A DNA stretch of 47,064 bases, from positions 1 through 47,064 of IMG/VR virus record IMGVR_UViG_3300043469_001323. One strand, 5' to 3'. This DNA is from a virus. Under the pieces are notes generated by a model. That model was given only the letters and a program-made list of their open reading frames with translations. It was not told the DNA's origin and did no database searches. A program made the translations under genes and the position numbers. Every line of letters begins with the position of its first letter. The stretch's first letter is position 1. This document shows positions 1 through 47,064 of the stretch, piece by piece.

Positions 1-1
1 C

Positions 2-718
2 ACTGAAGACGGAGTGGATGACCCTGATAACGAAGATGATGGTTATGAAGATATGAATGCGTCTGAAGTAACGGACGGTGAAATGTATGAAATTGATGTT
101 AAAGATTTAGTTAAAGGAAAAAAATACAAGTATAAAACTCCTTCACATGAAGATGATATTGAATTTGATACCGAGCGTGAACATCCTGGCGGAAAAAACA
201 TGTATGGATTCAAAGGTCGTGACACAGGATATTCTTTAGGTAAAAAAGGAGTTGAGGATTTCTTAAGACATTTGGATAGTGAAGGTGAGATTGATGAACA
301 AGGTTACGGTGGCGGAGGAAACGCTCCTGATATGGATATCAGCAACATAGAACCAGCATACAATTTCCAATCAGACGGACCTAACACAGGATACCCTGTT
401 TTTGAAGATGATATGTATGGTTATGACCCAGAAAAAGATTACGAAACAATGGAATCTGCATGGGCTGATGATGAAGGAGAATTGGATGAACAACCAGATA
501 TTTCAGGAGTTCAAGGAATCTATGGAGCAATGGACAAAGCATATGACTTTGACTCTGAAGGACCTGGTAAAGGCGGACCATATCAAGAATTTTCTTACGA
601 AAGTGAATTAGATGAAGAAGATGAGTTTGAAGAAGTTGATGAGGACTTAAAAGAATCGTTCCTCATACAAAAGAACAAAATCTCAGAAATGCTCAACAGA
701 ATGAATAAATATAATTAA
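2..718 (+). CDS. Acidic repeat-containing protein, probable virion component (5' end outside window)
   Basis: The frame is open from the left edge of the window. A GTG at 14 could start it, but the reading continues upstream without a stop, so the true start is probably outside. The visible part is about 238 residues and very rich in Asp, Glu, Gly and Tyr. It contains two related segments, AYNFQSDGP and AYDFDSEGP, each followed by a Gly/Pro-rich stretch. The C-terminus (about 25 residues) changes to a basic helix-like tail containing ISEMLNRM. I recognise no catalytic domain. Acidic proteins with short helical tails are common among the head and scaffold proteins of this phage (compare the genes at 34278 and 45648), so a structural role is an inference from composition and neighbours. 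Confidence 0.75.
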   Translation, partial: TEDGVDDPDNEDDGYEDMNASEVTDGEMYEIDVKDLVKGKKYKYKTPSHEDDIEFDTEREHPGGKNMYGFKGRDTGYSLGKKGVEDFLRHLDSEGEIDEQGYGGGGNAPDMDISNIEPAYNFQSDGPNTGYPVFEDDMYGYDPEKDYETMESAWADDEGELDEQPDISGVQGIYGAMDKAYDFDSEGPGKGGPYQEFSYESELDEEDEFEEVDEDLKESFLIQKNKISEMLNRMNKYN

Positions 719-722
719 AAGT

Positions 723-752
723 AAATCCCTCCTAATACGAGGGATTTTTTAT
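723..752 (+). terminator. Intrinsic terminator
   Basis: A 9-bp stem (AAATCCCTC / GAGGGATTT) is followed by a T-run, five bases after the stop of the acidic protein gene. Confidence 0.85.
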
Positions 753-815
753 TTTTTTTGAAAAATTATTTGACTTTTGGTAAGTTCCATAATATTTCAT
801 TATAAAAAGAGTATT

Positions 816-1121
816 ATGGAAATTAAAGAAATCGTATCATATTTTTTAAATGAAGAATCAAATATTTTGGAAGTATCTTTCAGAACAATTGAAGATGATG
901 AGGATGTCCTTAGGACGGATAGCATTGACTATTTATTAACTGAAGAATACGGATTTGTTCTTGAATCTGATGAATTTGGTTTTTACGACGATGAGTTTGA
1001 AGAAGATGATTTGTTTGAGGAAAAAACAACGATTGAATTGGATGAGGATGAATTGGTTTCTTTCTTGAATGAATATTATACAATCAATCCTGATTCGTTA
1101 CCAAAAGCAGAATCTTATTAA
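816..1121 (+). CDS. Small acidic hypothetical protein
   Basis: This is a 101-residue protein starting MEIKEIVSYF. A TTG 39 nt upstream would also open the frame, but it reads through AT-rich non-coding-looking sequence just after a terminator, so I chose the ATG. The protein is strongly acidic, with clusters such as DDEFEEDDLFEE, and carries a C-terminal segment LVSFLNEYYTINP. No family is recognised. It lies among putative virion genes, and its function is unknown. Confidence 0.7.
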   Translation: MEIKEIVSYFLNEESNILEVSFRTIEDDEDVLRTDSIDYLLTEEYGFVLESDEFGFYDDEFEEDDLFEEKTTIELDEDELVSFLNEYYTINPDSLPKAESY

Positions 1122-1172
1122 GAAAAAAGTATATATACCAAATTTTTTCCAAATACAAAAATACTTATTGTT

Positions 1173-1412
1173 ATGATTTTAGATGTAGATTTTTTAATTG
1201 ATTTTTTCAATAAGTACTCGGGTAAGGGTTACAGGAAAGAAATGGGAGAACAAGCCGCTTCGGCACCATCATCAGGTGGCGGAGGTGGAGGGAATATCCC
1301 AAAATGGGCTGATTCCTATCAAACAAAAAGAGGTAAAGCAAATCCATTAACAAAGGCCGGAGAAAAATGGACAACGGGAATGTCCAGAGGAGCTGCAAAT
1401 CAAATTTGGTAA
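1173..1412 (+). CDS. Small Gly-rich hypothetical protein
   Basis: This is a 79-residue protein. It has a hydrophobic N-terminus (MILDVDFLIDFF), a central poly-Gly linker (about residues 35-41) and a basic C-terminal segment containing RGKANPLTKAGEKW and SRGAANQIW. The basic tail looks like a packing or binding motif repeated among phage structural proteins, but I cannot name a family. Its stop is adjacent to the stop of the convergent small gene on the other strand. Confidence 0.65.
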   Translation: MILDVDFLIDFFNKYSGKGYRKEMGEQAASAPSSGGGGGGNIPKWADSYQTKRGKANPLTKAGEKWTTGMSRGAANQIW

Positions 1413-1664
1413 TTAAAAATCAATTTTTAAATCTTTTAGGATTTGTAAAAAATCTTTATCTTTCTGTTCGTCAGATGCGTAAAGAAAATATTTTAAACCA
1501 TTTGTACCTACATACTCTAAAACATCTTCAGGATACGCCTTCCCATTATCAGTATAGTAAAGTACTAAATTATCAAAAATTTCTAAATCAATAATTTTAA
1601 GACGTTTGAATTCGTTTTTGATTTTAACCTCAACTATCTCTTTTATTTTAAATTTTGGACTCAT
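1413..1664 (-). CDS. Hypothetical protein, 83 aa
   Basis: The start chosen is the ATG giving MSPKFKIKEIVEVKI; an ATG six codons upstream is also possible. The protein is small and mixed-charge, with a plausible beta-rich core (IDLEIFDNLVLYYTDNG) and a helical C-terminus. It is convergent to the preceding gene with abutting stops, and it is the only leftward gene in the first 7 kb. The function is unknown. Confidence 0.55.
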   Translation of the reverse strand: MSPKFKIKEIVEVKIKNEFKRLKIIDLEIFDNLVLYYTDNGKAYPEDVLEYVGTNGLKYFLYASDEQKDKDFLQILKDLKIDF

Positions 1665-1729
1665 GATTCTCTTTTGTCTCAAAAATACGACAATTTATTT
1701 GAAGAATCAAATTTTATACATTACGTTAG

Positions 1730-1737
1730 TATTTATA
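1730..1737 (+). promoter_or_regulatory. Candidate late promoter box TATTTATA
   Basis: An exact TATTTATA ends 7 nt before the ATG of the 411-residue virion-type gene. The same box recurs before many structural genes; see the findings. Confidence 0.45.
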
Positions 1738-1744
1738 GTATTGT

Positions 1745-2980
1745 ATGGAAAAGAAAAAAAAATTAGAAGAAGCGTATGATGAATTGAATAAAATTTTATT
1801 GTTCATGGAATATGATATGTCAAAAACATACTCTGAAAATGTATTAATTTTATCGGAACAGAAACCCGATGAAATGATGCCCGGTCAAATAGAAAGGTTT
1901 GGTTACAAACAAGATAAACCTAAAACACTTGGACCTGCACATCAAAAACAACAACAATATATTGATGACATGTATAAATATAGACATGAAATACTTCAAG
2001 TGGCAGCGTTTGGAACTGTTTTTATACCATTAGCAGGACCATTTATTTCTTTAGGTTTAGAATTAGCAGACGCATCTTTATATTTTAAAGAAGGTGACCC
2101 TTATATGGGTGGTTTGACTTTGGCATTTTCTTTAATACCTGGTTCACAATTAATTGCAAGAATACCTGCAGTAAAAAAACTTTCAAAGCAAGGATTGGTA
2201 AGAATTATGAAATTTATGGAATTAGGACCAAAATCTAAAATTGCCTTAACTGAAACCGAAAAGGAAGTTGCCGAACAAATATCAAAAAACTCAAAATGGA
2301 TTAAATATACTTCTGCATTGAATTTGGTTAAATCTTCATTCTCAAAACTTTTAGAAAAATTGTCTTTAAGAAATTTTATAAAATTTATGATGAAATGGAA
2401 GAACAATAACAAAATTAAATACGCTATTGGACACACAACTATACAAATAGGGGGTATTTTATATACCTATGATAAGTTAGCAGAAATGTTGGGAGTCAGT
2501 CCAAAAGGGGAAGACGTTCCACCGAAAGCAAGTACAAAGAAAAGACAAGAATTGGAACAATCGTTCAAATCTGAAAAACCAAAAACTCAAAAACAAGTAA
2601 TTGAGACTATACAAACCAACTTGACTGATGAGGAATCCCTGATTGAGTTACAAAAATTAATGAATGAATCGTTATCTCAAGATACTGTGAGTGTCTCATC
2701 TCAACCAAAAAGTTCGGCATCCGCAACAATCACACCTTCTGTGGTTGCACGACAAAAGGTAATCGAGACACCTCCTCAACTTTCCAACCCGAAAAACATT
2801 AAATTATTTCAAGATTGGTTAGACCAAAACGCAAAGGGCTGGGCAACAGGTTACAAAGAAGGTATCATCAATCTAGGTCAAAATGGAGGAGGTTATGGTA
2901 AGTTTGGTCCAAGAACATCAAAAGCTTGGAAAAAATATGGTAATCAATATTTGGAAACAACACGAACAAAACAATCATAA
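1745..2980 (+). CDS. Putative virion protein with hydrophobic segment and PG-binding-like C-terminus
   Basis: The protein has 411 residues. Residues about 80-140 form a hydrophobic, Gly/Pro-containing region (FIPLAGPFISLGLELADA and GGLTLAFSLIPGSQ) that could enter or cross a membrane. A Lys/Ser/Thr/Gln-rich linker follows (about 255-345). The last 60 residues (LFQDWLDQNAKGW ... GGGYGKFGPRTSKAWKKYG) match the pattern of peptidoglycan-binding type 1 domains, where FGPxT precedes a helix. The combination suggests a protein delivered with or into the envelope, perhaps a tail or internal virion protein. This is inferred from the motif pattern only. It is the first gene of a rightward run reaching 6.9 kb. 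Confidence 0.7.
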   Translation: MEKKKKLEEAYDELNKILLFMEYDMSKTYSENVLILSEQKPDEMMPGQIERFGYKQDKPKTLGPAHQKQQQYIDDMYKYRHEILQVAAFGTVFIPLAGPFISLGLELADASLYFKEGDPYMGGLTLAFSLIPGSQLIARIPAVKKLSKQGLVRIMKFMELGPKSKIALTETEKEVAEQISKNSKWIKYTSALNLVKSSFSKLLEKLSLRNFIKFMMKWKNNNKIKYAIGHTTIQIGGILYTYDKLAEMLGVSPKGEDVPPKASTKKRQELEQSFKSEKPKTQKQVIETIQTNLTDEESLIELQKLMNESLSQDTVSVSSQPKSSASATITPSVVARQKVIETPPQLSNPKNIKLFQDWLDQNAKGWATGYKEGIINLGQNGGGYGKFGPRTSKAWKKYGNQYLETTRTKQS

Positions 2981-3036
2981 ACCACAAAATCCAAAGAATT
3001 ATCTAATTTGTAATAAATAATTTCAAATTTATTTGA

Positions 3037-3044
3037 TATTTATA
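3037..3044 (+). promoter_or_regulatory. Candidate late promoter box TATTTATA
   Basis: An exact box ends 12 nt before the ATG at 3057, within a very AT-rich leader. Confidence 0.45.
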
Positions 3045-3056
3045 AAAAAAAACATC

Positions 3057-4178
3057 ATGAAAAAAGAACTTTTAGAAGAAATCCTGAAAATCAATCATTT
3101 TTATAACAGAATGAATGAAGCAGTAAATCCAGCACCAGCAGTAAAATTTGTAAAAAGCCTAATTAAAGATATACCTGAAGGGGCATTTAAGAAAATGTTT
3201 GCCAACTTTGGGAAAGAAGAAGAAAATGCTTACGAGATTTTACAACGAACAAAAAATAAAGCAGGGGATGTGGAATCTGCAGTTGGAAAACTAATACAAA
3301 GTTTGGATTTTTCCAAGTTGGCGTCTCACCTTATTGAAAACAAAAAGTTGGGAACCCAAATTGAAAATTTTATTAACACAAAAATTAGCAACATAAAATC
3401 AGGTAATATATCTAAAGAAAAAGCGTTGAAGGATTTGGAAGATGTTCTTTCAACATGGACTGAAAATGAAGGAATTCCAGAGTTGGGTCCCGAGTTATTT
3501 AGAAAAGTTGCAAAAAAACTTGAAGTGGTGTCAGCACCAGATGTAAGTGGAATTTTGAAGCATGAGGCCGAAGAAATCTTTAGGCTTACAGGTAAACAAG
3601 TGTCAACCGCAGATGCTCAATTATTGAACAAAGTATATCGTAAATTGACTAAACTGAGTCCTGAACAAATTATACAAGTAGAAAACGCACTAAAAAGAAT
3701 AACAAGTCAAGATGGTCTTTTACAACAAAGTATCAATAGGATGAAACAAGCCAAAGATATGTCATCCAAACTGAAAGCTGAAAATGCTCAAAAATTATTG
3801 GATAATTCTATTGAAAACCTCAATATGGGAACGACTTCAATAGGAAAAATAAAATTATGGCGTTTAATTAAGTCAATTGGTACGGTATTTCTTCTTATTG
3901 TCACACTGTCTGGTGTTTATATTGGTTATAAAGTTTATCAAGAATTAAAGTCACAATTACAATCAATCCCATTCATTGGCAATCTTTTTCCTTCAAGCGA
4001 ACCATCAAAAAGTTCGTCAAATAATTTAATTCCTGATGCTGAAAAATGGCTTAAAGAGAATGGTTATTGGTCTGATGGAATGAAACTTACCACAACAGAT
4101 AATCCAAACGAAGTAATTTGGACATTAAACGGACAACAAGGTAGTATTAGCAAACAAAATGACGGAAGTTTTAAATAA
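3057..4178 (+). CDS. Putative virion-associated protein with one transmembrane segment
   Basis: The protein has 373 residues starting MKKELLEEILKI; an upstream ATT start is possible but less likely. The first 255 residues look largely helical with coiled-coil character. One strong transmembrane segment follows (about residues 270-292, IGTVFLLIVTLSGVYIGYKV). After it comes a short globular tail with Trp and Gly (DAEKWLKENGYWSDG). The domain order resembles a membrane-penetrating or ejected virion protein, but no family is recognised. The gene overlaps the next one by 20 nt in another frame, so the two are probably translationally linked. Confidence 0.7.
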   Translation: MKKELLEEILKINHFYNRMNEAVNPAPAVKFVKSLIKDIPEGAFKKMFANFGKEEENAYEILQRTKNKAGDVESAVGKLIQSLDFSKLASHLIENKKLGTQIENFINTKISNIKSGNISKEKALKDLEDVLSTWTENEGIPELGPELFRKVAKKLEVVSAPDVSGILKHEAEEIFRLTGKQVSTADAQLLNKVYRKLTKLSPEQIIQVENALKRITSQDGLLQQSINRMKQAKDMSSKLKAENAQKLLDNSIENLNMGTTSIGKIKLWRLIKSIGTVFLLIVTLSGVYIGYKVYQELKSQLQSIPFIGNLFPSSEPSKSSSNNLIPDAEKWLKENGYWSDGMKLTTTDNPNEVIWTLNGQQGSISKQNDGSFK

Positions 4179-5190
4179 CATAGAAAGAATAAGAAAATTA
4201 ATTATAGAGGGTTTGCCCCCAAAGGTAGGAGGAGCCTTGCCCCCAAAGGCTGGAGGAAATTTACCCCCAAAGGCTGGAGGAAATTTACCCCCAAAGGCTG
4301 GAGGAACCTTACCCCCATCGTCATCAGGATTACCTGCATGGGTAAATGATTATCCTTGTCTTTTTAAATTAAAAATAACGAAAACAACAGACCCCAATCA
4401 AGTTGTTTTCGTTACCGAAACTGGTTATTGGTATTTCTTTAATAATTTTAGATTCCAATTTGACCGCGGATATGGTAACAAAATAATGGGTAATTGGGAG
4501 TGCGAATCTGATGGGAATCTTTTTATTAAAACAGAAGACGGTGAACAGTGGTCATCAAAAGACGGTAAATGGGTAAAACAAAAATCTAATGACTTATCAA
4601 CACAATCGGGTGATAAAGGTCAAGTATCAACTAAAAAGACAGATGCGGGAGGAGGTACAAACACTAGTGGTACAACAAAAAAAATTAGATATACTAAGTG
4701 TTCTGAACAACTACCAATCAAACAATATTGTAAAAACGAAACAATTAGAAAAGTTCAAGCTTGTTTAAAAATGCCAAAAAGATATCAAACAGGTAATTTT
4801 GGACCAATCACACAAGAATATTTGGAAAGTAGAAACCAAAATGGGACATTAATAACAACTGAAACTATTATTAATATTTGTGGTGCAAATCATTCTTTAG
4901 TTTCTGGTGTTCCATATTCATCAGTACCCAAGACAGGTTATGAGGATTATACCGTTGATGAAATTGAATATTCAAATGATGTTCAAAACACTAAACCATC
5001 TACTCCATCATCCGAAAAACCTGAAGGAGAAGGAACTGGATATGAAGATTATTCCGAAGAAAAACCACAACCCGCATCACCTTCAACTCCTAAATCGGCA
5101 TCTTCATTCTCATCTGAAATACCTGGTTTACAATCAAGTAAAAAATCATTTACAAATCGAACGATGGATTCAGACGAGATTGAATATTAA
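4159..5190 (+). CDS. Repeat-containing virion-type protein with PG-binding-like segment
   Basis: The protein has 343 residues. A helical start (MTEVLNNIERIRKLIIEG) is followed by four tandem LPPKAGG-type octapeptides (residues about 19-50). A Trp/Phe-rich globular part follows. A segment around residues 185-215 (IRKVQACLKMP ... GNFGPITQEYLES) resembles peptidoglycan-binding repeats. The C-terminal third is a Ser/Pro/Glu-rich tail with repeated TGYEDY and DEIEY motifs. I infer a tail- or baseplate-associated protein that touches the cell wall; the sequence alone does not prove it. It overlaps the end of the preceding membrane-protein gene. Confidence 0.65.
   Translation: MTEVLNNIERIRKLIIEGLPPKVGGALPPKAGGNLPPKAGGNLPPKAGGTLPPSSSGLPAWVNDYPCLFKLKITKTTDPNQVVFVTETGYWYFFNNFRFQFDRGYGNKIMGNWECESDGNLFIKTEDGEQWSSKDGKWVKQKSNDLSTQSGDKGQVSTKKTDAGGGTNTSGTTKKIRYTKCSEQLPIKQYCKNETIRKVQACLKMPKRYQTGNFGPITQEYLESRNQNGTLITTETIINICGANHSLVSGVPYSSVPKTGYEDYTVDEIEYSNDVQNTKPSTPSSEKPEGEGTGYEDYSEEKPQPASPSTPKSASSFSSEIPGLQSSKKSFTNRTMDSDEIEY
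4213..4308 (+). repeat. Four 24-bp tandem repeats coding LPPKAGG(N)
   Basis: Four in-frame 24-nt units, each containing CCCCCAAAGG and GGAGGA, encode Pro/Gly/Lys octapeptides. A fifth partial unit follows. C-runs of this kind are unusual in this AT-rich genome. Confidence 0.9.
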
Positions 5191-5213
5191 TTATTAAAAT
5201 AAGAAATAACAAT

Positions 5214-6242
5214 ATGAAAATAAAATTTGAGGTTAACGAACAAGAAAAAAAAGAAATTCTTGAGCAACATAATTTATTTAAAAAAGTTTTACAATCAAAA
5301 GTTACAAAACTTATGGTTAACGAACAAACACAATCTACAGGTGGTGGTGTTGAGTTTTTAAAGGCGGCTAGAGATAAAAAATGTAAAATCGCTGTTGGTG
5401 GTGTTATCAAAAGTGCACCTGGTAAACCATCAGTTTTATATAAAGTCGCGGATTACGATTCTGCTAACGGATACTTTAAAAAAGGTGACGAATTATATAT
5501 AAAAGATGATTTTACTTTTGATGTCGTTTCAAAAGATGCTTCAGGTAATAAAATATTATCGGCCAAGAATAAAAAATGGACTTGTTCAGCATTAACAAAA
5601 CCAATTGAAGACCAAATTAAAGGTAATATTGAAAAAATAAAAAAAGAAGGTAATTGGAAAGAAAGAGAAGAGATTACCGATACTGACGCTAATGTAAACA
5701 ACCCAAAAATGTATCAAAAACAAGTGGTTGATGGCGTAACATTATATAGAAACTTATCTGATGTCGGTATCAATGCTGCATTAACTAAAAAAGGACAAGA
5801 TGTTCTTAACTATTATAAAAAATATGGTGCGTTATTACAAAGTGAAGTAGACCCCGAAAAAGCTCAAAGATATCAAAAGATTAAAATTGGTTCAAACCCT
5901 GATTTTTCAGAAGATTTTTATGTCTATCTTGACCCAACAAAAGTCACTGACCCAACAATGTTGGCTGATATCCAAGCAAACATTGATAAAACAATACCAA
6001 AAGACAAAAAAGTTTGTAAAGATGCTATCGAAGATTATTATGACAATTTTACAAGAAAAAGAATGTTATTACCAAACGAACTAACAAAAATGAAATCTGA
6101 TGTTCAGGCATGTAAGAACGAGTTTTATGGTCGTTGGGGTTTCTTTGGTGGTAAAAAAGTAGATAAAATGTTAGACATTATGAGTGGTGGAATCGGCGGA
6201 CCATCAAGAGCTGGTGACGATGCTAAATGGAGATTAAATTAA
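5214..6242 (+). CDS. Hypothetical virion-type protein
   Basis: The protein has 342 residues. An N-terminal helix with heptad-like character (EVNEQEKKEILEQHN) precedes a segment with two cysteines (KKCKIAVGG, later KKWTCSALT) and a long mixed region. Two further Cys occur near the C-terminus (KKVCKDAIEDYY and VQACKNEFYGRWG). The end is Gly-rich (GFFGGKK ... MSGGIGGPS). It was not matched to a known family. Spacing to both neighbours is short (23 and 7 nt), which is consistent with one transcript. Confidence 0.65.
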   Translation: MKIKFEVNEQEKKEILEQHNLFKKVLQSKVTKLMVNEQTQSTGGGVEFLKAARDKKCKIAVGGVIKSAPGKPSVLYKVADYDSANGYFKKGDELYIKDDFTFDVVSKDASGNKILSAKNKKWTCSALTKPIEDQIKGNIEKIKKEGNWKEREEITDTDANVNNPKMYQKQVVDGVTLYRNLSDVGINAALTKKGQDVLNYYKKYGALLQSEVDPEKAQRYQKIKIGSNPDFSEDFYVYLDPTKVTDPTMLADIQANIDKTIPKDKKVCKDAIEDYYDNFTRKRMLLPNELTKMKSDVQACKNEFYGRWGFFGGKKVDKMLDIMSGGIGGPSRAGDDAKWRLN

Positions 6243-6249
6243 TAGTAAT

Positions 6250-6909
6250 ATGTTAAAAAATAGAGTAAAAAAATCTTTGATGGAAATTAAAGAGAATAAA
6301 GAAAAACAATTAATTGGTGAATCTTTAATAAAAAATAGACTCACTATTATACTTGAAGGTATTAATAGTGAAAAAGATTTCAAATCTTTGTCTGAAAAAA
6401 AACAGATAGCATTGAGTGTTAAGTTTATCAAAGAAATGAATTATCTAACTGAAAGTGGATTAATTAAAGAAGATGTAAATTTGGGAGGGTTATTGAAATC
6501 TATTTTTGGAAGTAACCTTTTAGGTAGTGCAACCCAAACTATTGTTGAACCGTATATCAATAGTTTATTATCCAGTCTTGGATTTGAAAATGGGTTTATA
6601 AAAAACTTTTTAATTTCATATTTAACATCAAGACCTTCAGATGTGATTAAATCTTTTTCAGATTGTAAGTTAATGGCTAAATTGGTAGGTACTGGTATTG
6701 TTGAAGCCGTGGTAATGACAATACAAAAAGATAAAGGATACGGAGGTTTTGGGTACGACTTAATTAGAAATATTTTAGGAAATGTGTTGGATAGTAACGA
6801 ATTTGTTCAAGGAATTGAAAACGGATTATCGGGAAAAATTTGTTCAATATTAGGTAAATTTACCGATAATACCAAAAAAGTTGTAAGTACATTAAAAGGT
6901 TCAGTGTAA
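6250..6909 (+). CDS. Hypothetical protein, last gene of the left structural run
   Basis: The protein has 219 residues. A charged helical N-terminus (about 50 residues) is followed by alternating amphipathic and hydrophobic helices (LLKSIFGSNLLGSATQTIV, LVGTGIVEAVVMTI). One or two of these may be membrane-associated. No family is recognised. It starts 7 nt after the previous stop, so it is probably co-transcribed and ends before the convergent clpP. Confidence 0.65.
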   Translation: MLKNRVKKSLMEIKENKEKQLIGESLIKNRLTIILEGINSEKDFKSLSEKKQIALSVKFIKEMNYLTESGLIKEDVNLGGLLKSIFGSNLLGSATQTIVEPYINSLLSSLGFENGFIKNFLISYLTSRPSDVIKSFSDCKLMAKLVGTGIVEAVVMTIQKDKGYGGFGYDLIRNILGNVLDSNEFVQGIENGLSGKICSILGKFTDNTKKVVSTLKGSV

Positions 6910-7006
6910 ATTCATCCGTAGTGTAAACACGGATTCAAGAAATTCAAAGAGGTAATTCTCTTGAATATAAATGAGACTAAAAACAAAAGGGGGGTGTTCA
7001 AAATCT

Positions 7007-7037
7007 CAAAAAGAAGGGTTAATTACCCTTCTTTTTT
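7007..7037. terminator. Bidirectional terminator between structural run and clpP
   Basis: A perfect A-rich/T-rich stem with GAAGGGT / ACCCTTC at its top overlaps the clpP stop codon. T-runs on both strands let it end both converging transcripts. A weaker hairpin (ATCCGT / ACGGAT) lies just upstream near 6914-6934. Confidence 0.8.
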
Positions 7038-7699
7038 GTTTTAACGATTTCGTCAATAATACCATACTCAAGAGCTTCTTCAGCACTTAACCATAAATCA
7101 CGAGTTGCGTCGTTCATTACTTTTTCAGCTGGCTTGTCACAATATTTGCCCAATAATTCAAATAAGGTATTGTTAACTTTTTCCCACTCAATCATATTGA
7201 TACGTGCGTCTTGGATGTTTCCACCGGCACCACCTGAAGATTGATGTAACATGGTTTTTGAAAAACGAAGTGATGAACGTTTCCCTTTGGTTCCCGCCCC
7301 TAACAATACTGAACCCATAGAAGCTGCCATACCAGTATTTACTGTTCTGATATCACAAGAAATGTATTCCATAACATCTACCATAGATAAACCTGATTTA
7401 ACACTTCCTCCGGGAGAATCAATATGCATTGTAATATCTGTTTTATCTGTTGAATCCAAGAACATTAGCTGAGCTTGAACAATTGTTGACATGTGGTCGT
7501 TAACAGGACCCGCAACCCACAATAGACGGTCTCTCATTAATCGGGAAAAAATATCCATTTGTGTTACCCTCATTTCTCTTTCTTCCAAAATGTAAGGGGT
7601 CATTGATGACTCAATGTGTTGGGCAAAGTAATCCAAATGTGATGATGGTTTACCTAAATGTTTTGTGTAGTACGATTGAAATTCTTGTCCGTAATTCAT
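7019..7699 (-). CDS. clpP: ATP-dependent Clp protease proteolytic subunit
   Basis: The protein has 226 residues and the ClpP fold signature. The catalytic Ser127 lies in MAASMG, His152 in MLHQSSGG and Asp201 in TRDLWLSAEEA; HIDSPGGSV is the conserved oxyanion-strand region. All three triad residues are present, so the enzyme should be active. The N-terminus carries about 30 extra residues before the usual ClpP start. ClpP forms tetradecamers that degrade substrates fed by a Clp ATPase. The same window encodes a ClpC-type ATPase with a ClpP-docking loop (29402-31417), so a phage-made ClpCP is plausible; docking to host Clp ATPases is the alternative. A near-consensus -7 box (TACCTTTA) lies about 20 nt upstream of the start. 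Confidence 0.95.
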   Translation of the reverse strand: MNYGQEFQSYYTKHLGKPSSHLDYFAQHIESSMTPYILEEREMRVTQMDIFSRLMRDRLLWVAGPVNDHMSTIVQAQLMFLDSTDKTDITMHIDSPGGSVKSGLSMVDVMEYISCDIRTVNTGMAASMGSVLLGAGTKGKRSSLRFSKTMLHQSSGGAGGNIQDARINMIEWEKVNNTLFELLGKYCDKPAEKVMNDATRDLWLSAEEALEYGIIDEIVKTKKKGN

Positions 7700-7754
7700 G
7701 TTTTGATTTTTATTTTAGTAAAGGTAAATAAAAAAAATCAAACCACAAAACAAA

Positions 7755-8051
7755 TTATTGTTCTGTAGTTTGAGTTTCTGTTTCTTCTTCAGGATTTGCA
7801 CCAAAGTTTACTGCCATTCCTTCTTCCACATCTTCTTCACATTTGAAAATATGCATTTGGTCATTTTGTCTGAATACGATTACTTTGTTTACGTCTTCAG
7901 GTAATTTAACATCACCTTTAACATCTACAACAATACCTTCATTTTCTTTGAAAATAAGACCTAACGCTCTTGCGAACAACATTGATGCATTTAATAAATC
8001 TTGAGGGACTTCTTCTTGTCCTCCTTGTTCTGGGTTTGTGTAATTTTCCAT
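7755..8051 (-). CDS. Small acidic hypothetical protein next to clpP
   Basis: The protein has 98 residues. The central 60 residues look like a compact domain (LLNASMLFARALGLIF, IVVDVKGDVKLPEDVNKVIV), followed by an acidic tail rich in Glu and Thr. It is transcribed in the same direction as clpP, 55 nt upstream. A role connected with Clp is possible from position only; no adaptor family is recognised. Confidence 0.65.
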   Translation of the reverse strand: MENYTNPEQGGQEEVPQDLLNASMLFARALGLIFKENEGIVVDVKGDVKLPEDVNKVIVFRQNDQMHIFKCEEDVEEGMAVNFGANPEEETETQTTEQ

Positions 8052-8090
8052 CTTTAATTTTTGTTTGATATAATTTTAGTAAAAATTTTT

Positions 8091-8579
8091 TTAATTGACA
8101 AATGATTCTTGATAATCATCCCATATTTTTTTTAACAAACCGTTCTCACTAATCAAAGTAGGTGCATATGGTTTAACTTTTAAAACCATTTTGGCTTCCT
8201 CAGGAGTTTTATTTGCTTTTTTAAGGTTACATTTGAAACAACAAGTTACCAAGTTATTCCAATCATTTCCACCACCACGAGATTTAGGTATTATATGGTC
8301 TAAGGTTAATTGTTTTTTTGAACCACAATATGCACACTCATGATTATCTCGTTTATAGATTCTTGTTCTATTAACTTTGAGGTTTCTTTGGTTGAATCTG
8401 ATATAACTTAACAATCTGATAATTAAAGGTCTAACATAAGTTTGGTAACCAGCAACAATAGGGTTCTCGGCCGATTTAATAATTTCGGCTTTACCCTTAT
8501 CCACAAGAACATACCCCCGCCTTGTCGAAGTAATATTCAACGGAGTGTAGTCATAGTTTAACACTAATACGTTACTCAT
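8091..8579 (-). CDS. HNH endonuclease
   Basis: The protein has 162 residues. The core is a zinc-stabilised HNH motif: Cys82 and Cys85 (CAYC), Asp94-His95 in LDHIIPKSRGG, Asn109, then Cys114 and Cys117 (CFKC). The N-terminal 70 residues (LVLNYDYTPLNI...) match the common bacterial and phage HNH family often annotated as a restriction-like endonuclease. The target is unknown; roles include homing, DNA processing and packaging-associated nicking. A TACTTTTG box upstream on the minus strand fits a Bacteroidota promoter. Confidence 0.9.
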   Translation of the reverse strand: MSNVLVLNYDYTPLNITSTRRGYVLVDKGKAEIIKSAENPIVAGYQTYVRPLIIRLLSYIRFNQRNLKVNRTRIYKRDNHECAYCGSKKQLTLDHIIPKSRGGGNDWNNLVTCCFKCNLKKANKTPEEAKMVLKVKPYAPTLISENGLLKKIWDDYQESFVN

Positions 8580-8623
8580 CTCAAAATAATTTTTACAAAA
8601 GTAGTTGATTTATTCTAAAAAAC

Positions 8624-8654
8624 AAAAAAGGGATGAAATTTTTTCACCCCTTTT
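8624..8654. terminator. Bidirectional hairpin terminator-like element
   Basis: AAAAGGGATGAA pairs with TTCACCCCTTTT around a short T-rich loop. It stands in the 247-nt gap between the divergent HNH gene and the receiver-like gene. No further gene is seen in this gap. Confidence 0.6.
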
Positions 8655-8793
8655 GAATATCCTTAGATTTAGAATGTTTATGGTTAGAGATTTCCATTTC
8701 TCATCACACCTAAAGTTCTCATAATATGACTCAATTCCAAAAGACCGTTGGGTTTTTGTTAGTCGTCATGTTTATAAATATCTCTAAAAAACT

Positions 8794-8822
8794 TTGAAAC
8801 ACTGAAAACTTTATTATATTTG
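8794..8822 (+). promoter_or_regulatory. Bacteroidota-type promoter, leaderless arrangement
   Basis: TTG, 18 nt, then TATATTTG. The box ends exactly 4 nt before the ATG at 8827, so transcription should begin at or next to the start codon. Confidence 0.75.
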
Positions 8823-8826
8823 CGAC

Positions 8827-9240
8827 ATGAAAAAGAAAATTTATTTAGATGATGTTCGTACACCGATTGATAAAAATGATTGGGTCGTTGTTAGAAATTA
8901 CGATGAGTTTGTTGATAAAGTAACTGAAATTGGATTGGAGAACATTGAATTAATTTCATTAGACCACGACTTAGGAGATAGTGCAATGGAAGAATGGCAT
9001 AAAAATGTTTATCATAACTATGAGTTGAATTACAACAATATTACAGAAAAAACTGGTATGGATTGTACTAAGTGGTTGGTTGAGCAGTGGATGGATGGGA
9101 AACCATTTGTTGAGGTTGTGATTCATTCCGCAAATGCTATCGGTAGTGCCAATATGCTAGGTTATGTTAACAACTATTGTCATATTCACAGATTACCTCA
9201 AACTTGTGTTAGAGTTCAATGGGCTCACACCGTAGAATAA
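8827..9240 (+). CDS. Cyclic-phosphate-processing receiver-like domain protein
   Basis: The protein has 137 residues. The N-terminus KIYLDDVRTP, the central strand LISLDHDLG and the segment VVIHSANAIG match the receiver-like fold described as cyclic-phosphate processing (cREC). In those proteins acidic residues of a receiver fold are reused, and the genes are often linked to RNA or nucleotide repair. The assignment rests on these motifs; the substrate is unknown. An HAD-type phosphatase-like gene at 21953-22543 could belong to the same RNA or nucleotide end-processing repertoire. The gene has its own near-leaderless promoter. Confidence 0.7.
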   Translation: MKKKIYLDDVRTPIDKNDWVVVRNYDEFVDKVTEIGLENIELISLDHDLGDSAMEEWHKNVYHNYELNYNNITEKTGMDCTKWLVEQWMDGKPFVEVVIHSANAIGSANMLGYVNNYCHIHRLPQTCVRVQWAHTVE

Positions 9241-9277
9241 TATTTATCGGTATATTTAATTGTTAAATATTTGTATT

Positions 9278-9391
9278 ATGAACTATGACCCAACAATTAA
9301 AATTGAAGAAATTGACGAAACTATTGATGTAGTTATGTCGCCAACTGAGGATGAATGGGATAACATCCACGGAGATTTGGTATTATTTTAA
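9278..9391 (+). CDS. Small acidic ORF, 37 aa
   Basis: An ATG-started 37-codon frame begins MNYDPTIKIEEIDETIDV and is acidic. A TTTG lies 4 nt before the ATG, the same spacing as at the leaderless promoters nearby, although the -7 box itself (AATATTTG) is imperfect. It ends 8 nt before the tRNA-Ile. The function is unknown. Confidence 0.5.
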   Translation: MNYDPTIKIEEIDETIDVVMSPTEDEWDNIHGDLVLF

Positions 9392-9399
9392 ATCCCAAT

Positions 9400-9473
9400 G
9401 GACCCTTAACCCAGTTGGTCAGAGCGTCACATTTATAATGTGAAGGTCACAGGTTCAAGTCCTGTAGGGTCCG
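9400..9473 (+). tRNA. tRNA-Ile (anticodon UAU)
   Basis: The acceptor stem is GGACCCT / AGGGTCC, the anticodon stem TCACA / TGTGA with 7-nt loop TTTATAA (anticodon TAT), and the T-arm ACAGG-TTCAAGT-CCTGT. The D-stem is weak (ACCC opposite GAGC). The anticodon would read AUA directly, without the lysidine-modified CAU used by most bacteria. CCA is not encoded. Confidence 0.85.
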
Positions 9474-9487
9474 CAAAAAAATAATTT

Positions 9488-9874
9488 ATGAAAATAGCAG
9501 TTATCGCTCACGACGGAAAGAAAGCCGATATGGTTGCCTTTGTCATGAAAAGATTGGATTTCTTCAAAAAAGTTGAAGTTATTGCAACGGGAACAACAGG
9601 AAAACATATTGAACATGCGGGTCTTGATGTTGAATGTATGAAATCAGGACCACTTGGTGGTGATGCGCAAATCGCATCAATGATTGCGGATGGTCAAATC
9701 TCGGGTGTTGTATTCTTTATTGACCCATTGGAAGTTCATCCACACCAAGTTGATGTGAATATGTTGTTAAGGATTTGTAATGTGTATAATACACCACTTG
9801 CAACGAATTACATGACAGCATCATACATTATTTCAGGTTTGGAAAAAAAGTTGAATCAGGAGTTGGAAAATTAA
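9488..9874 (+). CDS. mgsA: Methylglyoxal synthase
   Basis: The protein has 128 residues and aligns by motif over the full catalytic domain of MgsA, which converts dihydroxyacetone phosphate to methylglyoxal and phosphate. Visible motifs are AHD (His8-Asp9), ATGTTG (33-38), SGPLGGD ending at Asp59, FFIDP with Asp79, and HPHQVD with His86 and Asp89, the counterparts of E. coli His98 and Asp101. It is slightly shorter than the bacterial enzyme at both ends. All expected active-site residues are present. It is an auxiliary metabolic gene at the head of the accessory region, 15 nt after tRNA-Ile and possibly co-transcribed with it. The product is toxic and a glycolytic bypass, so it could alter host carbon flow or release phosphate during infection. 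Confidence 0.92.
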   Translation: MKIAVIAHDGKKADMVAFVMKRLDFFKKVEVIATGTTGKHIEHAGLDVECMKSGPLGGDAQIASMIADGQISGVVFFIDPLEVHPHQVDVNMLLRICNVYNTPLATNYMTASYIISGLEKKLNQELEN

Positions 9875-9892
9875 AAAAAAGTATTATCTTTG
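9863..9892 (+). promoter_or_regulatory. Bacteroidota-type promoter
   Basis: TTG, 19 nt, TATCTTTG, overlapping the end of mgsA and 21 nt before the next ATG. Confidence 0.7.
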
Positions 9893-9913
9893 TATCCTTA
9901 AAACGAAAATATT

Positions 9914-10213
9914 ATGATACACATGCCGACAGCAAGTTCAGTAGGAACAAGTTTTCACGGAAGTACTTTTAAAGCAACACCAAAACAATTGGTTGAATCT
10001 ATTGGAGAAATTACAAATGGCAGAAGTGGTGATGGAAAAGTTGGAATGGAATGGATTAGAGAATTGGATAGTGCTGAAGTTATCACCATCTACGATTGGA
10101 AATACTATAGAGACATTGACATGGATGAGGAGATTGAATGGAATATTGGTGGTAGAAACAAAATAACAACTGAGGAAGCAAAAGAAAAAATTTTAAAATT
10201 ATTAAAAAAATAA
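9914..10213 (+). CDS. Hypothetical protein, 99 aa
   Basis: It starts MIHMPTASSVGTSFHGSTF and looks like a small alpha/beta protein with an acidic middle (DWKYYRDIDMDEEIEW) and a basic helical C-terminus. No family is recognised. It sits 4 nt before the next gene, so the two form a unit behind the promoter at 9863-9892. Confidence 0.7.
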   Translation: MIHMPTASSVGTSFHGSTFKATPKQLVESIGEITNGRSGDGKVGMEWIRELDSAEVITIYDWKYYRDIDMDEEIEWNIGGRNKITTEEAKEKILKLLKK

Positions 10214-10216
10214 ACG

Positions 10217-10477
10217 ATGCCAGAATTTGATACCTATGTAGATGTTGATGTGGACGATTTTATCTCCGCATGTAGCAAAAGAGAAATTACAGAACTTGTT
10301 GATGCATTGATTGACGAAGGTCACATACCAGCATCTGCAGGAAAAGGAACCAATAGTAATGTTGGTGTTTTGGAAAGTATTTTCATTGGAAAATTAGACC
10401 AATTAAAAGAAAGTTATTACCGTCTTTCACAAGAAGATGAAAAAACTTTGGAAGATTTATTTAAAAAATACCTGTAG
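10217..10477 (+). CDS. Hypothetical protein, 86 aa
   Basis: The protein starts with an acidic segment (DTYVDVDVDDFISACS), followed by helices (REITELVDALIDEG). This general form is seen in many small phage proteins of Bacteroidota. It is co-directional with the preceding gene at a 3-nt spacing. The function is unknown. Confidence 0.7.
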   Translation: MPEFDTYVDVDVDDFISACSKREITELVDALIDEGHIPASAGKGTNSNVGVLESIFIGKLDQLKESYYRLSQEDEKTLEDLFKKYL

Positions 10478-10518
10478 GGGTTTATTTTTAATATTTTTGA
10501 CTATATTTATAAAAGATT

Positions 10519-10608
10519 ATGAAAAATTTGAACACACTTGATAGAGCAAATTTAGTACCGACAAATGACGGGACAAGAACTCTATGCAAATGTTCAGAGA
10601 ATAAATAA
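10519..10608 (+). CDS. Possible 29-aa ORF
   Basis: A 29-codon frame (MKNLNTLDRANLV...) starts 7 nt after an exact TATTTATA (10504-10511). An overlapping frame from ATG 10565 (MTGQELYANVQRINNG...) is also open and looks at least as protein-like, but it runs into the terminator that follows. One of the two may be expressed, or the region may be a gene remnant. Confidence 0.3.
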   Translation: MKNLNTLDRANLVPTNDGTRTLCKCSENK

Positions 10609-10633
10609 TGGAATAGTTAGAAGCCAAAATTTA

Positions 10634-10668
10634 GAAACCCTGAACAATAAAAAAGTTCGGGGTTTTTT
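10634..10668 (+). terminator. Intrinsic terminator
   Basis: AAACCCTGAAC pairs with GTTCGGGGTTT around an A-rich loop and is followed by a T-run. Confidence 0.85.
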
Positions 10669-10696
10669 GTTTTATACGGTTTTTTGTTTACCTTTG
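10666..10696 (+). promoter_or_regulatory. Bacteroidota-type promoter for tRNA-Pro/Gly
   Basis: TTG, 20 nt, TACCTTTG, about 30 nt before tRNA-Pro. It begins inside the T-run of the preceding terminator. Confidence 0.7.
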
Positions 10697-10726
10697 TGGT
10701 GTTCTTTATTTTATAGGAAATAAAAT

Positions 10727-10802
10727 AGAGTAGTTGGGGAGTCTGGTACCCCGCTTGCTTTGGGAGCAAGAGAACTCGTAGGTTCGAATCCTGCCTACTC
10801 TA
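10727..10802 (+). tRNA. tRNA-Pro (anticodon UGG)
   Basis: Acceptor AGAGTAG / CTACTCT, D-stem GGGG / CCCC, anticodon stem CTTGC / GCAAG with loop TTTGGGA, and T-arm GTAGG-TTCGAAT-CCTGC. CCA is not encoded. Confidence 0.92.
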
Positions 10803-10808
10803 CAAAAT

Positions 10809-10881
10809 GCGGTAGTAGCTCAGTTGATAGAGCGCGTTCCTTCCAAGTACGAAGTCGCAGGTTTGAACCCTGTCTACCGCT
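10809..10881 (+). tRNA. tRNA-Gly (anticodon UCC)
   Basis: Acceptor GCGGTAG / CTACCGC, D-stem GCTC / GAGC, anticodon loop CTTCCAA, and T-loop TTTGAAC. The anticodon stem CGTTC / GTACG has one T-T mismatch. It lies six bases after tRNA-Pro. Confidence 0.88.
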
Positions 10882-10883
10882 CA

Positions 10884-11033
10884 ATGAGTAAGAGATACTC
10901 AGTAGTTTTGGTACCGTTACTGATAAATGGTATAGTTGTCGCCTTCCACGACTTTAGAGAGGGGGTTCGTCGGAGAATGGGAGTAACAAACCCACCGAGT
11001 ATGTTTGACTTTTTTTATGTGGTAAGACACTAA
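10884..11033 (+). CDS. Possible small membrane protein, 49 aa
   Basis: It starts MSKRYSVVLVPLLINGIVVA directly after tRNA-Gly. One hydrophobic segment (VVLVPLLINGIVVAF) precedes a basic tail (REGVRRRMG). The stretch is noticeably richer in G and C than its surroundings. Its stop overlaps the next start as TAATG, a translational-coupling arrangement. The alternative is a structured RNA; a GAGTA / TACTC hairpin lies at the start of the frame. Confidence 0.4.
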   Translation: MSKRYSVVLVPLLINGIVVAFHDFREGVRRRMGVTNPPSMFDFFYVVRH

Positions 11034-11119
11034 TGAAAAAGACCTATCTTACGGTTAACCTATATGGGGTCGTACACGAGGATAGGGGATATGTTTTTTC
11101 AATACGAAAAAACCGTTAA
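11033..11119 (+). CDS. Possible 28-aa ORF coupled to the preceding one
   Basis: The start codon overlaps the preceding stop (TAATG). The product is MKKTYLTVNLYGVVHEDRGY and eight more residues. An 8-bp inverted repeat (GTTTTTTC / GAAAAAAC) at 11093-11113 lies inside its end. No homology is claimed. Confidence 0.3.
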   Translation: MKKTYLTVNLYGVVHEDRGYVFSIRKNR

Positions 11120-11153
11120 AATCCACTCACTGGAATTTCAGGTGGGGACAATT

Positions 11154-11225
11154 GGTCTCATAGTTAAACGGCTATAATGCAGCCCTGTCACGGCTGAGTT
11201 CGGAGTTCGATTCTCCGTGGGACCG
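11154..11225 (+). tRNA. tRNA-Asp (anticodon GUC)
   Basis: Acceptor GGTCTCA / TGGGACC with one G-T pair, anticodon stem CAGCC / GGCTG with loop CTGTCAC, T-loop TTCGATT and discriminator G. The D-arm is AT-rich. Confidence 0.9.
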
Positions 11226-11244
11226 CAAAAAAAAAATAAAATAT

Positions 11245-11592
11245 ATGGCACATCCAAACATACATGCAAAATCATCCGCTAAGAAATTTGGTGGAAAACC
11301 TGAAGATTATATTTATTTACACGAATGGTTAGACGAAACAAAAGGTTGGATTTCAGATTCTTTACATAGAATGTTCAGACATCATAGTGAGGGAATTTTT
11401 GAAATGGAGAAGCGATTTGGAACCGAATTTACAAATAGTGATGGAAAAATAGTTTATACTCGTTATGTCGGAGAACAACATGTTAGAGAAGATTGTAACA
11501 ATTATATTCCATGTGCGAAAGAATGGATTGACAATATTTTGGAAAATAAACGACCTCAGTGGATGTTGAGAACAATGAAAATAGAAGACTGA
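11245..11592 (+). CDS. DUF6915-like protein
   Basis: The protein has 115 residues. The N-terminus MAHPNIHAKSSAKKFGGKPE, the helix SLHRMFRHHSEGIFEMEKRF and the C-terminal GEQHVREDCNNYIP are the hallmarks of a small phage and bacterial protein family I know as DUF6915. Conserved His and Asp residues suggest metal binding or catalysis, but the function is unknown. It starts 19 nt after tRNA-Asp. Confidence 0.8.
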   Translation: MAHPNIHAKSSAKKFGGKPEDYIYLHEWLDETKGWISDSLHRMFRHHSEGIFEMEKRFGTEFTNSDGKIVYTRYVGEQHVREDCNNYIPCAKEWIDNILENKRPQWMLRTMKIED

Positions 11593-11603
11593 TATTTATT
11601 ATT

Positions 11604-12323
11604 ATGACACAAATTTTAACACCAGAAGAAAAAAAATATTTAAACAGAACTTGTAATCTTATTGGTTCTTATGGAATGGACACAGGTTCAATTGGAATTG
11701 AATTGGAATATGATGTAAGATATTTAGATGAGTCCATTATAAATTGGGAGTATGTAACTCATTTTGAAAACAATTATAGAGTAGAAATACCTGAAGGATT
11801 GATACCAATTCTCAAAAAAGTAATGAATTATATTATTGATGAAGGTGTGTTTGAATCTCCTGATATCGAGGATATGAATTATCAAAGAATTGATATTCAA
11901 ATTGATTGTCCAAGAAAAGAAATTACGGTATCCCATTGGTTTTCATATTTTAGTAAAGGTGATGGACAAATTGTTGAATACAATGAAACTGAAGATAAAG
12001 AAAGATTTGACCGTTGGATGGAAAATGAATTTGCTCAAACCGAAGTTCCAAAGGATGGTATCCTAAGCGTACAATATAACGGTAGTGGGGATAGCGGATA
12101 TATTGAAAGTTCATTTGAAGAAACGGGAGATTCAATACCTAACCAAATTGAAGATTGGATGTATAGACAACTTGAAAGAAATTTTGGTGGTTGGGAAATC
12201 AATGAAGGTTCTGAAGGTAGGATTGTATTCAATTTCAACAATTCTACAGTTGAGTTCTTGCACACATACAACAACGAAGATACTGAAACGAACACATTAT
12301 TTGAAGAAAGTTTTGCTCTATAA
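11604..12323 (+). CDS. Hypothetical acidic protein, 239 aa
   Basis: The start chosen gives MTQILTPEEKKYLNRTCN; an in-frame ATG 45 nt upstream lies inside the previous gene and is less likely. TATTTATT lies just upstream. The protein is acidic with alternating beta-like segments (QRIDIQIDCPRKEITVS) and a long acidic C-terminus. No family is recognised. Confidence 0.7.
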   Translation: MTQILTPEEKKYLNRTCNLIGSYGMDTGSIGIELEYDVRYLDESIINWEYVTHFENNYRVEIPEGLIPILKKVMNYIIDEGVFESPDIEDMNYQRIDIQIDCPRKEITVSHWFSYFSKGDGQIVEYNETEDKERFDRWMENEFAQTEVPKDGILSVQYNGSGDSGYIESSFEETGDSIPNQIEDWMYRQLERNFGGWEINEGSEGRIVFNFNNSTVEFLHTYNNEDTETNTLFEESFAL

Positions 12324-12330
12324 GTTGTAA

Positions 12331-12540
12331 TCTACAATTTTATTTCCTACATTTGTAAAACAAAATAAAGATGAATGGAACGGTAAAAAAATAGTTTTTA
12401 TTTTAGACCATATTGATGGAGACGCATCAAATAATAAAAGAGAAAATTTAAGATTAGTATGTCCTAACTGTGATAGCCAATTAGAGACATATAAATCCAA
12501 AAATAAAAACTCAACAAGAGTTACAAGATATAAAAAATAA
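12331..12540 (+). pseudogene. 5'-truncated HNH endonuclease fragment
   Basis: An open frame without a usable start codon encodes the C-terminal half of an HNH nuclease: FILDHIDGDASNNKRENLRL, then LVCPNCDSQLETYKSKN. The DH...N...N pattern and the CPxC zinc half-site are clear, but the N-terminal region is missing and a stop precedes the fragment. It ends 4 nt before tRNA-Arg(UCU), consistent with a decayed mobile endonuclease near a tRNA. Confidence 0.75.
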
Positions 12541-12544
12541 TTAT

Positions 12545-12616
12545 AGTTCTGTCGTTCAATGGATAGGACATTTCCCTTCTAAGGAAATTATGGGGGTTCG
12601 AGTCCCTCCAGAACTA
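12545..12616 (+). tRNA. tRNA-Arg (anticodon UCU)
   Basis: Acceptor AGTTCTG / CAGAACT, D-stem GTTC / GGAC, anticodon stem TTTCC / GGAAA with loop CTTCTAA, and T-loop TTCGAGT. Confidence 0.92.
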
Positions 12617-12626
12617 CTAAATAAAA

Positions 12627-12685
12627 TGACCCGATGGTGTAACGGTCTCCACTCCAAATATACAGGTTCAAGTCCTGTCCTGACA
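12627..12685 (+). pseudogene. tRNA remnant
   Basis: A tRNA-like D-arm (GATGGTGTAACGG), a Trp-like loop CTCCAAA and a full T-arm and 3' strand (CAGG-TTCAAGT-CCTG, then TCCTGACA) are present within only about 59 nt. The anticodon stem does not pair and the 5' acceptor strand does not match the 3' strand. The 3' end is that of the tRNA-like family described at 13142-15460. Confidence 0.6.
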
Positions 12686-12697
12686 ACAAAACTTTTT

Positions 12698-12728
12698 TTG
12701 GTGGATTGAAAAATATTTTGTATCTTTG
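12698..12728 (+). promoter_or_regulatory. Bacteroidota-type promoter
   Basis: TTG, 20 nt, TATCTTTG, 22 nt before the ATG of the metalloprotease-like gene. Confidence 0.75.
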
Positions 12729-12750
12729 TGTAACAAAACGGAGATATAAT

Positions 12751-13143
12751 ATGAGAATAAACACTAATTTGAAGACCTTAACACACAAAGAGATTAGACA
12801 TATTGTTGTTAAAACAATGGATTATTGTCAATCTAAATTTGGGGTTAACAAAAGAAAAGGGTATCCTAAAGTTATTGTTAGAGTTCAGAGTAACAATGAT
12901 AACATTTTGAATTATGGTGAATATTGTCCTGAAAGTCATACGATTAGAATTTTTAAAAATAATTGTAAGAATGTTAGTGATTTGATTGAAACAACATTAC
13001 ATGAATATACTCACACATTACAACCTGTTAAGAGCAAGTATTATAAAATGCTGAAAAAGTACGGGTACAATAATCACCCAATGGAGATTGAGGCGGTTGA
13101 GAATGAGAAGTATTCTAAAGAGGTGTGGAAGTTAATAAAATAG
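12751..13143 (+). CDS. HExxH zinc metallopeptidase-like protein
   Basis: The protein has 130 residues starting MRINTNLKTLTHKEI. The start was chosen because it follows the promoter with a normal leader; an earlier in-frame start would cross the promoter. The motif LHEYTHTLQ (His84, Glu85, His88) is a zinc-peptidase HExxH. A downstream Glu in HPMEIEAVENE may be the third ligand. The size and layout resemble minimal SprT-like or phage metallopeptidases. The substrate is unknown. The stop codon TAG overlaps the first two bases of the following tRNA-like element. Confidence 0.75.
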   Translation: MRINTNLKTLTHKEIRHIVVKTMDYCQSKFGVNKRKGYPKVIVRVQSNNDNILNYGEYCPESHTIRIFKNNCKNVSDLIETTLHEYTHTLQPVKSKYYKMLKKYGYNNHPMEIEAVENEKYSKEVWKLIK

Positions 13144-13222
13144 TCAGGTGGCGGCATGGCTGTCGTAAACAGAGTATCTTAGGTCGTAAGCCCTAAAGCA
13201 GGTTCGAATCCTGTCCTGACTA
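13142..13222 (+). ncRNA. tRNA-like element A (Leu-type ends, aberrant middle)
   Basis: The acceptor stem AGTCAGG / CCTGACT is perfect, TGGCGG follows, and the T-arm is CAGG-TTCGAAT-CCTG with discriminator A, as in a tRNA-Leu. The middle contains a Leu(UAG)-like CTTAGGT, but the flanking sequence does not form a standard anticodon stem; a TTAGG / CCTAA hairpin forms instead. It may be a degenerate tRNA-Leu or a modified tRNA-like RNA. Confidence 0.5.
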
Positions 13223-13267
13223 CGAAGAAATGGTTTAAACAATTTAAAAGAAATAACATTATATAAT

Positions 13268-13297
13268 TTGGTGTTATAAAATAATATATTACCTTTG
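13268..13297 (+). promoter_or_regulatory. Bacteroidota-type promoter, leaderless arrangement
   Basis: TTG, 19 nt, TACCTTTG, ending exactly 4 nt before the ATG at 13302. Confidence 0.75.
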
Positions 13298-13301
13298 TGA
13301 T

Positions 13302-14174
13302 ATGAAAAACATACAGCTAATACCAACAAAAGATAAAGGTAGGATTACAAAACACAATAAAGAACTTCATATTGAGAAAATAGCTATATACAATGAACCC
13401 TCCATTAAAATGGAAGTGTTTAATATGTACATCACTTCTGATGAAGAAGTTAAAGAAGGAGATTGGTATTGTAGTCCTTATGGAATTATATCTAAACATA
13501 ATGGAACTGAAATGTTACCTGATTATTGGAGGAAAATCATCTTAACAACAGACCAAGACCTAATCAAAGACGGTATTCAACCTATTAATGATGAGTTCTT
13601 AGAATGGTTTGTTAAGAATCCAAGTTGTGAGGAAGTTGAGATAGGAGAAGGTACTAGATATGAAGATGAGTGGATTGATAATGAAGATGGGGGTGAAATA
13701 TATCAACACCAATATTGTTGTTACAAAATCATCATTCCAAAAGAAGAACCTAAACAAGATAATAACTTTTTTGAATCATTAAAAAAGTACTTCAAAATAA
13801 CACCTCATGAAGAAGTAATGGCTTCATGGGAAAGAAGCAAACAGTTTGATAAAGTTGGTCCAACTGTTGATGGGTTTTTTGATAATACTAATAAACAAGA
13901 AACACTTGAAGAAGTAAAAGATTTGGATTTTTGGAAAAATAATGCAGAAGAAGATTATTTAAAAGTTCCACTTAGTGTGTTAAGATATATATCTGAACTT
14001 GAAAGGCAACAAGAAAGAATGTATAGTGAGGAGGATATGATAAGATTTGCGGAATTTGTGGCAACCCACCCCGATAAAAATAGAAATGTTTATGGTGAAA
14101 TGTTGCATTCAAAATCTAAATATGATGGCTCTGAAAGAACAATTGATTTATTAGAACTTTTTAAAAAGAATTAA
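13302..14174 (+). CDS. Bacteroidota-phage conserved hypothetical protein
   Basis: The protein has 290 residues. The start MKNIQLIPTKDKGRITKH, the segment MYITSDEEVKEGDWY and the block KIILTTDQDLIKDGIQPIND followed by EFLEWFVKNPSCE are typical of a hypothetical protein recurring in phages and mobile elements of Bacteroidota, often in several diverged copies. The C-terminal third contains helical modules (SVLRYISELERQQERMY, MIRFAEFVATHPDKN) that may be separate domains. The function is unknown. It is a good marker for the host phylum. Confidence 0.8.
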   Translation: MKNIQLIPTKDKGRITKHNKELHIEKIAIYNEPSIKMEVFNMYITSDEEVKEGDWYCSPYGIISKHNGTEMLPDYWRKIILTTDQDLIKDGIQPINDEFLEWFVKNPSCEEVEIGEGTRYEDEWIDNEDGGEIYQHQYCCYKIIIPKEEPKQDNNFFESLKKYFKITPHEEVMASWERSKQFDKVGPTVDGFFDNTNKQETLEEVKDLDFWKNNAEEDYLKVPLSVLRYISELERQQERMYSEEDMIRFAEFVATHPDKNRNVYGEMLHSKSKYDGSERTIDLLELFKKN

Positions 14175-14207
14175 TCTCAAAATGTCGGTATTATAAATAA
14201 AAAGTAG

Positions 14208-14215
14208 TATTTTTG
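14208..14215 (+). promoter_or_regulatory. -7 box TATTTTTG
   Basis: It fits TAnnTTTG and lies 18 nt before the ATG of the 30-aa membrane protein. No clear TTG is seen at the expected upstream distance. Confidence 0.5.
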
Positions 14216-14233
14216 TGTCAAATAACAATATAT

Positions 14234-14326
14234 ATGAAACATTGGAAAAAAGAGGACTACATTGCAGTTGCAATATTTATAGTATGGTTTACAGGAATTG
14301 GGTTTATTAGCTGTAAATTTGGATAG
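14234..14326 (+). CDS. Single-span membrane mini-protein, 30 aa
   Basis: The frame encodes MKHWKKEDYIAVAIFIVWFT and ten more residues: a basic N-terminus and one hydrophobic helix of about 18 residues containing a Cys near the end. It has its own -7 box and stands between a long gene and tRNA-like element B. The role is unknown; lysis or superinfection functions are possible for such proteins. Confidence 0.55.
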   Translation: MKHWKKEDYIAVAIFIVWFTGIGFISCKFG

Positions 14327-14332
14327 TAAATT

Positions 14333-14438
14333 AGTCAGGTGGCGGAATTGGTAAGACGCTAAAATAATGGGTGGACAGCGTGCCATTGGGGTAGAACCAA
14401 GAAAGTTACGCATACAGGTTCGAATCCTGTCCTGACTA
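14333..14438 (+). ncRNA. tRNA-like element B (Leu-type ends, long aberrant middle)
   Basis: The 5' part is a canonical tRNA-Leu beginning: AGTCAGG, TG, then D-arm GCGG...CGC. The 3' part has T-arm ACAGG-TTCGAAT-CCTGT and CCTGACT-A. Between them lie about 55 nt with no standard anticodon arm; AATGG / CCATT and TTGG / CCAA hairpins are possible. The length of 106 nt exceeds a tRNA-Leu. Confidence 0.5.
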
Positions 14439-14508
14439 CTGACAATAATAACTCTGGGGTCAGGGTTTTGTTGCACCGAAAGGTGGTGTTTTCAACGGTT
14501 CGAGTCCG

Positions 14509-14605
14509 AGTCAGGTGGGCGTAATGAGGGGACGGTTCCCGAATCCAGTTAAATGGTTGCTTAATCCGTCTTGAACGGTACTCGGTTCGAATCCGACCCT
14601 GACTA
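14509..14605 (+). ncRNA. tRNA-like element C and preceding partial copy
   Basis: The acceptor AGTCAGG / CCTGACT and T-loop TTCGAAT are intact; the middle again lacks a standard anticodon stem, with a CCGT-CTTGA-ACGG hairpin resembling a Ser(UGA) loop. Directly upstream (about 14457-14508) a second piece has GTCAGGG, a CACC-GAAA-GGTG tetraloop hairpin and a T-arm-like CGGTTCGAGTCCG. This could be another member, or it could pair with the far end (GTCAGGG / CCCTGAC) as one larger RNA. Confidence 0.4.
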
Positions 14606-14636
14606 CGATTCTGTTCTCTAATTTTTTATAATTTTT

Positions 14637-14666
14637 TTGTCAAAACAAAAAAAAGTTATATCTTTG
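14637..14666 (+). promoter_or_regulatory. Bacteroidota-type promoter with conserved leader
   Basis: TTG, 19 nt, TATCTTTG. The following leader (to the ATG at 14701) is almost the same as the one before 15785. It contains a GTTGTA / TACAAC hairpin. Confidence 0.7.
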
Positions 14667-14700
14667 CATTGTTGTAATAAACCATACAACATAAAGTATT

Positions 14701-15024
14701 ATGAATATGACAAAAAAACTAGACTATTCTATGGATTACTCACAGGAGTGTGAAGATTTTACATTTGAAATACAATCCGACCATAGTGATGAAGTTACCT
14801 TTGAACAAGTAACCGACTTTATCAATTCATTGGTTGGTGTGGTAAAAGATTTTTACCTATCCGAAGATAGAACAGAAGGTACAATTACTTGGTTTGACGA
14901 TGGTACAATGTCAATTACTAATCGTTTTTACAATTCACCTGATTGGAGTGATTTTGACGAAACCGAAATTGATAACATTCCCCAAATAGATTTTTCACCT
15001 TTAAACCAATCTGACAATATATAA
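14701..15024 (+). CDS. Hypothetical acidic protein, 107 aa
   Basis: It starts MNMTKKLDYSMDYSQECEDF. It is acidic, with a predicted beta-hairpin around TEGTITWFDDGTMSITNRFY. No family is recognised. It shares its promoter and leader, and even its first codons, with the gene at 15785, which suggests co-regulation. Confidence 0.7.
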   Translation: MNMTKKLDYSMDYSQECEDFTFEIQSDHSDEVTFEQVTDFINSLVGVVKDFYLSEDRTEGTITWFDDGTMSITNRFYNSPDWSDFDETEIDNIPQIDFSPLNQSDNI

Positions 15025-15032
15025 AAATAAAT

Positions 15033-15063
15033 TTGGTGAAATAAAATAAAGGTCATACTTTTG
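15033..15063 (+). promoter_or_regulatory. Bacteroidota-type promoter
   Basis: TTG, 20 nt, TACTTTTG, 26 nt before the ATG at 15090. Confidence 0.7.
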
Positions 15064-15089
15064 TCAAACAATTAAAAATAATTAATATT

Positions 15090-15332
15090 ATGAAAACGAT
15101 AAAAAAAATGTATCAGATTAAGAAACTGATGGATGAAGTGGAATCGGAAGTAAGAGAAACTGCCAAATCTATTGAGGGTATTGATGAACCACTCTATAGA
15201 ATGCTTACAGAAGGTTGTGCTGACACCTTCAAACAGATGTCTAAAAATTTACATTCATCATCATCAGGGTATCCGATTGATTCTTGGGAGAAACAATTAA
15301 ATTATGCTCATAATATGACTATAATTTCGTAA
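15090..15332 (+). CDS. Hypothetical helical protein, 80 aa
   Basis: It starts MKTIKKMYQIKKLMDEVESE. The first half is a charged helix; the second contains YRMLTEGCADTFKQM and a Ser-rich turn. It ends 8 nt before tRNA-like element D. No family is recognised. Confidence 0.65.
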   Translation: MKTIKKMYQIKKLMDEVESEVRETAKSIEGIDEPLYRMLTEGCADTFKQMSKNLHSSSSGYPIDSWEKQLNYAHNMTIIS

Positions 15333-15340
15333 TAAAACAT

Positions 15341-15460
15341 GGTCAGGTGGCGGAATTGGTTGTCAAAGTATAAAACAAAGGGCAGGGCACAAAGACACTG
15401 AACTTAGGGAGAGGTCGAGGAACTTCCATTACCATACAGGTTCGAATCCTGTCCTGACTA
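15341..15460 (+). ncRNA. tRNA-like element D (Leu-type ends, longest middle)
   Basis: GGTCAGG / CCTGACT (first pair G-T), TGGCGGAATTGGT and the T-arm ACAGG-TTCGAAT-CCTGT are intact. The interior of about 70 nt is purine-rich, includes a CTTAGGG, and forms no standard anticodon arm. It is the longest of the family (120 nt). Confidence 0.45.
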
Positions 15461-15479
15461 CAATTTAAAAAGAAATAAG

Positions 15480-15731
15480 ATGAAACAAACAACAATGCAG
15501 GAATTATTGGAATTTTGTGAATATAGATTATCTAAAGCTAGCAATAACAATGTTGCGGCATGGAATATGATATTGTCTAAAATAAAAGATGATGGATTGG
15601 TAGAAATGGAAAAACAACAAATAATGGATTCGCATAATCAAGGATATGCTGATGGTTATAGAGACAACGGTACCAGTCCAATAGAATATTACAACGAAAC
15701 TTACAAAAAAGAAATAAAAATGAAAAAATAA
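15480..15731 (+). CDS. Hypothetical protein, 83 aa
   Basis: It starts MKQTTMQELLEFCEYRLSKA. A helical N-terminus is followed by SHNQGYADGYRDNGTSPIEY, a pattern common in small Bacteroidota phage proteins, and a Lys-rich end. The function is unknown. Confidence 0.65.
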   Translation: MKQTTMQELLEFCEYRLSKASNNNVAAWNMILSKIKDDGLVEMEKQQIMDSHNQGYADGYRDNGTSPIEYYNETYKKEIKMKK

Positions 15732-15742
15732 AAAAAAAGTCA

Positions 15743-15750
15743 TATATTTG
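15743..15750 (+). promoter_or_regulatory. -7 box TATATTTG with the shared leader
   Basis: It is followed by a leader nearly identical to the one before 14701. The region upstream is A-rich and lacks a clear TTG. Confidence 0.6.
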
Positions 15751-15784
15751 CATCGTTGCAATAAACCATACAACATAAAGTACT

Positions 15785-16129
15785 ATGAATATAACAAAAG
15801 AATTTATACCTTACGAACAATCCGTACTTTTAAAAGAATTAGGATTTGATGAACCTTGTTTTGGTTTATATCATAATGATAAAACATGTTATCCTACTCA
15901 ATGTAAATCACATGAGCAATTTCATGGACAAGTATGTTCAGCACCACTACGCCAACAAGCATTTGAATTTTTTAGAAAGAAGTATAATGTACACATGTAT
16001 CCAACAAAGTATGATGAAACAAAGTGGTGGGTTAATTGGGCTACTTGGACAAGTAAGGTTTTTGACACCTACGAAGAAGCGGAACTTGATTGTCTTAAAA
16101 AATTAATAGAAATAGCACAAACACATTAA
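15785..16129 (+). CDS. Conserved Bacteroidota phage protein
   Basis: The protein has 114 residues. The start MNITKEFIPYEQSVLLKELG, then FDEPCFGLYHND, a central CSAPLRQQAFEFFRKKYN and a Trp-rich segment (KWWVNWATW) match a small protein family I know from Bacteroidota phages and mobile elements. It has five cysteines. The function is unknown. Its promoter leader is duplicated from, or to, the gene at 14701. Confidence 0.75.
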   Translation: MNITKEFIPYEQSVLLKELGFDEPCFGLYHNDKTCYPTQCKSHEQFHGQVCSAPLRQQAFEFFRKKYNVHMYPTKYDETKWWVNWATWTSKVFDTYEEAELDCLKKLIEIAQTH

Positions 16130-16140
16130 ATCAGAATAGT

Positions 16141-16326
16141 ATGAAAACAATAGACGATTTTATTAAAGAACTTCAACGGATAAGTGAAGACAAGAGAAAA
16201 CTACCATTAGTGGTGCTATGTCCAAATGGGGAACTAACTTCACCATCAATAAAAATGATATGGGACAATCCTAAGGAGATGATGGAAAAGTCCCCAGATA
16301 AAATGTTTATCTCATGGAAAGATTAA
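16141..16326 (+). CDS. Hypothetical protein, 61 aa
   Basis: It starts MKTIDDFIKELQRISEDKRK, followed by LPLVVLCPNGELTSPSI, which suggests a small alpha/beta fold. It begins 11 nt after the preceding gene, so it is probably co-transcribed. The function is unknown. Confidence 0.65.
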   Translation: MKTIDDFIKELQRISEDKRKLPLVVLCPNGELTSPSIKMIWDNPKEMMEKSPDKMFISWKD

Positions 16327-16337
16327 ATTAAATATAA

Positions 16338-16420
16338 GGTCAGGTGCTAGAGTGGTTAAATGGGTTGGTCTGCAACACCAATGACGAAAGTCATCGTCGG
16401 TTCGAATCCGACTCTGACCT
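16338..16420 (+). tRNA. tRNA-Cys (anticodon GCA) with long variable arm
   Basis: Acceptor GGTCAGG / TCTGACC, anticodon stem TTGGT / ACCAA with loop CTGCAAC (anticodon GCA), and T-arm GTCGG-TTCGAAT-CCGAC. Discriminator T is the U73 identity element of tRNA-Cys. The variable region holds a TGAC-GAAA-GTCA hairpin, so this is a class II-like tRNA-Cys. Confidence 0.85.
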
Positions 16421-16452
16421 CTAAAATTAATATTATGAAAAAATCGGATGAC

Positions 16453-16476
16453 TTCTATTGAATAAACTCAATAGAA
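16453..16476 (+). promoter_or_regulatory. Hairpin abutting a start codon
   Basis: A 9-bp perfect inverted repeat TTCTATTGA / TCAATAGAA with a 6-nt loop ends one base before the ATG at 16478. It could control translation of that gene or mark an RNA end. Confidence 0.5.
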
Positions 16477-16477
16477 T

Positions 16478-16699
16478 ATGTCAAAACACAGAAACAGAGC
16501 AAAGCTTAAAAAATCACAATGTGGTAGGGATTACCACTTAATTTCTCTAAACGAATGGTATCCACTTTATTGGGATGAAGGATTAAATTTCTATCCATAC
16601 TATAAGAAGGGTTATAAAAATCCGAATAAACGCATTCCTTGGTCTAAAGTAAGTGAATACAAAACTTGGAAATACAATAGAAAAAACCAATGGAAATAA
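16478..16699 (+). CDS. Hypothetical basic protein, 73 aa
   Basis: It starts MSKHRNRAKLKKSQCGRDYH. It is very basic and rich in Tyr and Trp (WYPLYWDEGLNFYPYYKKG), as expected of a small nucleic-acid-binding protein, although no family is recognised. It ends 6 nt before tRNA-Trp. Confidence 0.6.
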   Translation: MSKHRNRAKLKKSQCGRDYHLISLNEWYPLYWDEGLNFYPYYKKGYKNPNKRIPWSKVSEYKTWKYNRKNQWK

Positions 16700-16705
16700 A
16701 CAAAT

Positions 16706-16778
16706 ACGTCTGTATCTCAGTTGGTAGAGTACTGGTCTCCAAAACCAGTTGTCGGTGGTTCGAGCCCATCCAGGCGTG
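16706..16778 (+). tRNA. tRNA-Trp (anticodon CCA)
   Basis: Acceptor ACGTCTG / CAGGCGT, D-stem TCTC / GAGT, anticodon stem CTGGT / ACCAG with loop CTCCAAA, T-loop TTCGAGC and discriminator G. Confidence 0.92.
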
Positions 16779-16780
16779 CA

Positions 16781-16820
16781 AATCAAAAAAGGGGAAATAA
16801 ATTCCCCTCCTTTTTTGATT
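16781..16820. terminator. Bidirectional terminator
   Basis: AATCAAAAAAGGGG pairs with CCCCTCCTTTTTTGATT around a short loop. It ends the tRNA-Trp transcript and the convergent holin-like gene. Confidence 0.85.
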
Positions 16821-16837
16821 GATTTGGTTGTTATCAA

Positions 16838-17002
16838 TTATTTCTTTTTTGAGATAATTGACCAAACACCACTTACAAGAGCAATTGCAGTCCCGATAAG
16901 TTCTTGTACTGATGAATCAGTTGCAAGTCCTTTCATAACTACGATAGCACCGATGAAAGTAAGTGCGTGTCTAACAACACCTAAGATTTGTTCTTTAGTC
17001 AT
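16838..17002 (-). CDS. Holin-like two-helix membrane protein, 54 aa
   Basis: Translation of the minus strand gives MTKEQILGVVRHALTFIGAI, then VVMKGLATDSS, and a second helix ELIGTAIALVSGVWSIISKKK. Two hydrophobic helices, a short polar turn and a Lys-rich C-terminus fit small phage holins that open the inner membrane at lysis. A TATTTATA box lies about 30 nt upstream (17033-17040), consistent with late expression. The secreted NlpC/P60 peptidase at 17997 may be its lysis partner, although it is on the other strand. Confidence 0.75.
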   Translation of the reverse strand: MTKEQILGVVRHALTFIGAIVVMKGLATDSSVQELIGTAIALVSGVWSIISKKK

Positions 17003-17032
17003 TTTAAAATTAATTAAAGGTTTATGCCAATC

Positions 17033-17040
17033 TATAAATA
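17033..17040 (-). promoter_or_regulatory. Candidate late promoter box TATTTATA (minus strand)
   Basis: An exact box in the minus-strand sense, about 30 nt before the holin-like ATG. Confidence 0.45.
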
Positions 17041-17063
17041 TCGGAAAAACGGTGAAACTGTCC

Positions 17064-17093
17064 TTTGGTCTAATATCATAACATTTACCTTTG
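17064..17093 (+). promoter_or_regulatory. Bacteroidota-type promoter pointing into a gene-free stretch
   Basis: A TTTG lies about 18 nt before TACCTTTG, divergent from the holin-like gene. From 17094 to 17568 I see no convincing protein gene: the stretch holds a second promoter box (TATCTTTG near 17163), the hairpin at 17189, a TACATTTG box near 17321, the His-like tRNA and further short hairpins. Confidence 0.5.
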
Positions 17094-17188
17094 ACGGAAA
17101 TTGAGGTGGTTTGATTCCTAAACGAACTACAAAAAAATATTTGTTAGTTAAAAAAAATGTTGTATCTTTGTATTCACAAATAAGGAAT

Positions 17189-17226
17189 GGGGAGTAGGTA
17201 GTTGGTAGGTTGGTGACCTGCTCCCC
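17189..17226 (+). ncRNA. Strong orphan hairpin, possible small RNA
   Basis: GGGGAGTAGGT pairs with ACCTGCTCCCC over 11 bp (one G-T pair) around a 16-nt loop containing GTTGGTAGG. It starts about 20 nt after a TATCTTTG promoter box, so it should lie at the 5' end of a transcript. No T-run follows, so it is not a standard terminator. Confidence 0.45.
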
Positions 17227-17363
17227 GTCAATAAAAGTTCTTTAATATAAAATATTGTGTTGTTCCTGTGAGATAGGAATGAAATAGTCGGATGGAATTA
17301 TAAATTTTACAATGATTTATAATTACATTTGCACAACACAGAGGAGTTCTCAACCTCATATTT

Positions 17364-17436
17364 GGTGTTTGAAGCATTAAGGTGATGCACTAGTTTGTGG
17401 AACTAGGAAAGACGGGTCAGTACCGTCCTCATACCC
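17364..17436 (+). tRNA. tRNA-His-like (anticodon GUG), atypical
   Basis: D-stem GCAT / ATGC, anticodon stem CTAGT / ACTAG with loop TTGTGGA (anticodon GTG), and T-stem GACGG / CCGTC. The T-loop is GTCAGTA instead of the usual TTCGA form, and the acceptor stem GGTGTTT / TCATACC has two mismatches. No clear extra G-1 is visible. It is either a diverged tRNA-His or a decaying copy. A TACATTTG box lies about 35 nt upstream. Confidence 0.5.
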
Positions 17437-17568
17437 AGATAGGTCGGAAGTCCTCGTAGTAACGGTATGAACTTAAGTAAGTAAGCTACAAGAACCTGTA
17501 AAATCGGCAGATGGATTCCCCGATACCTAAAAAAATCCGATGTGTTTACCGAGCTAGGTCGGTTATAC

Positions 17569-17652
17569 GGAAGGGTGGACAGTTGGTTGTCGAGCGGTCT
17601 TGAAAACCGTCGGGTGTTAAAAGCTTTGCAGGTTCGAATCCTGTCCCTTCCG
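17569..17652 (+). tRNA. tRNA-Ser (anticodon UGA)
   Basis: Acceptor GGAAGGG / CCCTTCC, D-stem GACA / TGTC, anticodon stem CGGT / ACCG with loop CTTGAAA, a long variable arm, T-arm GCAGG-TTCGAAT-CCTGT and discriminator G. Confidence 0.92.
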
Positions 17653-17674
17653 CAAACCATTAAAAAAAATATAT

Positions 17675-17878
17675 ATGACAGACAAATTAATTGAATTATT
17701 GGAAACCAATCAAATTTCAAAACCTGAAATAGTTGAGTTATTGAGTTCTTATTACAAATTAGTACAAGTTGAATTTTTCACTCAAGAAGAGTTTAATGTA
17801 GTTCTTACTAAATTAGGTATTACTCAAGAAGGGAATAGTTTTATATTTAATGAAGATATACAATATACTTTCAATTAA
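17675..17878 (+). CDS. Hypothetical acidic protein, 67 aa
   Basis: It starts MTDKLIELLETNQISKPEIV. A helical N-terminal half is followed by a beta-like second half (LGITQEGNSFIFNEDIQYTF). It lies between two tRNA genes. No family is recognised. Confidence 0.6.
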   Translation: MTDKLIELLETNQISKPEIVELLSSYYKLVQVEFFTQEEFNVVLTKLGITQEGNSFIFNEDIQYTFN

Positions 17879-17903
17879 GTAACAGTCCCATAGGGACAAC
17901 GGA

Positions 17904-17978
17904 GGTTTCATAGTTTAACCGGATAAAATATTTCGCTACGGACGAAAAGACATTGGGGTTCGAATCCCTATGAAACCA
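17904..17978 (+). tRNA. tRNA-Arg (anticodon ACG)
   Basis: Acceptor GGTTTCA / TGAAACC, anticodon stem TTTCG / CGAAA with loop CTACGGA, and T-loop TTCGAAT. The D-arm is AT-rich and weak. The three bases after the discriminator are CCA, unlike at the other tRNAs here. An ACG anticodon needs A34-to-I editing by host TadA to read all CGN codons. Confidence 0.88.
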
Positions 17979-17996
17979 CCATACCATTAAAAATTT

Positions 17997-18458
17997 ATGA
18001 AAAAAATTATTATAATATTTTTATTGTTATTATGTTTGAATAATTTTCTTATCCTTGGTCAAAGGACTAAATCATTTGATACCATACCAAAAATAAGTAA
18101 ATTAGATACATTCATTAACACTTGGATAGGAAAACCATATTCTTATGGAGGAACATCAATAAATGGGATTGATTGTTCGGCATTTGCTCAAAAATTTTAT
18201 TATGAAATTTTTGATATTACTCTCCCAAGAACCGCTCATAGTCAATACAAATCCTCAGTTAAAATACCAAAAGAAAAAATAGATGTTGGAGATTTATTAT
18301 TTTTTATAAGTCCAAATAGTCCATCAAGATGGCATGTTGCGGTTTATTTGGGAAACAACATGATGGCTCACGCTTCTAATAAAAAAAGAGGAGTGGTAGT
18401 GGATAAGATGACACAATCATTAATCAAAAATATATACGCTGTAGGCCGATTTAATTAA
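17997..18458 (+). CDS. Secreted NlpC/P60 endopeptidase
   Basis: The protein has 153 residues. A signal peptide (about residues 1-21, KKIIIIFLLLLCLNNFLIL) precedes an NlpC/P60 domain: Cys60 in GIDCSAF, His113 in WHVAVYLG and His125 in MMAHAS form the Cys-His-His triad. Such enzymes cut gamma-D-Glu-diaminopimelate bonds in peptidoglycan. With a signal peptide it would be exported by the host Sec system, so it could be the phage lysis enzyme or a wall-modifying protein. It starts 18 nt after tRNA-Arg(ACG), and the next gene follows 22 nt later. Confidence 0.9.
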   Translation: MKKIIIIFLLLLCLNNFLILGQRTKSFDTIPKISKLDTFINTWIGKPYSYGGTSINGIDCSAFAQKFYYEIFDITLPRTAHSQYKSSVKIPKEKIDVGDLLFFISPNSPSRWHVAVYLGNNMMAHASNKKRGVVVDKMTQSLIKNIYAVGRFN

Positions 18459-18469
18459 ACAACATAAGG

Positions 18470-18477
18470 TATTTATA
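18470..18477 (+). promoter_or_regulatory. TATTTATA box before the ferritin-like gene
   Basis: It ends 3 nt before the ATG. As a promoter it would give a leaderless mRNA. Confidence 0.35.
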
Positions 18478-18480
18478 GTT

Positions 18481-19065
18481 ATGAATAAAATTACAATGAC
18501 AAAAGACCAGTTGTTCAAAGCAATCAATTTAGCAGAACAGAAGTCTAGTGAAAACAAACTTAGTTCCGAAAAAGAACCAAAGTTATATACATTATCAGAT
18601 AAAGTTGTTAAACTATTAACAGACAGAATTAAGGACGAATATACCGCACACTATTTTTACAGAGCAGCCGCAAATTGGTGTAACGATGTAAATTATAAAA
18701 AAGCTGCGGCGTTTTTTGAAGACGAAGCTTTGGGTGAGTTAACACACGCAAAAAAACTAGAAGATTATATGACAGGTTTCAATGTGATTCCACAAATCCC
18801 ATCGGCAAATCCAAAACATACATTCTCAAATTTGATTGAAATTATCCATCAGGCTTATACTATGGAATTGAACTTGATGAATGCCTATAACAAAGATTCT
18901 CATACCGTTTTTGCTGACGACATTACAACTTTTGATTTCTTGCAAGAACTAAGAGAAATTCAAAAAGATGCTGTTGTTGAATATAATGATTTAATAAATG
19001 CATCAAATCTTATAAGTAAAACTGATAAGTTCCAAGTTCTATACTTTGAGCAAACCTATTTTTAA
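18481..19065 (+). CDS. Ferritin-like di-iron protein
   Basis: The protein has 194 residues. After about 40 variable residues comes a four-helix ferritin pattern. Helix A has RIKDEYTAHYFYRAAANW with Glu53. Helix B has FFEDEALGELTHAKKLEDYM with the ExxH pair Glu86 and His89. Later helices contribute further Glu residues (AYTMELNLMNAYN, KDAVVEYNDL). Ferritins oxidise and store iron. A phage copy could protect against oxidative stress or lock up iron during infection. The similarity is clear, but subunit assembly cannot be judged. Confidence 0.85.
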   Translation: MNKITMTKDQLFKAINLAEQKSSENKLSSEKEPKLYTLSDKVVKLLTDRIKDEYTAHYFYRAAANWCNDVNYKKAAAFFEDEALGELTHAKKLEDYMTGFNVIPQIPSANPKHTFSNLIEIIHQAYTMELNLMNAYNKDSHTVFADDITTFDFLQELREIQKDAVVEYNDLINASNLISKTDKFQVLYFEQTYF

Positions 19066-19089
19066 TAAACATTAGAAAAATGAAAATAG

Positions 19090-19123
19090 AATCCCTCTGA
19101 ATTGAAAGTCAGGGGGATTTTTT
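19090..19123 (+). terminator. Intrinsic terminator
   Basis: AATCCCTCTGA pairs with TCAGGGGGATT, followed by a T-run, after the ferritin-like gene. Confidence 0.85.
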
Positions 19124-19143
19124 ATTATATTTGTATAAGATAT

Positions 19144-19174
19144 TTGATTAAATTAAGATAAAGAATTATATTTG
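19144..19174 (+). promoter_or_regulatory. Bacteroidota-type promoter, leaderless arrangement
   Basis: TTG, 20 nt, TATATTTG, ending exactly 4 nt before the ATG of the aminotransferase. Confidence 0.75.
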
Positions 19175-19178
19175 CCAT

Positions 19179-20444
19179 ATGGAAAAATTATCACACATAG
19201 GAAACAATATTGTTGGCTCCGAAATCATCAAAATATCACAACAAATCAAAGAAATTTCAAAATCTAAAAAAGTCCACAATCTAACAATTGGTGATTTTGA
19301 TTCAAATATAAATCCAATCCCCGAAAAACTTAAAGATTATATTATTGAATCGTATAATGAAAATTTAACCAATTATCCATTGTCTGCAGGTCAATTAAAT
19401 TTAAGACAATCTGTAAGTGAATATCTTAAAAAAAGACAAGGTATTGATTATAATGAAAATGAAATTTTAATTGGGGGTGGAGTTCGTCCGTTAATTTATA
19501 CAATTTATAAAAGTTTGGTTAATAGTGGTGAAGGTGTGATTTACCCTGTTCCATCTTGGAATAATAATCACTATAGTTTTTTACACGGAGTGGTTAAACA
19601 AGAAATTGAGTGTAAACCTGAAAATTTATTTTTCCCAACGGTTAAAGATATTGATTCGGAAATCAATGATAACACATCGTTAATTTGCATTTGTTCTCCA
19701 CAAAATCCTACAGGTCGTGTTATTAATCCCGAGACATTAAAAGATATCTGTGATTTAATTGTAAATGAAAATAAAGTTAGAGCAACTCAAGTTGGTTCAA
19801 GACCTTTATATTTGTTCTTTGACCAAATTTATTCTGACTTGAGTGTTGACAGCTCATTTGTACATCCATTAACATTATGTCCTGAAATTCGTAACTATTT
19901 GATTTGTGTTGATGGTATTTCCAAATCATTATGTGCCACAGGTATCAGAGTTGGATGGGCGTTTGGTCCTCAAGACATTATGAACAAAATAACGGAGGTT
20001 TTCTCTCACATCGGGGCTTGGGCTCCAAAACCAGAACAAAACGCTGTGGCAATGTATCTAAATGATTATGAAGATATGACAGGGTTTGTTACAATGAAGA
20101 CAAAACAATATTCTGAAATATCAACCAAAATCTGTAATAAGATTGATGAGTTAAAACAAAAAGGATTCCGTATTGATTGTCAAAGACCTGAAGGAGGTAT
20201 TTACATTTCAATTTATTTGGGAGAATCTTTATCATTCCCAAATATGGAATCTTATACCAAATTCTTAATTGATAGATGTGGTATTGGTTTGGTTCCATTT
20301 GAATATTTTGGTTCAAACGGAAATAAAGGATGGTTCAGAATGTCCATTGGCGGAGTTGACCCAAAGAATGTTGACGAGATTCTATTAGGGTTAGATACAT
20401 TAGTATTTAAATCGTTAGACGAGGTTAATTCTTGGATAATTTAA
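19179..20444 (+). CDS. PLP-dependent aminotransferase, class I/II
   Basis: The protein has 421 residues, full length for fold-type I aminotransferases such as aspartate aminotransferase. Visible motifs are NYPLSAGQLNLRQSV, the cofactor-binding SPQNPTGR with Asn176, FFDQIYSDL with Asp215 and Tyr218, the Schiff-base Lys249 in VDGISKSLCATG, and Arg257 in GIRVGW. The substrate-binding Arg is expected in GWFRMSIGG near the C-terminus. All key residues are present. The substrate cannot be assigned from sequence. It is a complete metabolic enzyme with its own leaderless-type promoter, next to the ferritin-like and lipoprotein genes, and is probably an auxiliary metabolic gene for amino-acid or nitrogen supply. 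Confidence 0.9.
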   Translation: MEKLSHIGNNIVGSEIIKISQQIKEISKSKKVHNLTIGDFDSNINPIPEKLKDYIIESYNENLTNYPLSAGQLNLRQSVSEYLKKRQGIDYNENEILIGGGVRPLIYTIYKSLVNSGEGVIYPVPSWNNNHYSFLHGVVKQEIECKPENLFFPTVKDIDSEINDNTSLICICSPQNPTGRVINPETLKDICDLIVNENKVRATQVGSRPLYLFFDQIYSDLSVDSSFVHPLTLCPEIRNYLICVDGISKSLCATGIRVGWAFGPQDIMNKITEVFSHIGAWAPKPEQNAVAMYLNDYEDMTGFVTMKTKQYSEISTKICNKIDELKQKGFRIDCQRPEGGIYISIYLGESLSFPNMESYTKFLIDRCGIGLVPFEYFGSNGNKGWFRMSIGGVDPKNVDEILLGLDTLVFKSLDEVNSWII

Positions 20445-20541
20445 AAAAAATATTTTGTCATAATTGACAATTACCTTACCTTTGACTATATTTATAATAT
20501 TCAAGTTACAAAATTTAAACAAAAATAAAAACCAAACAATT

Positions 20542-20730
20542 ATGAAACAAATCGTAGCATTATTCGCAATCGTAGCATTAGCATCATGTGGAAACGGAAC
20601 ATCAACAGAAGTTAAATCAACAGATTCAACTGCAGTGGTAGTAGATTCTACAATGGTAACTGATTCAGCTAAAGTTGTAGTTGACTCAACTAAAGTTGTA
20701 GTTGATACCGCTAAAGTTGGAACTAAGTAA
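20542..20730 (+). CDS. Small lipoprotein with VDST repeats
   Basis: The protein has 62 residues. A lipoprotein signal MKQIVALFAIVALASCGNG with a lipobox ending in Cys16 is followed by repeats of DST and VVVDST/TAKV type. The start is the ATG before the signal peptide; earlier in-frame codons would destroy it. A TACCTTTG box lies about 60 nt upstream. Small phage lipoproteins often act at the envelope, for example in superinfection exclusion; here that is only a possibility. Confidence 0.8.
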   Translation: MKQIVALFAIVALASCGNGTSTEVKSTDSTAVVVDSTMVTDSAKVVVDSTKVVVDTAKVGTK

Positions 20731-20754
20731 TTAATTACTATTGACGACAAAAAC

Positions 20755-20780
20755 AAAACCCACCAATCGGTGGGTTTTTT
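20755..20780. terminator. Bidirectional terminator
   Basis: AACCCACC / GGTGGGTT with a short loop and T-runs, between the convergent lipoprotein and M15-like genes. Confidence 0.85.
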
Positions 20781-21547
20781 TATTTTATAAGACCTTTTAT
20801 TCTTTTTATATTTTCCGTTAGTCCTTTATCTAAATTTAGGGCTTTGTTTAGAATACTACCAAATTGTCTAATCAATGGGTCGGATTCTAATTCGGTTGTA
20901 CTAAGTGTAATATTTGATGTAGAACTTTTTGGTTTATCCGATGTAGAACTTGTTGGTTTATCCGATGTAGAACTTGTTGGTTTACCTGAGGTTGTATCTG
21001 AGGTAAAACTTGTTGGTTTACCTGAGGTTTCACCTGTCTTATTTGAAACATGTAAATGGTTAAAATGGTTTCCTCCTGTATTTGTTTGCCATAGAACTGC
21101 TTTAGGGTGATTAATTTCTTTATTCCAAGTGTATCCCATTGAAACTAACGCATCTTTAAGTTTATTTCCTAACTCTCTAAACTTATCATTACCATTTGTT
21201 CCATTGGTTGCCCCATTTGAACCAATTCCGTTCAATTTTGAAATATCTACACCATTTCCAGTTGTGTGTGTACTTATATTACCTGTTGTTGTTCTGGTAT
21301 TGTGACCGGTTTTTGCTGTTGTTATCGTTGCGGTAATTCCAACTGATTTGGCCGCAGATTCTATATCATCTAATAATGCCCTATTTACTGAATCATTTTG
21401 AGTACCATCATTATCATGACTTACATTACTATAATTGGTATCCTCAAGTTTAACATATTCAATTGCCTCTGTTATGAACTTTTTGTTTTCTAAAATTGTT
21501 TCATAACTGAATAATATATCTTTAATTATTTTTGTTTGACTACTCAT
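20780..21547 (-). CDS. M15-like peptidase with Ser/Thr/Pro repeat tail
   Basis: The protein has 255 residues. The middle has STHTTGNGVDI (His94, Asp101) and GGNHFNHLHVS (His164, His166), the SxHxxGxxxD and HxH metal-binding patterns of D-Ala-D-Ala carboxypeptidase-like and L-Ala-D-Glu peptidase-like enzymes. After it come four KPTSSTSD-type repeats, then a helical end (IRQFGSILNKALNLDKGL). It may be virion-borne, with the repeat tail as a tether, or part of lysis. A TATTTATA box lies 4 nt before the ATG on this strand (21552-21559), as for other late genes. Confidence 0.75.
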   Translation of the reverse strand: MSSQTKIIKDILFSYETILENKKFITEAIEYVKLEDTNYSNVSHDNDGTQNDSVNRALLDDIESAAKSVGITATITTAKTGHNTRTTTGNISTHTTGNGVDISKLNGIGSNGATNGTNGNDKFRELGNKLKDALVSMGYTWNKEINHPKAVLWQTNTGGNHFNHLHVSNKTGETSGKPTSFTSDTTSGKPTSSTSDKPTSSTSDKPKSSTSNITLSTTELESDPLIRQFGSILNKALNLDKGLTENIKRIKGLIK

Positions 21548-21551
21548 GTTA

Positions 21552-21559
21552 TATAAATA
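21552..21559 (-). promoter_or_regulatory. TATTTATA box (minus strand)
   Basis: An exact box reading in the direction of the M15-like gene, 4 nt before its ATG. Confidence 0.4.
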
Positions 21560-21574
21560 GTTTGTGGGAAATAA

Positions 21575-21598
21575 AAAAAACCGACTATATGTCGGTTC
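21575..21598 (-). terminator. Intrinsic terminator
   Basis: AACCGAC / GTCGGTT with a 5-nt loop, followed on the minus strand by a T-run. It overlaps the end of the 51-aa gene. Confidence 0.8.
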
Positions 21599-21740
21599 TC
21601 TTGGTGTATCTTAATCTCTTGATTTGAGGTTGAATTATTTCCTCAATTTTTGGTGGTTCTTCTTTTATTTTTAATTTAAAAAAATATAAAATTTTTTCAA
21701 TTATTTTTCTAATAGTACTTCTTTTGGAAATGACACTCAT
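21585..21740 (-). CDS. Small basic protein, 51 aa
   Basis: The minus strand reads MSVISKRSTIRKIIEKILYF and continues basic and helical (FKLKIKEEPPKIEE) to RLRYTKRTDI. The N-terminal amphipathic helix may bind a membrane or nucleic acid. It is followed by its own terminator hairpin. No family is recognised. Confidence 0.55.
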   Translation of the reverse strand: MSVISKRSTIRKIIEKILYFFKLKIKEEPPKIEEIIQPQIKRLRYTKRTDI

Positions 21741-21774
21741 AGTAATAAATATGTTAAAATAATTTTTTCATACT

Positions 21775-21960
21775 TTACTCAAAGTTTTTATTATTTAATT
21801 CTTTAATGGTTATCTCATTATTTTTCCAACCTTTCCAAGTGTCAAAATCTTTTAAATCCTCTAAAGTTTTTTCATGTACTAACACAAACCCTTCAGGTGC
21901 AACATTTGATAATTTAAACATTGGTCCTTCTTTTTCTAAAATTTCTTTAATATTAATCAT
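21775..21960 (-). CDS. Hypothetical protein, 61 aa
   Basis: It starts MINIKEILEKEGPMFKLSNV and continues with PEGFVLVHEKTLEDLKDFD. Its start overlaps the end of the HAD-type gene by 8 nt, so the two are probably translated together. The function is unknown. Confidence 0.65.
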   Translation of the reverse strand: MINIKEILEKEGPMFKLSNVAPEGFVLVHEKTLEDLKDFDTWKGWKNNEITIKELNNKNFE

Positions 21961-22543
21961 TTAAAAATTTAATTACTTTTTCTTTTATTCCTGATTGTTT
22001 TATACCTTCATGACTTTTTGGTGTTAATACGAAATTGTTCAATCCCCAATCTTTACATGATTCCTCATTTTTACCCATATTAAGGTCATCAATTGCAACC
22101 CAATGAGTAATTTCAGGATGGTCGTGTAAGTATTGTTTAATTTCAATAACACGAATCATTTCTAAATCCCAATCTTGAGACCATACCCAATTATCATACC
22201 AAGTACATTGTCCTAACATTTTAGTAATTCCAACTGGTTTTTTTAAAATTCCTTGTGATAAAAAATATTCACCTAACTCCTCTAAGTTCGCATGACATCT
22301 CCAATCAGAAGATACTACGATTTCAGCTCCAGTCTCTTCTAAGATTTCATTTAAAACTTTAATCGCTTTTTTATCAAAATCATCAAATCTTACCTCAACA
22401 GGTGCATTATTTACGAATCTATTTGTCTCAGGATTCTCAGAACGATATTTCTCCCATTTCTTATAACGCCCACCCCAATTATTGGAGAGACATATAACTC
22501 CGTCGAAATCAAGAAATAAAATTGACTTTTTATTTGTTTTCAT
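21953..22543 (-). CDS. HAD-superfamily phosphatase-like protein (HAD-SAK type)
   Basis: The protein has 196 residues. Motif I is ILFLDFDGVI (Asp12, Asp14), motif II IVVSSDWR, and the acidic motif near the C-terminus WVAIDDLNMG. The short length and the DGVICLSN opening fit the small HAD group found in RNA-repair and phage proteins (SAK-like). It could remove phosphate from nucleic-acid ends or nucleotides; the substrate is not determined. It may work with the receiver-like protein at 8827. Confidence 0.8.
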   Translation of the reverse strand: MKTNKKSILFLDFDGVICLSNNWGGRYKKWEKYRSENPETNRFVNNAPVEVRFDDFDKKAIKVLNEILEETGAEIVVSSDWRCHANLEELGEYFLSQGILKKPVGITKMLGQCTWYDNWVWSQDWDLEMIRVIEIKQYLHDHPEITHWVAIDDLNMGKNEESCKDWGLNNFVLTPKSHEGIKQSGIKEKVIKFLND

Positions 22544-22577
22544 CTTTTTATAAATTATGTTTAACTACCCCCCAATA

Positions 22578-23030
22578 TTACATTTTACCAACTTGTTCCT
22601 TTTTCCAATTCTCGTAATTGTATTTATCAAACTCTTCTTTGGTACCAACACCTATTGGTACAAATAATGCAAATCCATTATCATCTTCAAAATGGTTACA
22701 TTCATCTTCCATAGGAAAAAACTCCCATTTCCAATATTCAAATACCTTACCATTCCATTTAGCGATTCCCGTACATCTGTGGTTTCCAATGTAGTACTCA
22801 CCAACAACCAAATCTTTCTTAGGGATTGCCCCCGCACCGATTAATTTAGGTATGTAAAATTCATCCCATTCTTCTTTCTCTACTCTTGGTAGAGTTGGGA
22901 CATCGTCTCGATTTTTGAATGGTTTTAAGTTCATCCACAACTCTTTCATACGAGCAGTCCTCTCTTCTTTGGTTTCAGTATTTAACTTAACCCAATTTTT
23001 GAGGTCTTCTTTGTTTTTGAACTTTTCCAT
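22578..23030 (-). CDS. Hypothetical protein, 150 aa
   Basis: It starts MEKFKNKEDLKNWVKLNTET and is rich in Trp, Lys and Glu. A central stretch reads KKDLVVGEYYIGNHRCTGIA, and a C-terminal segment FVPIGVGTKEEFDKYN. Its promoter lies directly upstream in the leaderless arrangement. No family is recognised. Confidence 0.7.
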   Translation of the reverse strand: MEKFKNKEDLKNWVKLNTETKEERTARMKELWMNLKPFKNRDDVPTLPRVEKEEWDEFYIPKLIGAGAIPKKDLVVGEYYIGNHRCTGIAKWNGKVFEYWKWEFFPMEDECNHFEDDNGFALFVPIGVGTKEEFDKYNYENWKKEQVGKM

Positions 23031-23034
23031 AATG

Positions 23035-23065
23035 CAAAGATATTATATTTATTAATAAAATACAA
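23035..23065 (-). promoter_or_regulatory. Bacteroidota-type promoter, leaderless arrangement
   Basis: On the minus strand: TTG, 20 nt, TATCTTTG, ending exactly 4 nt before the ATG at 23030. Confidence 0.75.
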
Positions 23066-23104
23066 AGCTTAATCGCATAAATTTTTAATATACATATATG
23101 GACG

Positions 23105-23329
23105 ATGACAGTAGAAAACAGAACTTGGAGAAGAATATTCCAAGACAATCTATCCCAACTATTTTTAATGATAGCACTATTTTTCAATCCTTTTGGGTTC
23201 GATGCTGTTCAGTATGGGCTAATCTTATGGACAGGAAGTTTATGGAAAGCCAACTTCGTGTTGTATTGTATTGCGGCAGTATTTTTTGGATTATATATCT
23301 ATTTTCGCAGATTATCTAAAAGACCTTAG
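23105..23329 (+). CDS. Small membrane protein, 74 aa
   Basis: The product starts MTVENRTWRRIFQDNLSQLF. Two hydrophobic helices follow, FLMIALFFNPFGFDAV and FVLYCIAAVFFGLYIYF, ending in a basic tail RRLSKRP. An overlapping frame from the ATG seven bases upstream gives a less protein-like sequence, so I prefer this one. It is convergent to the next gene, overlapping by 4 nt. The function is unknown. Confidence 0.7.
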   Translation: MTVENRTWRRIFQDNLSQLFLMIALFFNPFGFDAVQYGLILWTGSLWKANFVLYCIAAVFFGLYIYFRRLSKRP

Positions 23330-24828
23330 AGAGTGCTTAATTCACCTGATTTGAACTTTTCAAAGTTTGGACCTTTCTTAAGATAAAATTGATTTCCTTT
23401 TTTATCGTAATCTAATATTCCTGCCAATCTTGCCGAGTTGAAGAATCCACTGTGTTGTCCTCTCCATCTTGATGCGATATGCCAATCGTTTTGACCAACT
23501 CTTGAGAAATATGGTTTTCCGTTAACATCTTTTTTCTCTAAAATTCCAATGTCAATTAAAAAATCTAATTTGGTTCCTGACTTATTTGAATCCAAATAAT
23601 CAACCAATTTCTTTACCATACCTTTGTTTTGTTTGAATGTATAACCATAACTACTTCTATTTGGTGTCCAAACAGGTTGTCCTCCATGAATTGATGTCAT
23701 GAATGCACTATTCATTTTCATTCTATAAATAACTTGTTTTGTTATTGTCCAACAAAGTTCATCAAACGCTGATTTAATTTCTTCACGACTTGTATTTTTA
23801 ATAAAAGATTTAAAAATTGACATATGTGTTGAGACATTTTCAATACCAAAATCAAATTCAGGTTCAATTTCAAAATTATCTCCTGAATACCCGATATTAA
23901 AATTTATTTTACTTCCAACATCATAAGTGATTAAAACCAAATATTGGTCTATATTTTCCTCATCTACAGAAATGTTTAATTCCATTGTTGCATGACCTGG
24001 CATATCGGGAACAAGGTCTGGTTTTTGAAACTCAAGACCAATTTTATTTTTCGTTCCTTTAAATGCTGGAGATATATTTTCAAATTTGTAGTTATTAAAA
24101 TCAAATAATTTTTTAAAAAAAAGTTGAGAACCTTCATTTAAAAATTCTTGATAATCTTTTTTAATGGTGTCAATAACTTTTGGCGCTCCTAAATTAAAAA
24201 CTTCTTTTTCTCTATCCGACATTCTTTCATCTGTTGAGTCATACCAAGTTTCTAAATTTGGTGTCATGTGAATCGCCATCTTATAAAATTTGTTACTTTT
24301 ATCAAAATTTTTAAGAATGATGTAATATAACGCTTGGTTATCTTTTGAGTGACTTTCAAAGTAAGATGAATTATCTGACATGGTTGTACACCACTTGGTT
24401 CCCGAACCATACTTACACGATGCTTGATGTGTTAAAGGTCTAACAATCAATAGATTTTTATCTTCAAACAATTTTTTTGCACCTGAAGTATCAATTTTTT
24501 TTTGGTGTGATTTTGAAGTTTCTTTGTGTTTTTCTAACGCGGTTACTAATTTGTAGATGTTGTATTGGTTAATATCTTTAACTTCTAATGATTGTTGAAA
24601 TCTGTCAAAATCTTTAATAAGGTCTATAATATGTTCAATTTCTTCAGGAGATGCATTTGGATGTGTGTTCTTTAATACAAAATCCGCATATTTGAAATTA
24701 GTGTCCGCTAAATCTGAAATACCTAAAATAAAATCCAAATTCTCAGGATATTCTTTGAATTTTTCAGTGTATTTTTTTTGTAAATCTTCTTTACGACCCT
24801 CTTGTATAAGAATTGGTGTTAATCTCAT
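23326..24828 (-). CDS. GTKWCTT-motif protein, copy 1
   Basis: The protein has 500 residues starting MRLTPILIQEGRKEDLQKKY; an earlier in-frame start would overlap the upstream TATTTATA box. Residues about 126-190 contain LIVRPLTHQASCKYGSGTKW, then CTT, an aromatic stretch and ALYYIILKNFDK ... KMAIH, matching the protein at 26024-27838. The conserved His, two Cys and Trp suggest a catalytic or metal site. I recall the pattern from uncharacterised proteins of large phages but know no function. The rest differs between the copies. Together they flank the HNH and tmRNA genes. Confidence 0.75.
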   Translation of the reverse strand: MRLTPILIQEGRKEDLQKKYTEKFKEYPENLDFILGISDLADTNFKYADFVLKNTHPNASPEEIEHIIDLIKDFDRFQQSLEVKDINQYNIYKLVTALEKHKETSKSHQKKIDTSGAKKLFEDKNLLIVRPLTHQASCKYGSGTKWCTTMSDNSSYFESHSKDNQALYYIILKNFDKSNKFYKMAIHMTPNLETWYDSTDERMSDREKEVFNLGAPKVIDTIKKDYQEFLNEGSQLFFKKLFDFNNYKFENISPAFKGTKNKIGLEFQKPDLVPDMPGHATMELNISVDEENIDQYLVLITYDVGSKINFNIGYSGDNFEIEPEFDFGIENVSTHMSIFKSFIKNTSREEIKSAFDELCWTITKQVIYRMKMNSAFMTSIHGGQPVWTPNRSSYGYTFKQNKGMVKKLVDYLDSNKSGTKLDFLIDIGILEKKDVNGKPYFSRVGQNDWHIASRWRGQHSGFFNSARLAGILDYDKKGNQFYLKKGPNFEKFKSGELSTL

Positions 24829-24912
24829 ATAAATAAATATTACTATACGAATAAAAAAAATTAACTTTTCCACCTCCACTGACTTTTTCTACCTCCACAA
24901 TATTTATTATAT

Positions 24913-25470
24913 ATGAAAAATAAAGGAAGAAAATTAGGTAATTGTAAATGTGATAATTGTGGAATTGAGTTTGAGAAAGCACAAAGCGAAATAAACAGGA
25001 ATTTAAAATTAAATAGAAAAAATTTTTGTACTAGAACTTGTGTGGGAAAATTTTTTGTTGAGAAGTTATCTAAAAATAATGTAAATTACGATATTTCAAA
25101 ACACTCTAATAACAGAAAAGATGGTCTTACTAAATTTAGGTATCACTATAGAAATATTAAAAATAGAGATAAAGAAATTGGTATAACTATTGAGGATTTA
25201 AAAGAAATTTGGGAATTACAAAATGGAATATGTCCTTACTTAGGTATAAAATTAACATTAAGTTCTTATACAAAAATTAAAAAATGTCCTATAGTATCTG
25301 CATCTATTGATAGGATAGATTCATCTAAAGGGTATATTAAAGGTAATATACAGTGGATTTCTCGAGCAATTAACCATTTAAAAGGTGATATGAGTGAGGA
25401 TGAATTATTAAAAGTGTTTGATATTATTTTTAATAAAAAAAGGGATTCAATTAAGAACCCCTTTGTCTAA
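24913..25470 (+). CDS. HNH endonuclease with N-terminal zinc finger
   Basis: The protein has 185 residues. A zinc-finger-like CKCDNC ... FCTRTC near the N-terminus is followed by a HNH-type core: ICPYLGIKL, then SIDRIDSSKGYIKGNIQWIS and RAINHLKGDMSEDEL. Free-standing nucleases of this type are usually homing endonucleases of phages. Its stop lies five bases from the 3' end of the minus-strand tmRNA, and the tmRNA terminator lies inside its last codons. TATTTATT precedes the ATG. Confidence 0.88.
   Translation: MKNKGRKLGNCKCDNCGIEFEKAQSEINRNLKLNRKNFCTRTCVGKFFVEKLSKNNVNYDISKHSNNRKDGLTKFRYHYRNIKNRDKEIGITIEDLKEIWELQNGICPYLGIKLTLSSYTKIKKCPIVSASIDRIDSSKGYIKGNIQWISRAINHLKGDMSEDELLKVFDIIFNKKRDSIKNPFV
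25437..25465 (-). terminator. Terminator of the tmRNA transcript
   Basis: On the minus strand AAAGGGG and CCCTTTTTTT form a stem with a 13-nt loop and a T-run, 10 nt after the tmRNA 3' end. It lies within the 3' end of the HNH gene. Confidence 0.75.
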
Positions 25471-25474
25471 AGTG

Positions 25475-25853
25475 TGGAGGTAGAGGTTTCGAAACCTCGT
25501 CCTGCATACACTACCTATTTAGGACTACACGCTTAGGATAACATTTTCTAATGTTCCAAAATATTCAGTTTGTTCTTCACCATCGTAAACTAATAACCAA
25601 TGGACGACTCAATTTAAGGTTCAGTCATTTTTCCACCTTTGTAAAAACTTCTGTTGCTAGGTTAATGTTCACCGACCCCTTGGTTGTTCCCTATCTTAGA
25701 TAGTAACAACAGCTTCTTCTTTAGTAAGACCTAAAGCCGCAAGCTTAGCAAAAGTATTGCCATTTAATTGTTTGAATCAGTTGATAACGAAGTTAATTCA
25801 GCTCCGACGTGCCCCAAATAACCAGATATACCAGTCAATTCCATTTTACCCCC
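25475..25853 (-). ncRNA. ssrA: tmRNA (SsrA RNA), phage-encoded
   Basis: tmRNA frees stalled ribosomes and tags the unfinished protein. The 379-nt RNA has a 7-bp acceptor stem, GGGGGTA / TACCTCC, whose third pair is G-U, the alanyl-tRNA synthetase identity element, with discriminator A. The 5' region has GGAATTGAC, the tmRNA D-loop signature, and GGGGCACGTCGGAG. The 3' region has TAAGCGTGTAG and GGACGAGG before a T-arm GAGGT-TTCGAA-ACCTC, whose loop is one base shorter than usual. The tag frame starts at GGC (25761-25759) and runs 21 codons to a UAA. That stop lies in the loop of a hairpin, CTATC-TAA-GATAG, extended by GTTGTT / AACAAC. Normal tags are about 8-15 residues and end in ALAA. SmpB is not seen in the window, so the host protein is presumably used. 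Confidence 0.93.
25696..25761 (-). other. tmRNA tag reading frame, extended
   Basis: The frame codes GNTFAKLAALG, then LTKEEAVVTI, and stops. The first nine residues would be a normal Bacteroidota-like tag ending in LAA. One base fewer after GCGGCT would create a stop (TAG) right there, but the actual sequence reads on. The tag would thus end in a hydrophobic AVVTI instead of LAA. Confidence 0.8.
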
Positions 25854-25880
25854 AAATATATTCTTCAAAGAACATTAAAA

Positions 25881-25954
25881 ATCACTTTCACCCCTGTATA
25901 ACTTTCGTTGGATGATTAAGGTCATCCCTAACTATTAAGGGAGTCACCCGTGAT
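25881..25954 (-). ncRNA. Structured 5' leader of the tmRNA precursor
   Basis: The 74 nt begin with ATCAC and end with GTGAT, enclosing three hairpins: CCCT / AGGG, GGATGA / TCATCC and AAC-GAAA-GTT. The arrangement is a multibranch cloverleaf but not a tRNA (no anticodon or T-loop). It lies between the tmRNA promoter and the mature 5' end. It may be a processing signal or a cis-regulatory element. Confidence 0.4.
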
Positions 25955-25962
25955 TTGTTTTA

Positions 25963-25992
25963 CAAAGGTAAGAATAAATATTGAAATTCCAA
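25963..25992 (-). promoter_or_regulatory. Bacteroidota-type promoter for tmRNA
   Basis: On the minus strand: TTTG, 19 nt, TACCTTTG, about 110 nt upstream of the mature tmRNA 5' end. Confidence 0.7.
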
Positions 25993-26002
25993 ATAAAATT
26001 GG

Positions 26003-26010
26003 TATTTATA
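26003..26010 (+). promoter_or_regulatory. Candidate late promoter box TATTTATA
   Basis: An exact box 13 nt before the ATG at 26024, divergent from the tmRNA promoter. Confidence 0.45.
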
Positions 26011-26023
26011 TTAAAAATCCGCT

Positions 26024-27838
26024 ATGATAATAATTGAAGGTAAAAAAGAAGATGTTGCAAAACGTCTGAAACAAATGTTTGAATATGATGGTTCATTTAT
26101 TGACCGTGTACTTGATGTTGACCCAACAGGATATAAGTATGTGGATTATATTGGAAAACAACTTGAAAGAATTATACCGATGCTTGCAGGCTCAAAAGGC
26201 GGGTTGAATGTGAGTCAACAAGATGCAATCATGGATATTTTAAGTATGGTTGTACCTTGGTTTCACAATAATGTAAATAAAATCACCGAAGATGATATTT
26301 GGGAAGCAGAAACAATTTTTAGGGATAGAAACGGAATGGTTCCGAATATAGAGGGGATTGCAAATGCATTCAAGGATATCAATCAATATGAAAACCCTGA
26401 ATTTATCAGAACATTGATGGGGATTGTTGATGGTAAAAAAACTGAAAGAGAAATAGAAAGAGAGTTAAAATCTCAAGCCGAAAGATTATATGAAGATGAT
26501 GATGTTTTGGTGATTAGACCAAAATCTCATGCAGCATCTTGTTATTATGGTGCAAACACAAAATGGTGTACAACGAACAAAGGAGATTCTGGTTATTTTG
26601 AAAAATACATTAAAACAGGTCTGTTATATTACTTTATTAAGAAAAAAGAAAACAACAAAATGGCGTTGTATAGAAACACGGAAGATAAAAAAACCGAAGT
26701 TTATAACGCTCAAGATAGGTTAGTTTCTTTAGAAGATTTAAGAGAACAATTTCCAAATCAAAATGATTTAATTGATGAGTTAATAGGTTCAGGTGAATTT
26801 ATTAAAACTCTTAGAGCATTTACAAGAGGTAAAGTTGATTCTCGTGTGTTGGAAGATTCTGACGATGCAATTCTTACAGTTAAACTCTCAGACCCATTAG
26901 GTCAAAGTACTATTGTTATTGATTTTGATGAAGATGAAAAGTTTTTCAAATCGTTAGATATTTCAGAAGACGACGAGTGGTTTTTAAAAGTTATTAATTC
27001 ATATTATAGTAATTATGAATTTATGGATTTATATCAGGTAGAAGAAGATTTTAAACAAGGTTATGTAGTATATGGTGACCTTAATAAAGAAAATAAGGAA
27101 AAGTTAAAAGAAATTGCGGAATTAATATTACCTGGAGATGAATTTAATTTAGACAATGAAGAATATATAATTAAATTATCAGAAACATTAATAGGTTTAT
27201 TTAATAATGAAATGGACTGGATTTTTGGTGATTATGCATCCGAAAAGAATAGTGAGATGTTAACAACTGCAAGAGCCTCAATTGAAAAAGAAATTAATGG
27301 TTTTTTGGAATCTATTGGGTTTACACTTGTTAGAGATTATGACCGAATCTCAACGACACCAGCCAATTTATTAATGTGGTCTGCAAGATTACAATTAGCA
27401 AAAATAGATGTAATATCTTTGTTTAATCAAATCGTTGAATATTCAGGAACTGGAAGATTAGGTGGCTGGGCCGAAAATTCATATGAATTTCAAGATGATG
27501 ATAATTTTGATTCGGTATCATTTAATGATTCTGTTGAAAGACAATTTGAAAAAATTTTAGAAAAACTTGATGAAGATGAAAATGCCGGTGGAGAAAAAAT
27601 TAAAGAGTTTTTAGGGTTTAGAGGTAGAATTATTAAAAAATTTGGATTAAATAAATGGCATAAATTACCTAGTGATAAGAATGTTTCATTTATAGTTGAA
27701 GGATTTGACCGAGAAAATATGAAAGTCATTATTCGTATTCAAAAACAATATAAAGGTATGAGAGAATTAAAATTGTCCGAAGAAAATTTCAAAAATTTAT
27801 TATATCAACCAAGATTATTTGATTTATTTGAAGTTTAA
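26024..27838 (+). CDS. GTKWCTT-motif protein, copy 2
   Basis: The protein has 604 residues. After an N-terminal helical part, residues about 161-217 carry VLVIRPKSHAASCYYGANTK, then WCTT, an aromatic stretch and LLYYFIKKKENNKMALYR, the same block as in the protein at 23326-24828. The remainder is acidic and rich in Asn and Glu, with no domain I can name. Both copies start with a similar EGRKED/EGKKED segment, so they share an N-terminal layout as well. The paired His, Cys and Trp residues suggest an enzyme active site, but the function is unknown. Confidence 0.75.
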   Translation: MIIIEGKKEDVAKRLKQMFEYDGSFIDRVLDVDPTGYKYVDYIGKQLERIIPMLAGSKGGLNVSQQDAIMDILSMVVPWFHNNVNKITEDDIWEAETIFRDRNGMVPNIEGIANAFKDINQYENPEFIRTLMGIVDGKKTEREIERELKSQAERLYEDDDVLVIRPKSHAASCYYGANTKWCTTNKGDSGYFEKYIKTGLLYYFIKKKENNKMALYRNTEDKKTEVYNAQDRLVSLEDLREQFPNQNDLIDELIGSGEFIKTLRAFTRGKVDSRVLEDSDDAILTVKLSDPLGQSTIVIDFDEDEKFFKSLDISEDDEWFLKVINSYYSNYEFMDLYQVEEDFKQGYVVYGDLNKENKEKLKEIAELILPGDEFNLDNEEYIIKLSETLIGLFNNEMDWIFGDYASEKNSEMLTTARASIEKEINGFLESIGFTLVRDYDRISTTPANLLMWSARLQLAKIDVISLFNQIVEYSGTGRLGGWAENSYEFQDDDNFDSVSFNDSVERQFEKILEKLDEDENAGGEKIKEFLGFRGRIIKKFGLNKWHKLPSDKNVSFIVEGFDRENMKVIIRIQKQYKGMRELKLSEENFKNLLYQPRLFDLFEV

Positions 27839-27858
27839 GAATAAATTTCTTATATTTG
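27828..27858 (+). promoter_or_regulatory. Bacteroidota-type promoter, leaderless arrangement
   Basis: TTG, 20 nt, TATATTTG, ending exactly 4 nt before the ATG of the M20-type peptidase; it overlaps the end of the preceding gene. Confidence 0.75.
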
Positions 27859-27862
27859 CTTC

Positions 27863-28702
27863 ATGAATAATTTAGAACTACTAAAGAGCGTGTTAAGCGT
27901 TCCAACAAAGACATATCAAGAAGAAAAAATGGTTGCGTTTTTGGTTAATTGGTTAACCGAAAATAATATTCCACACTTTGTTGATGAACACAATAATGTT
28001 TATGCAACAAAACAAGAATCATCGGAATTACCTGAAGATTTTTATTTTCCATGTGTTATTTCCCATACTGACACCGTTCATAATATTGACACAATTAATA
28101 TTCATGAAGAAATGTTGATGAATGCTCAAGGTGAAGAGAAATTATCTTACAAAGCATATAATGACTTAGGTCATCCAACTGGTATTGGTGGTGATGACAA
28201 ATGTGGTGTTTTTGCTTGTTTGACACTATTACAAGAATTACCAAATATTAAAGCCGCGTTTTTTGTATCTGAAGAAACAGGTTGTCATGGTTCTCTTAAA
28301 GCAAGTGAGGAGTTTTTTGAAAATGTTGGATACGGAATCCAATTTGATGCACCTGAAAATTGGATGATTACTGAAAAATGTTTTGGTCAGGTTTTGTTTG
28401 ATAGGGATACCGAATTTTTTGAAGCATGTGATAAAGTTTTAACTGAAGGAATGGACCAAAACGATATGAGATATATGATTCACCCCTACACTGACGTATA
28501 TGCGTTAAGAGGTAAGTTTAATTTCTCTTGCATTAACTTCTCAATTGGATATTACAATTATCACACAAAAAACGAATATGTTGTTGTTGAAGATGTGTTC
28601 AACGGAATTGATATGGGTAGGAAAATGATTGAAAATCTTGGAACCAAACTACATTACAAAAAATCGGTTAAATACGATTGGAAAACAAAAAGAGTACTTT
28701 AA
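27863..28702 (+). CDS. M20-family-like metallopeptidase (PepT-type)
   Basis: The protein has 279 residues. The two-zinc peptidase motifs are visible: SHTDTVH (His68, Asp70), GIGGDDKCG (bridging Asp111 or Asp112), SEETGCHGS (Glu137-Glu138), FDAPEN (Asp162) and a C-terminal YNYHTKNEYV with the last His. The order and spacing fit M20 tri- or dipeptidases, but the protein is shorter than PepT (about 400 residues), as if the lid domain were reduced. Such enzymes finish the breakdown of peptides to amino acids, a logical step after ClpCP. It has a leaderless-type promoter. It overlaps the convergent next gene by 4 nt. Confidence 0.85.
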   Translation: MNNLELLKSVLSVPTKTYQEEKMVAFLVNWLTENNIPHFVDEHNNVYATKQESSELPEDFYFPCVISHTDTVHNIDTINIHEEMLMNAQGEEKLSYKAYNDLGHPTGIGGDDKCGVFACLTLLQELPNIKAAFFVSEETGCHGSLKASEEFFENVGYGIQFDAPENWMITEKCFGQVLFDRDTEFFEACDKVLTEGMDQNDMRYMIHPYTDVYALRGKFNFSCINFSIGYYNYHTKNEYVVVEDVFNGIDMGRKMIENLGTKLHYKKSVKYDWKTKRVL

Positions 28703-29358
28703 ATAAAGTTCTCTAACCTATCTAAATGTTTTTTTACCATCGGGTGGTCTTGAATATCGGTATATTCTCCACCCGATTTTTTTATATTTTTAATACCATC
28801 TATGATTTGTTTTAAACCATACATAACCATGGATGACATTGCTGGATAATTTTCAATGTAAGATGAAAGTTTAAACTGTTCTTTTGCTATGTTGATTGGA
28901 ATTCCCAATTTGATTACAAGTTTAGCAACCATTTCTTTTGCAAAATTGTCGGCATCCATTTCTAATTCCCAATATTTTTTTGCAATTTTTTCAAAATCTT
29001 CCAAATCATAATCGGTCAATGGATTGTCTAATCCTAACATATTTTTATCCATTTGTTCTTCATGTCTTATTTCGTGGAATATTGTATAAATGAAATCACC
29101 AAATGTTCCCATACTGTTTGGTGAACAAATGATTATTTGGTCTTTGGTTCTAACACCAGCAAACCCTGTAGAACAAGAATTAAGAAACTTAACGGTAAAG
29201 TTATGGTCTTGAATATAATCAATGACAAACTTTTCTATTATATCAACTTTAGGTCTTAATTCCTCAGGAAAATTCATTTTGAATTTTTCTAATAACCTAT
29301 TCAGATTTGATTTAGAATTTTCAGTTTCTAATAAAATCTTTCTAATTAGTTTTCTCAT
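28699..29358 (-). CDS. HExRH metalloprotein, putative zinc peptidase
   Basis: The protein has 219 residues. The motif IFHEIRHEEQ (His95, Glu96, His99) is a zinc-peptidase HExxH, and ELEMDADNFA about 35-40 residues later may supply the third ligand. The first 30 residues are basic and helical. No signal peptide is seen, so it probably acts in the cytoplasm or in the virion. A TATTTATT box lies just upstream of the ATG in the minus direction. Confidence 0.7.
   Translation of the reverse strand: MRKLIRKILLETENSKSNLNRLLEKFKMNFPEELRPKVDIIEKFVIDYIQDHNFTVKFLNSCSTGFAGVRTKDQIIICSPNSMGTFGDFIYTIFHEIRHEEQMDKNMLGLDNPLTDYDLEDFEKIAKKYWELEMDADNFAKEMVAKLVIKLGIPINIAKEQFKLSSYIENYPAMSSMVMYGLKQIIDGIKNIKKSGGEYTDIQDHPMVKKHLDRLENFI
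28739..28784 (+). terminator. Terminator with long loop inside the convergent gene
   Basis: ATCGGGTGG pairs with CCACCCGAT around a 21-nt loop and is followed by a T-run. It would end the M20-type gene transcript inside the 3' end of the opposite gene. Confidence 0.6.
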
Positions 29359-29373
29359 AAATAATAAATATAA

Positions 29374-29400
29374 AAAAAGGGAGAATAAATCCCCCCTTTA
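29374..29400 (-). terminator. Terminator after clpC-like gene
   Basis: On the minus strand AAAGGGGGG and CCCTTTTTTT form a stem with a 9-nt loop, directly after the clpC-like stop. Confidence 0.8.
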
Positions 29401-29401
29401 A

Positions 29402-31417
29402 TTATCGTCCTTTCTTTTGAATAACAACTTTTTCATCAACAACTTTAATTAGATAAGATTTACCCTCAATCATTTTACCAGTCAACACTTCTTCGGACAA
29501 TAGGTCTTCAACTTTATCTTGGATTGCTCTTTTCAATGGACGAGCCCCGTATAATTCATCAAATCCAATCTTTGATAGATATTCCACCAATGATTCATCA
29601 TAAGTGATGTTGTATTTCATGTCCACAAGACGAGCCACCAATTTCTTCAATTCAATGTCTGTAATCTTCTTAATATCTTCTTGAGATAATGAGTTGAATA
29701 CGATTGTATCATCAATACGGTTTAAGAACTCAGGAGAGAAGAAATTCTTCATTTCTTTCATCAACATTTGTTTCTTTGCTTCCTCATTACCGTATGAATT
29801 AGAAGAGAAACCAATACCTGTTCCAAAGTCCTGTAGTTTTTTAACACCCAAGTTTGAAGTCAAGATAATCAAGGTATTCTTGAAGTTAATCTTGCGACCC
29901 AAACTATCCGTAACATGACCATCATCCAAGATTTGAAGTAAAATGGTGAACACATCTTTATGAGCCTTTTCAACCTCGTCAAACAAGATTACAGAATACG
30001 GTTTGTTTTTAACTTTTTCAGTTAACAATCCACCTTCTTCATATCCAACATAACCTGGAGGAGCTCCGACCAATTTAGATATGGTATGTTTTTCTTGATA
30101 TTCAGACATATCCACACGAATAAGTGAATCTTCAGAACCAAACATTTCTTTAGCCAATTGTTTGGCTAAATAGGTCTTACCAACACCTGTTGAACCCAAG
30201 AATACGAATGAACCAATTGGACGATTTGGGTCTTTGATACCTAAACGATTTCGTTTGATAGATTTTGCAATCTTGACAACCGCATTGTCTTGACCGATAA
30301 CTTTACCAATCAAATTCTTATCTAAATCCAACAACGCCTTGGTATCATCAACACTCATCTTACTCACAGGAATCTTGGTCATGTTTGATACAACATCATA
30401 AACATGTTCCAACAAGATTGTTTGTTTTTCTTTAGACAATTGTTCTTCAAACTTAACTTTTTCTTGGTCAAGTTTTGTTAACAATTTTTTCTCTTTATCA
30501 CGAAGTTCTGCCGCTTGTTCGTAGTTTTGTTTTTTAACAACATCAATTTTTTGTTGTTTGATTTCAGCCGCCTTTTTCTTAAGGTCTTCAATGATATCAG
30601 GAACTTTAAGGTCGGTTTGCATTCTTGCACCAACTTCATCCAAGATGTCAAATGCTTTATCAGGAAACTCACGGTCAGTGATATATCGGTCCGCCAACTT
30701 AACGCAAGTTTCGATAACCTCATCACTATAATTTACCTTATGGAAATTTTCGTATTTGTCACGAACATTTTTAAGGATTTGTATTGTTTCAGCAACTGAT
30801 GATGGCTCAACAATTACTTTTTGGAATCTACGCTCCAATGCTCCGTCTTTTTCAATGTTCTTACGGAACTCATCTAATGTGGTTGCCCCAATACATTGAA
30901 GTTCTCCACGAGAAAGTGCTGGTTTGAAAATGTTGGAACCATCCATTGAACCTGAAGAATTACCTGAACCAACCAATGTGTGAATCTCATCAATAAACAC
31001 AATGATGTTAGGGTTTTCTTGAAGTTCTTCAATAATGACTTTCATTCTTTCTTCAAATTGTCCACGGTATTTTGTACCAGCAACTACTGAAGTTAAGTCA
31101 AGATTAACAATTCGTTTGTCAATCAAATTACGAGGACACTCACCATTTACAATCTTAATTGCCAAACCTTCAACCAGTGCGGTTTTACCACAACCAGGTT
31201 CACCAATAATGATTGGATTATTTTTCTTTCTACGAGAAAGGATTTGAGCAATCCTCAAAATCTCACGGTCACGACCAATAACTGGGTCAAGTTTACCTGC
31301 CTCTGCAAGTTTATTCAAATCTCTACTGAAATTGTCCAATACGGGTGTATTTGAATCTGCAGTTGATTTTGATTTTTTACTCATCATTTTGTCGTCATCA
31401 TCCATTAAATCATTCAT
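29402..31417 (-). CDS. clpC: ClpC-like AAA+ unfoldase lacking the N-domain
   Basis: The protein has 671 residues from the chosen start [12 protein letters not shown]; an ATG 12 codons upstream is possible. Two AAA+ modules are complete. D1 has Walker A GEPGCGKT (72-79) and Walker B FIDEIHTL (Asp143-Glu144). D2 has Walker A GSTGVGKT (408-415), the pore loop [13 protein letters not shown] and Walker [12 protein letters not shown] short M-domain (about 280-330) carries a UVR-like [14 protein letters not shown]. The D2 loop FGTGIGF (IGF at 535-537) is the ClpP-docking signature, absent from ClpB, so this is a protease-type unfoldase. The usual N-domain of about 140 residues, which binds adaptors, is replaced by about 30 polar residues. 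It is divergent from the UVR-motif gene. Confidence 0.92.
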
Positions 31418-31620
31418 ATGTTTTATAATTTTTGTTTTACAAAGTAATATCAAATTTCGTTCGTTTCCAAATATTTTGACAAATTGTCATAAATATTTTT
31501 TTTATATGTCATAATGTCATGATTATATTTTTTTATCTGAAAATTTGACCTATATTTATCAAAGGAATAAAATTTGATAGTGTAAAGGTACACAATAAAT
31601 TTTAAAAAACAAAAAAAAAC

Positions 31621-32055
31621 ATGTTTAGAAGAAGAAAAAAATTTAACGACATCTTTGATGATTTTGACGCAATCTTTAGTCAATTTGATGATTTGTTTGG
31701 TGGAATACCAAGTAATGTCGAATCTGAATCAGGAACCGATGAATTAGGTGATTGGACAAAAGAAACTTATAGATTACCTGACGGAAGAATTTTGATTACC
31801 AACTTTATTAGAACTAATAGCTCTCATGGGTCTAACCAAAGTTCAGGTATAACCTCATTAAAGAAAAAACTTCAACTTGCAATTGAAGAAGAAAACTTTG
31901 AAGATGCGGTAAAACTCAGAGATGAAATTAAAAACTATGAATCAAACCAAGATTTAATCAACAAACTTGAAACGGAACTAAAAAAATCAATTGAAGAAGA
32001 AAACTTTGAAAAATCAATTGAAATACGAGACCAAATCAAAAAATTAAAATCTTAA
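31621..32055 (+). CDS. Double-UVR-motif protein, candidate Clp adaptor
   Basis: The protein has 144 residues. The N-terminal 30 residues are basic, then rich in Phe and Asp (DDFDAIFSQFDDLFGG). A small domain (about 45-70, DWTKETYRLPDGRILITN) follows. The C-terminal half has two UVR motifs: LKKKLQLAIEEENFEDAVKL at about 80-106 and LKKSIEEENFEKSIEIRDQI at about 116-143. UVR motifs mediate protein contacts in UvrB, UvrC, the ClpC M-domain and the ClpC regulator McsA. It is divergent from the clpC-like gene across a 203-nt AT-rich intergenic region, so an adaptor or activator role is a reasonable inference. It lacks the zinc-binding CxxC pairs of McsA. Confidence 0.8.
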   Translation: MFRRRKKFNDIFDDFDAIFSQFDDLFGGIPSNVESESGTDELGDWTKETYRLPDGRILITNFIRTNSSHGSNQSSGITSLKKKLQLAIEEENFEDAVKLRDEIKNYESNQDLINKLETELKKSIEEENFEKSIEIRDQIKKLKS

Positions 32056-32061
32056 TTCAAG

Positions 32062-32083
32062 ACCCCTACAGAAATGTGGGGGT
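32062..32083 (+). terminator. Stable hairpin after the UVR gene
   Basis: A 9-bp stem ACCCCTACA / TGTGGGGGT is closed by a GAAA tetraloop. The T-run is short, so it is either a terminator or an RNA-stabilising hairpin. Confidence 0.6.
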
Positions 32084-32086
32084 TTG

Positions 32087-32094
32087 TATTTATA
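32087..32094 (+). promoter_or_regulatory. TATTTATA box
   Basis: An exact box ending 3 nt before the ATG at 32098. Confidence 0.35.
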
Positions 32095-32097
32095 TAC

Positions 32098-32430
32098 ATG
32101 AAACCATTTGAAAAATTTTTATCATCCGCAACAGATGTACGAGAATTGCTTGACATTTATTTAGAGTTAAGACAACATTTTCAAGAATTAGGGTTTAGTG
32201 AAAACGATTTAAAAAGTCCTCCAACATATACCCCAAAGATGATGACATTATTCCATAAATTTAATGATGTACAAATGGCTTTATTTAATCAAGTTAAATC
32301 TTATGGTTTTGATATTACATTTAATGAGTTAACTAATTATATGGAACCATTAATGTATAAAATAAACGAATTAACACCACTTAAAGAAAATGGCAATAAT
32401 CAAAGAAGAAATAGTTGGGACGAAGATTAA
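32098..32430 (+). CDS. Hypothetical helical protein, 110 aa
   Basis: It starts MKPFEKFLSSATDVRELLDI. It is mainly helical, with FHKFNDVQMALFNQVKSYGF in the middle and a polar C-terminus. It overlaps the KTSC gene by 41 nt in another frame. No family is recognised. Confidence 0.65.
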   Translation: MKPFEKFLSSATDVRELLDIYLELRQHFQELGFSENDLKSPPTYTPKMMTLFHKFNDVQMALFNQVKSYGFDITFNELTNYMEPLMYKINELTPLKENGNNQRRNSWDED

Positions 32431-32632
32431 AAACGAAATTAAATCATCAAACATTAAGTCAACAGAATACGACACTGAAACAAAAGATTTAGTGGTTGAA
32501 TTTAATAACGGAGCAAAATACAAATACGACGGAGTTCCACATCAAGTATATACCAAACTAAGATTAGCTGAATCTCAGGGCAAATTCTTTACGACAGATA
32601 TCTCAAAAAAATATCCATATAAAAAACTTTAA
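32390..32632 (+). CDS. KTSC-domain protein
   Basis: The protein has 80 residues. The segment IKSTEYDTETKDLVVEFNNG, then AKYKYDGVPHQVYTKLRLAE and SQGKFFTTDI fit the KTSC domain, named after its occurrence at lysyl-tRNA synthetase C-termini and common as a free-standing phage protein. The function of the free domain is unclear; RNA binding has been suggested. It overlaps the preceding gene and precedes the nucleotidyltransferase by 21 nt. Confidence 0.8.
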   Translation: MAIIKEEIVGTKIKNEIKSSNIKSTEYDTETKDLVVEFNNGAKYKYDGVPHQVYTKLRLAESQGKFFTTDISKKYPYKKL

Positions 32633-32641
32633 CTTTCTCAC

Positions 32642-32649
32642 TATTTATA
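32642..32649 (+). promoter_or_regulatory. TATTTATA box
   Basis: An exact box ending 4 nt before the ATG of the nucleotidyltransferase gene. Confidence 0.35.
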
Positions 32650-32653
32650 TAGG

Positions 32654-33379
32654 ATGAGTAATTTCCAAAAAATACTTGATAGTTTTTCTATTAAAGACAC
32701 TTTAAATCCAAAAATTTGGGAGAACCCCAAAGAACCTAACAAATCGGTTATGATACCAAAGGTTAGAAAAGGTCTTATGCGTATTGCGGAAGAATTTATT
32801 GATTATTTGGGAGAAGATATTTTTGTAGATGATGTTCATCTCACAGGTTCTCTTGCAAATTTCAATTGGTCTGAATTTTCTGACTTTGATTTACATGTAA
32901 TTGTTGATTTAAAACAATATGAAAAACAAAGTGATTTATACAAACAATTGTTCAATTTAAAGAAACAAGTTTTTAACGACAAACATAATATTAAAATTTT
33001 TGGTTACGATGTTGAGTTATATGCTCAGGATGCGGAAGAGCCTCATTATAGTTCAGGAGTTTATTCTGTAATGAATAATGAGTGGGTCAGTAAACCAAAA
33101 AAATTCAAGAATGAAATTGATAAAGGAATACTTGAAAAGAAGATTAAATCTTGGACTGAAAAGATTGATACTGCAATTGACGAGGGTAAAGATTTAGAGA
33201 CAATTAAGACCAAACTTAAAGATTATAGAAAAGCTGGATTAGAAAAAGATGGTGAATTATCTTATGAAAATTTGGTCTTTAAGTTCTTAAGAAGGTCAGG
33301 TCACATAGAAAAATTATTTGACACCGTTAATAAAGAGACGGATAAAGAGCTTTCAATTGAAAGAACAATTCAAGAATAG
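32654..33379 (+). CDS. Pol-beta-type nucleotidyltransferase
   Basis: The protein has 241 residues. The motif VHLTGSLANFNWSEFSDFDL followed by HVIVD is the GS...DxD signature of pol-beta-like nucleotidyltransferases, with both catalytic Asp present. A third acidic residue is expected in VELYAQDAEE. The C-terminal helical part may bind the partner. Such phage enzymes could modify RNA ends or proteins (AMP or UMP transfer); the target cannot be read from the sequence. It lies just after the KTSC gene. Confidence 0.8.
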   Translation: MSNFQKILDSFSIKDTLNPKIWENPKEPNKSVMIPKVRKGLMRIAEEFIDYLGEDIFVDDVHLTGSLANFNWSEFSDFDLHVIVDLKQYEKQSDLYKQLFNLKKQVFNDKHNIKIFGYDVELYAQDAEEPHYSSGVYSVMNNEWVSKPKKFKNEIDKGILEKKIKSWTEKIDTAIDEGKDLETIKTKLKDYRKAGLEKDGELSYENLVFKFLRRSGHIEKLFDTVNKETDKELSIERTIQE

Positions 33380-33402
33380 TTAAATTATTTGTATCGGTCG
33401 TA

Positions 33403-33410
33403 TATTTATA
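33403..33410 (+). promoter_or_regulatory. Candidate late promoter box TATTTATA
   Basis: An exact box 13 nt before the ATG at 33424. Confidence 0.45.
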
Positions 33411-33423
33411 AATAAAAAATTAA

Positions 33424-34257
33424 ATGGCTTCAGTAACTTATTTGGTAGCCCCTTGTGCAGGTGGTTCAGGAATTAATGTAGATTTTAATAGTTCGTCGCT
33501 TCCTACGGTTGGAGGTAACTATTATTTAACTTTCTCTGGTGGAACAACACCAGGATGTTATGAAGTTGTTGATACTGCAGAACCTTCGGTAGGTATTGAT
33601 AGTGTTCAAACTATGTCAATTAACTACAATGACTGTTTAACTTGTTTAGCCGCGAATCCAACACCTACACCAACTCCAACACAAACTCAAACTCCAACTG
33701 TAACACCAACATCAACCATAACACCAACAGTAACAAGAACACCAACTCAAACTCCGACTATTACACCAACTAAATCGGTAACTCCAACACCAAGTATAAC
33801 CCCAACATCAACTATAACGCCAACGGTAACATCTACACCAACTCAAACTCCAACATCAACTATAACGCCAACGGTAACATCTACACCAACAATTACACCA
33901 ACAAAAACGGTTACCCCAACGGTAACATCTACACCAACAGTTACACCAACAAAAACTGCAACACCAACAATAACACCAACTATAACTCCTACAAAAACTG
34001 CAACACCAACTGTAACTCCAACTAATACTCCAACACCAACAAATACACCTACACCATCTCCATCACCATACCCTTTCTCAGGATATGGGGTTGATGCACA
34101 ATATGCCTATACAATTGAAATATTAGGTTCGTTTAGTGGAGGTACCGCACCATCTGGAGCGATAGCCCCTCACCCAATATTTACTGACGCAAATGGTGTA
34201 CCATACGCACAATTAAACGCAATCACATTAGGTGGTTTTAACGGATTAAATAATTAA
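33424..34257 (+). CDS. Thr-Pro repeat surface protein
   Basis: The protein has 277 residues. The N-terminal 75 residues form a small beta-rich domain with four Cys ([20 protein letters not shown]). Residues about 80-215 are an almost unbroken TPT/TPTxT repeat. The C-terminus (about 60 residues) is a Gly-rich domain with [17 protein letters not shown]. Thr/Pro stalks of this type separate domains on virion fibres or decoration proteins and may be glycosylated. Repeat number is likely to vary between isolates. The gene starts the large head-gene run. Confidence 0.7.
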
Positions 34258-34277
34258 AAGATAAAATAAAAAAAAAT

Positions 34278-35786
34278 ATGGCGAACTTAAAACCAATTGG
34301 TAGTGAAAAACTAACAGGTCAAGACAAAATAAATAGAATCATGGAAATTGCTCGTTTTAACGAAGTAATGCCAAGGGCAATTAACGAAACTGCAAAATCT
34401 GAATATTCAGTATCTCTTGCTGATGGAAACAAATATGAAATTGTTAGAGAAAGACAAGGTTATATTATTAAGAGAACTATTTCTGAATCTGAAACTGACT
34501 ATATTGAACCTATGAAGAATAGAAAATACTATTCATCATATTCACAAGCATTCAAAAGATTAAATCTTGTTGCAGGAGAATTAAATAGAATCAATGAAAA
34601 TGAAGAAGGTGTTTCATTATATGGTGAACAAAAAAAATTCACATTAAAAACACCAAAACCGGCACCTGAAGCTGAGGCACCTATGGCACCGCCAGCGGCT
34701 CCACCAGCAGTACCATCACCCGAATTACCACCATCACCAATGGACGGAGGTGATGATATGGATATGGAAGATATGGGTATGGAAGATATGGGTATGGAAG
34801 ATGCTCCTGAAGTAGATGACATTGATGTTGATATTGATGTTGACACTGAAGAAGGTGGGAACGAAGATACCGAAGGTCAGATTACATTCAAAACAATTCA
34901 AAAACTTACGGGTAAATTAACTCAAAAAATTAGAACTCTTGAAAATCAAGAAGGTATGACATCTGAAGATATTAAGTATGTTGTTAATATGGTTCTTTCT
35001 TCATTTGATTTAAATTCTTTATCTGAAGAAGATAAAGAAGACATCATGTCAAAATTTGAAGAAGATTCTGAAGATTTAGGTGGTGACGACATGGACGGAG
35101 AAGATTTAACTGACGATAGTGAAGTTGAAGACATTCAGGCTGATATGGATGTTGCAGTTGAAGGCGAAATGGAAGAAGGAGACATGTATGGTTCATTTGG
35201 TAATTTAAAAAGAAAAGATTATAAAGGCGATACTTATTACGATGAAAATGATAGATTGGCTAAAGATTCTGACATATACGGCATAGGTGGAGATAATTTT
35301 GATACAGAAGAATTTGATTCTTTCCAAAAGTTATATGACAAATATGGTGACAAACAACGCTGGTTTGATAAAAGAAGTGGTGAAAACATGTTTAACAAAT
35401 ATAAAGACCTAACAGGTAAACCATTTAAGGTAAAAACAAGAAAATCTGAAATGGAAGATTCTGGTAATGGAGCAATCTTTGATAGTATTTTTGGAGAATC
35501 AAAAGTAGACAAAGTAATTTCAAAATATTTTGAGGTTTCTAAAAAAGAAATTAGAGAAAGTAAAGAAAAACAAATTACTGAAACCGCTAAGAAAAAAGTA
35601 GTAGTTAATCAAATTATGGAATCGGTAGTTAAAATGACTAAAACTATTGAGCAAGAATTAGCAGCAAAAAAATTCTTACAAGAAAATTTAAATTCTAAAT
35701 TTATTGGAATTACAAATAAAAAGAACTTAGTTTTTGAAACTAATAAAGGTCAAGTTAGAATAACACCAAACGGAAGTTTAATATGA
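34278..35786 (+). CDS. Acidic virion-type protein with Pro-rich linker
   Basis: The protein has 502 residues. The N-terminal domain (about 1-125) includes INRIMEIARFNEVMPRAIN. Next comes an Ala/Pro linker (APPAVPSPELPPSP). A long acidic region has DMEDMGMEDMGMEDAPEVDD repeats, and a basic helical C-terminus ends NKGQVRITPNGSLI. The alternation of acidic core and basic ends resembles head-interior or scaffold-type proteins. No named family is recognised. Its end overlaps the next start by 4 nt (ATGA). Confidence 0.65.
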   Translation: MANLKPIGSEKLTGQDKINRIMEIARFNEVMPRAINETAKSEYSVSLADGNKYEIVRERQGYIIKRTISESETDYIEPMKNRKYYSSYSQAFKRLNLVAGELNRINENEEGVSLYGEQKKFTLKTPKPAPEAEAPMAPPAAPPAVPSPELPPSPMDGGDDMDMEDMGMEDMGMEDAPEVDDIDVDIDVDTEEGGNEDTEGQITFKTIQKLTGKLTQKIRTLENQEGMTSEDIKYVVNMVLSSFDLNSLSEEDKEDIMSKFEEDSEDLGGDDMDGEDLTDDSEVEDIQADMDVAVEGEMEEGDMYGSFGNLKRKDYKGDTYYDENDRLAKDSDIYGIGGDNFDTEEFDSFQKLYDKYGDKQRWFDKRSGENMFNKYKDLTGKPFKVKTRKSEMEDSGNGAIFDSIFGESKVDKVISKYFEVSKKEIRESKEKQITETAKKKVVVNQIMESVVKMTKTIEQELAAKKFLQENLNSKFIGITNKKNLVFETNKGQVRITPNGSLI

Positions 35787-36178
35787 GCTATTTAACTTAT
35801 GTTAATGGACTAGGTCCTAACTATAAGGGAGATAATTTATATGAATTCATTTTTTCAGATAGTTTGGATGTTTGGGGGGAATCTTGGGAAAGTAAACCCT
35901 CCAACGGTTATCCAACTCCACCTGAATTACAATATATAAAGAAAGTGGGAGTTTTGAGAAATACTGATTTAAAATTAGAATTAATTCAGAACTCCGATTT
36001 TTTTTCTATGATAGACGCAATTGACGATGTTGTTGCGTTAGCCTGGGAACCCGAAGAATCTGAAGGAAAAAAAAGAATTGTTTTTAGATTTGGAAGTACC
36101 GAACAAGAAATTAAAGATAAACTCTACGAAAGAGATTTGATTTTAGAATTTGAAAAAAAATTAGTATATGAAAGTTAA
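35783..36178 (+). CDS. Hypothetical protein, 131 aa
   Basis: It starts MSYLTYVNGLGPNYKGDNLY and has a beta-rich look (YEFIFSDSLDVWGESWES), ending in a charged helix. It overlaps both neighbours (4 and 11 nt), so it is tightly coupled in the head operon. I recall similar small proteins near the terminase genes of marine T4-like phages; the function is unknown. Confidence 0.7.
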   Translation: MSYLTYVNGLGPNYKGDNLYEFIFSDSLDVWGESWESKPSNGYPTPPELQYIKKVGVLRNTDLKLELIQNSDFFSMIDAIDDVVALAWEPEESEGKKRIVFRFGSTEQEIKDKLYERDLILEFEKKLVYES

Positions 36179-37043
36179 TAAAAAAGCCCTTCAATTGATT
36201 GAAAAAGGATTATCATCAAAAACAGTTAGTAAATTAACTGAATCACAGATTGATACTTTACACAAGAAATTATTTGCAGAACAAACTATGGTATCTAAAG
36301 CCGATACTGCAACTATCTCAAAATTAAAACAAGAGAAAAAACCATTCCAACTTTACGAAAAAGAAGTTGATGAGGAAGAAGAAGTGACTATGGACCCAAA
36401 CAAAGAAACTGAAACTCAAGACCCGCATCAAGTAGGTCCTTCATCTGATGATGGATTTGGTACTGAAGATGATGGTATGGGAATGTTTGAAGAAAAAAAG
36501 GATGGTCCAAACCCATGGGCTATTTGTCATGCACAAGTTGGACCTAAAAAAACAAGAAAATTTGAGAGATGTGTTATGTCAGTAAAAAAACAATTGAAAG
36601 AAGGAAAAAATCCCGTATCTTTGTTCTTGGAAACCCAAATAGAAAGAATCGTGGAAAAACATATACCCCCAAGAATTACTAAAGGTGACTTAATGAGAGT
36701 TATTACTGAGTCAGAACCTGCTGTTGCGCCTACAAAACCAAAAACAAAACCAACAACAAAACCTAATATAAAGCCAAGACCTTCACATCCTGGTAAAAAC
36801 CCGAATCCTGGTGAAAATCCAGCACCAAAGGCTAAAAAAGGTGAAACAAAAGAACAGGTAGCTCCAACAACAAAACCAGCTCCTGTAAAACCAACGACAA
36901 AACCAACGACAAAACCAAGACCTTCACATCCTGGTAAAAACCCGAATCCTGGTGAAAATCCAGCACCAAAGGCTGGAAAAGTTTCTCCTGAACAAGCGAA
37001 AGAAAAAGTAATTGATTTAATAATGAACCTAATACAAAAATAA
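36168..37043 (+). CDS. Lys/Pro-rich virion-type protein with duplicated segment
   Basis: The protein has 291 residues. The N-terminal helical part and an acidic linker lead to NPWAICHAQVGPKKTRKFER followed by CVMSVKKQLKEG, a Cys-containing block seen in several hypothetical phage proteins. The C-terminal 110 residues are a Lys/Pro/Thr linker in which a 20-residue block starting PRPSHPGKNPNPGEN occurs twice, from identical DNA. The basic Pro-rich tail suggests contact with DNA or an acidic partner in the head. Confidence 0.65.
   Translation: MKVNKKALQLIEKGLSSKTVSKLTESQIDTLHKKLFAEQTMVSKADTATISKLKQEKKPFQLYEKEVDEEEEVTMDPNKETETQDPHQVGPSSDDGFGTEDDGMGMFEEKKDGPNPWAICHAQVGPKKTRKFERCVMSVKKQLKEGKNPVSLFLETQIERIVEKHIPPRITKGDLMRVITESEPAVAPTKPKTKPTTKPNIKPRPSHPGKNPNPGENPAPKAKKGETKEQVAPTTKPAPVKPTTKPTTKPRPSHPGKNPNPGENPAPKAGKVSPEQAKEKVIDLIMNLIQK
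36774..36833 (+). repeat. 60-bp direct repeat, copy 1
   Basis: Identical to 36915-36974 over 60 bp and in frame; the copies start 141 bp apart. Exact identity points to a recent duplication or ongoing gene conversion. Confidence 0.9.
36915..36974 (+). repeat. 60-bp direct repeat, copy 2
   Basis: The second copy of the repeat at 36774-36833, flanked by repeated ACAAAACCA-type linkers. Confidence 0.9.
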
Positions 37044-37046
37044 TTT

Positions 37047-38417
37047 ATGGCAAAAAAATTTAACGAACAAATTGACTACGGGAATACACCAGAGAGAATG
37101 GACCCGAACTTGGAAAGAAAGTTAGCAAGTCCTGAGGGATTGTATGCTAAGAATCCTGCAATGACCAAAGGTTCTGCGGATGTTCAAAGATTGGTGAGTA
37201 ACAGATTTCAAAAAGTTGCCGATAAATTAAGACAAGTTACTGGCATAGAAGATTTAAGTTCTAAACAAGTTCAAGGTATGGTTTATCAAGAAATGATGAG
37301 AAAACTTCCTGGTATCATGAGAATTGAAGCCGCTCACAGAGACGAACTTATTGATTTAGCGAAAGAGGCATCGTTAGATGAAGCCGAAGTACCTGCAAAT
37401 TGGTACCAAATTGAGGCTAGTTTAGGAATGCCAAACACTGATAGATTCAGATTTGAACCAGAAGATGAGAATGATAATACAGAAGATGAGGATGAAGAAG
37501 AAAAACCAAAACAAATGGAATTTCCATCATTTGATATTGAAGATTTAACCGACGAAGAAATTTTAGAATTAGAAAAACATAAAAGAAATATAATTAATGC
37601 TATCATTCAAGGGGCAGCTAAGAAAGGACATTATCTTTTCCAAAAACCTGAAGTTAAATCAAGATTAGATGCAATTGACCCATCTCTTTATGGTGATTAT
37701 TTAGGTATCATGGCAATCAATGATTTCTTATACTTTAGTATGGAACAAATGATTGAAATGATGAGTCAAACAGGTCAAGGTGTTGCGGGTAAAGTTGAGT
37801 TAAGCGACGCTGATGAGGACGAAGGAGGCGAAGGTGAAGAAGGTGAACAACAACCTGATACCAAAATTACTGCAACAGGTATGATTTTCCCAATTCTTTG
37901 TCACGAAATCATTAAAGGTTTGGAAGAAGCTAAAGGTAGACACGGTTTGCCACAAGAACAAGGATTACGTCAAAAAGTACAAGGACAAACAGATACATTA
38001 GGTAATGAACCAATGCAATTGAGAATTGGTCCAGAAATTGTTGAGAAAATTAGATTTGCGTTACCTGATGAAATATATGACCCAAATAATAAAGGACTAA
38101 TAAACTGGTTCCATATCTTGTTATACCAAGTACCGGCACAAGAGTTTTTACAAATTATTGGAAACGCCATTTCGGAAGATGAGTCAAAAAACAAAAAAGC
38201 AACTTCAAGATTTGAAGAAATCGTAAAAGAGGCTCTTCAAATGAAAGAAGATTTTGAAAACTATCAAGAAGAACATCGTGATGATAATGATGATGATTAT
38301 GGTGATGATAATGATGATGATTATGGTGATGATGGTGGTAATGATAATGGCGATGATTATGATGACGATGATTTAGATGACTTTTTAGGTAGTTTAGGTA
38401 TATCGAGACCTAAATAA
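37047..38417 (+). CDS. Acidic virion-type protein upstream of terminase
   Basis: The protein has 456 residues. A helical N-terminus with RMDPNLERKLASPEGLYAKN is followed by an acidic linker, a central helical domain (ATGMIFPILCHEIIKGLEE ... INWFHILLYQVPAQEFLQII) and a C-terminal Asp-rich repeat (DDNDDDYGDD type) before the end LDDFLGSLGI. The middle resembles uncharacterised proteins encoded next to gp17 in marine T4-like phages. Its stop is 6 nt before the terminase GTG start. The function is unknown; head assembly is likely from position. Confidence 0.7.
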   Translation: MAKKFNEQIDYGNTPERMDPNLERKLASPEGLYAKNPAMTKGSADVQRLVSNRFQKVADKLRQVTGIEDLSSKQVQGMVYQEMMRKLPGIMRIEAAHRDELIDLAKEASLDEAEVPANWYQIEASLGMPNTDRFRFEPEDENDNTEDEDEEEKPKQMEFPSFDIEDLTDEEILELEKHKRNIINAIIQGAAKKGHYLFQKPEVKSRLDAIDPSLYGDYLGIMAINDFLYFSMEQMIEMMSQTGQGVAGKVELSDADEDEGGEGEEGEQQPDTKITATGMIFPILCHEIIKGLEEAKGRHGLPQEQGLRQKVQGQTDTLGNEPMQLRIGPEIVEKIRFALPDEIYDPNNKGLINWFHILLYQVPAQEFLQIIGNAISEDESKNKKATSRFEEIVKEALQMKEDFENYQEEHRDDNDDDYGDDNDDDYGDDGGNDNGDDYDDDDLDDFLGSLGISRPK

Positions 38418-38423
38418 CATTTT

Positions 38424-40184
38424 GTGAATAGAGAACAATTAATAATTGAAGTTACGAAGTGTATGAGGAATACTCCTTATGCACTTCGTACTTACTTACA
38501 AACATACGATAATACCGTATCCAAATACGTCCCACTGGACTTATTTCCCGACCAAATTAGTTTAATAGAAGATTACGACAAATACAATGAAAATATTGCA
38601 TTAAAGTATCGTCAGGCGGGTGTATCTACTGTAACCGCGGCTTGGATATCAAAACGATTGGTATTTGCCAAAAAGAACAAACCTGAAAAAATCCTTATCA
38701 TTGCCAACAAGTTAGACACATCAATGGAGATGGCTAACAAGGTAAGAGGATTTACTGAACAATGGCCTGCATGGGTTGGCGTTACATTCTCAAAAGAAAA
38801 AAACTCCCAAAGACATTTCAAACTTAGTAACGACTGTGAAGTTAAAGCGGTTGCAACATCAAAGGATGCCCTGAGGGGTTATACCCCTACCATTCTTGTA
38901 TTTGATGAGGCAGCATTTATTGAAGCGGATTCAGATTTCTGGTCTGCCTGTATGGCATCCCTATCAACAGGAGGTAAAGTTATTGTGGTTTCAACACCAA
39001 ACGGATATGACCCAATTTACTATGAAATTTATGACCAGTCATTAAGAAACATGAACGATTTCAAAATATCTGAGATGTTTTGGTATCGTGACCCAAGATA
39101 TACAAAAGATTTGTATATGGTTAAAACTAATGACTTAGTTCATTTTTTATTAAATAGAGAAGAATATACCGATAAGGACATTATTGACTTGTCAATGGAA
39201 AATCCATATGACAGAGACCACTCAATTGTAACCGATTACATTTCTCAAGGATATAAACCATGTTCATCATGGTTTGAAGGAATGGTTAAAAAGTTAAAAT
39301 TTGACCGAAGAAAAGTTGCTCAAGAGTTGGAGACGAATTTCTTAGGTTCAGGTGATAATGTATTTGAATCTGATTTAATGCAAGGTATTGCGAAAAATAC
39401 TTTGCGTGACCCCCAAGCCAAACTTATGGGTGGGTCATTATGGATATTTAAAGAACCCGTAAACGGACATAAGTATGTTATGGGGGTGGATGTATCTCGT
39501 GGTGATTCTGAGGACTTCTCGTGTATCCAAATCATTGATTTTGATGAAAGAGAACAAGTGTTAGAATATGTTGCCAAAATTCCGCCAGATGTATTGGCAG
39601 AAATTGCCTACAAATGGGGAACAATGTATAATGCTTACTGTGTAATTGATATCACAGGAGGTATGGGTATTTCTACAGCTAGAAAGTTACAGGAATTGAA
39701 CTATCAAGGTGGATTATATGTTGATAATGTTGATACAAGTAATAAATGGAAATGGGACCCAAAAGTTAATGAAAAAATTCCTGGTATTAATTTTAACTCA
39801 AAAAGGGTTCAAATTATTGCGGCATTTGAAGAGGGGGTAAGACATGGGTTTAAAGTATATTCAAATAGATTATACAATGAAATGAACACATTTATCTATA
39901 TCAATGGAAGACCTGACCATCAGAAAGGTCATCATGATGACTGTATTATGGGGGTTTCTATGGCTTTGTATGTTGCGGAAAAATCATTCCAATCTTTAGA
40001 AAAAGTAACAAGTCATACAAAAGCGATGATAAATTCATGGGCAACAACTGTGAATGAAAATAAAAACTCTTCCGACTTCTTTAATCCAATGGTTCCTCAA
40101 ATGGGTAGAGGTAATGGTATGAATAATCAAGGTGAAGCCACTAAGTCCGATTACCAAAAATATGGATGGTTATTTGGTGGGTAA
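38424..40184 (+). CDS. terL: Terminase large subunit, gp17-like
   Basis: The protein has 586 residues (T4 gp17: 610). The ATPase domain has a Walker A-like RQAGVST (63-69) and Walker B ILVFDEAAF (Asp161, Glu162). The nuclease domain has GVDVSRGDSED (Asp356), CVIDITGG (Asp409) and GHHDDCIMG (Asp505-506), the acidic triad of RNase H-like packaging nucleases. The start is GTG at 38424, in the same frame as the preceding gene after its stop; no ATG is available before residue 14. It packages DNA into the prohead through the portal encoded next. Confidence 0.95.
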   Translation: MNREQLIIEVTKCMRNTPYALRTYLQTYDNTVSKYVPLDLFPDQISLIEDYDKYNENIALKYRQAGVSTVTAAWISKRLVFAKKNKPEKILIIANKLDTSMEMANKVRGFTEQWPAWVGVTFSKEKNSQRHFKLSNDCEVKAVATSKDALRGYTPTILVFDEAAFIEADSDFWSACMASLSTGGKVIVVSTPNGYDPIYYEIYDQSLRNMNDFKISEMFWYRDPRYTKDLYMVKTNDLVHFLLNREEYTDKDIIDLSMENPYDRDHSIVTDYISQGYKPCSSWFEGMVKKLKFDRRKVAQELETNFLGSGDNVFESDLMQGIAKNTLRDPQAKLMGGSLWIFKEPVNGHKYVMGVDVSRGDSEDFSCIQIIDFDEREQVLEYVAKIPPDVLAEIAYKWGTMYNAYCVIDITGGMGISTARKLQELNYQGGLYVDNVDTSNKWKWDPKVNEKIPGINFNSKRVQIIAAFEEGVRHGFKVYSNRLYNEMNTFIYINGRPDHQKGHHDDCIMGVSMALYVAEKSFQSLEKVTSHTKAMINSWATTVNENKNSSDFFNPMVPQMGRGNGMNNQGEATKSDYQKYGWLFGG

Positions 40185-40187
40185 TAC

Positions 40188-40195
40188 TATTTATA
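40188..40195 (+). promoter_or_regulatory. Candidate late promoter box TATTTATA
   Basis: An exact box 28 nt before the portal ATG. Confidence 0.4.
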
Positions 40196-40223
40196 TTACT
40201 GAGGAAACAAGTAAATTTATATC

Positions 40224-43031
40224 ATGAGTGAACAACAAAATAATATGACAGTATGGCAGAGGTTGTCCAAAACATTTGGACCAAACTCTTTATTAAAACA
40301 AGATTATCCAACTTTTAAGTTTGATAAGAAAGAGCTTTTGCGCACTCCAAATCGTGATGATTACGAAAGAGAAAAACTCCAAGCACAACAAACATTTTAT
40401 TTAACAAATCAATGGGCTAAGGTTGAAAATAATCTCTATTCACAAGCGATTTATTATGAACCATCAAGATTATCTGCTCAATATGATTACGAAAGTATGG
40501 AATATTGCATTGCAGGAGATACTAAAATAGCAACCCCTAATGGGTTTATGACCATTAAAGAACTATCTGATAAAGGTAGAGATTATGAATTTATAACTTA
40601 TTCATACGACCATAATACAAAACAAGTTGTTCCTGCAATGGCTCGTAATGCCCATTATACTCGTGATGAAATGACATATAAAGTTAATTTTGATGACGGA
40701 ACATTTATTATAGCTACTTGGGAACATCAATTAATGAAAAGAGATGGGTCATTTGAAAGAGTTATGAATCTAAAGGAAGGTGACTCTATGATGCCATTTT
40801 ATCGTAAATCTTTTTACAACAACCAAAAATATAATTGGGTGTATACTTGTAATTCAAATGTAGGTCATAAAGGTTGGATATCTGAACATAATTTAATTTC
40901 TGAATGGTTTTATAATACTAAAATAAATAAAGACCAAGAAGTTCATCATATTGATTTTAATGGTAAAAATAATTTACCTGAAAATCTTAGTATTATGAAT
41001 ATTTCAGAACATAGGGCGTATCATGCCAGACTAAATAATGAGAAGTTATGGTCAAACCCTGAATATAGATTAAAGATGTCTGAAGTTGCAAAACGAAAAG
41101 GTAAAATGACTTGGGACGGTAATCGTTCTGGGGAAAAAAACCCTGCATATTTTTCAATACCCTTTGATGATATTATTGAAACCGCTCGTATTGAAAAATC
41201 TTTAAAGAAAACAGCTTTAAAATTAGGTGTTTCTTATAGAAAACTACAACGAGATATAAATAATTCAGGATATAAAGATTGGTCAACATTTCTTGATGCT
41301 TATGGTATTCAAAAATCGGTTTACTCAACGGCAAGAGGTAAGGGAGATAAATTAATGTTAAACCATAAAATAGTTTCAATTGAACCTAATGGAGTTATTC
41401 CTGTGTATGATTTAACTGTGCCAGGGTATAAAAATTTCGCAACAGATACTATTTTTTCTCATAATACTCCTGAGATTTCGGCAGCGCTGGACATTTACTC
41501 TGAAGAATCTACAACAACCAATGAAGACGGATTTATTCTTCAAATTTATTCTGAATCAAAGCGTATTAAATCAGTATTAGCAGATTTATTTAACAATAAT
41601 TTAGATATCAATACCAACTTACCTATGTGGACAAGAAACACATGTAAGTATGGTGACAATTTTGTTTACCTTAAATTAGACCCCGAAAAGGGGATTATCG
41701 GTTGTCAACAATTACCAACAATTGAAATTGAAAGACATGAGGTTGGAGTTAGTGCAAAAATTACTGTTGATATTACACAAGAAAAAGATGAGAACAAAAA
41801 GGCTCTTCACTTTACTTGGAAAAATAGAAACATGGAGTTCCAATCATGGGAAATTGCTCACTTTAGATTATTAGGTGATGATAGAAAACTACCTTACGGT
41901 ACTTCTATGTTGGAGAAAGCAAGACGTATTTGGAAACAATTATTATTGTGTGAAGATGCAATGTTAATTTATCGTACGTCACGAGCTCCTGAAAGAAAAT
42001 TATTTAAGGTATTTGTGGGTAATATGAATGACGATGATGTTGAAGCATATGTAAACCGAGTAGCCAATAAGTTCAAAAGAGAACAAATTGTGGATGCAAA
42101 AACAGGTAATGTGGACATGAGATTCAACCAAATGGCTGTCGACCAAGATTATTTTATTCCCGTTCGTGACCCATCAGCTCCAGACCCAATTTCAACATTA
42201 CCGGGTGCAACTAACTTATCAGAGATTGCAGATATTGAATATATTCAAAAGAAATTATTAACGGCTCTTCGTGTTCCTAAAGCGTTTTTAGGGTTTGAAG
42301 AAGTTGTTGGTGACGGTAAAAACTTATCATTACAAGATATCCGTTTTGCTCGTACAATCAACAGAATACAAAAAAGTATGATTGCCGAACTTAATAAGAT
42401 TGCAATTGTTCATTTATTCTTATTAGGTTTTGAGGATGAATTACAAAACTTTACATTGGGGTTATCTAACCCATCTACACAAGCTGATTTATTAAAAATT
42501 GATGTTTGGAAAGAAAAAGTTTTATTATATAAAGATTTAGTTTCTGACCCAGGAAACGGTATTCAACCAACATCATCGACATGGGCTAAAAAACATATCT
42601 TTGGATGGTCTGATGAAGAAATCAGATTGGATTTACAACAACAAAGAATTGAAAGAGCTGTTGGTGAAGAACTTAAATCAACTCCTACAGTTATTACTAA
42701 ATCAGGGTTGTTTGATAACATTGACAAACTATATAGTAATAAATCAGGAGGAACTGAAACTGTATCCACAACAACACCTACAGGTGGTGAAGAATCATTT
42801 GGAGGATTTGGGGCTCCGCCATCAGGAGGAGAACCCGAAGTAGGAGGAGAAGTTCCGCCACCAGCACCTGCGGGAGGTGAATCCGAGGTTACTCCGGAAT
42901 CAAGAATGAAGAACATGAATTTATTGGTGGAAAGTAACCTATTAGAAGGTTCAAAATTCTTAGATTTTGGTCAGGGTCAAGAATCTTTAGGAGAAATTTC
43001 AAAAGAATTGGATAAGTTATTAAATTCCTAA
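40224..43031 (+). CDS. Portal protein, gp20-like, interrupted by an intein
   Basis: The precursor has 935 residues; removal of the intein (residues 95-414) leaves 615, a normal size for a gp20-type portal. The extein junction reads YESMEY followed by TPEISAALDIYSEES, a conserved portal segment. Further portal motifs are KYGDNFVYLKLDPEKG, APERKLFKVFVGNM, and LLTALRVPKAFLGFEE followed by RFARTINRIQKSMIAELNKI. The C-terminal 100 residues are Gly/Pro/Glu-rich. The portal forms the dodecameric DNA entry ring at one head vertex. Function depends on protein splicing. Confidence 0.95.
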   Translation: MSEQQNNMTVWQRLSKTFGPNSLLKQDYPTFKFDKKELLRTPNRDDYEREKLQAQQTFYLTNQWAKVENNLYSQAIYYEPSRLSAQYDYESMEYCIAGDTKIATPNGFMTIKELSDKGRDYEFITYSYDHNTKQVVPAMARNAHYTRDEMTYKVNFDDGTFIIATWEHQLMKRDGSFERVMNLKEGDSMMPFYRKSFYNNQKYNWVYTCNSNVGHKGWISEHNLISEWFYNTKINKDQEVHHIDFNGKNNLPENLSIMNISEHRAYHARLNNEKLWSNPEYRLKMSEVAKRKGKMTWDGNRSGEKNPAYFSIPFDDIIETARIEKSLKKTALKLGVSYRKLQRDINNSGYKDWSTFLDAYGIQKSVYSTARGKGDKLMLNHKIVSIEPNGVIPVYDLTVPGYKNFATDTIFSHNTPEISAALDIYSEESTTTNEDGFILQIYSESKRIKSVLADLFNNNLDINTNLPMWTRNTCKYGDNFVYLKLDPEKGIIGCQQLPTIEIERHEVGVSAKITVDITQEKDENKKALHFTWKNRNMEFQSWEIAHFRLLGDDRKLPYGTSMLEKARRIWKQLLLCEDAMLIYRTSRAPERKLFKVFVGNMNDDDVEAYVNRVANKFKREQIVDAKTGNVDMRFNQMAVDQDYFIPVRDPSAPDPISTLPGATNLSEIADIEYIQKKLLTALRVPKAFLGFEEVVGDGKNLSLQDIRFARTINRIQKSMIAELNKIAIVHLFLLGFEDELQNFTLGLSNPSTQADLLKIDVWKEKVLLYKDLVSDPGNGIQPTSSTWAKKHIFGWSDEEIRLDLQQQRIERAVGEELKSTPTVITKSGLFDNIDKLYSNKSGGTETVSTTTPTGGEESFGGFGAPPSGGEPEVGGEVPPPAPAGGESEVTPESRMKNMNLLVESNLLEGSKFLDFGQGQESLGEISKELDKLLNS
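40506..41465 (+). other. Intein with HNH endonuclease in the portal gene
   Basis: The intein has 320 residues. Splicing motifs: Cys95 in CIAGDTKIATPNG (block A), GTFIIATWEHQLM with Thr165 and His168 (block B), PVYDLTVPGYKNFAT (block F), and FSHN ending in His413-Asn414 (block G). The +1 residue is Thr415. The middle has an HNH homing endonuclease (EVHHIDFNGKNNLPENLSIM, His241-His242) and a DNA-binding helix-turn-helix-like tail (KKTALKLGVSYRKLQRDI). All residues for splicing appear intact. Confidence 0.95.
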
Positions 43032-43039
43032 TATTTATA
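43032..43039 (+). promoter_or_regulatory. Candidate late promoter box TATTTATA
   Basis: An exact box starting at the end of the portal gene, 16 nt before the ATG at 43056. Confidence 0.4.
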
Positions 43040-43055
43040 ATGAAAACGCGCTATA

Positions 43056-43754
43056 ATGACTTTCGGAAAAATTAAATCCCTAATTGAAAACAATCTTATC
43101 GAATCCTACAAAGATGAAAAGGAATTCAAAAAATTGTTAAAAGAATTCAAACACAATGTTTTGGAGAATAAAACTATGTCAAAACTTTATTCTTTATACG
43201 ACCAATTGTGTACACCTCAAGGACTAAACGAATCCGACGCTAAAGATTTTTTAGAAGAAGGTATTCATTTAATTCAAAAATTATTACCAACAATTAAACC
43301 ACCAAAATCATTATCGGAAAATGTTGTAAACAAATATTCGGATATTGATTCGTTAGTGTATACAAACAAATTGAATTTATTGGAAAGAGTAAATTCTAAA
43401 AAGAATATTACAAGTGTGTTAACTTCAACAAAGGAACCTATCAAAGAATCTATTCAAATTCCTTTGAAAACAATGGTTAGTATTGCAAATCAAAATTTAA
43501 ACAAATATGTTGAAGGTCTTGATGAGTCATCAAAAAAAGAATTTTTCCAATTGATTTCTGAAGATTCAAAATCTTTGGAAGATAAGTTTGAAACAATTCG
43601 TGAAAGTGCAATCAACAAACTTAACATCATCTTAGAAAAAGAAGAAGAGTTTGAATTGAGAACAAAATTGTCTGAGACAATTGATAGATTAAAGGTTGAA
43701 AAGTTTGACCAATTGAATTTTCTAAAATTAAAAAGTTTAGAAGAATCAATCTAA
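43056..43754 (+). CDS. Hypothetical helical protein between portal and protease
   Basis: The protein has 232 residues, almost entirely helical and charged (FKKLLKEFKHNVLENKTM, LEKEEEFELRTKLSETIDRL). A helical protein between gp20 and gp21 is a common position in marine T4-like phages, probably a head-assembly factor. No family is named. Its 3' end overlaps the convergent bS21 gene by 9 nt. Confidence 0.7.
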   Translation: MTFGKIKSLIENNLIESYKDEKEFKKLLKEFKHNVLENKTMSKLYSLYDQLCTPQGLNESDAKDFLEEGIHLIQKLLPTIKPPKSLSENVVNKYSDIDSLVYTNKLNLLERVNSKKNITSVLTSTKEPIKESIQIPLKTMVSIANQNLNKYVEGLDESSKKEFFQLISEDSKSLEDKFETIRESAINKLNIILEKEEEFELRTKLSETIDRLKVEKFDQLNFLKLKSLEESI

Positions 43755-43934
43755 AGAACTTTTAACTTTTTGAACATACGTAGATTTTAATATTTCATCT
43801 CTTCGTACTACAGATTTTTTCACAAATTCTTTTCGTTCAAATAAAATTTTATTTTGTTTGGTCTTGATAACTTTAGATTTTAAGGTTTTCAGAGCCTTTT
43901 CTATTCCGTCTTTTTTTACGTCTACTATTAGCAT
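43746..43934 (-). CDS. rpsU: Ribosomal protein bS21
   Basis: The protein has 62 residues from the ATG giving MLIVDVKKDGIEKALKTLKS; codons upstream of this ATG are open but look non-coding. The pattern of an N-terminal beta strand, IEKALKTLK, the basic helix ILFERKEFVKKSVVRRDEIL and a Lys-rich end is that of bS21 at its normal length. bS21 sits on the 30S subunit near the anti-Shine-Dalgarno sequence. In Flavobacteria it helps hide that sequence (established knowledge). Phage copies are thought to exchange with the host protein and bias translation. It is the only leftward gene in the head operon and lies antisense to the end of the helical protein gene. Confidence 0.88.
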   Translation of the reverse strand: MLIVDVKKDGIEKALKTLKSKVIKTKQNKILFERKEFVKKSVVRRDEILKSTYVQKVKSSLD

Positions 43935-44034
43935 ATTATTACAAATATCGCGATTTATTAAAAAATTTTTGACTATGGGGTTTTTTTGTACTATCTTTTT
44001 ACAAAGAAATAAACCGTGACAATAATGAAATGTA

Positions 44035-44466
44035 ATGAAAAAAGGAAAAAGTGTAAAGTTAAATCTGTATAGTCCAATCAAATCTGTATATGGTACTGTG
44101 GATTCAAAAAATTTAAAATCGTTATACATAAACATTCAATCATGGGTTTCCCCAAAATTTGACCACGATAATTGGAATCGTGTAGTATGTAATCTCAGCA
44201 GAGAAATAAAACATTCAGTATTCAATTCTATTGACGCTGAACTATTCAAAGAACAAAGTATTGTTGATTTGGATTTAAGAACAAGTGGTATATCACATGG
44301 AAAAAAATCATTTTTTAACTTGGAAGTTAACTTGTACACTACAAAAGAATTTGACTTCAAATCCCCCGAACTCAAAGAATCTGTAAAAAAAATAATAAGA
44401 AATATTGTAAGAGATAATGTAATCGAAAACAAATACTTTGACTTTTCAATTTCCAAAAGTAAATAA
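44035..44466 (+). CDS. Hypothetical protein, 143 aa
   Basis: It starts MKKGKSVKLNLYSPIKSVYG. A beta-rich N-terminus is followed by LSREIKHSVFNSIDAELF and an alternating beta C-terminal part ending FDFSISKSK. Proteins of this size and pattern occur between portal and prohead protease in T4-like phages. The function is unknown. Confidence 0.7.
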   Translation: MKKGKSVKLNLYSPIKSVYGTVDSKNLKSLYINIQSWVSPKFDHDNWNRVVCNLSREIKHSVFNSIDAELFKEQSIVDLDLRTSGISHGKKSFFNLEVNLYTTKEFDFKSPELKESVKKIIRNIVRDNVIENKYFDFSISKSK

Positions 44467-44482
44467 AGTCAGAACATTGATA

Positions 44483-44490
44483 TATTTATC
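44483..44490 (+). promoter_or_regulatory. Late-promoter-like box TATTTATC
   Basis: One mismatch to TATTTATA, 13 nt before the protease ATG. Confidence 0.35.
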
Positions 44491-44503
44491 TTAAAAACTA
44501 TTG

Positions 44504-45226
44504 ATGAAACAACTAAGAATTTTAGAAGCGAACGAAGTCGGTCATGGTATATTGATTGAGACGGATGCGGGTTGGGTTTCCCCAAAAGATATTCGCAATG
44601 CGGATGTACTGAGAGAATCAGCCAACTTAGATTATAGGAACCCATTTGAGTTCTATGCTGTATTACAGAAATACAACACACCAAACAGAAACGGGAGATT
44701 TTACCCTGAAAGAATATTAAAAAGAGAAGCCGAGAACTATAAAAAGGCAATTGATAAAGGTTTATCAACTTCAGAACTTAATCACCCTGAGTCGTCTCTA
44801 ATTGACTTGGATAGGGTTTCACACATCATAACAGACATATGGTGGGATAAGAATATCCTTATGGGTAAACTTAAATTATTAACATCACCAGGTTTTCATG
44901 AGAGAGGTATTGTATCAACTAAAGGAGACCAAGCAGCAAACTTGATGAGACAAGGTGTTACTATGGGAGTTTCTTCAAGAGGAGTAGGTTCCTTGAAAAA
45001 AGTTGGTGAGAGAAATGAAGTACAAGATGATTTTGAGTTAATTTGTTTTGACTTGGTATCATCACCATCTACACCAGGCGCTTATTTGTTTACTAATCCT
45101 AATGATAGAGATAAATACGAAGAGAACTTAGAAGAAGAAAAAAAATATAAATCACCTGAAAATTCAGAATTCCAATCCAAAGGAGTTGACTTAATGAGAA
45201 AATTGACCGATTATTTGAAAAAATAA
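44504..45226 (+). CDS. Prohead core protease, gp21-like
   Basis: The protein has 240 residues from the ATG (a TTG directly before it could also start). The fold signature of T4 gp21-type serine proteases is visible: NTPNRNGRFYP near residue 60, His94 in SELNHPESS, Ser157-Ser158 in MGVSSRGVGSL, and FDLVSSPSTPGA. It cleaves scaffold and head proteins during capsid maturation, usually after LxE or IxE-type sites. It lies between the portal and the scaffold gene, the same order as in T4. Confidence 0.93.
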   Translation: MKQLRILEANEVGHGILIETDAGWVSPKDIRNADVLRESANLDYRNPFEFYAVLQKYNTPNRNGRFYPERILKREAENYKKAIDKGLSTSELNHPESSLIDLDRVSHIITDIWWDKNILMGKLKLLTSPGFHERGIVSTKGDQAANLMRQGVTMGVSSRGVGSLKKVGERNEVQDDFELICFDLVSSPSTPGAYLFTNPNDRDKYEENLEEEKKYKSPENSEFQSKGVDLMRKLTDYLKK

Positions 45227-45235
45227 AATTTAATT

Positions 45236-45445
45236 ATGGAAGAAAAATTCTTTGTTGCGAAAATTCAGTATGATTTACCTGATGAAAACAGTGGTAAAAT
45301 TAAAAAAATTAGAGAGGAAAAACTTGTAAGAGGTTATTCTGTTACAGATGTGGAAGCTAAGGTTACGAAAAAATATGAGGGGTTCACTCATGATTGGAGA
45401 ATAACTTCAGTATCTGAAAGTAAAATTGATGAGGTTATTGAATAA
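45236..45445 (+). CDS. DUF4494-like small protein
   Basis: The protein has 69 residues. FFVAKIQYDLPDENSGKIKK followed by LVRGYSVTDVEAKVTKKY resembles DUF4494, a small domain common in Bacteroidota and their phages. The function is unknown. It starts 9 nt after the protease stop and is followed by a terminator. Confidence 0.65.
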   Translation: MEEKFFVAKIQYDLPDENSGKIKKIREEKLVRGYSVTDVEAKVTKKYEGFTHDWRITSVSESKIDEVIE

Positions 45446-45468
45446 TTGATTTTTTAAAAGATTTAATA

Positions 45469-45498
45469 AAAGTGGTCGTAATTGACCACTTTTTTTTT
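45469..45498 (+). terminator. Intrinsic terminator
   Basis: AAAGTGGTC / GACCACTTT with a 6-nt loop and a T-run, ending the protease transcript. Confidence 0.9.
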
Positions 45499-45580
45499 GC
45501 TTGTACATATTTATATGTTGATATTGTAACACCTGTTTTTGGTGTTTATAATCATAAAACATTAAAAAATAAAAGATATC

Positions 45581-45603
45581 ATACCTAAGGTGAGGTATTT
45601 TTT
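45581..45603 (+). terminator. Second hairpin with T-run before the scaffold gene
   Basis: ATACCT / AGGTAT with a 6-nt loop followed by T bases. Another hairpin (AACACC / GGTGTT) lies near 45528-45547. Confidence 0.6.
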
Positions 45604-45647
45604 GGTTTTTGGTAATATTTATTAAGTAAAATAAATAGATTTTCTAT

Positions 45648-47064
45648 ATGAAAGAAAACAAATTAGTTCAAGAGGCGCTAATTCAAATGAAACAAGTTGA
45701 AGAAGCAATTGCCGAAAATGCAAAAGGAATACTTGCTTCTACCATGAAGGAAGAAATCAACCAATTAGTAAAAGAATCTCTTTCAGAGCAATCTGACGAT
45801 GAAGATGAGGTTGAATTAGATGCTGACATGGATATGTCCGCTGATAATGATGAAGTAGACATGGACATGGATATGGACTCAGATGATGAATCTGAAGATA
45901 TGGAAATGGACTTTGATATGGATTCAGACGAAACTCCAATTGATTTAACTGATGCTTCTGACGAAGAAATTTTGAAAGTATTTAAAGCGATGGGTGAAGA
46001 TGACGGAATCATTGTTAAAAAAGACGGTGAGAATGTTCATTTATCTGACGAAAATGCTGATGTAGAATATCTTGTTAAGCTTGGTGAATCTGAAGATGAC
46101 ATGATGGAAGATGATATGATGTCTGATGACATGATGGAAGATGATATGATGTCTGATTATGGAGAGTTTGATGAATCTGTTGATGATGTTATTGATGCTA
46201 TTTTTAGTGGAGATATGTCAGATGTAGATTCTGAAGATATGTCTGATGACGAAGATGTTGTTTACGAAATCACATTAGATGATGATTCTGAAATGATGGA
46301 TGAAGAAGACGATATGGAAGATGATATGGAAGATGATTTAACTAATGAAACCTACAAACCTAAAGGTGTTGGTATGGGTAAACCTAAATTTGATTACAAG
46401 AAAACGACAGGTGGATTTAAAGAAGACATGAAACAAGGTCCTAAATCTGTTGGTACTGGTAAAGCAAAATTTGATTACAAAAAAGGTGCTAACATGGCGG
46501 GTAAATCTAAAGTTGTAAAATCGGAAACTAAAGAAGGTCAAGGATACAAAGACAGAGAAGACGAAAGGTTAGCAATGAAGCATGGTAAGATTGCTTCAAA
46601 AGACCTTAAGACAACTAAAGCTCGTAGAGATGACGCAGGTTTTGAAAAAAGAGAAACTAAAGAAGCTGCAAGAACTTATGGTATGGGTTCTAAAGAAGGT
46701 AGAGGATTAAGAAAAGGCATTACTCCAAACAGAAACTATGTTTATGGTAAAGGTGGTGTTAAAACTGAATCTACTCAAGAAGAAGTTAGAATGTTGAGAG
46801 AAAAGAATGAAGAATATAGAAAAGCATTAAATGTTTTCAGAGAAAAACTTAATGAAGTTGCAATCTTCAATTCAAACTTAGCTTACGCTACAAGATTGTT
46901 CACAGAACACTCAACTACTAAAAAAGAAAAAATAAACATCCTAAGAAGATTTGACGATGTTGATACTTTAAAAGAATCTAAAAATCTTTACAAGTCAATC
47001 AAAGACGAATTATCTAATGTGGATACAAAATCAATTACTGAATCAGTAGGTGCTAAATTAAATA
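45648..47064 (+). CDS. Prohead core scaffold-like protein (3' end outside window)
   Basis: At least 472 residues are present, starting MKENKLVQEALIQMKQVEEA; the frame is open to the right edge. Residues about 45-225 are extremely acidic (MDMDMDSDDE and DDMMEDDMMS repeats). A basic region follows with two KFDYKK repeats and many Lys, Arg and Gly. The end has LNEVAIFNSNLAYATRLFTE and INILRRFDDVDTLKESKNLY, a block I associate with scaffold proteins of T4-like marine phages. Its position after the protease fits gp22, the core that the protease digests. TATTTATT lies 26 nt upstream of the ATG. Confidence 0.75.
   Translation, partial: MKENKLVQEALIQMKQVEEAIAENAKGILASTMKEEINQLVKESLSEQSDDEDEVELDADMDMSADNDEVDMDMDMDSDDESEDMEMDFDMDSDETPIDLTDASDEEILKVFKAMGEDDGIIVKKDGENVHLSDENADVEYLVKLGESEDDMMEDDMMSDDMMEDDMMSDYGEFDESVDDVIDAIFSGDMSDVDSEDMSDDEDVVYEITLDDDSEMMDEEDDMEDDMEDDLTNETYKPKGVGMGKPKFDYKKTTGGFKEDMKQGPKSVGTGKAKFDYKKGANMAGKSKVVKSETKEGQGYKDREDERLAMKHGKIASKDLKTTKARRDDAGFEKRETKEAARTYGMGSKEGRGLRKGITPNRNYVYGKGGVKTESTQEEVRMLREKNEEYRKALNVFREKLNEVAIFNSNLAYATRLFTEHSTTKKEKINILRRFDDVDTLKESKNLYKSIKDELSNVDTKSITESVGAKLN
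46095..46154 (+). repeat. Two tandem 30-bp repeats in the scaffold-like gene
   Basis: Two identical in-frame 30-nt units encode the acidic block DDMMEDDMMS twice. Confidence 0.9.

Follow-up and report, generated by a model that had tools for sequence, protein, structure and literature searches.

What becomes of unfinished proteins in a cell infected by a phage that encodes a tmRNA whose tag runs past the usual Leu-Ala-Ala? The question is raised by IMG/VR record IMGVR_UViG_3300043469_001323, a 47-kb fragment that carries genes for terminase, portal and S77 prohead protease together with nine tRNAs (ARAGORN) and that we analyzed over its full 47,064 nucleotides (the window). The original prediction, made from the letters alone, described a minus-strand tmRNA whose tag passes through AKLAA and ends in AVVTI, and proposed that such an end could send rescued proteins to a phage ClpCP or spare them from host degradation. 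Two further elements of the window stand apart from this locus. The portal protein (40224–43031, plus strand, 935 aa) matches HNH endonuclease families in its N-terminal part, a pattern that would suit fusion with an HNH domain or an intein-like insert, and a 106-base segment at 14333–14438 (plus strand) is matched as a tRNA by Rfam (35.4 bits) without an ARAGORN call and is possibly a tRNA with an insert.

The RNA gene and the signal that follows it lie as follows:

25472..25853, minus strand: one-piece tmRNA gene (ssrA), identified with Rfam RF00023 and by homologues in 68 further phage records.
25439..25464, minus strand: intrinsic terminator 3′ of the tmRNA; a similar hairpin and U-tract occur in most relatives inspected.

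The covariance-model scan expected to place a tmRNA at 25475–25853 on the minus strand did so almost to the base: RF00023 matched 25853–25472 (minus) with 80.2 bits (Rfam; cut-off 47) over model positions 1–374, its full length. All seven acceptor-stem pairs form and G3–U70 is present. The assertion that the RNA has every tmRNA hallmark held for these features and needs a small correction at two others, namely the T-loop, in which UUCGA is present and the loop is read as 6 bases (UUCGAA), one short of the usual 7, and the 3′ end, which is ACAC and not ACCA. The close relatives L189 and L190 have a loop of 7 bases. The missing base might reduce the activity of the window tmRNA. The short T-loop (window positions 25472–25500) occurs in the window's subclade, and in other relatives (L045, L072) GGCGGUA or GGCGGAA replaces UUCGA in an otherwise intact tmRNA. 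Upstream of the gene, ~ 100 bases (25854–25950, minus) are kept in a subset of relatives; Rfam placed this conserved block in no family and returned a single sub-threshold chance match. Promoter-like TAnnTTTG boxes, typical of Bacteroidota, precede the tmRNA in many relatives.

The tag is read from a GGC resume codon and ends within a hairpin:

25762..25766, minus strand: resume-frame element UAAAU directly 5′ of GGC, with A at −4, recognized by conservation of A(−4).
25696..25761, minus strand: tag frame of 21 codons plus UAA, GNTFAKLAALGLTKEEAVVTI, from translation, frame conservation and the homologous 21-codon frame that ARAGORN reports in 15 relatives.
25683..25710, minus strand: predicted helix 5 hairpin with the stop in its apical triloop, from hairpin prediction and 40 of 50 distinct relatives.

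Translation of 25761–25696 gives GNTFAKLAALGLTKEEAVVTI followed by UAA, which reproduces the proposed 21-codon tag through AKLAA to AVVTI. The remaining two frames in the window yield AILLLSLRL and a stop, or stop at once, and the U(−5)A(−4) context that phage and host tmRNAs share precedes the GGC frame alone. An A occupies position −4, counted from the resume codon, in every tmRNA compared (69/69 phage, 32/32 host), consistent with the role of A86 in setting the resume codon of E. coli tmRNA (PMC2481249). We find it scarcely credible that the frame is misread, that is, that the true tag is shorter or lies in another frame (resuming at GCA, for example, to give AILLLSLRL) and that the 21 codons are open by chance. 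The Rfam alignment does set the consensus GCA resume codon against a GCA one base on, but the A(−4), U/C(−5) context and the GGC codon are common to phages and hosts, the other frames hold stops in 32/36 and 34/36 tag variants, and it is the 21-codon frame that ARAGORN calls in the 15 relatives.

The 3′ part of the frame enters the predicted hairpin GUUGUUACUAUC-UAA-GAUAGGGAACAAC (25710–25683), whose three-base loop is the UAA itself; for 40/50 distinct relatives, too, the best hairpin places the stop within its apical loop or at it. The predicted placement of the stop in a helix 5 triloop is thereby borne out. In E. coli tmRNA the tag stop is also located in helix 5. A conserved extra hairpin over codons 10–15 had been considered as well; its register varies among subgroups and the claim was dropped. 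The same tag recurs in further contigs despite flanks that diverge by up to ~ 15%, which excludes a sequencing error near 25731: three more contigs (L002/L201, L003/L200, L005/L190) have the identical 66 bases, and a fourth (L004/L189) carries one synonymous change. The extension is built in, as had been proposed, and is no frame error.

No match came from DNA-level searches of a phage collection, whether a distant search with the tmRNA or a near one with the terminase region, so the relatives were drawn from IMG/VR. There, six contigs were retrieved with the gene adjoining the tmRNA, a tmRNA being present in four, and about 100 records were retrieved with the clpC and terminase genes. Among six records negative by Rfam, blastn found the tmRNA in four, and the other two end too near clpC. 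The final set comprises the window and 68 further phage tmRNAs (69 in total). ARAGORN misses 48 of these 69, the window tmRNA included, and phage tmRNA surveys based on it are therefore undercounts. Every acceptor stem in the set has seven pairs and G3–U70. The tag is 21–22 codons long in 69/69, with 33 distinct peptides, and none of the 69 phage tags ends directly after LAA, in agreement with what the original prediction expected of related tag frames. By this comparison, the extension is a trait of the whole phage family. It is conserved, runs into helix 5 and reaches beyond host tag ends as had been suggested; what has to be given up is that it is peculiar to the window phage, since it is shared by at least 33 tag sequences. 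Family tag lengths, frame conservation and the agreement with ARAGORN therefore exclude two of the refuting outcomes named in the original prediction, related tag frames that stop after LAA and a frame error.

Across 36 distinct DNA variants of the 21-codon form, K6 and G11 never change, L12 persists in 35 and a C-terminal Ala in 31, in each case by way of different codons. Compared with column shuffles, amino-acid identity gave z = 22 in the tag frame and 8 and 6 in the other frames; because relatedness inflates all three values, the evidence is the contrast between frames and not the z-values themselves. In the tag-frame conservation test pN/pS was 0.58 versus 0.83, a modest contrast, and was 0.65 in the added part versus 0.48 in the first nine codons. 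The added part is thus the more variable; Gly, Leu, Glu, Val and the final Ala are largely retained in it. As judged from these variants, the tag frame is under amino-acid-level constraint, by far the strongest of the three frames.

The conservation data bear on two other explanations. One, which we regard as possible without preferring it, is that the tmRNA works and the end of its tag is indifferent: rescue would be what the phage needs, host ClpXP, Lon or others would clear the products or the products would persist, and the extension would be tolerated drift shaped chiefly by RNA structure. Rescue without a proteolysis-competent tag works in many bacteria, codons 20–21 (ACU AUC) lengthen the helix-5 stem, and position 20 varies widely, with A, T, G, V, E and K all found there. 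Against such indifference, the extension is kept as protein, with G11, L12, E15, V19 and A21 largely maintained through different codons, and its length is constant at 21–22 codons in the 69 tmRNAs while the rest of the RNA varies. The other, that the gene is degenerating, its tRNA-like part being decayed or serving as a decoy to titrate SmpB and its tag being a relic, strikes us as very improbable. The short T-loop of the window and the GGCGGUA and GGCGGAA loops would suit it, and there is precedent for a phage element consisting of the tRNA-like domain only (DS6A) and for an inhibitory action of such molecules (PMC4131195), but the 69 intact acceptor stems, the protein-level constraint on the tag frame and the retained terminator and upstream sequence all speak for a working molecule.

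How the extended tag relates to those of the presumed hosts can be seen in its first part:

25735..25761, minus strand: codons 1–9 (GNTFAKLAA), which line up in register with entire Bacteroidota host tags (joint permutation 0.0056).

With a reading pattern that demanded GCN GCN stop, which host tags with other ends would therefore escape, tags were read in 32 of 41 Bacteroidota tmRNAs (no reading in 9); 31 of them are nine codons long and one is ten, and all stop directly after [LMV]AA. Phage codon 7 encodes [ML], codon 8 in most cases A or S and codon 9 in most cases A, in the same register as the host end, and a joint permutation over positions 2–9 reached the observed phage–host similarity in 0.56% of draws. 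The best host at the DNA level, a Cytophagaceae bacterium (L358), has GGCAATACTT and ATGGCTGCT in register with the phage tags. Because of the shared [ML][AS]A register, the permutation and the DNA shared with this host, the phage tag resembles a tag of host length extended by about 12 codons. The contrary view that the internal LAA is unrelated to an earlier tag end was withdrawn in the face of the nine-codon host tags. The literal LAA on which the original prediction dwelt is not special, because other family tags have AKMAA, NKMAL or AKMSA, among others, where the window has AKLAA. In common with Bacteroidota chromosomal tmRNAs (tags such as GENNYALAA and GNTSYAMAA), the phage RNAs are one-piece, have a UA-rich context with A(−4), a GGC resume codon and Gly as first residue, and carry [LM]AA at codons 7–9, whereas the host tags stop at codon 9 (one at 10) and the phage tags at 21–22, with Lys at position 6 and another C-terminus.

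That C-terminus varies within the family. The 33 tags end in AA (8), VA (8), GA (8), TA (2), EA (2), KA (1), VS (1) or TI (3), so that 29/33 have an -xA end and 8/33 retain -AA. The window tag, ending in -TI, is without the Leu-Ala-Ala or Ala-Ala carboxylate of an -LAA-type ssrA degron. The predicted AVVTI-type end is therefore present in the window and a minority form in the family, -VVTI being limited to 10 records including the window. E. coli ClpXP depends above all on the terminal Ala-Ala carboxylate, and KM rises when either Ala is substituted (PMC7652416). By analogy with E. coli ClpXP, most phage tag ends should be weaker host degrons, and that of the window more so, since the new end has the form -V-V-x-A in most tags and -V-V-T-I in the window. 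Many family tags may nevertheless still be legible to host ClpXP, because most keep the C-terminal Ala and 8/33 keep -AA. Alternatively, -VVTI could follow from a lengthening of the helix-5 stem (CUAUC/GAUAG).

On a tmRNA tree built without the tag, the TI end requires two changes, and near-identical tag DNA is found on two backbones; because GNVLNKMAL-type tags likewise sit on separate backbones, these sequences suggest that tag cassettes have been exchanged between phages by recombination, and tRNA-like ends similarly. Pairs with the same tag type on clearly different tmRNA backbones are L183 and L233, and the window and L222.

A changed end might alternatively shield rescued phage proteins from host ClpXP so that they keep their function, the second option of the original prediction, and we consider this unlikely. 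The ends -TI, -EA, -KA, -GA and -VA do differ from the Ala-Ala end best read by ClpX (PMC7652416), and the phage tmRNA would compete with that of the host. However, truncated proteins are seldom useful, the strong retention of a C-terminal Ala and a hydrophobic stretch suggests a degron over a shield, and the phage has its own Clp machine beside the gene:

29402..31453, minus strand: ClpC-like double-AAA unfoldase without Clp_N and with an IGF loop, probable partner of the tag; domain search and alignment to 6em8.
7019..7699, minus strand: ClpP peptidase with Ser-His-Asp triad residues, probable partner of the tag; PF00574 (190.8 bits) and alignment to 1y7o.
31621..32055, plus strand: 144-aa tandem UVR protein divergent from clpC, possible ClpC regulator; PF02151 (57.2 bits).

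Compared with 6em8, the phage ClpC has two AAA domains, an M-domain, both Walker motifs and a ClpP-binding loop (GIGFSSN), and its pore loops (KYRG, GYVG) are ordinary. A Clp_N domain was not matched in this protein, and because its alignment to the ClpC of known structure begins at ClpC residue 146, it lacks the N-domain used by adaptors. It is nearest to Flavobacteriia and other Bacteroidota (61%), which, with the TAnnTTTG boxes, agrees with the published Bacteroidota host prediction. The triad motifs of ClpP align with 1y7o as GMAASMG, MLHQ and TRDLW; ClpP was found in all searched records of at least 66 kb but one (G002, 69 kb) and in all of at least 99 kb. The tandem UVR protein is the divergent neighbor of clpC in 36/53 relatives and weakly matches the end of an McsA model; it is without Cys motifs and could be an McsA-like regulator of ClpC. 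SmpB was found neither in the window nor in 18/19 other IMG/VR records of the set, and a 309-kb relative (G033, L258) encodes its own (161 bits).

Among clpC-bearing phages, to which the linkage applies because clpC was the bait for most records, 69 of 80 clpC loci have the tmRNA, always on the same strand and 2.1–5.7 kb downstream of clpC. In the remaining 11 the sequence ends < 3.7 kb beyond clpC, and no locus without tmRNA was found among clpC loci with ≥ 7 kb of downstream sequence. This fixed linkage favors, without proving, delivery of the tag to phage ClpCP.

Our preferred reading, held with middling confidence, is that a working phage tmRNA re-labels rescued proteins and that these are handed mainly to phage ClpC and ClpP, the routing being the part that we infer. 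The phage tmRNA, with an SmpB that would normally be the host's, would enter stalled ribosomes of the infected Bacteroidota cell and add the Ala charged on its tRNA-like part plus the 21-residue peptide in place of the 9-residue host tag G[EN]xxYA[LM]AA. The host start would be retained: a context with UAA, GGC as the resume codon, and nine codons that resemble those of hosts. About 12 codons would follow, and because the last of these form the 5′ strand of helix 5, translation would still stop at the usual structural position. The changed C-terminus would make a poor host ClpXP degron and divert the product from the host -LAA route, rescued proteins would go mainly to the N-domain-less phage ClpC with ClpP, and the fate of unfinished proteins during infection would come under phage control. 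A bolder form of this proposal, which we put forward tentatively and with more doubt than belief, is a private quality-control channel: phage ClpC/ClpP would prefer the tmRNA-written degron, host ClpXP would read it poorly, and disposal would shift from host to phage, with the -VVTI lineage as the extreme.

Phage tmRNAs have rarely been explained, and here a large coherent family of freshwater phages offers a long conserved tag with a measurable departure from the host degron. In these large Bacteroidota viruses, a tag more than twice the bacterial length, with a mostly different end and a gene close to that of the phage's own unfoldase, suggests a disposal route of its own for unfinished proteins. 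Phage tmRNAs, long tags and non-LAA ends were each already known or were met here in other phages; what is new is a coherent phage family whose tags extend beyond the point where host tags end, whose tmRNA has a fixed linkage to clpC and which the usual finder sees poorly. Like this family, Bacillus phage G and the mycobacteriophages Bxz1, Catera and others carry a complete tmRNA on a large phage genome (PMC4131195), and the phage G tag, read as AKLNITNNELQVA, ends in -VA as some family tags do. The tags of those other phages are unrelated in sequence, however, and clpC linkage is not described in the cited literature on them. The huge phage LR756508 (484 kb; L259, L262) has a tmRNA with a 36-residue tag ending in -AAV and a separate ~ 112-base element that resembles a lone tRNA-like domain. 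Freshwater-lake Bacteroidetes phages that encode bS21 have 293–331-kb genomes with Clp protease genes; their tRNAs were predicted by tRNAscan-SE, and the text makes no mention of tmRNA (PMC9723584). The window has a like layout, with terL, portal, S77 prohead protease and a weak bS21 match on the reverse strand (43746–44135, minus; 26.0 bits, cut-off 27) that lies between portal and prohead protease as in the published phages. A cellular counterpart is the ssrA/mf-Lon system of Mesoplasma florum, in which, by the account of Gur and Sauer (2008) given in PMC8138137, a divergent tag of unusual length is matched to another AAA+ protease. Mesoplasma in that account relies on Lon and is without ClpXP, whereas the window belongs to a phage that brings its own ClpC and ClpP beside an intact host system.
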